Virus record (IMG/VR): IMGVR_UViG_3300044613_003806
Coordinates: 1 to 33,021 of that record
Length of the DNA: 33,021 nt
Source: a virus
Strand: one strand, 5' to 3'
Shown here: in pieces, positions 1-33,021 of the stretch
Numbering within the stretch: the stretch's first letter is position 1
Layout of the letters: each line of letters opens with the position of its first letter
The notes under the pieces: generated by a model
Seen by the model: the letters and a program-made list of their open reading frames with translations, nothing else
What the model was told of the DNA's origin: nothing
The model's database searches: none
Made by a program: the position numbers and the translations under genes

Positions 1-2
1 TT

Positions 3-599
3 GAACATTTTTATTGTTTATTAAGAAAAGAACATCTTTATCAAAACAAACTATATCACGGTGAGTATGAAAAGATAGCAATTTTTGGAGCGCAGTCTTC
101 TTCAGGAAAAGCATTGTTGTTTACTGGCATGCTGGATAATGGAACCGTAAGAAGTAGAATACCTATTCACATGCTTTGTTCCAAAGAATGCCAAAAACAA
201 GAATTAGATTTATTACAACTCTGGGATTGTTTTTCCGAAAATGCCACAGTTACAATTTATAATTTTTTAAAAGGTGCTAGAGCAAAAGTAATATTTAAAG
301 ATAAAACGCATTGTTGGGGAAATTATATGATGACATTTGACTGGTATGATAACCCATACAGCAATGAACCAACACAGTATAAATGTCTGCATATGATTCA
401 ACTTGACAATGGAAATTTTACCCTTCAACCAAATAATAGAATTTTTTGGAAAGAAATGTCTTTTACTACAAAACAATTTCCCGAAAATCCAGATTATAAA
501 GTTGATAATAAAATTTATAGATGTGAAGATAAAAGTGATAGATGGATTTTGACTGGTGATGATGATCACTATTACTACGATATAGAACAAGATAAATAA
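3..599 (+). CDS. Conserved T4-like marine phage protein, 5' end outside window
   Basis: The open frame runs from the first bases of the window (phase begins at base 3) without a stop to 599, so the true start lies upstream; the first in-window starts are internal. The visible part is about 198 residues, rich in aromatic and acidic residues, and includes IAIFGAQSSSGKALLF, SRIPIHMLC, LQLWDCFS, a KDKTHCWGNYMMTFDWY stretch, QPNNRIFWK and a C-terminal DDDHYYYDI. From memory this matches a hypothetical protein conserved in marine T4-like phages (cyanophage type); no biochemical role is known to me and no catalytic motif is evident. It lies directly upstream of the tmRNA gene, and its stop codon is embedded in a GATAAATA late-promoter-like motif. 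I am confident it is coding and do not know its function. Confidence 0.85.
   Translation, partial: EHFYCLLRKEHLYQNKLYHGEYEKIAIFGAQSSSGKALLFTGMLDNGTVRSRIPIHMLCSKECQKQELDLLQLWDCFSENATVTIYNFLKGARAKVIFKDKTHCWGNYMMTFDWYDNPYSNEPTQYKCLHMIQLDNGNFTLQPNNRIFWKEMSFTTKQFPENPDYKVDNKIYRCEDKSDRWILTGDDDHYYYDIEQDK
591..598 (+). promoter_or_regulatory. T4-type late promoter-like motif before the tmRNA
   Basis: GATAAATA fits the NATAAATA form of the T4-like late -10 element. It overlaps the stop codon of the preceding gene, so chance or codon constraint can also explain it. A start about 6 bases downstream (near 604) would place the 5' end of the transcript just before the tmRNA acceptor piece. Confidence 0.4.
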
Positions 600-663
600 A
601 TTTGGTATTGTTGATATTGGATAGAAATACGGCAACACAGGGGTTCGATTCCCCTCGGCTCCA

Positions 664-761
664 TTAGCCTAACCGAAGGATACTGCAATTCCTTAGAGAT
701 GGCGATCCAAGTCCTCGTAGCAGCGGGGCACGATCTGAAGTCCTAGGCTTCAGATCATTTA
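664..761 (+). other. Intervening segment of the permuted tmRNA precursor
   Basis: These 98 bases separate the acceptor piece from the coding piece and would be removed by processing, as in known permuted tmRNA precursors. The segment contains a perfect nine-pair hairpin, GATCTGAAG (732-740) with CTTCAGATC (748-756) and a seven-base loop, ending five bases before the mature 5' end of the coding piece. It has no credible reading frame. Confidence 0.75.
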
Positions 762-896
762 GGGGCTGAAATGGCTTCGACTGTCGTAAAGTATTGAAGA
801 AGGAGATACCCGTTACTGGCAACGAGGAACGTGAAACAACAGTTGCAAATTTAATTGCCAACGAATTGGCAATGGCTGCTTAAAGCAGTGGGGTTT

Positions 897-931
897 GCTG
901 GTCTTCCCGCATCTGAAAGACCAGCGTTTTT
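897..931 (+). terminator. Rho-independent terminator of the tmRNA
   Basis: A perfect nine-pair stem, GCTGGTCTT (897-905) with AAGACCAGC (917-925), has an 11-base loop and is followed by GTTTTT. The loop begins CCC (906-908), which could pair with GGG within 890-893 to form an H-type pseudoknot, so the element may double as a tmRNA pseudoknot. Confidence 0.85.
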
Positions 932-933
932 AT

Positions 934-961
934 TTGACTATTGGAAATGCCGATATATACT
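934..961 (+). promoter_or_regulatory. Sigma70-type early promoter
   Basis: TTGACT (934-939), a 16-base spacer and TATACT (956-961), beginning just after the tmRNA terminator. Only six bases separate the -10 box from the ATG at 968, so the predicted start of transcription falls at or next to the start codon. Similar boxes with the same spacer recur before other early genes in this window. Confidence 0.75.
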
Positions 962-967
962 CTATGC

Positions 968-1141
968 ATGCCTAATTCAAAGCAACGTATTACTAGTCGT
1001 AAACACAAGAAGCGCAAGGGGCATATTGCTCGCAAGCGCGCCTCCTCTTTGATGGAGGCAAAAGTTGCCACTCTCCGTAAGCTTGACGAGATTGGTCAAC
1101 TTCCTTTATCTGTCAAGCAAGCGAGATTGCCAAATGGCTAA
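968..1141 (+). CDS. Small basic hypothetical protein
   Basis: A 57-residue, strongly basic protein with a Lys/Arg/His-rich N-terminal half (TSRKHKKRKGHIARKRASS) followed by a predicted helical segment (LMEAKVATLRKLDEIG). I do not recognise the family; the basic head suggests nucleic-acid or ribosome binding, which is inference. The ATG at 968 is chosen because an early promoter (934-961) sits immediately upstream and no Shine-Dalgarno sequence precedes it, consistent with a leaderless message. In-frame starts further upstream (from 941) would lie inside the promoter. Its last eight bases overlap the next gene, so the two are probably translationally coupled. The strong early promoter fits a host-takeover role. 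Confidence 0.6.
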   Translation: MPNSKQRITSRKHKKRKGHIARKRASSLMEAKVATLRKLDEIGQLPLSVKQARLPNG

Positions 1142-1433
1142 AACTGAATCGCAAATGAGTCTTGCGGATGTTCGCAAGAAGTATGATCACATTGATTGTT
1201 TCTTTACTTACTATGATGGTGAGAAGTCTACTTTTGATTTTTATGGCGTAGATGCGACTGGAAATGAAGTCAGAATTTCTCTTGGTGGTTGTCCTGCTTG
1301 GATCAAGCATATGGCTTTTGGCCCTAATGATCCTCTAAATATCACTGATGCTATGGAGCGTCATGTTCGTTATGTTTCAGTTACTGATAACCGCAGCAAG
1401 GTAGTTTACGAACAAATTTTTGACACTAACTGA
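1134..1433 (+). CDS. Hypothetical early protein, 99 residues
   Basis: The start is taken at ATG 1134, which gives an N terminus MAKTESQMSLADVRKKYD; the longer in-frame start at 1065 would overlap the upstream gene heavily and adds sequence that reads as an out-of-frame shadow of that gene. The protein is mixed alpha/beta in appearance, with an aromatic segment (CFFTYYDGEKSTFDFYG) and a VRISLGGCPAW stretch. I recognise no domain or active-site motif. It overlaps the preceding small basic gene by eight bases and is followed after eight bases by the next gene, forming a tight operon under the early promoter at 934-961. Function unknown. Confidence 0.7.
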   Translation: MAKTESQMSLADVRKKYDHIDCFFTYYDGEKSTFDFYGVDATGNEVRISLGGCPAWIKHMAFGPNDPLNITDAMERHVRYVSVTDNRSKVVYEQIFDTN

Positions 1434-1441
1434 GGAAGTTT

Positions 1442-1864
1442 ATGAATAATTCTGACGATAATGATTTTAAAAATTGGCAAAATGGCGATGATGAAAATGA
1501 GATGAACAATCCAAACAATTGGATTCCTCCTCATGGTTTCTTCTATTATGGGCCATCCGATAATTTTAAAAAGATGTTTAACACTTCTAAAAACCCAGAA
1601 GATTTCATGGAACACATGAAAGATTATCTACACATGGATGACATATTGAATAAGTTTGCAAAAAATATGAATCCAAAAATTCCTAATCGTAAAAACTCAA
1701 GAAATAAACAACCACAAAATAAACAGACTATCTTTACTCAAGAAGATTATTTAAAGTTGATTGAGATTCGTGGTTATCTTGCTATCACTGAGCAATTTGC
1801 TCACGTTAAAGCATTAGATAAACTTTTAAATCAAATTATTATTGTTCCAAAGGATACAAAATGA
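1442..1864 (+). CDS. Hypothetical protein, Asn/Asp-rich N terminus
   Basis: A 140-residue protein preceded by a good ribosome binding site (GAGGAAG, five bases before ATG). The first 30 residues are dominated by Asn, Asp and Glu and look disordered. The middle (residues about 50-75) has amphipathic helices with Met and His, and residues 83-95 are a basic Asn/Gln/Lys linker. The C-terminal third (FTQEDYLKLIEIRGYLAITEQ and on) is predicted helical. No recognised domain. Its stop overlaps the next start in an ATGA, indicating translational coupling in the early operon that begins at 968. Function unknown. Confidence 0.7.
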   Translation: MNNSDDNDFKNWQNGDDENEMNNPNNWIPPHGFFYYGPSDNFKKMFNTSKNPEDFMEHMKDYLHMDDILNKFAKNMNPKIPNRKNSRNKQPQNKQTIFTQEDYLKLIEIRGYLAITEQFAHVKALDKLLNQIIIVPKDTK

Positions 1865-2079
1865 GTGATTATAAGCCAGGATCAGCCTACGGTGAGGGAT
1901 TCCAATCTAGAATGAAAGGAATCGCAAGAGATAGATTTAATAATGAAAATCCTGTTTACATCCAAGAATGGATGGCTGGCTGGGATGATGCACATGCAAA
2001 AATTCTTGATGAAGCAAGAAAAGCAAATATGTGCACAAAACCAAATTGCTGCAAAAAGAAAAAGTTTATTCAGGATTAA
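1861..2079 (+). CDS. Ribosome modulation factor-like small protein
   Basis: The 72-residue protein has the spacing typical of the Rmf family: an N-terminal AYGEGFQSRMKG segment, a short Asn/Pro linker, then WMAGWDDAHAKI, compared with the G-Q-x-G and W-x-x-G-W blocks of Escherichia coli Rmf as I remember them. Rmf dimerises 70S ribosomes during hibernation; Rmf-like proteins also occur in phages and their role there is unsettled. An odd C terminus, CTKPNCCKKKK, adds a cysteine cluster that could bind metal. The gene starts within the stop of its upstream neighbour (ATGA overlap) and converges on a leftward gene, overlapping its end by four bases. The family assignment is by motif only and could be wrong. 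Confidence 0.55.
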   Translation: MSDYKPGSAYGEGFQSRMKGIARDRFNNENPVYIQEWMAGWDDAHAKILDEARKANMCTKPNCCKKKKFIQD

Positions 2080-3608
2080 CTTTTTACAAACGGAGATAAA
2101 GTTTTTCTTATAACTGTTTGTAATTCAGGTTTAAGTTTTTGTAATAATATTTCCAAACTTTCAGGATCCATTTGTGCACTAGTCATTTCACCTGTTTCTC
2201 TGTCTTGAGATAATACACGTTGGGCTTTAGCAGTTGAAATATCTGGTATTCTTATTTTAACTTCTGCTCTATTTCCAGAAGTTCTTAATCCATATTTCGG
2301 TGTAGCTGAAGCAACCCAAGATTTAACTTTTTCTACTGGTACAAAACTCGGTTTAAAAGGAAATCTAAAAGGTTTATCTCCTGAAGTACTTGGAAGAACA
2401 GCCCAGTCTTCTGAGCCAACTGAGCCAACAGTAATATCTTTTAATTGTTGTATATTTTCTTTGCCGAGTTTTCTTAAAGCTGTTCGTGCAGTTTCTACTT
2501 CTTTACTAATAATTTCTGGATCAGTATCTACATCTTTAATTTTTTCACGTATTCTTCCCATTACTTCTGGAATACCACGATGTTGTGGATATTCCGCAAC
2601 ATCGATATAACCACCAACAGATGTTGTATGTCCTTTAACATCTTTTGGTTCCATTTCACCAGAATTTGAATTAAATGAGTATGCATCAGTTTCATTATTT
2701 GAAATAGGTTTATCGCTAATTGATGCTAATTTATCTCTTACATAAGAAATAGCACCTTTACTTCCTGTTTTAAGAGCATCTTTAAAACTTTGAGTAGATA
2801 AAACCAATCTTCCTATTCTTTCAACTTTTGCTCCCTTTATGTTTCTGTCTTCTTTTGGCTCATTAACCACATTTTGCGCCATGACAACTAATGGATCTTC
2901 TTGCGCTTCTCCTAAAAGACTTTTAGATGGATAATTAATCCAATATAAATCAGATTCACCGGTATCTGGATTCATGGAACGCAGAGCCATATGTCCTTTT
3001 GGATTTCTTCTTTGATATCTTTGCAAATATCTTTTTGTATCGCTATCTGGAACGTGCTTCCATGCTTTTGCGCTCTTAAAAGCCCGCATCTCTTCGGGAC
3101 AAACATCAAACATTTCACATGAATCTAATCCCTTTAATACTGGTTGTTCTCTTCTTGTAGTTCCCATTGCAGGGTCGTATCCAGATACAGAGCCAGTATT
3201 ATATGATGGAGATGTTCCCGCAGAAGCCATTCCAGCTGCGCCCATATCTTCACACAGCTCAATATAACTGATATCGGTATTGCCGTTCAATGCGAGATTT
3301 GCTTCCATCAACCCCATAAATTCAGAATCAGTAATTCCAAAGTGCTTTGCTTCTTCGCCAAACAATTGCATGGTGCTCATATAATTGTTCAATTGAGCTT
3401 TGGTCATGCCCATCGGCAATTCTTCAAAAATTTTTTTTAACTTAATAATCAAATATTCCAGTGGATCGATGCTACTTTCTGGCTTTATAAAATTACCATT
3501 CGCATCTATGGCTCCTGCTTGGTAGGCACTGGTGGCCGTATAAGGCTCAGAAATACCTTGTGCAAATTTACTGAAATAAAATGAAGGAATATATGGAGGT
3601 GTGGCCAT
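2076..3608 (-). CDS. Large hypothetical protein, possible virion protein
   Basis: 510 residues with no recognised catalytic domain. The N-terminal 30 residues are rich in Tyr, Phe, Ser and Pro. Residues about 45-115 look helical (IDPLEYLIIKLKKIFEEL and on). A Gly/Ser/Ala-rich linker follows near 122-150, then a basic and Pro-containing middle and a helical C terminus (DPESLEILLQKLKPELQTVIRKTL). It closes the leftward late block that contains the putative internal proteins, which makes a structural or packaged role likely, but unlike those neighbours it lacks an N-terminal targeting-like peptide. A late-type AATAAATA motif lies six bases before the ATG and no Shine-Dalgarno sequence is visible. 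Function unknown. Confidence 0.75.
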   Translation of the reverse strand: MATPPYIPSFYFSKFAQGISEPYTATSAYQAGAIDANGNFIKPESSIDPLEYLIIKLKKIFEELPMGMTKAQLNNYMSTMQLFGEEAKHFGITDSEFMGLMEANLALNGNTDISYIELCEDMGAAGMASAGTSPSYNTGSVSGYDPAMGTTRREQPVLKGLDSCEMFDVCPEEMRAFKSAKAWKHVPDSDTKRYLQRYQRRNPKGHMALRSMNPDTGESDLYWINYPSKSLLGEAQEDPLVVMAQNVVNEPKEDRNIKGAKVERIGRLVLSTQSFKDALKTGSKGAISYVRDKLASISDKPISNNETDAYSFNSNSGEMEPKDVKGHTTSVGGYIDVAEYPQHRGIPEVMGRIREKIKDVDTDPEIISKEVETARTALRKLGKENIQQLKDITVGSVGSEDWAVLPSTSGDKPFRFPFKPSFVPVEKVKSWVASATPKYGLRTSGNRAEVKIRIPDISTAKAQRVLSQDRETGEMTSAQMDPESLEILLQKLKPELQTVIRKTLSPFVKS

Positions 3609-3614
3609 TTATAA

Positions 3615-3622
3615 TATTTATT
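3615..3622 (-). promoter_or_regulatory. T4-type late promoter-like motif
   Basis: AATAAATA on the minus strand, with its last base six bases before the ATG at 3608. A T4-like late start about six bases downstream would coincide with the start codon. It lies at the very end of the upstream gene, so it could also be incidental AT-rich sequence. Confidence 0.4.
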
Positions 3623-4016
3623 GTTCTGTCTGTCTCAATTTGCGGTCTATTCTGGGATCTGTATTTATTTCAGAATATTTAAATTCAGGTAATTTTTTAA
3701 TATCAAACTCCAAAAATACCGTAAATGACTTAAGATATGAATATAATCGTGGCTCTACCTTAAAAAATAAAATGCGTGCAGCATTTTCTTCACCGAACAC
3801 ATTTCTTAAAATTATTATATGATTTAATATCAAACGTTCTCGTATAGATTTTAATGTTTTATGTTTATGAATTTTTTGCAAGAGTCTCTTTACATATTTG
3901 ACTCTTTTCAAATCATCCATAAATTCATTTCTCCCAGAACATTCGCTATTAAAATAGCAGATCTGGCAGAACTCTAGAAAAGTATCCTCGGTAAGAGGCT
4001 TACTTTTATCAAACAT
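3618..4016 (-). CDS. Conserved T4-like phage hypothetical protein
   Basis: 132 residues from ATG 4016, which follows the upstream stop by seven bases; a longer in-frame start at 4076 would overlap the upstream gene and is less likely. The protein is basic and helical, with two cysteines near the N terminus (FCQICYFNSEC) and a conserved-looking core: VKYVKRLLQKI, LKSIRERLILNHIIILRNVFG and AARILFFKV. From memory, proteins with this ERLILNH-type core recur in marine T4-like phages next to virion genes, annotated only as hypothetical. It is part of the leftward late operon between a putative internal protein and the 510-residue protein. Function unknown. Confidence 0.75.
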   Translation of the reverse strand: MFDKSKPLTEDTFLEFCQICYFNSECSGRNEFMDDLKRVKYVKRLLQKIHKHKTLKSIRERLILNHIIILRNVFGEENAARILFFKVEPRLYSYLKSFTVFLEFDIKKLPEFKYSEINTDPRIDRKLRQTEQ

Positions 4017-4023
4017 TAAAAAA

Positions 4024-4572
4024 TTAGTGTTCGCACCCACAGTCAGAACCGCCCTCATTATACGAAGAAGTTTCAATTGGGGCGATTACAAGACTTATGC
4101 GGCGTAAATGATTTGGTTGCTTCTCAACATTAACCGTAAGTGCTAAAGAGTGGCCAAGTTTTTCCTTGATGCCATCACCCTGTTTAAAGCCCTTCTTGTT
4201 AACATCGTCATATGGATTTTGACCATAAACGCCAAGCTGAGGGCTACCGTATTGTACTAATTCATAGGTCGAAAGACCATCTGAAATTTTCTTCGTGCAA
4301 GCAAAGTCAAGACCAAAGTGGTTCAACTTTTGCTTTACTACGCCAAGAACACTATCTGGATCGATGTAATCCTTTGAGGAGAATGCGTGCAACATCGAAT
4401 TGATGGCATCAATTTGGCGAGGAAGTGCTAGGTTAAAAGCACCTTGATTGGTGTTAGCCGATTGACCGACTTTTCCTTGAGGATCGCCAATATAAAGACC
4501 ACCGCCTTCGGTGTGTTCGCCTGCGCCTTCAGCAATTGTTTCGATATTTTTGAGTAGTGTTTTAAATTTCAT
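4024..4572 (-). CDS. Putative internal virion protein with capsid-targeting-like N terminus
   Basis: 182 residues, starting at ATG 4572 with AGG about ten bases upstream. The N terminus MKFKTLLKNIETIAE is a short amphipathic helix ending IAE followed by Gly, matching the (L/I)xE cleavage rule of the T4 prohead protease gp21. The remainder starts Gly-rich (EHTEGGGLYIGD), then has a mixed domain and an acidic end with two cysteines (DCGCEH). No enzymatic motif is seen. The same kind of N terminus occurs in four other proteins of this block, so a role as a packaged internal protein is inferred. An alternative is a scaffold or core component. Confidence 0.7.
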   Translation of the reverse strand: MKFKTLLKNIETIAEGAGEHTEGGGLYIGDPQGKVGQSANTNQGAFNLALPRQIDAINSMLHAFSSKDYIDPDSVLGVVKQKLNHFGLDFACTKKISDGLSTYELVQYGSPQLGVYGQNPYDDVNKKGFKQGDGIKEKLGHSLALTVNVEKQPNHLRRISLVIAPIETSSYNEGGSDCGCEH

Positions 4573-4584
4573 GGTGTTACCTAA

Positions 4585-6459
4585 TTATTTAGTTCTAATT
4601 TTTATCAACCCATATAGATCTGGGTTATATGTGGATTCATTTAAATTTTTAAGAGCTTCTTGGGAAATTTCTTCGGAAACTTTTTTCCACTTACCACCTT
4701 TGCTCTTATAGCACTTAGCTGCCCAAGCATTGGCATATGCTGAATTTCCAGTAATTGTTATAAATCCATTTTGAATCATGACCCAAGTATTATTTTCTGT
4801 TTCTGGGCACCAAACATCCTCTGCTTCTACTTCTTTAATTTGTAAATTTTGAGTATTGTGAGTTGGTTTATTTCGAATTATTGATGCCGACTGCATTTCT
4901 GGATATTTATCAGCATACGTTACATGATAGCCGTTTAAAAAAGCTGCTAAAATTGTTGCATAAAAATGATCTTCATTTTTTTGACTAAATCCAAAAGAAT
5001 GCCGATTTAAAATTTTTGTACTGATTCCCTTATCATGACCATCATAAACAATAGCACTAGCTAAAAATATTTCACGTTGATCTTTAGTCATTGTTAATAC
5101 TTTTTCTACCCAAGAATCTTTTTTAGACCAATTTTCTAAAACTAAAGGAGTTTCATTATTTAATACTCCACAAACAATAATTTGCATGTGTTTATTAATA
5201 TCTTTAGTTTCAATTAAATTTGTGTATTGGTAATTTTCTCCACTTTTTACAACCCATTTGTGATTTGGAGTACATTTTACTTGAAAGCCAGTAGATTTTC
5301 CAATTTGAAAAAGCGGAGCATTTTTAAAATTATGAATATTTAAAACAGGTTTCCATTCTAATTCTTCTTTGGTTATATTGTAAGTTAAAATTTCCTGACC
5401 AATTTTTAATTGCTCATGAGAAATAGGACCTTCTTTTGTTATTGCTAAGGAATCAAGAGGAACACAGGGATATACATCAAATTTAGCTTTTGCTTGAGCA
5501 AGACATGCAGACCATTTTTTAGAATTCTTTGGTTTATTCTTAGAATCTTCAGTCATCAATTCAAATTCTTCTTTTAACATGGCACTTACTGGCTTTGCAC
5601 TCCAAGTCTTGCAAGCCCAGTAACGAGCCTTCCAGCGAGGACCTGGATTATCACAATTATGTCTGGCTCTAAAATTACGTCTTCTAGCTGGATCATCGCG
5701 CTTGATTTCCATATTTGGATCGCCAAAGTTTACTTTAACAACATTTCCCTTATCATTTTTTACATAAACTTTGTATTTTTTGACATCACCACGCATGATC
5801 TTGTTTAATTTTACTTTTTTGTTGTCATCTTCATAGATATCGATTAGATCACCATATTCATTCATTTCATCACCTTCAGTAACATCAACAAATCCCATAG
5901 TTACCTCTGGTGTAAAGTTTTCTGTAATTACATCACCCTCTTCATTTGTAAATGTTACAGTATATTTGTCTTCGTTAATTTCTACCATATCTACATTTAA
6001 TATTTCGCCAGATTCATTAATAACAACATCACAAGGAAGTAAATCTTTGGCTTCGATTGTTGAGAATGGTAGTTCTTTTATTACGCTTAAACTTTCAACT
6101 ATAAAATATTCAAAGGTTTCTTTAACTTCTGTTACTCCAGTTTTTACGTATACAGGTTTTTTGCCAGAACCTTTTACAGAACCTTTTTTTCCTCTTCCGG
6201 CTTTCTTTTGAGCAGCCCTTTTACGTCTAACAAAACTTGCAATCTTTTCTTTTCCAAGTTTTTGTGCTTTTTGTTTGCTTAGACAAGCAGAATAAGGATC
6301 ACCCTCATCGGCATCACCACACTTACCAACTCTTTCACCTTTGGTATTGTATCTATCCCAACCTGGGCCACCACCAGCAGATTCTTTATTGAACCATTTG
6401 CCTAAGCCAGATTTGGCATATACTTTTTCTAATAAAATATCAAACTTAGAGTTTATCAT
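4585..6459 (-). CDS. Modular putative virion protein interrupted by an intein
   Basis: 624 residues from ATG 6459, which overlaps the upstream stop (ATGA) and has AAGGA nine bases before it; the in-frame TTG at 6465 is less likely. The N terminus MINSKFDILLE resembles a capsid-targeting peptide ending in an LLE site. Extein modules: GGGPGWDRY with Cys and a Lys/Arg-rich tail (about 29-98), a beta-rich acidic domain (about 118-210), a module ending RARHNCDNPGP and ARYWACKTW (264-286), and SACLAQAKAKFDVYP (317-331) continuing after the intein as SAYANAWAAK. These small modules recur in T4-like phage virion proteins from memory. Residues 332-572 form an intein; splicing would leave a 383-residue protein. 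Biochemical role unknown. Confidence 0.8.
   Translation of the reverse strand: MINSKFDILLEKVYAKSGLGKWFNKESAGGGPGWDRYNTKGERVGKCGDADEGDPYSACLSKQKAQKLGKEKIASFVRRKRAAQKKAGRGKKGSVKGSGKKPVYVKTGVTEVKETFEYFIVESLSVIKELPFSTIEAKDLLPCDVVINESGEILNVDMVEINEDKYTVTFTNEEGDVITENFTPEVTMGFVDVTEGDEMNEYGDLIDIYEDDNKKVKLNKIMRGDVKKYKVYVKNDKGNVVKVNFGDPNMEIKRDDPARRRNFRARHNCDNPGPRWKARYWACKTWSAKPVSAMLKEEFELMTEDSKNKPKNSKKWSACLAQAKAKFDVYPCVPLDSLAITKEGPISHEQLKIGQEILTYNITKEELEWKPVLNIHNFKNAPLFQIGKSTGFQVKCTPNHKWVVKSGENYQYTNLIETKDINKHMQIIVCGVLNNETPLVLENWSKKDSWVEKVLTMTKDQREIFLASAIVYDGHDKGISTKILNRHSFGFSQKNEDHFYATILAAFLNGYHVTYADKYPEMQSASIIRNKPTHNTQNLQIKEVEAEDVWCPETENNTWVMIQNGFITITGNSAYANAWAAKCYKSKGGKWKKVSEEISQEALKNLNESTYNPDLYGLIKIRTK
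4744..5466 (-). other. Intein with degenerate LAGLIDADG-like motif
   Basis: Inferred intein of 241 residues (332-572 of the host protein). It begins with the nucleophile Cys332 (CVPLDSLAI, block A), has TPNH at 397-400 (block B), and ends with VWCPETENNTWV (block F) and NGFITITGN (block G), followed by Ser573 as +1 nucleophile. The penultimate residue is Gly, not the usual His, a variant I recall from phage inteins of this WCPxT type. The central region holds FLASAIVYDG (465-474), which looks like one decayed LAGLIDADG helix, plus SQKNEDH. Its insertion splits a conserved FDVYP/SAYANAW motif. Homing activity is doubtful with only one poor motif. Confidence 0.88.
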
Positions 6460-8831
6460 TTCCAATCCTTGTTTTGCTTCTCGCCTTTTTTATGTCCGTT
6501 GTCAGATCTATTTTCCGACCTATCACGGACACGTAAATTATTTAGTCCTTTTGAGCCACCATTTCTTAATGGAACTTTATGATCAATATCTTTTCCATCG
6601 CCTTTCTTGACTCGGCCTTTTTTGATCAATTGTTCTCTGGCTTTTGTTCTGGCAGCTCTTTCTTTTCTTTGTTTTGGTTTACCGTGATAATTGCGGTATT
6701 CCATTTTATAATCTCGTTTGTATTCTTCTATAACCAAATCAGCAAATAGCAACTCGGCCAACTCTGGGTATTCGGTCATTCTGTTTTTTGCATTTTCAAA
6801 AATAGAACGAAGATTAATCATAAATGGTTCAACATCTTCGGTCAACATATTATTAGACGATAAAATTATTTCAGCTTCGCTATCCGTTAATAATTGATTT
6901 TTTAGTAATAGAGAAAGAACAAAATTATTAGACAAAGATTCAAGCAATAAATCATTTAAAATTAAAATGCTTTCACCCAAAACAGCGTTTGTAACATTTT
7001 CTCCCTTCACAACAGGAATTTTTACTGTTTTTTTTCCTATTGTTACATAATTATATTGTACGGCATTCAAATCTTTGGTATTAAATCCTGGAAGTAAGCT
7101 AGCATTTAACAGGAAGTCATTGCTTCTTACCATATAATCGACCATCATTTGAATTGGATTTAATTTTTCTTTGCTTACGAGCATACTTTCAATAGATGGT
7201 TTTTTAGTTTCTTTTGCTTCAATTATTGTAGAAAAACTTTTCAACATTTCTGCTGCTGAAGGTTTATAGTTAGTAATATTGGAAGAAGAAATTACATCTT
7301 TTGATGGCTTGACATCTAAATCAGAATTTTTAGATACACTTGCAAAATAATCATCACTCATTGGAAAAATTCCATTAATGGTGATTAAATGATTTGGTGC
7401 ACGCTCTGGGTCTGTGATTCCATCACCACGCAATACTGTTTTTAATAAATTATCTATAACAGCAGCTTTGAATGCGTTTTTACCAGTTCCACCCTTCATT
7501 ATTTCTTTACTTGCTGATTGCCAAGACTTTTGATAATTTTGTAAAGAAGCTTGGGGATTTAGATTTCCAGTTTCATCTAAAATTGTACCAACTGGCTTTC
7601 CTTGAGCATCTTTTATTTGGGTGTTTTGAAGTTTTGCAACTAGTTTGGCGTCTTTCTGTATTTCAGATAAAAGTTCTTCTGGGATCAAAAGATCGCTGAA
7701 TCCTTTTTGCATAATATCCATATTTTGCATCAATGATTCTAGTTTTTTATCTTGAGAAATTAATTGAGGATTCAACAATGATTGTGTCAATGCTCTGGCC
7801 ACAAAGCCTCTAAAGTTTTTATTTGTTTGATCGAATTGGTTTGTAGAAAAAGAAATTTCACCACTGGCAGCTACTTTAAATTTGTAGTTACCACATTCCA
7901 TATCTGCATTTCCTTCAGCTACAACGGGTTTTCCACCACTCTCAACATTTGTTAATAAAGTTTGCAAACATTGTTCACCAATTTGCGAGAGAATCTTTTT
8001 GGCTGTAAAAAATGCAGATCTTGTAAAGTCTTTTGCGTCTGGAGCCAAGGCCAAGTAAGTTTGTAATTCTTGGTCGCTTGCACCGGCTTTTAATTTTGCT
8101 AAGAAAACTAGCGCGTTCAAAACTTGTTGATTGTACGGAGAATTGCTTATATTGCTTATTCCAAATTCTACAGACATATTTTCATATGACAATTTATCGA
8201 AGTCTGCATTTGGCTGCGGTGTTCTTGACATTCTAAAATATTCTGCACGCAGCTCTGGAGGCATACCAGCAAGTTGTTCGGGGGTCATTTGTGTCATGAC
8301 TTCGAACATTTGCTCTTTGCTCATCTTTTTAGCTTTAGTTTTTTCTGATTTTTCTTTTTCCTCTTCAGATTTTGGGCGAGCTGCTTCTCTAGTTTCCTTT
8401 TCGTCTTTTGTTTCGGCTTTTTTTCCTTTTTCCTTATCTTCTTTTTGTTTTACGTCACCAAACAATAATTTTGAAGCTCTTGTCTGCTCAAAACTTTGTT
8501 CTTTGGTGGCCCTCTGTGCCTCCTCAATACTGAGAACATCCTTGTTTAATTTTGTGTGGGCAGATGGGTTAAAAGAATCTTTAAAAATTAATTGTATGCC
8601 ACCACTTCTAGTTTTTACCAAAATTACATCTTTGATAAGTTCTTGCTTTGGTTTTCTTTCTCTAGGAAGTTCTTTGGCACGCTCTGCACGTTTACGTGCA
8701 GCATCCCTAGCTTTTGCATCGGATGTAGAAGCCTTTGCACGCTCTTTCTTTTCTGCTCCTCCAACTTGTTCGGGAGCTTCGTTTAAAGGTTTTTGTTCAA
8801 CAATACGGCTTAAAAGTGTTTTAAAGTTCAT
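6456..8831 (-). CDS. Large putative internal protein with C-terminal HNH module
   Basis: 791 residues from ATG 8831; an in-frame TTG lies six bases earlier, and GGAG directly abuts the ATG, so the start is not certain. The N terminus MNFKTLLSRIVEQKPLNE resembles its neighbours and offers IVE and LNE protease sites. Residues about 20-75 and 130-175 are Lys/Glu/Ala-rich coiled coil. A long helical middle follows. The end carries YHGKPKQRKERAARTKARE, KKGDGKDIDHKVPLRNGG and LRVRDRSENRS (748-776), an HNH-like module found in many phage virion-associated proteins as I remember. It may bind or nick DNA during packaging or ejection; this is inference. Its stop overlaps the start of the intein-bearing gene. 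Confidence 0.75.
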   Translation of the reverse strand: MNFKTLLSRIVEQKPLNEAPEQVGGAEKKERAKASTSDAKARDAARKRAERAKELPRERKPKQELIKDVILVKTRSGGIQLIFKDSFNPSAHTKLNKDVLSIEEAQRATKEQSFEQTRASKLLFGDVKQKEDKEKGKKAETKDEKETREAARPKSEEEKEKSEKTKAKKMSKEQMFEVMTQMTPEQLAGMPPELRAEYFRMSRTPQPNADFDKLSYENMSVEFGISNISNSPYNQQVLNALVFLAKLKAGASDQELQTYLALAPDAKDFTRSAFFTAKKILSQIGEQCLQTLLTNVESGGKPVVAEGNADMECGNYKFKVAASGEISFSTNQFDQTNKNFRGFVARALTQSLLNPQLISQDKKLESLMQNMDIMQKGFSDLLIPEELLSEIQKDAKLVAKLQNTQIKDAQGKPVGTILDETGNLNPQASLQNYQKSWQSASKEIMKGGTGKNAFKAAVIDNLLKTVLRGDGITDPERAPNHLITINGIFPMSDDYFASVSKNSDLDVKPSKDVISSSNITNYKPSAAEMLKSFSTIIEAKETKKPSIESMLVSKEKLNPIQMMVDYMVRSNDFLLNASLLPGFNTKDLNAVQYNYVTIGKKTVKIPVVKGENVTNAVLGESILILNDLLLESLSNNFVLSLLLKNQLLTDSEAEIILSSNNMLTEDVEPFMINLRSIFENAKNRMTEYPELAELLFADLVIEEYKRDYKMEYRNYHGKPKQRKERAARTKAREQLIKKGRVKKGDGKDIDHKVPLRNGGSKGLNNLRVRDRSENRSDNGHKKGEKQNKDWK

Positions 8832-8837
8832 CTCCAA

Positions 8838-9440
8838 TTATTTAGGCTCTGGAGATTCCCCGTATTTTTCTAATGGATTATATATTTTTAAATTTTTATA
8901 ACTTTTTAGATTGCCTTGGGCTAATTTTTTTATCCCATCATATGATAAATCATTATTTTTGGCAAATTGTCTTAAATTGGAGACTGTAAAAACTTCACCG
9001 GTAGTCTTGTCTTGTAGTGTAACTGTTTTTACTGGAATAATCTTCTTTGGCTTTGGCTCTTCCATTTTTTCATGGGAACCGGCTCCATCTTTTACTTCTC
9101 TCAATTCTACCGCAGTCCAGCCTTTATAGGTCTTGCGTTTGCCATTTAATAACTCACAAATTTTGACGGAAGTCAATCCGTGTTCCTCGCCAAATTTTGT
9201 CATACTTTCAAAGAATACTTTTTCTTCAGTGTCTACACGTTTTAGCCAATACCCGTTATGCTCTCTTACTGGATTTGTCCAAACCCAATAGCGACCCTCT
9301 TGGCTAAAAAAACCACCGTGCTGCTGAACAAACTTTGCACGGTTTTTGGCTGCTTTTGAATTATCATTCATCATGGTCCACAATTTTGTACCACGATTAT
9401 TTACTTCACTCCATACTGTTTTTTCTTCACTGTAGGCCAT
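8838..9440 (-). CDS. Protein with two YKGW-type DNA-binding-like repeats
   Basis: 200 residues; ATG 9440 has AGGAC upstream and overlaps the preceding gene by 14 bases. Two copies of a module are visible: FGEEHGLTSVKICELLNGKR ending TYKGW (about 81-108), and FAKNNDLSYDGIKKLAQGNL ending SYKNL (about 159-184). This pattern (small helix-turn-helix followed by K-x-x-K-GW) is typical of the NUMOD-like DNA-binding repeats of homing endonucleases and of many T4-like marine phage proteins. No nuclease motif is present, so it may be a regulator or a nuclease remnant. The N-terminal part (KFVQQHGGFFSQEGRYWVW) is unassigned. The repeat family call is moderately sure; the function is not known. Confidence 0.7.
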   Translation of the reverse strand: MAYSEEKTVWSEVNNRGTKLWTMMNDNSKAAKNRAKFVQQHGGFFSQEGRYWVWTNPVREHNGYWLKRVDTEEKVFFESMTKFGEEHGLTSVKICELLNGKRKTYKGWTAVELREVKDGAGSHEKMEEPKPKKIIPVKTVTLQDKTTGEVFTVSNLRQFAKNNDLSYDGIKKLAQGNLKSYKNLKIYNPLEKYGESPEPK

Positions 9441-10095
9441 GTATAGTCCTATAGTCTGTTATTAGACCTTTGAGATGTTTTACATACTTAATCGGTTTAT
9501 CTTGAAATACTTGGCGAAGTCCATCTTCACACGCAATAAGAATTGCAAAGTTTTCTACAATAATCCCAGTCCTTTCTTGAAACATTAAAGCATATGCACA
9601 AGCCTGTGCAAAATAATTATCGATATCTGATTCTCGTTTTTCTTTTGTGCTGGCTTTAAAGTCTATGATAGAAAGTTTTCCATCATATTCTGCTATGCAA
9701 TCTGTTCTTCCAGCTAGCCCCAGAGTCTTTGACCATAGAGGAGTCTCTAATGCAAGAATATTGTCTATTTTATCAATCTCTGGTCGTATTAATGAAAATA
9801 AAGCTTTATGGTTTGAATGAAGATTGTCAAAATTTATATCTTCATTATTCAAATATTTTTCAATAATATTATGAAACTTAGTTCCCCGTGTAGTAACTCT
9901 TGTGCTTTCTTCTGGATTTTTTCTTCTCCATTCAGCAAAAAACTGTTGTTTTTTGAATCCAACAACAGTTGTAACTGATGGAAATATTCCATCTGGAGTT
10001 TCGTAAAGACGTTTTCCGCCAGTACTTACTTCTTTTAAAGAACCGTTTAAGGTTATAGGTTTATGTACAAACTTTTTGTTTACTATAAATGACAT
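9427..10095 (-). CDS. PD-(D/E)XK exonuclease, MGME1/RecB-like
   Basis: 222 residues. The nuclease core is visible: RGTKFH (70-75), ALETPLWS (115-122, with Glu117), GLAGRTDCIAEYDG (126-139, with Asp132), IDFKAS (144-149, Asp145 and Lys147) and YFAQACAYAL (161-170, the Q-x3-Y helix). This order is that of single-strand DNA exonucleases related to MGME1 and Cas4/RecB nuclease domains. In phages such proteins are usually annotated as exonuclease and presumably process DNA ends during replication or recombination. It is encoded between late structural genes, but a plausible early-type promoter (10110-10137) precedes it. The catalytic residues all appear intact. Confidence 0.85.
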   Translation of the reverse strand: MSFIVNKKFVHKPITLNGSLKEVSTGGKRLYETPDGIFPSVTTVVGFKKQQFFAEWRRKNPEESTRVTTRGTKFHNIIEKYLNNEDINFDNLHSNHKALFSLIRPEIDKIDNILALETPLWSKTLGLAGRTDCIAEYDGKLSIIDFKASTKEKRESDIDNYFAQACAYALMFQERTGIIVENFAILIACEDGLRQVFQDKPIKYVKHLKGLITDYRTIHGLQ

Positions 10096-10109
10096 AACAT
10101 CTCACTGTA

Positions 10110-10137
10110 AATATATAACAGATTTACAAGAAGACAA
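10110..10137 (-). promoter_or_regulatory. Possible sigma70-type promoter for the exonuclease gene
   Basis: TTGTCT (10137-10132), a 16-base spacer and TATATT (10115-10110) on the minus strand, 14 bases before the ATG at 10095. The -35 box is weak, but the spacer length equals that of the other early promoters in this window. Confidence 0.45.
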
Positions 10138-10140
10138 TAA

Positions 10141-10938
10141 TTATCTTTGAACTTGTCTTCTTGCAAATTGGCCGATGGCTTCTAAACCTAAATTTATATC
10201 AATGGGTATTGATGCTTTATTTTCTTTTGCAACTTTAAGTTCAGGTTCACTTTCGCCTACTCCGGGTCCAAATGGAAATGTAAATGGAAATGCTGGGGGT
10301 ATTCTGGGTGGAATACGAACTGGCGGTTTTCCATTAATAATTTTTTGAACTGTTGGAGCAGGTGCTGGAGCTGGAGCAGGTGCTGGAGCTGGAGCAGGTG
10401 CTGGAGCTGGAGCTGGAGCAGGTGCTGGAGCTGGAGCTGGAGCTGGAGCTGGAGCAGGTGCTGGAGCTGGAGCTGGAGCAGGTGGTGGTGGTTTTGGTAC
10501 TGGTACAGGAGATGGTGCTGGTGCTGGAGCAGGTGGTGGTGGTTTTGGTACTGGTACAGGTGATGGTGCTGGTGCTGGTGCTGGAGCAGGTATTGCGGGC
10601 TTAGGAGAAGGAATTGTTAATGGTTTAGGAGATGGAATATTTGGCGTTTCTGGAATAATCGGGGTAACTGGCTTTGGTGTAACAGGAGGAAAACGATAAA
10701 GAACTAATGGATGTGTTGTTGGTATTTCAATAGGAAGTGGTTCAAGCACTGGTGCTGGCATAAAAGGTTTAGCTGGAACAACTTTTGGTGAAACTTTAGG
10801 TGCAAGTTTTGTTGCACTTTTTGCTCCGGTTGCGATACCTTTTGCAACACCTTTGGCCAAAACACCAACAAATTCATTTAAATTTTGTTGATATCTTTCT
10901 TCTAAAATTTTAAAAACAATTGAATTTAATTTTTTCAC
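10141..10938 (-). CDS. Proline/alanine-repeat putative internal protein
   Basis: 265 residues, read from a GTG at 10938 that overlaps the upstream stop (GTGA), implying coupling. The N terminus MKKLNSIVFKILEERYQQNLNE is an amphipathic peptide with ILE and LNE sites, as in the putative capsid-targeted proteins nearby, followed by a Gly/Ala/Lys segment. Most of the rest is Pro-rich: PSPKP and PVPKPPPP blocks, then a long uninterrupted Ala-Pro dipeptide run (roughly residues 145-195). The C terminus is more ordered (IDINLGLEAIGQFARRQ). A rigid extended Pro-Ala rod is expected. No enzyme motif. The repeat is prone to slippage, so length may vary between isolates. Confidence 0.75.
   Translation of the reverse strand: MKKLNSIVFKILEERYQQNLNEFVGVLAKGVAKGIATGAKSATKLAPKVSPKVVPAKPFMPAPVLEPLPIEIPTTHPLVLYRFPPVTPKPVTPIIPETPNIPSPKPLTIPSPKPAIPAPAPAPAPSPVPVPKPPPPAPAPAPSPVPVPKPPPPAPAPAPAPAPAPAPAPAPAPAPAPAPAPAPAPAPAPAPAPAPTVQKIINGKPPVRIPPRIPPAFPFTFPFGPGVGESEPELKVAKENKASIPIDINLGLEAIGQFARRQVQR
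10350..10600. repeat. GGTGCTGGAGCTGGAGCA-type tandem repeat
   Basis: Short tandem units built from GCTGGA and GCAGGT hexamers, with two longer blocks reading GGTGGTGGTGGTTTTGGTAC that repeat at about 10480 and 10535. On the minus strand they encode the Ala-Pro run and the PVPKPPPP blocks. The region is GC-rich against an AT-rich background. Confidence 0.9.
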
Positions 10939-12023
10939 GATGACATCTTTCTTCTTGCCCGTATCGCGGCTTTTCTTTTTTCCATTTCTTGTTCTTTTTC
11001 TAGTTTTTCTGCAGCTTCTTCTACCTCATTTTGTGCTTTTTTACTTGGCTCGCCTCCAACAACACCAGTTGGTTTTGTGTTTAGTTGTTCTGACGAAGTT
11101 CCTTTTCCGATCATCTTTCCATAAATGTCATATATTCCTTTGCCAGCGACATCAGAAACCGTAGTTCCCTTTTCGTCAACTTCAATATCTGAAATTGCTT
11201 CTCCGGCTTTCAAACCACCATAAGCAGCTAAACCAACTAGCCCACCTTTCAATGCAGCAGCACCCAATGCAGTAGCTGTTGGAACACCCGCACCAGCCAT
11301 TAGTGATCCTGCTGTTGTTGCTGCTACACCACTTAAAGCGCCGCCAGTGGCTTCACCAGAAATATCTTTTGCTACTCCGTCTTCAACTCCAGCAGCACCC
11401 AATGCTACATCTGATAAACCTTTTCCAACAAAATAAGCACCAAGCCCAGTTCCAAAAGATGCAATACCTTTTCCTAAACCTTTTGCAACATTTGTTACTT
11501 TAGAACCAGCTGAAACTGATTTTGGAGCCTGTGTTGGTTTTGCTGTTTGACCTGCTTGTGGTTTAGCTGAAGCAGCTCCTGGCTTTGGATTTGCTCTCTC
11601 AGCTGCTCTTTGTTTTTCGGCCCATTCCTTGGCATACTGTTCTCTTGCTTTTTGTTGTGCAACTTCTTCTGCAGTTGCACTAGAAGATGCTTTTGGTGGT
11701 TTTGTTCCTGTTTTTTCTGTTTGTGCTTTTGCTGCATTTTCTCTTGCAGCTCTTCTTTGGGCTCTTTCTTCGCTTGTTCGTTTTGCTCTAGCTGCTTCAC
11801 GTTCTTCCCAAGTTTTTGGTTCTTTAGAAGCTGATCTACGTGTTTGACCTTCTGCTCTTTTTTTTCTTGCTAGTTCTTCGGCACCAGGATTTGCCTTAAT
11901 AAAATCTTCAAACTGTTCATCTGTCATAGATGCAAATTTATCGGCCCCATCTTCCATTAAGTGATGATACTTTTCTTGTAATTCTACTACTTTATTCTTA
12001 TAAAATTTAGTAATATAGTCCAT
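10935..12023 (-). CDS. Putative internal protein: coiled coil plus Gly/Ala hydrophobic domain
   Basis: 362 residues from ATG 12023, with AGGAT upstream and four bases after the preceding stop. The N terminus (MDYITKFYKNKVVELQEKYH, then HLMED) offers LQE and LME sites like those cut by T4-type prohead protease. Residues about 50-150 are a charged Ala/Arg/Glu/Lys coiled coil. Residues about 175-280 are Gly/Ala-rich and hydrophobic with glycine-zipper character (VAKGLGKGIASFGTGLGAYFVGKG; GLVGLAAYGGLKAGEAI), which could insert into membranes. A second charged helix ends in RKAAIRARRKMSS. A membrane-active protein delivered with the DNA is an attractive idea, but inference only. The stop overlaps the next gene's GTG. 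Confidence 0.7.
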   Translation of the reverse strand: MDYITKFYKNKVVELQEKYHHLMEDGADKFASMTDEQFEDFIKANPGAEELARKKRAEGQTRRSASKEPKTWEEREAARAKRTSEERAQRRAARENAAKAQTEKTGTKPPKASSSATAEEVAQQKAREQYAKEWAEKQRAAERANPKPGAASAKPQAGQTAKPTQAPKSVSAGSKVTNVAKGLGKGIASFGTGLGAYFVGKGLSDVALGAAGVEDGVAKDISGEATGGALSGVAATTAGSLMAGAGVPTATALGAAALKGGLVGLAAYGGLKAGEAISDIEVDEKGTTVSDVAGKGIYDIYGKMIGKGTSSEQLNTKPTGVVGGEPSKKAQNEVEEAAEKLEKEQEMEKRKAAIRARRKMSS

Positions 12024-12027
12024 ATTT

Positions 12028-13095
12028 TTATCCTAAATCTTTCAATTGTTGTTGCAATTTTTTCATGTGTGTAAACCGGCGAACATTGAATTCTGGTCTG
12101 CTAGATCCTTGTTTTTCAGAATCTAATCTTTTAAAATATGCTATACTTCGTTCAAGTTGTGCTTTTTTGTTAGCAGTTGCTTTTGCTTTATCTGCAGCTA
12201 TTTGCTCGGGTGTTCTTTGTACAGAACCATAAGTAGCTAATCCACCGGGAGATGATTTTATCGGTGCTGTTGGTGGTGTTGGTGGTGTTTTAGTTTTTTT
12301 GGCATCCATAGAAGCAAGTAAACCTTTTGCTTTATCGCTTACTTCGGAACCCATCGTTGCTAATGAAGTTGTAGCATCACTTCCTAAATTTGATGGTGAT
12401 GCTTCTGCATCTAATGTTTCTGGTTTTAAACCATATTCGCGGCCAGGTGTTCTAACAATTTTAGAGCCAGCTTCTTCGGCTTCCACATCCGCTTGTGCAA
12501 TTTGTTCCAGTCCCTCTTCTCTTTTTAGTTCACCTGCTAAATCTCTTTCCCTTTTTTGTTCTGGAGTTAATGGAACACCGGGAGTTGTCTTTTGCGCAGC
12601 AATTTTTGTTAACAATTCACCAGAAGTAAGTGGATTACCACTTGCCATTCTTTCTAAATTTAATTGATCTCCTGTCAAAGATTGACTAGAAGTTAATTTA
12701 GCTAAACGAGCTTTTTCGCGTGATTGTTCTGTTGTTAAAATAGTTTGTTTGTAATCTCTTGGATTATCACCTAATGCAGCTAATCCTTGCATTAAATTAT
12801 CCCAATAACCTTCTGACAAATAAAATGGATTTGAGATATTATTGGTAGTATATGCCTGAGATTGTGCCTTATAGCCTGCTTTGCTAGATTCTGTAGATTG
12901 AATTACTTGACCAATCCCTCCAACTATGCTATTATCTATTGCTTTTGGTGCTGGTGGTTTGCTAGTTTCTACGATAGACTTAATAGCGTCCACCATAGAT
13001 GGCTTTGGTGCCATTTTTTCAACCGAAACATTGTTTGAGTTTTGTAAAAACTGCTTGACTTCCCAATAAAATTGTCTATTTTCTTTATTATCCAT
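12028..13095 (-). CDS. Low-complexity hypothetical protein, possible virion component
   Basis: 355 residues starting at ATG 13095 below a TCTAAATA late-type motif. The sequence is hydrophilic and rich in Ala, Lys, Glu, Ser, Thr and Pro. It contains a short ordered segment (NPFYLSEGYWDNLMQGLAALG, about 88-108), a Thr/Pro stretch (TKTPPTPPTAP) and a C-terminal basic helix (RRFTHMKKLQQQLKDLG). The N terminus NRQFYWEVKQFLQNSNN is amphipathic but has no clear (L/I)xE site, so it is not counted with the capsid-targeted group. It is the first gene of the leftward late operon running to 2076. No domain recognised; a scaffold, core or tail-associated role is possible. Confidence 0.7.
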   Translation of the reverse strand: MDNKENRQFYWEVKQFLQNSNNVSVEKMAPKPSMVDAIKSIVETSKPPAPKAIDNSIVGGIGQVIQSTESSKAGYKAQSQAYTTNNISNPFYLSEGYWDNLMQGLAALGDNPRDYKQTILTTEQSREKARLAKLTSSQSLTGDQLNLERMASGNPLTSGELLTKIAAQKTTPGVPLTPEQKRERDLAGELKREEGLEQIAQADVEAEEAGSKIVRTPGREYGLKPETLDAEASPSNLGSDATTSLATMGSEVSDKAKGLLASMDAKKTKTPPTPPTAPIKSSPGGLATYGSVQRTPEQIAADKAKATANKKAQLERSIAYFKRLDSEKQGSSRPEFNVRRFTHMKKLQQQLKDLG

Positions 13096-13105
13096 GGCTG
13101 TAAAA

Positions 13106-13125
13106 TATTTAGATTTTCATAAATA
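13106..13125. promoter_or_regulatory. Divergent T4-type late promoters
   Basis: Minus strand: TCTAAATA (13113-13106), ten bases before the ATG at 13095. Plus strand: CATAAATA (13118-13125), ten bases before the ATG at 13136, with AAAAGG between. The two motifs are back to back in the short gap between divergent genes, which supports both. Confidence 0.5.
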
Positions 13126-13135
13126 CTTAAAAGGT

Positions 13136-13633
13136 ATGAAGAAGCAGGTTCTCTTGCTAAACCAAGACAATACCCCGCTCAATATTATTACCATTGGAAA
13201 AGCTTTCAAGCTAATCTCTAAAGACAAAGTTTGGGTTGATGACACTTCTAATGAATGTTATGAAGTTGTATCTGTCTCCAAAATTGTTAAAATTCCCAAA
13301 ATTTTAATTCTAAAATACTACGTCAAACTTCCATACAAAAAGGTTGCTGCGAATAGAAAAAATATTTTTAGCAGAGACAAATATACTTGTCAATACTGTG
13401 GTATTGAACTTTGTGATAAGACTGCAACAATTGACCATATTGTTCCTCGTTGTAAAGGCGGAGGATCTTCTTGGACTAATATGGTAGCAGCATGTAAGCA
13501 GTGTAACTTGTTCAAAGGAAACCGAACTCCAAAAGAGGCTAAAATGTCTCTTAGAACAAAACCAAAAGAGCCATCTTATGGATTCTTGTTTGATTCCATG
13601 CTAATTACTTTTAGGAAAGATAAAAATGCCTAA
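13136..13633 (+). CDS. HNH endonuclease
   Basis: 165 residues from ATG 13136, preceded by AAAAGG; this gives the usual family start MKKQVLLLNQDNTPLN, so the longer in-frame start at 13094 is rejected because it overlaps the divergent gene and promoter. The HNH domain shows CQYC (85-88), TIDHIVPRCKGG (98-109, catalytic His101), WTNMVAAC (113-120, with Asn115) and CKQCNLFKGNR (120-130). Both CxxC pairs for structural zinc are intact. Proteins of this LNQDxxPLN family are common in phages and bacteria and cut DNA; this one could assist packaging or host DNA breakdown, or be a free-standing homing nuclease. It overlaps the next gene by eight bases. Confidence 0.88.
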   Translation: MKKQVLLLNQDNTPLNIITIGKAFKLISKDKVWVDDTSNECYEVVSVSKIVKIPKILILKYYVKLPYKKVAANRKNIFSRDKYTCQYCGIELCDKTATIDHIVPRCKGGGSSWTNMVAACKQCNLFKGNRTPKEAKMSLRTKPKEPSYGFLFDSMLITFRKDKNA

Positions 13634-13931
13634 TTATGCTTTTAAATGTGAAAAATGTGACCATTCATTTGATGAAATGTTAAGCCTTTCGGACAGAGAT
13701 CTGCCTACAAAGAAGCCCTGTCCAAAATGTAAGAAAAAGAAAATTACTAGAGACTGGGGTGCAAGCACACCATCTCTGGCTATGGATGCAACTTTAACTC
13801 CAAGTAAAGTTGTTGGTAGTCAATTCAAAGAAGTAATTGACAAAATTAAATCCAGTGGTCAGGTTCCAAAAAGATTGCATGCAAAATTAGACGCAAGCGC
13901 TAATATGAATGCTGGACGCGTTGTACGTTAA
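13626..13931 (+). CDS. FmdB-like zinc-ribbon protein
   Basis: 101 residues. The first 40 form an FmdB/CxxC-type zinc ribbon: YAFKCEKCDHSFDEML (CxxC at 8-11) and KKPCPKCKKKKITRDWG (CxxC at 32-35). The remainder is a Ser/Thr/Ala/Lys-rich tail with one helix (FKEVIDKIKSSGQVPKRL). The family is named for a putative regulator of formamidase genes, but its real role is unknown; in phages it is taken as a small nucleic-acid- or protein-binding ribbon. It is coupled to the HNH gene by overlap, and its end overlaps the convergent RuvC-like gene by four bases. Confidence 0.8.
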   Translation: MPNYAFKCEKCDHSFDEMLSLSDRDLPTKKPCPKCKKKKITRDWGASTPSLAMDATLTPSKVVGSQFKEVIDKIKSSGQVPKRLHAKLDASANMNAGRVVR

Positions 13932-14467
13932 ATTTTTGCTTGGACTAAATGTTTCAAAATATAATAACTGTCGATAATATCCGTAACAGGATTATTTAAA
14001 GATTTTTGTTCAAAAATTTTGACCAAATCTACTCCTGTCTCGGTCTTGAAGGCTTCATACATTGCCTGTTTATCAGCGTTACCTTTGCCTGTGGCGAGTT
14101 TCTTTACTCTGGACGGCTCTACGACCGTCACGGGAACCGCGAGCTTATGGAGCTTGTATTTCAGTATTCCGCAGTTCTCTGCAAGGTTAAAAATTTTGCC
14201 ATGCGCTCCATAGGCGTACCCTTCAATGGCTACGTCAGCAGCCCCTATGCATAAATTTGTGGCCCATTCAGAGATGGTGTCAAATCTTTCAGTATCGTAG
14301 GCATACTCCTCAAAACCTTCTCCATTAATATTTGGAGAAATTTTGGTTGCGTACTTTTTAGTATTGGTAAGAAAATAAAAAGAACAATTTGCGAAAGAAA
14401 ATTCTCTTTTCTCATCAAATAAGCAAATTGCTGGGCTGGTTATAGAATAGTCAATCCCTACTAACAT
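13928..14467 (-). CDS. RuvC-like Holliday junction resolvase / RNase H-fold nuclease
   Basis: 179 residues from ATG 14467, giving MLVGIDYSITSPAICLFD; the ATG nine bases earlier lies only three bases after the late promoter motif. The RNase H-fold acidic residues are visible: Asp6 (GIDYS), Glu82 (IEGYAYGA), and Asp163/Asp166 (TDIIDSYY), with a KGNADKQ segment (128-134) typical of RuvC-like proteins. Such enzymes resolve branched DNA. In T4 the packaging resolvase is the unrelated gp49, so this protein may take that place; that is inference. It is probably expressed late from TATAAATA motifs at 14480 and 14586, the latter giving a structured leader. Confidence 0.85.
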   Translation of the reverse strand: MLVGIDYSITSPAICLFDEKREFSFANCSFYFLTNTKKYATKISPNINGEGFEEYAYDTERFDTISEWATNLCIGAADVAIEGYAYGAHGKIFNLAENCGILKYKLHKLAVPVTVVEPSRVKKLATGKGNADKQAMYEAFKTETGVDLVKIFEQKSLNNPVTDIIDSYYILKHLVQAKI

Positions 14468-14479
14468 GGTGAACATAGA

Positions 14480-14487
14480 TATTTATA
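14480..14487 (-). promoter_or_regulatory. T4-type late promoter (proximal) of the RuvC-like gene
   Basis: Exact TATAAATA on the minus strand, twelve bases before the chosen ATG at 14467. A start about six bases downstream would leave a leader of only some six bases without a ribosome binding site. Confidence 0.6.
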
Positions 14488-14489
14488 CC

Positions 14490-14580
14490 GTTGCCAGAGA
14501 TGGTGGTTCCTGAGTAATACGATGGAGATTACTTCGAAACCTCCAAAAGGATTACGTGGAACTACTCCACCACCTCTGAC
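14490..14580 (-). ncRNA. Structured RNA: leader or small RNA between two late promoters
   Basis: On the minus strand CAGAGGTGGTGG (14578-14567) pairs with CCACCATCTCTG (14506-14495) over twelve positions, one a G-U. The plus strand would have an A-C mismatch there, so the RNA is probably leftward. Inside, TTCC pairs with GGAA next to the main stem, and GGAG with CTCC forms a smaller hairpin; GTAAT occurs twice and can pair with ATTAC. The predicted start from TATAAATA at 14586-14593 falls at 14580, two bases outside the stem. No convincing gene is present in this gap, though a 32-codon plus-strand frame exists at 14522. I recognise no known RNA family. Confidence 0.5.
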
Positions 14581-14585
14581 AAAAA

Positions 14586-14593
14586 TATTTATA
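14586..14593 (-). promoter_or_regulatory. T4-type late promoter (distal)
   Basis: Exact TATAAATA on the minus strand in a 159-base gap between PurA and the RuvC-like gene. The predicted start about six bases downstream is 14580, the foot of the twelve-pair stem. Confidence 0.6.
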
Positions 14594-14626
14594 TTAGCAG
14601 AGTATTTTGTTTACTATTAAATGCGT

Positions 14627-15628
14627 TTATTTATTTCTATCGAAATTAACGTCTTCTTTATTTCCTGAAAAGACTATTGTTAAATTCAATTTAGAAAGTG
14701 CGTTGCGTATAAATTCTTTCATTTCTTCAATGGTTGAAAACTCATATAAGAAAGTTTTATAGTATAGTTTGAATTGGCCAACTTGTTCTAAAACATCGCA
14801 CTTATTGATTATCAAATAATCACAGCCAGAAAGTTTAATTGAATCTATAAGTTTATCCATATTTAACCAATTAACCAATCTGCGTCTTCCTGTAGTGGAA
14901 CCATATTCTTGACCCAAATCAATGATCTTATTCAGGACTTCATCATTCCACAAACTTTCTGGAAATAAAGGATCAACTCCGCTCTTTGTGTCATAAATTT
15001 TCGCAACGCCAATTAAGCGTCCTATCTTTTTGGGAGAGAAGCCCAAAGAGCATGCTGCATAAGGCATGGTCGTGCTGCTGGTGACATATGGATAATCACC
15101 GTGATCAATATCCAACCAAACACTTTGTGCTCCTTCACACAAAACTTTTCCAGACAATTTATTATCCCATAGATATTTTTTCTCCAATACAGATTTTGCC
15201 TGCTTACCACAACGAAGCATTTTATCGGCGTAGCAAGGAGCAATACCTTGGCCCGTTGTTCCAAGTTTTGCTTTTAATTCATTCAAATCTTTTTGAACAT
15301 GCTCCTCTGTAATGATATGAGCATTGGGTGAAACTTTTATTAAGGAAGTGTCAAAACCACTCTTTTCAATATAGGACAATTCTTCAAAAAATTTATCAAC
15401 ATGCAATACACAACCAGGACCAATTATTGATTTTTTATTTTTAAAAACACCACAAGGAATTATGTGTGTCTTGTATTTTACGCCATTGATGTAAACAGTA
15501 TGCCCTGCATTCGGGCCACCATTCCATCGACAAACATAATCGTAATCGTTCGCGATTGCATTTGAAATCTTCCCTTTTCCTTCATCGCCCCAAGCCAATC
15601 CGTAAATTATATCAACATAATCAATCAT
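14627..15628 (-). CDS. purA: Adenylosuccinate synthetase, short phage form
   Basis: 333 residues; makes adenylosuccinate from IMP and aspartate with GTP, the first step to AMP. Family signatures are intact: WGDEGKGK (13-20) with catalytic Asp15, GGPNAGHT (37-44) with His43, GTTGQGIAP (123-131), EGAQSVWLDIDHGDYPYVTSS (165-185), TTGRRR (245-250) and NKCDVL (275-280). Bacterial PurA is about 430 residues, so this is the short form seen in archaea and phages. Phage PurZ, which serves 2-aminoadenine genomes, has the catalytic Asp replaced; here it is kept, favouring the IMP reaction. The start ATG 15628 follows GAAGGGA. It is the last gene of the nucleotide/replication operon. Confidence 0.9.
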   Translation of the reverse strand: MIDYVDIIYGLAWGDEGKGKISNAIANDYDYVCRWNGGPNAGHTVYINGVKYKTHIIPCGVFKNKKSIIGPGCVLHVDKFFEELSYIEKSGFDTSLIKVSPNAHIITEEHVQKDLNELKAKLGTTGQGIAPCYADKMLRCGKQAKSVLEKKYLWDNKLSGKVLCEGAQSVWLDIDHGDYPYVTSSTTMPYAACSLGFSPKKIGRLIGVAKIYDTKSGVDPLFPESLWNDEVLNKIIDLGQEYGSTTGRRRLVNWLNMDKLIDSIKLSGCDYLIINKCDVLEQVGQFKLYYKTFLYEFSTIEEMKEFIRNALSKLNLTIVFSGNKEDVNFDRNK

Positions 15629-15647
15629 ATAGATTCCCTTCAGGTAG

Positions 15648-15681
15648 AATTCCCCCCTCTCATTTAAGAGAAGGGGGAATT
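15648..15681 (-). other. GC-rich hairpin between tRNA-Asn and purA
   Basis: AATTCCCCC and its complement GGGGGAATT flank a second stem CTC/GAG with a six-base loop, giving a long hairpin that starts seven bases after the tRNA. There is no U-tract on either strand, so it is more likely a processing, stabilising or attenuating element for the purA message than a simple terminator. Confidence 0.6.
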
Positions 15682-15687
15682 TAGATG

Positions 15688-15761
15688 CTCCTCGGGTTGG
15701 GATCGAACCAACGACATCAAAATTAACAGTTTTGCGCTGCTACCAGCTGAGCTACCGAGGA
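15688..15761 (-). tRNA. tRNA-Asn (GTT)
   Basis: On the minus strand: acceptor TCCTCGG/CCGAGGA, TA at 8-9, D-arm starting GCTC with AGCTGGTAG loop, anticodon arm CAAAA/TTTTG with loop CTGTTAA (anticodon GTT), variable ATGTC, T-arm GTTGG/CCAAC with loop TTCGATC, and discriminator G as in bacterial tRNA-Asn. CCA is not encoded. The D-stem has only three pairs because position 13 faces a C. It lies between nrdJ and purA, reading in the same direction, and must be excised from the operon transcript. Confidence 0.95.
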
Positions 15762-15768
15762 TTGTAAA

Positions 15769-17658
15769 TTACACTATCTGACAACCTCCTGCGCTACAAG
15801 CAAACTCCTTTGCAGCCTCGGTGTTGTCTTCTGCTTCGTATTTAGACAACTCTTTAAAGTTGACTTTGATCTTTGGGTGAGCAGCATACGTTGCAGAATC
15901 AATTTGTTCAAATGGAGCCTGAGCGTATGTGTGACTATCGCCACCAGGCAAGAATGAAATGCCTGTTGCAACATCAAAGTTTTCCCAGAGCCACTGACCA
16001 ACTTCAAGGAATTCAGAATCCTTATAGTTGACAGTGATGGAAGGCTTGTGGTGGCAGTAATGCTCTTGATAAGTCTTCCATAGATCCAAGTGATCCAATG
16101 CACGAAGATCCTCTGTGGTAATTGTGCCCTTCGGAGCCTTCATTGCAAACGTGAAAACCGCAGTATTACCAGGATTGATTACATCGTCTTCACATGGAAC
16201 TCCTTGATCTTTCATCAAGTTATAAATTGGATCTTTCTTGTCGATACGAATTCTACGATAATAATAATCTGCGTATCGTGGGTGAAGACCTGAAGCAGAA
16301 TCTACCAAACAAGAGGTTGTACCTTCTGGTTTGACACAGGTGATAGACTTGCTTGGATTAATACCAAGCTTCTCCGCCCACTTAAGGTTTGTGGCGGTAG
16401 CGTGATCACGAAGGGTTTCAAGTAGCCGGATCAATTTTGGCTTTCCCTCAAGACCACTGGTAAGTTTATTGTCGTAAATACCAGTCATGCTGACACCAAG
16501 AAGTCTTTCATCCTCACAGTTCTGCTTCCATTCAGGACGCAAATATGGGAAGTTTGTAAAGGTAGATTGAACAGTACCGATGATGGTTGCGATTTCAATC
16601 TTCTTCTTCAACGTTGCTGCTGTATCGTCAGGACGAACAACAACAGTAGAAAGATTGCAGAATTCAAATGGTTTGAGAATAATCTCTGAGCATGGGTTTG
16701 TACCATACTCACAGTTTTCTTCTCTACCCCATCTAGCTGCTTGCTCTTGTAAAGCCTTGCGGTTAATCATTCCACGCTCACCGCTGTGGCTGTTGTATAG
16801 TGAGGTCCATTCCTCAAGGAATTGTCCCATCGGTGGGCGACCACGGTATACAGCAGAGTTGTTGGCATAGGAACGAGCACCAGCATGTTCCCACCAAGCA
16901 CCACTCTTACAGAGAGCCATTTCGCGATCAGAAAGATCGCTCAATGAAATCATTGCAGAACGGCGAACACCACCAACAATTACAGCGTTAGCAATAGCAC
17001 AGCAAACATCATGGCACTCAAGAGCAGTAAGTCTACGGCCTTGTGCATTGTAAAAGATCTTGACAATGAACTTGAATAGATTGTCAAGAGGAGCAGGGCC
17101 GCTGGCACGTCCACCGAATGTCTTCAAGCGAGCACCTGCAGGACGAATCTTGCTGAGATCCCACTTGACATGGCGACCCGCATAAAGATGCTCAATCAAG
17201 AACTTAACAGCATTTCCCCAACCTTCTTTGGAGTCTTCAACGACATAAGTGATGTTGAATGCTTTTTCAATTTTGTTTGCAACTGTTGGAAGCTTATCTG
17301 TGTATTGATGTTCAACGGAATAACCAACTCCAGTTCCGTTCATCAAAACAACAAATAACTCAGCAAAAGATTGAACAGAATCAATCGGTAAATAAGAACA
17401 ATTGTACAAACAAGTATTGTCATGATCTAGTGCTGGTCCCGCAGTCATTAGACTGCGCATGGATGGAAGAACCTCAAGATTCAGAATTGCTTCCTTGACA
17501 TCAGGACGCTCTGCAAGTTGAGGAACCTTGTTTGTAAAATAATTCCACCAACGCTCTACGCACTCTTCCCAAGTTTCTCTGCGATTGTAATCAGGAAGCC
17601 ATCGTGAGTAACGAGAAATAAAAATAAACGATTGAAACGGTGATAAAACTTCTGCCAT
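15769..17658 (-). CDS. nrdJ: Class II (B12-dependent) ribonucleotide reductase, monomeric type
   Basis: 629 residues; reduces ribonucleotides (triphosphates in the best-known monomeric family member) to deoxyribonucleotides using adenosylcobalamin. Key parts: SMRSLMTAGPAL (66-77), Cys83 in NTCLYNC paired with Cys334 in FEFCNLSTVV as the likely active-site redox couple, NPCSEI with thiyl Cys323 and Glu325, VKPEGTTS (442-449), HPRYADYYYRRIR (459-471), and the C-terminal CSAGGC (621-626) that re-reduces the site. Length and order fit the monomeric NrdJ family, slightly shortened. AAGGAG precedes ATG 17658. A B12 enzyme needs no oxygen and relies on host cobalamin. It follows thyX and precedes tRNA-Asn. 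Confidence 0.93.
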   Translation of the reverse strand: MAEVLSPFQSFIFISRYSRWLPDYNRRETWEECVERWWNYFTNKVPQLAERPDVKEAILNLEVLPSMRSLMTAGPALDHDNTCLYNCSYLPIDSVQSFAELFVVLMNGTGVGYSVEHQYTDKLPTVANKIEKAFNITYVVEDSKEGWGNAVKFLIEHLYAGRHVKWDLSKIRPAGARLKTFGGRASGPAPLDNLFKFIVKIFYNAQGRRLTALECHDVCCAIANAVIVGGVRRSAMISLSDLSDREMALCKSGAWWEHAGARSYANNSAVYRGRPPMGQFLEEWTSLYNSHSGERGMINRKALQEQAARWGREENCEYGTNPCSEIILKPFEFCNLSTVVVRPDDTAATLKKKIEIATIIGTVQSTFTNFPYLRPEWKQNCEDERLLGVSMTGIYDNKLTSGLEGKPKLIRLLETLRDHATATNLKWAEKLGINPSKSITCVKPEGTTSCLVDSASGLHPRYADYYYRRIRIDKKDPIYNLMKDQGVPCEDDVINPGNTAVFTFAMKAPKGTITTEDLRALDHLDLWKTYQEHYCHHKPSITVNYKDSEFLEVGQWLWENFDVATGISFLPGGDSHTYAQAPFEQIDSATYAAHPKIKVNFKELSKYEAEDNTEAAKEFACSAGGCQIV

Positions 17659-17684
17659 ATTTTTAGACTCCTTGGTTGGTGTCT

Positions 17685-18389
17685 TTATTTAGTTGTTAAA
17701 GTATGCCACGAAACTGGGAAAAGTGGAGCAATTATTTTGTCAATTGCTTCAGCAAATTTTTGAATTTCCCACTGTGCGTGACTGTCGATTCTCAGGTTAT
17801 AAACGCGGGCAAATGCGTAGAGAGAACCAGTCCACACAAATTCCGTATAAGTTCCTTGTGGCAAAATTGAACGTGCTTGCTCAGGAGCAACACCATCTGC
17901 CAACAAACGATTGTAAAGATCAATACATTCTTTTGCAACACCTTCATATTCCTGGCGCATTTTAATACAGATATCTATATCTTCAATTGCACCACTGCTT
18001 CCCTGTTTTGCACCATCGGTGGGGGCAGCTCTCCAAAAGGGAACATAAACTTCTGGTTCAAATGTTACATATCTTCGACTAACTTCATTCATGGTAAGAC
18101 CGATTTGGTGTTTACCAAGTTGAGCCCTTACAAAGATTGGACACTTTATTCTAAGACTTATTTGCGGATGGCAAAACGGAGTAAAGTGATTATGTTTTGC
18201 CAAATATGAAATAAGTTTTGTGTCTCTCTCAGAAAGCTTTCCATCTTGGAGTTTGCTTTCTTTATTGAAAGAAACTCTGGCTGCGTTGACAACGCTGATA
18301 TCAGAACCCATGTGTTCAATAAGTTGAACGTGACCATAGTCAAGTACTGGTACTTTAGTCTGCTCCAGAAGCTTTTGTGTTGCCACCAT
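17685..18389 (-). CDS. thyX: Flavin-dependent thymidylate synthase ThyX
   Basis: 234 residues; makes dTMP from dUMP with FAD, NADPH and methylene-tetrahydrofolate. Family features include the N-terminal VNAARVSF (34-41), HNHFTPFCHPQISLRIKCPIFVRAQ (66-90), and the signature region KHQIGLTMNEVSRRY (93-107). The usual ThyX signature begins RHR and has seven residues before the Ser; here it is KHQ with eight, a variant I recall from other phage enzymes. The C terminus (SLYAFARVYNLRIDSHAQWEIQ) is typical: R and H for dUMP and tetramer contacts. Together with dUTPase and NrdJ it supplies thymidine nucleotides. It overlaps the upstream small gene by 35 bases, showing coupling. Confidence 0.9.
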   Translation of the reverse strand: MVATQKLLEQTKVPVLDYGHVQLIEHMGSDISVVNAARVSFNKESKLQDGKLSERDTKLISYLAKHNHFTPFCHPQISLRIKCPIFVRAQLGKHQIGLTMNEVSRRYVTFEPEVYVPFWRAAPTDGAKQGSSGAIEDIDICIKMRQEYEGVAKECIDLYNRLLADGVAPEQARSILPQGTYTEFVWTGSLYAFARVYNLRIDSHAQWEIQKFAEAIDKIIAPLFPVSWHTLTTK

Positions 18390-18594
18390 TTAGCTCATCC
18401 TCTTCATCATTATCTACAAGTTCAACTTTTACACCAGGAATCTTTGTGAAGTCAGCAGCATATTCTCTTGCCTTATTCCAAAGTTGTGGATCCATCTCTT
18501 TTACGTATTCACCAAATCTATAAACAAATGTTAAGTAGGCTTGGCTTGCTTTTTCCATATCTTCATCAGATATGTCATCATTTTCATTACTCAT
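18355..18594 (-). CDS. Small acidic hypothetical protein
   Basis: 79 residues, strongly acidic at both ends (MSNENDDISDEDMEKA; ELVDNDEEDELNGG), with a helical aromatic centre (AYLTFVYRFGEYVKEMDPQLWNKAREYAADF). AAGAAGG precedes ATG 18594. It begins two bases after the primase gene and overlaps thyX by 35 bases, in a different frame, which argues that both are real and translated in sequence. The long overlap could limit thyX translation. No recognised domain. Acidic helical proteins at this place could mimic DNA or bind replication enzymes, but nothing shows it. Confidence 0.7.
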   Translation of the reverse strand: MSNENDDISDEDMEKASQAYLTFVYRFGEYVKEMDPQLWNKAREYAADFTKIPGVKVELVDNDEEDELNGGNTKASGAD

Positions 18595-18595
18595 T

Positions 18596-19606
18596 TTAAA
18601 CCTTCTTCCAATAAGTATACTTCATCTTAGCCTTAAGTCCAGAATAAACATTGTTGATAATAATTTTGAGTGTGGTTGGCAAACCATAAGCCAAAACCAT
18701 ATCATTGATGTCTTTGTTATTTAGTTCTTCCGGCCAAATGACTACATTTCTTCCTGCATCGATATATTTACCAATTAATGTAGCAATCTCTGTGTTACGT
18801 GGTTCATTGTCAAAAATGAATACCACATTTGACTTTTCAATCTTTTCTGGCAATTTATCCAACCATCCAGCCCCCTGCATTGCTACCGCATTTGGAATAA
18901 ACATGGAATCAATTGGACCCTCAGTAACATAGACTGTTTCCCGAGGATTTACTTTTTCCAGTCCGTACCAGAGCCTTTCTTGCCCTTCTTTTTTGAGAGT
19001 AATGTAGCGAATTTTTTCATTTTCTTTCCTACTTTTTCTATACTCTTCTGTTTGGTCGAATACACGTCCTTGTACGCCAATAAGTTCCCCATTCTGGTCG
19101 TAGAATGGAATGACGAGTCTGGCTTCCTTGGATCCAACTTTTTCAAAAGATTGCATGACTTTACTAAAATCGCTGCAGTAATAAAAATTATTATACTTTT
19201 CTTTTGGTATTTGTCTAGATTTAACATATTGTACTGCCTTGTGATTCTCGTTTAATAGGTCAAGCCGCGTTCCAAGGTCAGTGAATATCGGAACACGTTT
19301 TTCTTGTTTGGGTTTGATGATTGGCTCTGGATTTTTTTCTTTGAATACTTCAAATGAGTATTCCTTGCAGAGAGATGGGCTGATACTTTCAAGAACAGAA
19401 TATAGATTACAGGTAAAACCGCAATTGTGGCATTTGTAAACATAATGGCCTTTGTGCTCAAAGAAGTAGCCCCTTGTCTTGGCCTTGTTCTTCTTTGAGT
19501 CGCCACACTTAAAACATCTACATGTGGCTAGGGTTTCTTTTTTCCACTTAAACTTGTCAAGTGAACCAGAAACCAAATTTACATACTTCTTGTCAATATA
19601 TAGCAT
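18596..19606 (-). CDS. DNA primase, T4 gp61 type
   Basis: 336 residues. A zinc finger stands at the N terminus: CRCFKCGDSKK (Cys31, Cys34) and YKCHNCGF (Cys59, Cys62). The TOPRIM catalytic core follows: IPFYDQNGELIGVQGRVFD (166-184), VYVTEGPIDSMFI (225-237, Glu229 and Asp233) and VVFIFDNEPRN (261-271, Asp266). It makes RNA primers for lagging-strand synthesis together with the helicase encoded just upstream, as gp61 does with gp41 in T4. The ATG shares its last base region with the helicase stop (overlap of one base). All metal-binding residues look intact. Confidence 0.9.
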   Translation of the reverse strand: MLYIDKKYVNLVSGSLDKFKWKKETLATCRCFKCGDSKKNKAKTRGYFFEHKGHYVYKCHNCGFTCNLYSVLESISPSLCKEYSFEVFKEKNPEPIIKPKQEKRVPIFTDLGTRLDLLNENHKAVQYVKSRQIPKEKYNNFYYCSDFSKVMQSFEKVGSKEARLVIPFYDQNGELIGVQGRVFDQTEEYRKSRKENEKIRYITLKKEGQERLWYGLEKVNPRETVYVTEGPIDSMFIPNAVAMQGAGWLDKLPEKIEKSNVVFIFDNEPRNTEIATLIGKYIDAGRNVVIWPEELNNKDINDMVLAYGLPTTLKIIINNVYSGLKAKMKYTYWKKV

Positions 19607-21021
19607 TACTTGGCACCTTCGAAGGTCCAGTTAACTACTTTATTCTTTTTCTTTCCGAATTGTGGATCAAATGCTTTACCATCTGAACCAGAACCCAATA
19701 CCTCTTCATCTGTATTGTTTGCATTGATCAAGTTATTATTGTTGTTGTCAACATCATAAAACTTCATCTTTGACTTGTTAACACCAACCAAAAACTTACG
19801 GTTCTTGGTGAGATCGTTTCCCCGATTCTTCAACTGCTTGACCATAATTTGACCAGCCTCAGCAAGTTCTTCATTTTCAATAAGAGCAAAGAAGAAATCT
19901 GCAGTCTGAGGCAAACCAAAACTTTCAGATGTATCTGTCATCTCCATGTCGCTGCTCTTTGCACCTTCACGGTTAACTTGCGTAGCAGTCCATAGAGGAA
20001 TGTTGTATTGCTTTGCCAAACCACGAAGTTCTTCTGCAATGCCTTTTACATATGTGTAACTATTCATACCATTGCCCATCTTAAATCTTGCACAGGCACA
20101 AATATTCAAATAGTCAACAAAGATTACATCAGGAGTAAACTTCTTCTTGATCTTAAGTTCTTCAAGAAGATTACGGAAGTGTGTTACGTTCGCAGCAGCC
20201 GTAGGATATTCCTTGATGATAAGTTTGCCACGGCAAGTCTTCTTTAGGTTTTCAATCTTTGCGTCATACTGTGTATGTGGCATTTGTTCCAAAGTATGAA
20301 TATCAATATCAAGGAGATTTGCATCAATTCGTTTGGCAATCTCTTCTTCTGCCATCTCAAGAGTGACATAAAGAACATTAAGATTTTGAGATAAACAGGC
20401 TGCAGCATGATGACAAAGGAAAGCACTCTTACCGACACCAGATGCCGCCATTACAACATTTAAAGTCTTCTTGCGTGTTCCACCTCTTGTAATCGTATTG
20501 AACATCTCCAGGTCAAAAGGAACCTTCTCTTCAACTCTGTGATAATATTCATAGCGCTCATCAACATCTTCAAGGAAGTCGTGGCCTACGCGAGTGTCGA
20601 AAGATACAGACAAGGCTTTAGACATGATTTCAGGAATTGCATTCTGTGTCTTTTCTTTGTCTTTGCCTTCGATGATCCCAATGGATTCCATGATACCATT
20701 GTATATGGCTTTTTCTTTGCAAAACTTTTCAGTGTTCTCAACTAGCCATATAGTATCTGACTTCTCGCCCTCTTTATACATCTCATCGGCTATGGAAACA
20801 CAACGTTTGAATTCTGTTTCACCTAAATCTTTTTCATTCTCAAGTGAAATAAGAATAGCATCTTTGGTTGGAATGTTATTATACTTCAGAATAAACTTAC
20901 TGGAGATATTAAATACTGTTCGCTCCGACTTATCGTGAAAATACTCCTCACGAAGGAACGGAACAACCTTTCTTGCGTACTCCTCATTGAGTACCAAGTT
21001 CTTTAGAATTACTGTTTCCAT
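19606..21021 (-). CDS. Replicative DNA helicase, DnaB/T4 gp41 type
   Basis: 471 residues. The N-terminal domain (1-140) is helical as in gp41 and binds primase. The RecA-like motor shows Walker A AASGVGKS (192-199), LYVTLEMAEEEIAKR (217-231, with the catalytic Glu), Walker B VIFVDYLN (299-306), and WTATQVNREG (344-353). The C terminus has an Asn run (YDVDNNNNNLINANN) and an acidic/Gly linker before a basic-aromatic end. It unwinds the fork as a hexamer. A promoter (21028-21055) precedes it in a 37-base gap with its -10 box six bases before the ATG and no Shine-Dalgarno sequence, predicting a leaderless message. Confidence 0.92.
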   Translation of the reverse strand: METVILKNLVLNEEYARKVVPFLREEYFHDKSERTVFNISSKFILKYNNIPTKDAILISLENEKDLGETEFKRCVSIADEMYKEGEKSDTIWLVENTEKFCKEKAIYNGIMESIGIIEGKDKEKTQNAIPEIMSKALSVSFDTRVGHDFLEDVDERYEYYHRVEEKVPFDLEMFNTITRGGTRKKTLNVVMAASGVGKSAFLCHHAAACLSQNLNVLYVTLEMAEEEIAKRIDANLLDIDIHTLEQMPHTQYDAKIENLKKTCRGKLIIKEYPTAAANVTHFRNLLEELKIKKKFTPDVIFVDYLNICACARFKMGNGMNSYTYVKGIAEELRGLAKQYNIPLWTATQVNREGAKSSDMEMTDTSESFGLPQTADFFFALIENEELAEAGQIMVKQLKNRGNDLTKNRKFLVGVNKSKMKFYDVDNNNNNLINANNTDEEVLGSGSDGKAFDPQFGKKKNKVVNWTFEGAK

Positions 21022-21027
21022 GATTTC

Positions 21028-21055
21028 AGTATACTTTCAATTTGGTCTATGTCCA
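21028..21055 (-). promoter_or_regulatory. Sigma70-type early promoter of the helicase gene
   Basis: TGGACA (21055-21050), 16-base spacer, TATACT (21033-21028) on the minus strand, then six bases to ATG 21021. The geometry is identical to the promoters at 934 and 28718. Confidence 0.7.
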
Positions 21056-21058
21056 CCA

Positions 21059-21367
21059 TTAATCAATGTGAACATCATCCTCTAAATCTACTGGTTCTTG
21101 TTCAGCGATATTTTTTTCAACAATGTCAACAAAAATTTCACCAATTGTTTGAGTAAAATCTTTGTCTTGCTGATTAAACCCTTCAGGCGCTTCTACCATA
21201 GTGATGTCCATGTTAACGTTGAGTTCTCCGCTCTCAGTTTCATTCAAAGAAATCTTTCCATATCTGTATACGATTCCTTTGTACGTTCCCTCTAAAATTT
21301 CAATAGGACACGTATCATGCCCAATCATTGATTCGTCTTTGAATTTATATTCAGGAATTTTGGCCAT
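21059..21367 (-). CDS. Acidic hypothetical protein between uvsX and helicase
   Basis: 102 residues from ATG 21367 (MAKIPEYKFKDES), which lies inside the end of uvsX with 17 bases of overlap; a longer in-frame start at 21394 is less likely. The protein looks like a small beta-rich domain (IEILEGTYKGIVYRYGKISLNE; LNVNMDITMVEAP) followed by a helix and an acidic tail (PVDLEDDVHID). Marine T4-like phages often have a small unknown gene at this position between uvsX and the helicase, so synteny supports it. A partner of UvsX or the helicase is plausible (T4 uses UvsY and gp59), but no similarity is visible to me. Confidence 0.75.
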   Translation of the reverse strand: MAKIPEYKFKDESMIGHDTCPIEILEGTYKGIVYRYGKISLNETESGELNVNMDITMVEAPEGFNQQDKDFTQTIGEIFVDIVEKNIAEQEPVDLEDDVHID

Positions 21368-22373
21368 ACTTAAAGTCTTTCTGCACTTCTGCATCCAACT
21401 TATCTAGGATTTCTTTTGTGAAGTATTTTTCAGGTTCATCATCAATATTTTTTTCAAACACTTTAGAACCATCGGGCAATTCAATGCGAGTGGACACTTT
21501 CTTAAAAATATTATACTTTAGTGCCAAATCAGTCAAGCCGTAATACCTGCTCAAACCAGATGTATAATTCAATCTGGTTTCAACATTCATGTTTTCTTTG
21601 ACGAAACGATTCTTGTAGTTGGTGCACTTGATAAAATTTCCAACTACACCCTCGTCTGTTTTATCCTTGCTCTTGGAAAGAGTCAAGATATTGCTAGCTG
21701 CATACTTTAGACCGATACCGCCACCAAGTTCCTTGGTTGGAACATAAGCCCCGATAACTTGATAAGTATGGTTGGTCAAAAGCATTGGGATCTTTGCTTT
21801 TCCAAGTTTTAGAGTCAGGACACGGAATGTAGCCTTGGTCTGTTGTGCCTTTGTCATATCACGAACGTTCTTGCCTTCTGCAGAATCGTTCATTTCCTTT
21901 TCGGTGGACAACATACCAAGTGAATCCAAGATCATAAAAACTGGCTTACGCTCGTCTTCAGGCTGCTCAATAATGTCATTGACAATCTTGAGGGCTTGTG
22001 TCTTGAACTCTTCGATTGTAGCAACGGGAATTACCGCTACACGCTCAGGATCAACACCACGGGCAGTAAACATATCAGAAGTTACTGCCTGCTCGGTATC
22101 AAAATAAATCACAACACCATCTTTGTGATCCTTTAGGAACTGGCCTGCGATGCCAATGGCATAGAAGGTCTTTCCCGTTGCTGGATCTCCTGCAAGGCAA
22201 GAGATCTTATTGTTTGGAAGACCACCATAAATTGAACCAGAAAGAAGAGCATTAAGTGCATAAGAACCGGTATCAATAAAACCGGTTACATCTGCTCCAT
22301 CAATGCCATCGGCAACAATTGTGGCGTCTGGATTATTTACTTTGCTTATTAGATTTTTTAGATACTTCGACAT
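21351..22373 (-). CDS. uvsX: RecA-like recombinase UvsX
   Basis: 340 residues. The RecA-type ATPase core has Walker A GDPATGKT (62-69), VVIYFDTEQAVT (87-98, with the catalytic Glu region), Walker B VFMILDSLG (145-153), MLLTNHTYQVIG with the sensor segment, and GGGIGLKYAASNILTL. The short N-terminal and C-terminal parts are those of UvsX rather than host RecA, which is longer at the C terminus. It coats single-stranded DNA and drives strand invasion for recombination-dependent replication and repair in T4-like phages. It overlaps both neighbours by 16-17 bases, so translation is coupled through the cluster. Confidence 0.93.
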   Translation of the reverse strand: MSKYLKNLISKVNNPDATIVADGIDGADVTGFIDTGSYALNALLSGSIYGGLPNNKISCLAGDPATGKTFYAIGIAGQFLKDHKDGVVIYFDTEQAVTSDMFTARGVDPERVAVIPVATIEEFKTQALKIVNDIIEQPEDERKPVFMILDSLGMLSTEKEMNDSAEGKNVRDMTKAQQTKATFRVLTLKLGKAKIPMLLTNHTYQVIGAYVPTKELGGGIGLKYAASNILTLSKSKDKTDEGVVGNFIKCTNYKNRFVKENMNVETRLNYTSGLSRYYGLTDLALKYNIFKKVSTRIELPDGSKVFEKNIDDEPEKYFTKEILDKLDAEVQKDFKYGQNS

Positions 22374-22711
22374 TGTTTTTTTCTTTTCTTATCTAGTAAA
22401 CGATATGCTTCATCAACTTGATATTCTAGCGTGTAAAGCGAATCGTGCAATTGATGAACCTTTTCCATTATTTTGTCTCTTACAAACATAACTCTATCAA
22501 AAAGATCTTTATTGGCTCCAGACCACCAAATTTTTTCTTTGTTGGTTTGAATACCATAATATTCAGAAAGAGTTTGATATTCGATCAATAACATATTTAT
22601 AGGCATGCCCATCAGCCTATCTTTAAAATCTTCAAAAGATTCTTGTAGAATATGATCGTACTGTCTAATACGTACAAGATTAATTGCTTTTTTAATTTTT
22701 TTCTTTGCCAT
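22358..22711 (-). CDS. Basic helical hypothetical protein
   Basis: 117 residues from ATG 22711 (MAKKKIKKAINLVRIRQYD); the in-frame start at 22726 lies within the upstream gene's end. The protein is basic and helical throughout, with a central LMGMPINMLLIEYQTLSEYYGIQ segment and a C-terminal coiled-coil-like helix (RDKIMEKVHQLHDSLYTLEYQVDEAYRLLDKKRKKQ). No recognised domain. It overlaps uvsX by 16 bases and begins four bases after the preceding small membrane gene, so it belongs to the replication operon. A structural helper of the recombinase (compare T4 UvsY, also small and helical) is a guess without sequence support. Confidence 0.65.
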   Translation of the reverse strand: MAKKKIKKAINLVRIRQYDHILQESFEDFKDRLMGMPINMLLIEYQTLSEYYGIQTNKEKIWWSGANKDLFDRVMFVRDKIMEKVHQLHDSLYTLEYQVDEAYRLLDKKRKKQCRSI

Positions 22712-22715
22712 TTTA

Positions 22716-22916
22716 TTACTCATCAAACCAACGGGGATCTATAAGCGCAATAGCTAGAATTACTACTCCATATTCCCATCCCAGCATTGAAAAACAAAGT
22801 AGTGAGACTGCGCCCATCAGAACGGCGGTCATTCTTTCCACCCACTCTCCCATTTTAAAATTACGCTTAATCATGTTAAAAACTTGTCCACACAATTTAC
22901 CAAGTTCTTTGATCAT
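22716..22916 (-). CDS. Small membrane protein
   Basis: 66 residues from ATG 22916, one base after the preceding stop; the longer in-frame start at 22964 overlaps that gene and is rejected. The N terminus is basic and amphipathic (MIKELGKLCGQVFNMIKRNFK). A hydrophobic segment from about residue 29 to 58 (TAVLMGAVSLLCFSMLGWEYGVVILAIAL) can form one long or two short membrane helices, with an IDPRWFDE tail. No known family. It is expressed with the replication genes and might modify the inner membrane early in infection, for instance in superinfection exclusion; this is inference. Confidence 0.6.
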   Translation of the reverse strand: MIKELGKLCGQVFNMIKRNFKMGEWVERMTAVLMGAVSLLCFSMLGWEYGVVILAIALIDPRWFDE

Positions 22917-22917
22917 T

Positions 22918-23178
22918 TTATGCCTTTCTAGTATGCAATATAACAGCTGCGTAGCCTTTGTCAACTACACTTTCGTCAATTTCTACTTTTTCAATTATAG
23001 GTTGGTGCTTAACATCAAGTAATCTATCGCCAACGATATAGCAAGGCCCACCTTCAAAATCAAATAGACCATTCCCATGCCTAGTAAAATGCGTCCTACC
23101 TTCGACTCGGTAACGTCCGTCTTTAAGAGTTGTGAGAATTCTTTCATCACCATATCTAGATTTAAATTTCTTTACCAT
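22918..23178 (-). CDS. Small basic beta-rich hypothetical protein
   Basis: 86 residues, from ATG 23178 with AGGA about twelve bases upstream. The sequence suggests a small beta barrel: RILTTLKDGRYRVEGRTHFTRHG, GLFDFEGGPCYIVGDRL and GYAAVILHTRKA. No recognised family. An early-type promoter (23198-23225) located in the end of the polymerase gene can drive it together with the following genes through uvsX. It is followed after one base by a small membrane protein gene. Function unknown. Confidence 0.7.
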   Translation of the reverse strand: MVKKFKSRYGDERILTTLKDGRYRVEGRTHFTRHGNGLFDFEGGPCYIVGDRLLDVKHQPIIEKVEIDESVVDKGYAAVILHTRKA

Positions 23179-23197
23179 TTCTTAATATTCCTAGTCA

Positions 23198-23225
23198 ATT
23201 ATACATCACACAAAGAACGAATCAA
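23198..23225 (-). promoter_or_regulatory. Sigma70-type early promoter inside the end of the polymerase gene
   Basis: TTGATT (23225-23220), 16-base spacer, perfect TATAAT (23203-23198) on the minus strand, 19 bases before ATG 23178. It would give a second entry into the recombination/replication part of the operon, with a normal leader of about twelve bases. Confidence 0.7.
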
Positions 23226-25707
23226 GTGTTAATTGCTCAGTTATAGACCATCCAATGGCTTGAAGAATGTTATCCAATGGTTCTTCAAATGTTTTTTCAA
23301 ACTGTTTTTTCCTGTCAATATATTTTTCAATTTGAAATTCTTTTGGTGCTTTGCCGATAAATCCAATTACTGCATCTCTTCCTCCCATACCATATGGATT
23401 TGGAATATTGACAAACACGAACTTGATCTTATCATTCTCTTTAATCGGAGGAATTTCCTTAGATAAATTTAACTTCTTTACGTAAGCATTGTGTAACAAT
23501 GCTGCCTTTGTAGCAATTGGAGTTCCGCTCTTGTAAATAGAACTTGTATCAGAATATTTGGCAACACCCTTAACCCCGCGAGGAGAGGCAATATCTTCAA
23601 TAGGCAAAGACATAAATTCATCATAGAAATCATCAACATACTTGCTCAACTCCTCCGGGGTTTTGGTAAGGATAATCTTGATACAATCTTTTAGTTTATT
23701 TCGAACAACGGTCGGTGTACTGCTGCGGGCAGTTTCAAGACCCATGATCTTTAGTTTCGGTTCGGCAAAACGAACTCCTTCAAGATCGTGCACCAACAAA
23801 GCATATCTCTTCTTAGCAATAAAAATTCCAGCAGAAGCAATTGCCTCACGTTTGAATACGATTTTATTTTCCTTGCATCCAAGTGTAGTGCCAAGAAGAT
23901 CCATCTCCTTCTTGAATTCGGGTTGAATCTTTTGTTCACATACTTGATTGATGAAGTCGGTGATATTTGAAATCTTAGTCTTTTCAGAGATCTTCTGAAC
24001 AATAGCGTCAAGATTCAGATAAACTGAATCTGTGTCTACCGCAATTACATAATCATTATCATCTTTTGTTAGACTCTGGATATACTGATTCATCGCCATT
24101 TCGGCTTTGCGAATAATGACTTGCCCCGTGACTGTGACTGCTGTCGCCAACTCAGGAGAAGAGTAAACAAAAGCAGGATTGCCCAAACAGCCATAAAGAC
24201 TGTTAGCAAGAATCTTTTTGACAGATTGACGAATTTTGAGGGCTGCGATCTTAGGTAACAGTTTTTCTTCTTTAGACTGTTCGTATTCTTTTTCAAGTTG
24301 AATCATCCTTGATTTGGCTTCTTTGCGCTGATTAAATGTACGCTCAATCAATATCGGTATAAATCCACGTATATCTTTAGTAAAAGTAGACCCATTGCAG
24401 GCAAGACAAGAATTAAGAGACTCTGCTTCTGCAATCAGTTCTGGAATGTCTTTGCGCTTGCTCCTAAGAAAATCGTCAGCATTCAAAGAAAGATCTTTCT
24501 TTGTGCATGTTTCTGGAGAAACATTCCATTGTATAATAATCGAAGGGTAGAGGCTGGTCGCATCAAAGCTTACTACATTTTTATAGAATCCTGGAATAAC
24601 TTCTTTGACATATGCCCCTACAAATTGTTCATCCTTTGCGTAGCTGCGTTTTAGCGGTGGAATGATATTCTTGTGTGCTAAATAATCACAGCAAATGGTT
24701 TCCCAAATGCGGGTAGCAAAGAATACAGTATCATATGTAATCTTTGCTTCATAAGCGATTGATACGGCCAAATCGATTAGTTTGAGCTTATCGTCAAGTC
24801 GTTCAACCAGGATAGCATCTTGGACGTTATATTCCGCAAACTTTTGAAAGTTTTGGCGATAAAACTCCCTAAGTGACCCATACTCGCTGTAATCCAGTTT
24901 TTGTGCATCTAGTTCCACCTTTGCAATGTTTTGCAGAGCGTAACTTTCCTGACTTGTACCAGAAAACTTCTTGTATAGATCCATGTAATCCAATATCGTG
25001 TACCCAGGAAATTCATAAAGCTTGAACTTCCGCCCACCAATATCAGTCTCACGGATTTTCATCAACCCAAAAGGCATCCATTTTTGAATTTCAGCCTCTT
25101 CAAAATAAAGTAGTGCTCTACCAATTATGTAGGGAATATCAAACAACTTGACATTCCAGCCCGTAATAACATCCACATCTTCTTTTGCAAGTATGTCAAA
25201 GGTCTTTTTGAGCAGTTCTTTCTCATTTGAGACCATATAAACTTTGCAATCTGGTAGAGTTACCGGTGTAAAGGTAATAACATGAGTCACGCCTGAAATG
25301 CGTATACTCATAAGATTTACACGCTCGTTGGGGGACTCTAGATCTGGAAACCCATTTTCTGTTTCACACTCCAAGTCAAGATATGCTATCTTGATCTTGG
25401 AAAGATCGTAATCCACCTCATTCTCATAAGTCTCCATGAGATATTGAGTGATAAAATCAGTGTTTCCATAAATCGGGCAATCATCTAGGTCTCTGTATTG
25501 ATCCAAAAATTGACGACAATCGTAAAGAGTGTCAAAAATCATTCTCTTGACCTTGACACCACCTAGGGTTTTATACTTGGATTCCTTGTCGCTCTTAATA
25601 AATAAAGATGGCTTAAATGCAACGGATTCCGTAAAACGTTCACCATTTTTATAGCCACGAACAAGAATCTTGTTCCCTTTAAGAGCACAGGCAGTATAAA
25701 ATTTCAT
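23206..25707 (-). CDS. Family B DNA polymerase, T4 gp43 type
   Basis: 833 residues. Proofreading motifs: Exo I AYLDLECE (108-115, Asp111 and Glu113), Exo II ITGWNVKLFDIPY (181-193), Exo III YNVQDAILV (293-301). Polymerase motifs: A SFDATSLYPSI (380-390), B KKILANSLYGCLGNP (497-511), C AVDTDSVYL (556-564). The C terminus ends LTLDSFFV, which looks like a sliding-clamp-binding peptide. It replicates the phage genome. A family B enzyme with gp41/gp61-like partners argues for T4-type replication. Length is close to T4 gp43 (about 900). The start overlaps the stop of the upstream gene. No intein or split is present. Confidence 0.95.
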   Translation of the reverse strand: MKFYTACALKGNKILVRGYKNGERFTESVAFKPSLFIKSDKESKYKTLGGVKVKRMIFDTLYDCRQFLDQYRDLDDCPIYGNTDFITQYLMETYENEVDYDLSKIKIAYLDLECETENGFPDLESPNERVNLMSIRISGVTHVITFTPVTLPDCKVYMVSNEKELLKKTFDILAKEDVDVITGWNVKLFDIPYIIGRALLYFEEAEIQKWMPFGLMKIRETDIGGRKFKLYEFPGYTILDYMDLYKKFSGTSQESYALQNIAKVELDAQKLDYSEYGSLREFYRQNFQKFAEYNVQDAILVERLDDKLKLIDLAVSIAYEAKITYDTVFFATRIWETICCDYLAHKNIIPPLKRSYAKDEQFVGAYVKEVIPGFYKNVVSFDATSLYPSIIIQWNVSPETCTKKDLSLNADDFLRSKRKDIPELIAEAESLNSCLACNGSTFTKDIRGFIPILIERTFNQRKEAKSRMIQLEKEYEQSKEEKLLPKIAALKIRQSVKKILANSLYGCLGNPAFVYSSPELATAVTVTGQVIIRKAEMAMNQYIQSLTKDDNDYVIAVDTDSVYLNLDAIVQKISEKTKISNITDFINQVCEQKIQPEFKKEMDLLGTTLGCKENKIVFKREAIASAGIFIAKKRYALLVHDLEGVRFAEPKLKIMGLETARSSTPTVVRNKLKDCIKIILTKTPEELSKYVDDFYDEFMSLPIEDIASPRGVKGVAKYSDTSSIYKSGTPIATKAALLHNAYVKKLNLSKEIPPIKENDKIKFVFVNIPNPYGMGGRDAVIGFIGKAPKEFQIEKYIDRKKQFEKTFEEPLDNILQAIGWSITEQLTLDSFFV

Positions 25708-26030
25708 TTATTGTTCTTAGAGTCTTTGTCCTTAAGAAGACCTGCAAGTATAACACTATAGTTAATTATGTCAACAATAGCATCATAAACGCTCTCATTT
25801 GAGAGAGAAAGTTTGCCTTGATTGAGGTAGGTGGAAATTCTAGACATTTTATCTGTCATTCGGATAAGAACACCCAATTCAGCCGTGGCAAAACCCAAAT
25901 ATTCGGCTCTGCGAAAGTTCATGAATGGATCTGAACCAGAAGCATAGTCATTGTTCTTCTTTTTCATCAATTCTAAGGCTTCTTTGGACATAGTTTCGTG
26001 TAATTTAAATAGATCTTCTCTGGTAGTCAT
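25704..26030 (-). CDS. Nmad1/DUF1599-like nucleotide modification-associated protein
   Basis: 108 residues, all helical. The family pattern is visible: MKKKNNDYASGSDPFMNFRRAEYLG (22-46), then LGVLIRMTDKMSRISTYLNQG (52-72) and ESVYDAIVDIINYSVILAGLL (79-99). The family resembles all-alpha NTP pyrophosphohydrolases such as MazG and is found in phages with nucleotide-metabolism genes; the exact substrate is unknown. It is the first gene of the leftward replication operon, with an early promoter (26039-26066) eight bases upstream and no Shine-Dalgarno sequence. Its end overlaps the polymerase start. It may clean up or alter nucleotide pools for replication. Confidence 0.8.
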   Translation of the reverse strand: MTTREDLFKLHETMSKEALELMKKKNNDYASGSDPFMNFRRAEYLGFATAELGVLIRMTDKMSRISTYLNQGKLSLSNESVYDAIVDIINYSVILAGLLKDKDSKNNK

Positions 26031-26038
26031 AGGTCATA

Positions 26039-26066
26039 ACTATACCATCAATTGGGGTCTCGTCAA
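26039..26066 (-). promoter_or_regulatory. Sigma70-type early promoter of the replication operon
   Basis: TTGACG (26066-26061), 16-base spacer, TATAGT (26044-26039) on the minus strand, then eight bases to ATG 26030. It sits back to back with a rightward late promoter at 26068, so this gap switches between early leftward and late rightward transcription. Confidence 0.7.
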
Positions 26067-26067
26067 G

Positions 26068-26075
26068 TATAAATA
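26068..26075 (+). promoter_or_regulatory. T4-type late promoter
   Basis: Exact TATAAATA, 19 bases before ATG 26095, with CGGAG at 26083-26087 as ribosome binding site. Its predicted start (about 26081) leaves a leader of some 14 bases, a normal arrangement. Confidence 0.7.
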
Positions 26076-26094
26076 TTAAGACACGGAGTTTTAA

Positions 26095-26688
26095 ATGGAT
26101 TTAACTAAAGTTTTTGAAGTTTCAGCATATTCAGTAGCCGGTATTATTGGTTTAGGTTACGGAATTAAAAAATTCTGGCAATCCAAAAGTAAAACCGATA
26201 ATTTTATTGCAATCCATACCGAAATTCATGAGTTGCTTACTGAACTTAGATTGTCTACAAAAAGTATGCGTGCTACTATTTTATCATTTCATAATGGGGA
26301 GTATTATGCAAATGGTGTATCAATGAGAAAATTTTCTATTTCGCACGAATCTATCCACAAAGGGTACACAACACAAGTCTATAAATTAAAAAACATATTA
26401 TGTTCTCTGTGCATTCCACTTTTAAATCATGTTTTACAAGACAAAGCTAATATCCATTCTACTGAAAAATACGGTGAAGGATATTTTAGAGAATTTTTAG
26501 AAGATGAAAATATTTCACATTATGCTTGTATGTTAATAAAAGATAAAGGAGTCAATGTTGGTTTTATATTACTCCAATGGCATAAAGATTTTGCTCCAAC
26601 AATAAACAATTATGATCATTTTGATGCATTATTTACAAATTTTAGAGATTCAATACAACTTCAATTGTCATACCAACAAAAAACATAA
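26095..26688 (+). CDS. Membrane-anchored GAF-like hypothetical protein
   Basis: 197 residues. The N terminus has a single membrane segment (VFEVSAYSVAGIIGLGYGIKKFW, about 5-28), with the rest predicted soluble. The core, SMRATILSFHNGEYYANGVSMRKFSISHES (about 57-86) and YACMLIKDKGVNVGFILLQW (about 143-162), resembles GAF-like domains in proteins of marine T4-like phages, by memory of the FHNG and KFSISHE motifs. No ligand or enzyme activity can be assigned. It is transcribed from the late promoter at 26068, and a hairpin at 26697-26731 follows the stop, so it may form its own unit ahead of the lysis-like genes. Confidence 0.75.
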   Translation: MDLTKVFEVSAYSVAGIIGLGYGIKKFWQSKSKTDNFIAIHTEIHELLTELRLSTKSMRATILSFHNGEYYANGVSMRKFSISHESIHKGYTTQVYKLKNILCSLCIPLLNHVLQDKANIHSTEKYGEGYFREFLEDENISHYACMLIKDKGVNVGFILLQWHKDFAPTINNYDHFDALFTNFRDSIQLQLSYQQKT

Positions 26689-26696
26689 ATAATATT

Positions 26697-26731
26697 GTCC
26701 TTCGCGGAACGCCAATTCCCAAGGACTTTAT
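26697..26731 (+). terminator. Probable terminator or hairpin RNA in a 160-base gap
   Basis: GTCCTT (26697-26702) pairs with AAGGAC (26721-26726), with inner GGAA/TTCC pairs, followed by TTTAT. A CATAAATA late-like motif (26684-26691) overlaps the upstream stop codon, and its predicted start falls at the hairpin foot. Further on, 26781-26799 is a near-perfect palindrome (TCCTCATTT/AAATGAGGA). The remaining gap to 26848 holds no gene I can support. Confidence 0.5.
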
Positions 26732-26825
26732 CGGAAAAGTGCATGCCCCACAACAATAATATTTATCCCAATTGTTTATATCCTCATTTTAAATGAGGAC
26801 AATTTAAAAAAGGGCAAAAAACTAA

Positions 26826-26833
26826 TATAAATA
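26826..26833 (+). promoter_or_regulatory. T4-type late promoter
   Basis: Exact TATAAATA, 15 bases before ATG 26849, with TAGGAG at 26837-26842 as ribosome binding site. Confidence 0.65.
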
Positions 26834-26848
26834 TTATAGGAGTTAAAT

Positions 26849-27283
26849 ATGCCTACAGAATTAATATCTTTACTTGGCGGAGGAATCACAGGATTCTTGT
26901 TCCGATACTGGGCCCAAAAAGCTCAAGATCAAAAAGAGCTATTTAAAATGGCTCTAGAAACGAATAAACAAACTACAGACAACCAAGATAAAGCTGCCCA
27001 AAGAGTTCCTTTAGACGTTGGTAAGGGTGTAAGACAATTGATTGTTCTTGCTTGTTTGTTTGCCGTTGTTGCTGCACCATTTGTTCTTCCATTCTTTGGA
27101 ATTTCAACTTTTGCTGAATTCACTCAAAAACAACCTGAAAGTTTCTTTGGATTAATTCCAGAAACAACTCGTAAGTATTTTGTAGAAATTCCAGGATACT
27201 TGTTTGCCGAGGAAAACAGACAAGTGTTGTTGGCTGTCGTAGGGTTTTATTTTGGCACAGCAGCTGGAGGTAATAAATCATGA
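26849..27283 (+). CDS. Three-segment membrane protein, holin-like
   Basis: 144 residues. There are three hydrophobic segments: LISLLGGGITGFLFRYW (5-21), LIVLACLFAVVAAPFVLPFFG (about 64-84) and VLLAVVGFYFGTAAGG (about 126-141). A charged helical region (22-55) lies between the first two. The layout, N-terminal LLGG segment, cytoplasmic helix, then two membrane segments ending near F-x-FG, matches the three-segment holin family of many tailed phages as I recall it. Holins form the inner-membrane lesion that times lysis. The following gene overlaps by four bases and encodes a lipoprotein, which fits a lysis cassette, although no endolysin is present in the window. Could instead be a membrane protein of unknown role. 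Confidence 0.5.
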   Translation: MPTELISLLGGGITGFLFRYWAQKAQDQKELFKMALETNKQTTDNQDKAAQRVPLDVGKGVRQLIVLACLFAVVAAPFVLPFFGISTFAEFTQKQPESFFGLIPETTRKYFVEIPGYLFAEENRQVLLAVVGFYFGTAAGGNKS

Positions 27284-27516
27284 AATATTTTCTACCACTA
27301 CTTTTTCTAGCCTCTTGCACAAACCCAGAAATTGTATCTCCATTAGATAAACATGGAGATCCTATTCATAGTGTATTAAAAGAACCATTCTTTGGCTCAC
27401 CTAGCCAACCCTCAGAATGGAGTTTTTGGTATCTGATTCTTGTTGCCATTGTTTTAGGATATGCTTGGAAAGAATTTAAATCAATAAAATTTCCTAAATC
27501 AAAAAACGATAAATAA
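27280..27516 (+). CDS. Small lipoprotein with C-terminal membrane segment, possible spanin
   Basis: 78 residues. The N terminus MKYFLPLLFLASC is a lipoprotein signal with lipobox LASC (Cys13). After a Pro-containing linker (14-46), a membrane helix WSFWYLILVAIVLGYAW (47-63) and a basic tail (KEFKSIKFPKSKNDK) follow. A lipid anchor at one end and an inner-membrane helix at the other is the topology of unimolecular spanins such as T1 gp11, which fuse inner and outer membranes at lysis. The linker of about 33 residues is very short to span the periplasm, so this is uncertain; an inner-membrane lipoprotein is the alternative. It overlaps the holin-like gene by four bases. Confidence 0.6.
   Translation: MKYFLPLLFLASCTNPEIVSPLDKHGDPIHSVLKEPFFGSPSQPSEWSFWYLILVAIVLGYAWKEFKSIKFPKSKNDK
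27508..27515 (+). promoter_or_regulatory. T4-type late promoter-like motif
   Basis: GATAAATA at the stop codon of the lipoprotein gene, 15 bases before ATG 27531, with AAAAGGA between. Position and spacing match the promoter at 26826, but the overlap with coding sequence reduces certainty. Confidence 0.45.
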
Positions 27517-27530
27517 TTAAAAGGAATAAT

Positions 27531-28193
27531 ATGGGTGTAGGAAAATCAATGAAAACTTTTATATCTTCCATGACCGAACAAGTCGGCATGGGGGTATATG
27601 GATCTAAAATCAAATCAACTCCACTTGGTCCATTTCGTTGGAATGATACAATTCAATTATGGGAAAACGTAAACAATGGAATGCTAATGAATAACGTTTC
27701 ATTCCAAGATATGTTTATAATGGGTTATGAAACTAATAGTGGTGATAATGGAACTCCTTCAATTTCATTTAATTGGGGAATTTTAACTAGCCTTTTTAAT
27801 TTAGACAATACCAATACAACATCTGTTTACTATTCTAATGATGCCGGAACAGCAATAACTAATGCTAATAACGCCAAATATGTTACATTTTCTTCAAATA
27901 TTACATTAAATTATCAATTTAACTATAATTCTCCAACAGGACCTACTTTTGCTGCTCTTAGATATGCTAAAATATTTGCTGCTGGAAACACATTACAAGG
28001 TGGAGTACCGGCACCAGGTGTAACAGTAGGATTAAATGATCAAATAGGATTTGGAGTAAGATTTACTGCAACTGGTTGGACTCTAGGCAATTCGGGTTAT
28101 GTATGGATAAGAGATACTACAAATGGAATTACTTTATATGGTATACCATTTGAGTTTACTCCAAGTATCCCAGTCCCACCTGAAGGGCCTTAA
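27531..28193 (+). CDS. Hypothetical late protein, possible virion component
   Basis: 220 residues. After a helical N terminus (MGVGKSMKTFISSMTEQVG), the protein is rich in Asn, Thr, Gly, Ser and aromatic residues with a beta-strand look (TSVYYSNDAGTAITNANNAKYVTFSSNITLNYQFNY; GWTLGNSGYVWIRDTTNGITLYG), typical of tail, baseplate or decoration proteins. It ends in a Pro-rich tail (FTPSIPVPPEGP). AAAAGGA precedes the ATG. Its transcript appears to end at a strong hairpin terminator (28224-28251) lying inside the convergent dUTPase gene. I recognise no family. Confidence 0.7.
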   Translation: MGVGKSMKTFISSMTEQVGMGVYGSKIKSTPLGPFRWNDTIQLWENVNNGMLMNNVSFQDMFIMGYETNSGDNGTPSISFNWGILTSLFNLDNTNTTSVYYSNDAGTAITNANNAKYVTFSSNITLNYQFNYNSPTGPTFAALRYAKIFAAGNTLQGGVPAPGVTVGLNDQIGFGVRFTATGWTLGNSGYVWIRDTTNGITLYGIPFEFTPSIPVPPEGP

Positions 28194-28195
28194 TT

Positions 28196-28711
28196 TTACT
28201 TTCCAGTACTTCCGAACCCACCAACCCGATCAGATTTCTGGTCGGGTTTTTGGTATACTTCCAACAATCTCGGTTGCTCATACTTAACCAACTCTGCCTG
28301 AGCAATTCTATCCCGATTATAGATACGAATAGCCTCAGAGACATTCGTATTCCACATAATCAACTTGGTTTCAAGAGTATAATCTTCATCAACTACACCC
28401 TCGCAGTTCGCCAAGATAAGCCCGTATTTAAGAGCCATTCCAGACCTTGGATGCAACCGAAGAGAATGCCCCTCTGGGATGTTAAAGATCAATCCTGTGC
28501 GGATTAGAGCCCTTTCTCCGGGCATTAGAGTGATATAGGCACCCTTTTCTTGATCAAAGAGTGGTTCAACGTCCACTGCTTCCTTACCAGAGTAAACTTT
28601 AATCTTTTCTTTTTCTGGAATGTATGCAGCAAGGTCAAAACATGCGGCCATACGAGTTTGAAAATTTGGGTCAACTACATCCGAAGAATCTTTGTGATAT
28701 TCTAGAAACAT
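28196..28711 (-). CDS. dut: Trimeric dUTPase
   Basis: 171 residues; hydrolyses dUTP to dUMP and pyrophosphate, preventing uracil incorporation and feeding ThyX. The five trimeric dUTPase motifs are present: ACFDLAAY (23-30), PRSGMALKYG (88-97), ANCEGVVDEDY (101-111, Asp and Tyr of the uracil pocket), DRIAQ (134-138) and DRVGGFGSTG (161-170). Insertions between motifs 1 and 2 make it slightly longer than host enzymes. The gene stands alone among late fibre genes but has its own early promoter (28718-28745), whose -10 box is six bases before the ATG. The antisense of its last codons forms the terminator of the opposing gene. Confidence 0.94.
   Translation of the reverse strand: MFLEYHKDSSDVVDPNFQTRMAACFDLAAYIPEKEKIKVYSGKEAVDVEPLFDQEKGAYITLMPGERALIRTGLIFNIPEGHSLRLHPRSGMALKYGLILANCEGVVDEDYTLETKLIMWNTNVSEAIRIYNRDRIAQAELVKYEQPRLLEVYQKPDQKSDRVGGFGSTGK
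28224..28251 (+). terminator. Rho-independent terminator inside the opposing dUTPase gene
   Basis: A ten-pair stem, ACCCGATCAG (28224-28233) with CTGGTCGGGT (28238-28247), one T-G pair, loop ATTT, followed by TTTT (28248-28251). It is oriented to end rightward transcription from 27531, 30 bases after that gene's stop, and lies wholly within the reverse strand of dUTPase codons just before motif 5. Confidence 0.85.
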
Positions 28712-28717
28712 ATTTAC

Positions 28718-28745
28718 ATTATATCATATTTCTTCCGATTGTCCA
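28718..28745 (-). promoter_or_regulatory. Sigma70-type early promoter of dUTPase
   Basis: TGGACA (28745-28740), 16-base spacer, perfect TATAAT (28723-28718) on the minus strand, then six bases to ATG 28711. There is no Shine-Dalgarno sequence. The -35 box lies inside the end of the upstream late gene. Confidence 0.75.
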
Positions 28746-28918
28746 CCCTGTTGTTCAATAAATTTAGGAGTTCCATTTTCATCATACAAAGCACCAATAG
28801 AACACCACTCACCATCTTGGAGTTGTACAATATTTTTACCAACAAAAATGTCTCCCTGACCATCCCAAATTACGATATTTTCTACTAAATTATTTGCGTC
28901 AATTAAAGCCCATCTCAT
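28724..28918 (-). CDS. Small tail-fibre-assembly-like protein
   Basis: 64 residues, preceded by a strong AAAGGAG site. The sequence MRWALIDANNLVENIVIWDG and DGEWCSIGALYDENGTPKF has the pattern (start with a variable x-A-L-I, then VENIVIWDG, then IG-x-x-YD) of small proteins often found right after phage tail-fibre genes and annotated as fibre assembly or tip proteins. It follows three adhesin genes by 12 bases in the same operon. A chaperone or tip role is inferred from position and pattern, not from a known active site. Confidence 0.6.
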   Translation of the reverse strand: MRWALIDANNLVENIVIWDGQGDIFVGKNIVQLQDGEWCSIGALYDENGTPKFIEQQGGQSEEI

Positions 28919-28930
28919 AATTTTCTCCTT

Positions 28931-29854
28931 TTATTTGTAACAAAATATTGAGACATAACCGTTTCCACCACTACCACCAGCACCAGAGTTAAATCCGCTA
29001 AAAGAAGCACCGCCGCCTCCTCCACCGCCACCTCTCCAACCACTTCCACCGTTTGTTGCTGCTTGTGTGGTTCCGGCTCCACCACCAGCACCGCCAATTC
29101 CTCCAGTGTATTTACCAAAAACAAAAATACCAGTTCCATCTAAATCCGTAGATTGTGCTGCGTTTGATGAATTTCCTGTTCTTAAAGTTGCTCCCAAAGC
29201 ATAATCTGTATTATAGACAACTAAACCTGAAGCCAGAGCAATGCCTCCTCCTAGGGCCGAAATATTTGAGATAGAAAATCCCGATCCTCCAGCCCCACCT
29301 TTTTGCCAAAAAAAAGAATACGAAATAATATTAGAACTGCTACTACTACCAAGGCCACCACTACCCGAATTATTCGAAATAAAGCCATTAAACATAGGTG
29401 AGCGTCCTACACCTGAAATACCAGTACCAGTAGTACCTCCTCCACCATTTCCACCACCAGTTGCATATAATAAAAATCCAACTTTACCAGATACTCTTAA
29501 TGTAGTTGCACCTCCAACACTACCAGCTGCTCCATTTGTATTATCTGTTGTTCTTGAGGCTCCACCATTGCCACCAGCGCCTATTGATATTTCTAAAACT
29601 TTACCATCTAATTGCTCTCTCAAAAAAGTATGAACTATTGATGAACCACTACCACCACCTCCACCACCAGAGCAATTTTGAGCGGTTGTGGCTCTTCTTC
29701 TTCCAGAACCACCCCCACCACCAGCACCAATAGCAATAACTTGTATTAGTTTAGTTCCATCTGGAATTGAGTAAGAACCGCTGACATCAAATTCTTTGAT
29801 GTCAATTAAGTTTGGGTCATTAATATTTGGAAAAGCAAAAATTCCTTGATTCAT
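28931..29854 (-). CDS. Glycine-rich tail fibre adhesin, copy 3
   Basis: 307 residues. The conserved N terminus is MNQGIFAFPNINDPNLIDIK, then EFDVSGSYSIPDGTKLIQVIAIGAGGGGG. Glycine stretches alternate with variable segments through the protein, and it ends in a GGGGGGGGASFSGFNSG block and GGNGYVSIFCYK. This pattern is like the T-even gp38 adhesins, whose glycine motifs pack as polyglycine-II helices and present variable loops that bind the receptor (known for phage S16). It is the last of three paralogues in tandem. The C-terminal Cys-Tyr-Lys differs from the IAYG of the other two. Weak ribosome binding site only; probably coupled to the previous gene. Confidence 0.8.
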   Translation of the reverse strand: MNQGIFAFPNINDPNLIDIKEFDVSGSYSIPDGTKLIQVIAIGAGGGGGSGRRRATTAQNCSGGGGGGSGSSIVHTFLREQLDGKVLEISIGAGGNGGASRTTDNTNGAAGSVGGATTLRVSGKVGFLLYATGGGNGGGGTTGTGISGVGRSPMFNGFISNNSGSGGLGSSSSSNIISYSFFWQKGGAGGSGFSISNISALGGGIALASGLVVYNTDYALGATLRTGNSSNAAQSTDLDGTGIFVFGKYTGGIGGAGGGAGTTQAATNGGSGWRGGGGGGGGASFSGFNSGAGGSGGNGYVSIFCYK

Positions 29855-29857
29855 AAT

Positions 29858-30823
29858 TTATCCGTATGCAATAAGAACAACATATCCATTTCCTCCAGCA
29901 CCACCTGCACCGCCAGTAAAACCATTTATAGAACTTCCGCCACCACCACCTCCGCCGCCTCTATATCCATTTTGCCCGTTTCCACCAGCAGTGGACGAAC
30001 CACCACCTCCACCCACACCACCGAGTCCGGGAGAATACATTCCACCTATAGTTCTTCCAACTGAACTATCTCCACCAGCCGGAGTATTTGGTTGTCCTCC
30101 CTGTAATATAATATTTCCTCCCACATATCTTGGACTATAGTAAGAAGTATATGCACTACCAGCACTTATTCCACCACCACTGCTTGCCACATCAAGAAGA
30201 TTCAATCCACCTCCACCAGCACCACCATTTGAAAAATAATTCCATAAACCTGGTGTAGTTGCTGGATTGTTTGTTGTGCCGGGTCCTTCTGGTGCTGTGG
30301 GGGAACCATCACCACCCTTTCCGCTTGTAAGACTATTACCAAACCAAAAATTAGTACTAGCCGCTCCACCCACACCATCTGTACCTGAAGTTAAACCACC
30401 ACCAGTACCTCCTGCACCACCGGGAATATTCATAAAAGTTCCAAGTGAACCACTAATTATTATAGTTGTAGTTCCGCCGGGACTTCCGTTATCACCTTTT
30501 GTAGAGTTTGTTGTTTGTCCTGCTCCTCCACCGCCGCCAGCAGCAATGGTTACATTTAAAATTGTTCCGGGTGGTGCTATAAAATCAATTGGAAAATCAT
30601 CGCAAATCATGCTTCCGGGAGTCCCGCCACCACCACCTCTATTCGTAGATCCTGAAGCAAAACGACCTCCTGCTCCACCACCACCGCCGCCACCAATTGC
30701 TAATACATAAAGCCTTTTAGCAAAAGGTGGAATTACAAAAGTTCCACTAACATCAAATTCTTTTACCAAGATTTTGGTGTTGTCTAACGTATTATTTGAA
30801 AATCCAAAAAATCCTTGATTCAT
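29858..30823 (-). CDS. Glycine-rich tail fibre adhesin, copy 2
   Basis: 321 residues, paralogous to both neighbours. It begins MNQGFFGFSNNTLDNTKILV and KEFDVSGTFVIPPFAKRLYVLAIGGGGGGG, and ends with NGQNGYRGGGGGGGGSSING and GGNGYVVLIAYG. Between the conserved ends, Gly-rich stretches alternate with divergent segments (for example FWFGNSLTSG and YTSYYSPRYVGGNIILQGG), as expected for receptor-binding loops. Its start is three bases after the stop of copy 1. Inferred role: host receptor binding at the fibre tip. Confidence 0.8.
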   Translation of the reverse strand: MNQGFFGFSNNTLDNTKILVKEFDVSGTFVIPPFAKRLYVLAIGGGGGGGAGGRFASGSTNRGGGGGTPGSMICDDFPIDFIAPPGTILNVTIAAGGGGGAGQTTNSTKGDNGSPGGTTTIIISGSLGTFMNIPGGAGGTGGGLTSGTDGVGGAASTNFWFGNSLTSGKGGDGSPTAPEGPGTTNNPATTPGLWNYFSNGGAGGGGLNLLDVASSGGGISAGSAYTSYYSPRYVGGNIILQGGQPNTPAGGDSSVGRTIGGMYSPGLGGVGGGGGSSTAGGNGQNGYRGGGGGGGGSSINGFTGGAGGAGGNGYVVLIAYG

Positions 30824-30826
30824 AAT

Positions 30827-31825
30827 TTATCCATATGCAATAATTACGCAATAACCATTTCCACCATTACCACCATTTCCTGCTGTAATACCGTTATTTG
30901 CTCCTCCACCGCCACCGCCTCCACCGCCCCTCCATCCATTCGTTCCATTATTTGCGCTAGTGGCAGATCCACCTCCACCACCCATACCACCAAGACCTGG
31001 TGTATATCGCCCAGCAACAGTTAGTTGTTCTGATAATTGTGATGTTGCAGTATTTGTTGCCCCACCCGATTTTATAGTTCCACCTCTAGCATAGTTTCCA
31101 TCTGTTATTGCTGGTACTGTAGTTGATGATGAAGATGCAATACCAATACCGGCGGCTGCTGTTGCATTATTTACCCCACCACCACCTTGGCCACCGGTTG
31201 AAGTAAATCTATCTATTGTTGAATTACCAGTAAGACTTACAATACCATTTGTTCCGCTAGTTAAGTTTACTGTCGATGATGATGGATATGGCGCTCCATT
31301 AAACATTACTGGTTGTCCTGTTCCGGCATTTCCAGTACTATTAGATCCTCCGCTTCCAGCATTTCCTCCAGAGGAATACATCATAAATCCTGGCATACCT
31401 GTTGGAGATATAGTAGAAGCGCCTCCGGGGGTTCCTCCACTACCATTTGTTGAATCGGCAGTTGCACCAGCACCACCGCCTCCACCAGCACCAAGAACAA
31501 TATTTAAAATTCTACCGGGTGTCGCTGAACTTTGACCAGCATTTGCTACACCATTTCCTTCGGGTGAACCACCAATTGATTCTACAAAAAAGTATCCAAG
31601 GTTTATTGTTCCCCCTGCTCCACCGCCACCACCATAAGATGAATTTCCTGCGCCGGTTATGTTTCGTCTACCACCACCGCCACCTCCCCCACCACCAATT
31701 AACATAATTGATATGCGTTTTGCACCATTTGGAATTGCATAACTTCCACTGATGTCAAATTCTTTTACTTCAATTACCGTTGAGCCATAATTTTGATTTT
31801 GAAACCCAAATATACCATTATTCAT
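30827..31825 (-). CDS. Glycine-rich tail fibre adhesin, copy 1
   Basis: 332 residues, the first and longest of the tandem trio. It begins MNNGIFGFQNQNYGSTVIEV and KEFDISGSYAIPNGAKRISIMLIGGGGGGGG, and ends NGTNGWRGGGGGGGGGANNG and GGNGYCVIIAYG. Ser/Thr/Asn-rich variable segments lie between Gly blocks (for example SSTVNLTSGTNGIVSLTGNSTIDRF). Its ATG overlaps the stop of the upstream gene (ATGA), so it is coupled. As with the other copies, similarity to gp38-type adhesins is by composition and layout, not by close sequence identity. Confidence 0.8.
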   Translation of the reverse strand: MNNGIFGFQNQNYGSTVIEVKEFDISGSYAIPNGAKRISIMLIGGGGGGGGGRRNITGAGNSSYGGGGGAGGTINLGYFFVESIGGSPEGNGVANAGQSSATPGRILNIVLGAGGGGGAGATADSTNGSGGTPGGASTISPTGMPGFMMYSSGGNAGSGGSNSTGNAGTGQPVMFNGAPYPSSSTVNLTSGTNGIVSLTGNSTIDRFTSTGGQGGGGVNNATAAAGIGIASSSSTTVPAITDGNYARGGTIKSGGATNTATSQLSEQLTVAGRYTPGLGGMGGGGGSATSANNGTNGWRGGGGGGGGGANNGITAGNGGNGGNGYCVIIAYG

Positions 31826-32235
31826 AAAGTACCAGATTCACAAATAACATTAAAAGTTTCAGCGTTATTTGTTGATGCGTAAAGAATATTTCCCGTACCA
31901 CCGGGTAAAATCATTCCAACTAATTCGGCCACTTCAGTTCTCCATGCGGCCACCGTTGTGCTTGGTGTTACGGCAGGAACTATTTTTTCACAAACCATTC
32001 TTATTGATGATCCATTGTCGTTTGATATAAAAAAACGAACAACTCCCGCTGTAGTAGTACCAGTAGACTGCACAACTACTCTAAAAATTCTTTTACCAAC
32101 TCCATTTCCTGCACTTGTGTTCGGACCAGTGCATACAGTACCGAGTGTGCCAGTGCCATCTCTATTTGTATTTGCTGTAGATATTTGGACATATTCTAAA
32201 ATTGGTTGTGCTGTAAATTGTGCTGATGTAGCCAT
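31822..32235 (-). CDS. Phage virion protein, fibre- or tail-associated
   Basis: 137 residues, preceded by AAGGAG. The sequence has a beta-sandwich look: YVQISTANTNRDGTGTLGTVCTG near the N terminus, GVVRFFISNDNGSSIRMVCEKIV in the middle, and NILYASTNNAETFNVICESG at the end. From memory, the STANTNRDGTG and ASTNNAETFNV motifs recur in a family of small structural proteins near tail-fibre genes of many phages. The exact place in the particle is unknown. The stop overlaps the start of the first adhesin gene. An AATAAATA motif lies upstream. Confidence 0.75.
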   Translation of the reverse strand: MATSAQFTAQPILEYVQISTANTNRDGTGTLGTVCTGPNTSAGNGVGKRIFRVVVQSTGTTTAGVVRFFISNDNGSSIRMVCEKIVPAVTPSTTVAAWRTEVAELVGMILPGGTGNILYASTNNAETFNVICESGTL

Positions 32236-32250
32236 AATATTCTCCTTGTA

Positions 32251-32258
32251 TATTTATT
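32251..32258 (-). promoter_or_regulatory. Possible T4-type late promoter
   Basis: AATAAATA on the minus strand, 15 bases before ATG 32235. Its predicted start (about 32245) would cut into the AAGGAG site, so it is uncertain. Confidence 0.35.
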
Positions 32259-32550
32259 AGACAATTCCCATGTTGAAAAGCATAAAATCAATTGCTGGAA
32301 GTACAACATCTCCAGTACCCCCGTCAATACTTAATACTCCAGTATTCGAAACAGTCAAAGTGTTTCCGGAGACAGAGAGACCGATTCCAGAACCATTTGT
32401 AAGTCCGACAGTACCAGTAAGTCCATTTAGGGTATTTACAACAGGTGTGGTGCTATATACATCCCACGCAGTTCCGTTCCACTGCCAAGAATGACCACCA
32501 AAGGTGTAAATTTCGTTTAGTGATGGGGATGGAGGAAAATCTAATGGCAT
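32257..32550 (-). CDS. Small fibre-like virion protein
   Basis: 97 residues. The N-terminal module, LDFPPSPSLNEIYTFGGHSWQWNGTAWDVYS, is the widespread phage P-x-P-x-x-G/N-x-x-Y-x-x-G-G-x-x-W-x-WNG-x-x-W motif found at the start of fibre and appendage proteins. It is followed by repeats of a beta-solenoid-like kind (LNGLTGTVGLTNGSGIGLSVSGNTLTVSNTGVLSIDGGTGDV), known from many phage fibres. It ends abruptly in FMLFNMGIV. No strong ribosome binding site; it begins ten bases after the upstream gene. Confidence 0.7.
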   Translation of the reverse strand: MPLDFPPSPSLNEIYTFGGHSWQWNGTAWDVYSTTPVVNTLNGLTGTVGLTNGSGIGLSVSGNTLTVSNTGVLSIDGGTGDVVLPAIDFMLFNMGIV

Positions 32551-32560
32551 GTCTTAATAA

Positions 32561-33019
32561 TTATATGATTTCAAACCATGAAAGATCTGTATAACCTTCT
32601 GTGCCATTTTCCGTAGGAACCAGTACGAGAACAAATGTATCGCTTACTCCCAGTTGTGTTCTTCCTATTTGAAAATTAAAATCATTTATGCTAGATACAT
32701 CCAAGGTTCCGCTGCTACTTATATATCCACCGATAATATCAGTTCCACCAGTAACTCCCGTAGCCGTAACATTATATTGAACATTTCCATTGAAATGTGT
32801 TGCCCACGTGTTTCCCGTTAAAGTTGGATTTAATAAAATTCTATATTGCACTACTAATGGTTTGTTGTTTGTATCCGGCTCTATTGCCACACTAATATTT
32901 GACGGCACAATAATACTATCCAATCTATCGGGGGCCATTCGTATTGCAATCAGTGGATATTGAGTTCCTGCTGTTGTTAAAGTATGGGGTGTAGTTCCAC
33001 TGTGGGTTACGTTGTATCT
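32561..33019 (-). CDS. Virion structural protein, start beyond window
   Basis: The frame stays open to the right edge (last full codon 33019-33017), with 152 residues visible; the ATG at 32938 is internal because codons upstream continue in similar style (THSGTTPHTLTTAGTQYPLIAIRMAPDR). The visible part is beta-rich with Thr, Asn, Ser and Gly (SNISVAIEPDTNNKPLVVQYRILLNPTLTGNTW; GGYISSSGTLDVSSINDFNFQIGRTQLG), as in baseplate wedge or fibre proteins. It is first in the visible leftward fibre operon. Identity cannot be fixed without the N terminus. Confidence 0.7.
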   Translation of the reverse strand, partial: RYNVTHSGTTPHTLTTAGTQYPLIAIRMAPDRLDSIIVPSNISVAIEPDTNNKPLVVQYRILLNPTLTGNTWATHFNGNVQYNVTATGVTGGTDIIGGYISSSGTLDVSSINDFNFQIGRTQLGVSDTFVLVLVPTENGTEGYTDLSWFEII

Positions 33020-33021
33020 TC

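Follow-up and report, generated by a model that had tools for sequence, protein, structure and literature searches.

A permuted tmRNA gene in a T4-like phage

The window (the whole stretch of DNA analysed) is a linear virus record of 33,021 bases, and its (+) strand carries at 604–932 what is very probably a working, circularly permuted, two-piece tmRNA gene of a T4-like phage; this level of confidence covers the tmRNA reading alone, not the role of the structured RNA, here called IVS-A, that lies between its halves. Judged by its gene content, the contig belongs to an uncultured T4-like phage: its proteins matched a T4-type DNA polymerase, primase, DnaB helicase, UvsX, ribonucleotide reductase and thymidylate synthase, together with a RuvC-like resolvase, a dUTPase and tail and virion families. 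The nearest DNA polymerases among isolates were those of Synechococcus myophages (~43% identity), with that of phage Melnitz at 38%. Elsewhere in the window, a 626-aa protein (4585–6465, (−) strand) gave a weak match to an intein-splicing domain (Pfam PF14890, below cut-off).

An earlier note on this DNA had proposed a phage-encoded circularly permuted tmRNA, to be checked with models of permuted tmRNAs. Consistently with this proposal, Rfam model RF04321 (tmRNA_permuted) matched 604–883 (+) with 77.5 bits, above its gathering threshold of 47 (E = 2e-13 over the window), and ARAGORN, independently of Rfam, placed a permuted tmRNA at 574–974. The beta_tmRNA model (RF01850) aligned to 540–932 with 53.1 bits, under its cut-off of 84, and the alpha_tmRNA model (RF01849) gave no window match above gathering, so that neither the beta nor the alphaproteobacterial subtype is assigned.

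The gene has the permuted layout, with the acceptor/T-arm half 5′ of the coding half and the two joined through the acceptor stem and helix P2 (all features on the (+) strand). The acceptor piece (604–663, from the Rfam alignment and covariation) includes the T-arm (639–655) and ends in the discriminator A663, CCA not being encoded. With the mRNA-like coding piece (762–932, from Rfam alignments and covariation) it forms a seven-pair acceptor stem (656–662/762–768), in which G764–U660 corresponds to G3–U70, and the two-part P2 (604–608/806–810 and 628–634/782–788), whose 5′ strands lie in the acceptor piece; the D-loop GGCTTCGAC occupies 773–781. These seven pairs, the D-loop signature and the inter-piece helix had all been recognised in the earlier note and were recovered here. 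Further 3′ lie pseudoknot 1 (811–816/826–831 and 819–823/842–846), the P5 hairpin (876–888) with the stop codon 881–883 in its loop, and pseudoknot 2 (889–892/906–909 with 897–905/917–925), followed by T5 up to 931; as in permuted tmRNAs generally, an open tag frame thus has its stop in P5 and a pseudoknot on either side. Just 3′ of the gene, a sigma-70-like promoter (934–961, TTGACT-16-TATACT) precedes a small basic ORF of 57 aa (968–1141) without family match, and many relatives have a similar motif 3′ of their tmRNA gene.

Conservation of the tmRNA fold in phage relatives

Related contigs were gathered by a polymerase search and a neighbour-gene search (91 records); RF04321 matched above cut-off in 18 of them, and many of the others were short fragments. 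A pattern derived from pseudoknot 1 raised the set to ~75 distinct loci (~70 distinct relatives in viral contigs), most of the records being fragments. In the first set a 22-mer was invariant partly for a circular reason, since the loci had been fetched by that very pattern, and the comparison was redone with the Rfam-found relatives and the pseudoknot 1 pattern. Two other phage contigs carried permuted tmRNAs of the beta (L004, 132 bits) and alpha (L005, 74 bits) subtypes.

Across 37 distinct phage relatives, 94.7% of the cells of the tmRNA fold were paired (36–44% in slid controls), and two-sided changes affected 24 of 55 pairs, against a shuffle mean of 9.1 (0 of 500 shuffles as high) and 3–8 in slid controls. 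The two helices of pseudoknot 1 had 97.7% and 100% of cells paired, with compensatory changes in the first and GUUGC (842–846) facing GCAAC (819–823) in 37/37 for the second; P5 was paired in 100% of cells, with one two-sided change. The AlaRS identity pair G3–U70 was kept in the window and in 71 of 71 distinct loci, while the stem around it occurred as GGGGCUG, GGGGUCG, GGGCCCG, GGGUCCG or GGGACCG. An acceptor stem that varies around a constant G3–U70 matches the prediction for a functional, alanine-charged tmRNA.

Two other origins for the gene have to be set against these data. Phages integrate into ssrA and fragments of ssrA occur in prophages (discussed in PMC9004378), so that the locus might be a piece of host ssrA acquired by a prophage as an attachment-site remnant; however, the gene is complete, the same fold recurs in ~70 distinct viral contigs, and the T4-like gene set is that of a virulent phage, the proteins searched giving no PHROG match to an integrase, which leaves this origin with next to no probability. 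We also regard as highly improbable a decoy or inhibitor tmRNA, which would occupy SmpB or stalled ribosomes and disable host trans-translation, as reported in E. coli for the inhibition of host tmRNA by the TLD-only tmRNA of phage DS6A (PMC4131195; PMC11915505): a decoy would need no tag, whereas compensatory changes across the relatives have preserved the tag frame with its stop codon, the two pseudoknots and the AlaRS identity pair.

The encoded tag

The Rfam alignments and ARAGORN agreed in placing the resume codon at GCC 857–859, which gives the tag frame ANELAMAA followed by TAA (857–883 (+)). From this GCC, exactly eight codons precede the stop at every locus (74/74 distinct loci), with the consensus A-[NAE]-x-[LM]-[AR]-[MIVR]-A-A. 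The context UAAUU|GCC AAC resembles the permuted-tmRNA consensus of the Rfam alignments; relative to the resume codon, position −4 is A in 57 loci and G in 17, and position −3 is A in 74/74. In E. coli the frame ruler is position −4, A86 (PMC2481249).

The earlier note had rightly placed the stop in the P5 hairpin and had begun the frame too early, at GCA 845, to give the 12-aa tag ANLIANELAMAA. We rejected this start. At 33 of 74 distinct loci the GCA of 845–847 is 13 nt away from the tag and hence not in its frame; the triplet also overlaps pseudoknot 1 in its 3′ strand (842–846), and six loci have C at position −4 as counted from it, where in most assays a C inactivates the tmRNA of E. coli. 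On this comparison of loci, the tag is ANELAMAA and not ANLIANELAMAA. The first half of the tag (857–870) can also form a hairpin with a covarying pair that overlaps the resume codon, seen in many AN-type tags as GCCAA/UUGGC or GCUAA/UUAGC and, in another register, as CCGCA/UGCGG.

Possible expression signals

A T4 late promoter sits 11–12 nt before the 5′ end of its transcript. In the window, a T4-type late-promoter-like motif, GATAAATA (591–598 (+)), ends 6 nt 5′ of the acceptor piece, and among 56 distinct upstream regions TA[AC]ATA stood at −11 or −12 of the tmRNA 5′ end in 30 (25 and 5, respectively), the background frequency per position being 0.0011. A homologue of the late sigma factor gp55 was present in six of six large relatives. 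In 23 of the 56 loci there was no late-promoter motif near the gene, and most of these genes lie directly 3′ of a tRNA-like 3′ end. The motif suggests late expression of the phage tmRNA in this lineage, whereas early expression has been suggested for the Melnitz tmRNA (PMC9004378).

The gene may also end on a signal of its own. The earlier note had proposed a dedicated terminator, and the pseudoknot 2 stem (897–925) followed by T5 makes this plausible; a simple terminator scan, however, did not flag it. SmpB was found in none of 16 phage records, so the SmpB of the host is assumed to serve the phage tmRNA.

A folded RNA between the two halves

The segment between the two pieces (664–761 (+), 98 nt), which is presumed to be excised, contains a structured RNA that the earlier note had missed. 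By covariation and folding, this RNA, IVS-A, comprises a closing helix (GCC 667–669/GGC 701–703, with CG changed to GC in L109 and L167) that encloses hairpin 1 (674–679/691–696), a hairpin 2 (711–729) and an optional hairpin 3 (732–756), which is missing from 7 of 40 aligned sequences. The loops of the first two hairpins, CUGC (683–686) and GCAG (720–723), would pair as kissing loops; they are complementary in 40/40 sequences, and in L101, L165 and L176 have changed jointly from CUGC/GCAG to CUGU/ACAG. Over 40 distinct sequences 96.2% of cells were paired (35–48% in slid controls), two-sided changes were found in 15 of 28 pairs (6.4 in shuffles), and 664–761 folded alone with z = −2.9. Judged from these alignments, IVS-A is a folded RNA under selection. 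We rejected the idea that it is conserved above the mature RNA, to which it is slightly inferior in mean identity (0.79 vs 0.82 and 0.86 for the two pieces).

IVS-A was present in all 18 tmRNAs that Rfam detected in the contigs of the polymerase and neighbour-gene relatives, and in pattern scans its exact pattern turned up, among viral contigs, only inside tmRNA genes. Pattern matches in two bacterial genomes (L161, L162) came without a tmRNA and are attributed to chance, and a general mobile RNA was discarded as an explanation, the loose-pattern matches outside tmRNAs being without hairpin 2. A search of window positions 450–1100 at E ≤ 1 matched no Rfam family to IVS-A; a glutamine riboswitch (RF01739) in the intervening segment was rejected on the same search, and no known type of self-cleaving ribozyme matched at this threshold. 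Neither IVS-A nor the tRNA-like RNA described below was found in isolate phages.

Different contents of the slot

At other loci the slot contains either a spacer of 5–13 nt or a second RNA, here called B, of ~112–123 nt (165–173 nt in some). In L163, L175, L177, L188 and others, the intervening segment of the permuted tmRNA is just 5–6 nt long. RNA B is built from an acceptor stem, a hairpin resembling a D-arm, two more arms that carry the conserved GCGUAAAAC..GACAAAGC, and a T-arm, the last being the only part recognised by the Rfam tRNA model; 97.6% of its cells were paired, with 94 two-sided cells against 31. It occurs within tmRNA intervening segments or standalone in phage tRNA clusters (examples are L125:5716–5829, L227:298–410 (−) and L184:3544–3657, among others), and standalone copies beside tRNA-Tyr were found in phages that have IVS-A in their tmRNA. 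In L234 the slot holds B and then a genuine tRNA-Pro(TGG) at 655–729 (−). In L228 (113–232 (−)), B is accompanied by an acceptor-like half on a contig without Rfam tmRNA match, an arrangement that suggests retention of B without a tmRNA; the contig of L231, retrieved with the same pattern, likewise had no Rfam tmRNA match.

The tag AAPMRMAA was found with IVS-A, with B and with short spacers of 5–6 nt, which indicates that the slot and the coding half change independently. Since phages with a 5–6 nt spacer keep their tmRNA, IVS-A is not generally required for maturation, and because these short-spacer tmRNAs dispense with it, it may be either a passenger or an element that serves maturation. 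We give an even chance to the reading in which phage permuted tmRNA genes use the slot for a second functional RNA that can be exchanged, IVS-A being an undescribed kissing-loop class that is either co-released with the tmRNA or controls its maturation, and being replaced in related phages by an undescribed tRNA-like RNA without recognisable anticodon arm.

Two narrower accounts of the segment draw on the same observations. It might be a neutral docking slot, in which a second RNA gene is nested without effect on the tmRNA; the three states found with one AAPMRMAA tag, the standalone copies of B in tRNA clusters, the tRNA-Pro added in L234 and the tRNA-Ala reported inside one other permuted tmRNA (PMC11915505) all fit this account, which we hold to be a real, if somewhat doubtful, possibility, given that the pattern scans never found IVS-A outside the slot. 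Alternatively, the segment could be a switch that senses a ligand or condition and decides whether the precursor matures, as its compact, covarying fold with a loop–loop contact, enclosed in the acceptor stem, might suggest, and as the presence of a tmRNA and a glutamine aptamer at one locus in Melnitz (PMC9004378) might support. The Melnitz aptamer, however, lies downstream of the tmRNA, outside the intervening segment, and a switch would here be read from one fold that matches no Rfam family, so that we consider it unlikely.

Proposed maturation and function

In the reading that we favour, that of a functional two-piece tmRNA, transcription would start at ~604 from the phage late promoter, and the precursor would fold with its acceptor stem closed around the intervening 98 nt. 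Cleavage at 761/762 might then fall to host RNase P, and that near 663 to RNase Z or a different endonuclease; maturation by RNase P and RNase Z has been proposed for permuted tmRNAs (PMC3985003). IVS-A would most likely help or gate this step, and its release as an RNA of ~98 nt is conceivable. After addition of CCA, AlaRS would charge the G3–U70 stem with alanine, and, as in known tmRNAs, the two pieces, held by P2 and acting with host SmpB, would free ribosomes from broken messages, adding ANELAMAA as a protease-type tag. We infer that in late infection the gene serves to rescue ribosomes, together with the SmpB of the host; the earlier note had suggested rescue or a retagging of proteins as possible functions.

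Relation to known tmRNAs

Permuted phage tmRNAs are an already known kind (PMC9004378). The view in the earlier note that such a gene is unusual has to be tempered, because 53 of 133 unique phage tmRNAs, 50 of them from marine or aquatic phages and Melnitz included, were reported as two-piece in 2022 (PMC9004378). Like the window phage, the Methylophilales phage Melnitz (PMC9004378) is a T4-like virus with a phage-encoded permuted gene that matches RF04321 (113 bits for Melnitz). Melnitz fits alpha_tmRNA (106.7 bits), whereas the window stays below the cut-off of that model and has a weak fit to beta_tmRNA; the two intervening segments also differ, and in Melnitz a glutamine riboswitch lies downstream of the tmRNA.

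With bacterial permuted tmRNAs (RF04321, RF01849, RF01850, RF01851) the gene shares its order, P2, the two pseudoknots around the tag, G3–U70 and a precursor with an intervening sequence; unlike them, it has an 8-aa tag and a conserved structured intervening RNA. The standard tmRNAs of mycobacteriophages and Bacillus phage G, and the TLD-only tmRNA of DS6A, are likewise phage-borne ssrA genes, but the former are not permuted, and that of DS6A has no tag. A tRNA-Ala in the intervening sequence of one permuted tmRNA was called unique in 2025 (PMC11915505). That gene is similar in nesting a second structured RNA in the excised segment; its nested RNA, reported for this one nominally archaeal gene, is a standard tRNA, whereas here IVS-A is a non-tRNA fold conserved at ~50 loci, and B of other phages is a non-standard, tRNA-like RNA.

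What looks new is that the excised stretch between the halves has a conserved RNA fold of its own; the literature searched, in which older work was partly covered, held no description of such a conserved structured intervening RNA or of its tRNA-like replacement. The analysis adds a lineage of ~70 distinct two-piece tmRNAs of phages that appear to be functional, which together with the corrected tag and the late-expression motif makes phage-controlled ribosome rescue testable. If the excised spacer is indeed a conserved folded RNA, one gene would yield two RNAs, or the maturation of a rescue RNA would be regulated. The loci with 5–6 nt spacers provide natural controls.

Follow-up and report, generated by a model that had tools for sequence, protein, structure and literature searches.

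Internal proteins of phage T4 defeat restriction and other first-line defences, and to our knowledge few such T4 proteins have been described. The ejection or inner-body proteins of phiKZ and SPN3US are cut by gp175/gp245, with removal of their propeptides after Glu at the motif S/A-x-E. The targeting sequences of T4 IPI, IPII and IPIII take forms such as MKTYQEFIAE/A and MKTFKEFTSTTTPVSTITE/A (a slash marks the site of cleavage, here and below). In MKTYQEFIAE, residues 4 and 7 are needed for targeting, and residues 8 and 10 for processing by gp21 (PMC9026906). IPI and IPIII help to overcome host barriers (PMC9391042).

A second point of reference is S-SM1, a T4-like marine phage of Synechococcus (Kyanoviridae). 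Its T4-GC190, a cytidyltransferase, starts MKKFSAFLNE/A (MKKFSAFLNEAE) and is encoded in the S-SM1 neighbourhood corresponding to the locus analysed here, near gp41 and phrog_407. T4-GC190 was detected in purified S-SM1 virions (Sullivan et al. 2010; PMC3037559); the GenBank record of S-SM1 marks only part of the virion proteins.

The DNA analysed here (the window, a virus record of 33,021 bases) comes from a T4-like phage; the DNA polymerase it encodes shares 42-43% identity with the enzymes of Synechococcus T4-like phages. A first-pass annotation had proposed that five leftward late genes, otherwise unrelated, share (L/I)xE N termini that target their products to the prohead. That T4-type capsid-targeting peptides direct internal proteins into the prohead is the best explanation of what follows, and very probably the correct one.

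The cassette and its gene products

All five leftward open reading frames are present (4024-4572, 4585-6459, 6456-8831, 10141-10938 and 10935-12023), encoding proteins of 182, 624, 791, 265 and 362 aa, respectively. The 265-aa frame starts with GTG; longer TTG-started frames exist for two of the five, and the ATG starts originally assigned agree with orthologues. The two genes enclosed by the cassette (8838-10095, minus strand), specifying a 200-aa NUMOD/HTH-like protein (8838-9440) and a phrog_298 exonuclease (9427-10095), had rightly been left out of the set: both are untagged and serve as internal controls. Each of the five members of the set is real, but the set is larger, with 12028-13095 as a sixth candidate. 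Diversity of cargo is borne out, in that an HNH module, an intein-like insert, a Pro-Ala repeat and a Gly/Ala-rich region were each recovered by profile matches or reading of translations; Pfam, PHROGs and NCBIfam yield almost nothing for the cargos besides the HNH, intein-like and DUF5754 modules. The designation of these genes as late is not established: a search for TATAAATA late-promoter sites found them no commoner than chance.

Elsewhere in the window are a permuted tmRNA gene (604-883, plus strand; Rfam RF04321, 77.5 bits; ARAGORN tag ANELAMAA), a short, 333-aa adenylosuccinate synthetase (14627-15628, minus strand; phrog_1211) that PurA models match far better than PurZ and that is present in two fetched loci only, and three similar glycine-rich proteins encoded in tandem (28931-31825, minus strand), one of which was scanned and has its matches in families of tail or fibre type.

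In each of the five cassette proteins the N terminus resembles a propeptide with (L/I)xE at its end. Within the window this is not compelling by itself, because [LI].E also occurs in the first 20 residues of 8 of the 34 other genes (5/5 in the cassette) and hydrophobic moments overlap, only some of the five standing above the rest. A motif this common could turn up by chance in N termini that have nothing to do with one another. What makes that account most improbable is the deep conservation of the motif, both in orthologues and in the tags that head different cargos, at levels well beyond those of shuffled sequences. Two untagged neighbours, the exonuclease at 9427-10095 and the 3618-4076 protein, also keep [LI]xE (in the exonuclease and phrog_407 families), and retention of so short a motif by untagged families counts against the targeting reading. 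On the other side, in two relatives of 126-137 kb the number of genes whose first 30 residues include [LI].E exceeds expectation by ~21 and ~28 (z 4.1 and 5.6), while the control motifs [LI].D, [LI]..E, [LI]E, [VF].E and [LI].K are not in excess in either. The shared N termini proposed by the first-pass annotation are thus seen in all five genes, and across relatives their pattern lies far above chance.

N termini of the three conserved genes

The 182-aa protein (4024-4572, minus strand), a putative internal protein, has a 15-residue N-terminal tag, MKFKTLLKNIETIAE/, followed by GAG (4528-4572), with cleavage predicted after E15, which is invariant in the orthologue alignment. Relatives occupy 63 loci in viral contigs, with conserved gene order. 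In 40 of 40 sequences of this family P3 is L or I and P1 is E, and ten different residues occur at P2; such variation would be expected under selection by a protease that recognises P3 and P1 and ignores P2, as reported for T4 gp21. Residues 1-47 are disordered in an AlphaFold2 model (pLDDT 60), which has no fold match in the PDB. A 137-aa protein of HTVC008M, a cultured relative in Kyanoviridae, is a distant homologue (hhalign E 4.8e-5, prob 68); its gene has the same neighbours, and the protein starts MKSFKDFQNVNEK.

The putative internal protein of 791 aa (6456-8831, minus strand), conserved in relatives (17 in viral contigs, gene order conserved), has an N-terminal tag of 12 or 18 residues, MNFKTLLSRIVE/QKPLNE/, followed by APE (8778-8831). 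[LI]xE within the first 30 aa is found in 38 of 39 dereplicated N termini of relatives (an unforced count, in the sense that Glu was not imposed by the pattern), as against a shuffle mean of 13.9 and a maximum of 25. The tag precedes a region of unknown fold and a C-terminal HNH-type module (6468-6725; phrog_4590 at residues 703-788, E 2e-20) in which D748, D750, H751, N765, N774 and H780 are invariant in 39 sequences. An AlphaFold2 model (pLDDT 70) has no match in the PDB; matches in BFVD are to HNHc structures and, weakly, to cyanophage ones.

The 624-aa putative internal protein (4585-6459, minus strand) combines a DUF5754/phrog_7595 domain with a conserved DVYPSAYANAWA segment. Its 11-residue N-terminal tag, MINSKFDILLE/, is followed by KVY (6427-6459); 30 of 32 relatives retain the E, and 30 of 32 have L or I at P3. 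This boundary is less certain than the others because KV after the Glu is invariant. The Glu could belong to a folded domain, which counts against reading this segment as a tag. A protein with the same domain in C48C1 begins MKKFKQYIDE/G, and, taken together with the HTVC008M start, this suggests that related cargos carry either a short T4 tag or longer ones. The 4585-6459 gene also has an intein-like insert of ~241 aa (C...TGN/S, the slash here marking the insert's end; 4744-5466, minus strand; Pfam Intein_splicing E 2e-4, a weak match), which, among 22 aligned orthologues, the window has in common with L022 alone, at DVYP^SAYANAWA. The residue preceding the insert's final Asn is Gly, where His would be usual.

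Exchange of tags and cargos in a hypervariable slot

Between the exonuclease and the orthologue of 12028-13095 lies a hypervariable slot, mostly of 1-3 genes, nearly all of whose cargos are without a family match in Pfam, PHROGs and NCBIfam. Most slot proteins have an N terminus of one of two classes: tag B, with the consensus MDxLTNxYRNxAxQLQxxVxxLE...LxE, and tag C, with the consensus MKKLNPIIxxILExRYxxxLNE. In the window, tag B (24 residues, MDYITKFYKNKVVELQEKYHHLME/, then DGA; 11952-12023, minus strand) stands on the 362-aa putative internal protein with its Gly/Ala-rich domain (10935-12023, minus strand), and tag C (22 residues, VKKLNSIVFKILEERYQQNLNE/, then FVG; 10873-10938, minus strand) on the 265-aa putative internal protein with an (Ala-Pro)n rod (10141-10938, minus strand), as read from the translation and relatives. 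The Ala-Pro repeat varies in length, the protein of a near-identical contig having 255 aa. Both tags occur on many cargos. [LI]xE is found after residue 18 in 32 of 32 distinct tag B N termini (shuffle mean 11.9, maximum 18) and in 32 of 33 distinct tag C N termini (shuffle mean 17.8).

Each of the two tags is attached to unrelated mature proteins: sequence clustering of the bodies yields ~5 groups behind tag B and ~12 behind tag C. Conversely, related bodies are found behind different tags. The body of L033 (tag B) aligns with those of L022 or L006 (tag C) from just past the tags (E 1e-35), and part of the window 10935-12023 protein recurs behind tag C in L008 (E 7e-10; the comparison used the 100% identical copy in L002). 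Tag B is found also on genes outside the slot, some of them on the other strand. That peptides are swapped between different proteins in relatives suggests a delivery system for head-carried proteins.

In a cassette as hypervariable as this one, where the tag boundary must be a site of recombination, the shared starts might instead be conserved as DNA, as recombination anchors or as promoter or ribosome-binding signals. Codons specifying identical residues of tag B, however, have 46% synonymous mismatch, where 50% is expected for independent codons; with synonymous sites this near saturation and residues conserved, tag B is kept as peptide and not as DNA. Conservation at the DNA level was accordingly rejected on codon divergence, and is hardly credible as an explanation of the tags.

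The sixth candidate, 12028-13095 (minus strand), has a conserved N terminus and a variable body. Its start, MDNKxNRQFYWEVKDF, is conserved, and [LI]xE falls within the first 50 residues in 28 of 31 relatives; in the window, the candidate tag (tag A) is MDNKENRQFYWEVKQF...SIVE/ (12967-13095, minus strand). It is likely to be a further tag class, and the protein is probably also capsid-internal. Consecutive genes of L093 (G006:3464-5064, minus strand) share another kind of N terminus (for example, MNNCNPFNDHLNLSPNLYDAAKQILE), possibly one more tag class.

Predicted processing machinery, proposed mechanism and comparison with known systems

Gp21 and gp23 are absent from the 33-kb window, the protease gene being missing because the window is a fragment. 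The first-pass annotation had proposed looking elsewhere for a gp21-like protease and for the same N-terminal motif on other genes, and relatives provide both: an S77 protease together with an LxE-bearing gp23, and many genes with the motif, including some with exact T4-pattern tags. The gp21-like S77 protease and gp23 are encoded by G002 and G006 (137 and 126 kb) in the order of T4 20-21-22-23 (portal, small core protein, gp21, scaffold, gp23), and the gp21 homologues of these long relatives retain GELNHP and GVS(S/T)RG segments. N termini of gp23 in relatives have LVE/D and LTE/D where T4 has LTE/A (matched by inspection, because MAFFT gaps surround the stretch).

The exact T4 pattern, M..F..[FY][LI].E, is found in 11 distinct N termini of relatives (for example, MKSFKQFLIE and MLRFKQFLLE); of 6983 control sequences taken from internal Met residues, 2 match it. 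This ten-residue pattern, with aromatics at positions 4 and 7, does not occur in the five window genes, a point that, like the greater length of tags B and C, counts against the targeting reading; it occurs in other genes of relatives and in the C48C1 protein that shares the 4585-family domain. T4 IPI is also without the short ten-residue form, so that the pattern is not strictly defining. Two genes with exact T4-type tags specify possible head-carried lysins: the L079:912-1760 product matches endolysin and peptidase families, and that of L094:4750-5424 is lysozyme-like by eye.

The resemblance of tags B and C to amphipathic or coiled-coil helices, along with the fibre- or tail-like character of some genes elsewhere in the window, would fit another function: uncut segments for docking or oligomerisation on a shared virion part (neck, tail or portal), in which LxE simply follows from helix periodicity. 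This is unlikely. P2 is free between a fixed L/I and a fixed E, the excess in N termini is specific to [LI].E (absent for [LI].D, [LI]..E and [LI].K), the gp23 sites match, and exact T4 tags occur in the same genomes.

The capsid-targeting reading draws support from the gp21-like protease, gp23 site and T4-pattern tags of relatives, from the interchangeability of tags and cargos, and from T4-GC190, a virion protein of S-SM1 whose N terminus has the exact T4 pattern and whose gene lies in the corresponding neighbourhood. The five gene products, and probably that of 12028-13095, would thus be internal proteins of a T4-like capsid. Their N-terminal capsid-targeting peptides would bind the prohead core; a gp21-type protease would cut after the Glu of (L/I)-x-E, freeing the mature protein inside the head; and the mature protein may be ejected from the head together with DNA. 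We infer packaging and cleavage in the window phage from the genes and their relatives, and ejection with the DNA by analogy with T4. Any anti-defence or take-over role of the cassette proteins would likewise be by inference. The tags are modular: each class is conserved at the level of the peptide, and what is attached to it in the hypervariable slot differs from phage to phage. A broader proposal, plausible but tentative, is that tags A, B, C and others are distinct, long classes of targeting module that serve as exchangeable addresses for tens of cargos in each genome. If so, the head can be thought of as an all-purpose carrier whose set of effectors is quickly reshuffled, and the tag classes possibly direct proteins to different sites in the assembling core or act at different stages of its assembly.

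Recognisable tags offer a way of listing candidate injected proteins in uncultured T4-like phages, in which nearly all such cargos are without a database match. How phages recruit new head proteins by gaining a tag becomes testable, and the tags could act as packaging signals in laboratory phages.

With phiKZ and SPN3US the cassette shares a bolus of head-internal proteins with propeptides cut after Glu (predicted, in the case of the cassette). The motif differs: in place of their S/A-x-E, P3 here is L or I, without exception in the 4024 family, and phiKZ-type processing was rejected on this basis. Like T4-GC190 of S-SM1, the window cassette is located near gp41 and phrog_407; T4-GC190 has a T4-type tag but a different cargo, and other neighbours surround the S-SM1 locus. 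No direct sequence homology of cassette proteins to T4 internal proteins was found, and no description of tags B and C was found in the open-licence literature. The likeness to the T4 internal proteins lies in N-terminal peptides that end in (L/I)xE on mature proteins that are non-homologous, and, in relatives, in the gp21-like protease, the LxE site of gp23 and the exact ten-residue pattern of some genes. Unlike those of T4, the tags of the window have at least 11-24 residues and belong to several sequence classes (tags B and C span 22-45 aa, compared with 10-19 aa in T4), and their cargos, which reach 1176 aa in relatives, exceed those of T4 in size and have been reshuffled among the tags. 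Judged from sequence, the existence of several long tag classes and the shuffling of tags and cargos look like a new variation on T4-type targeting.
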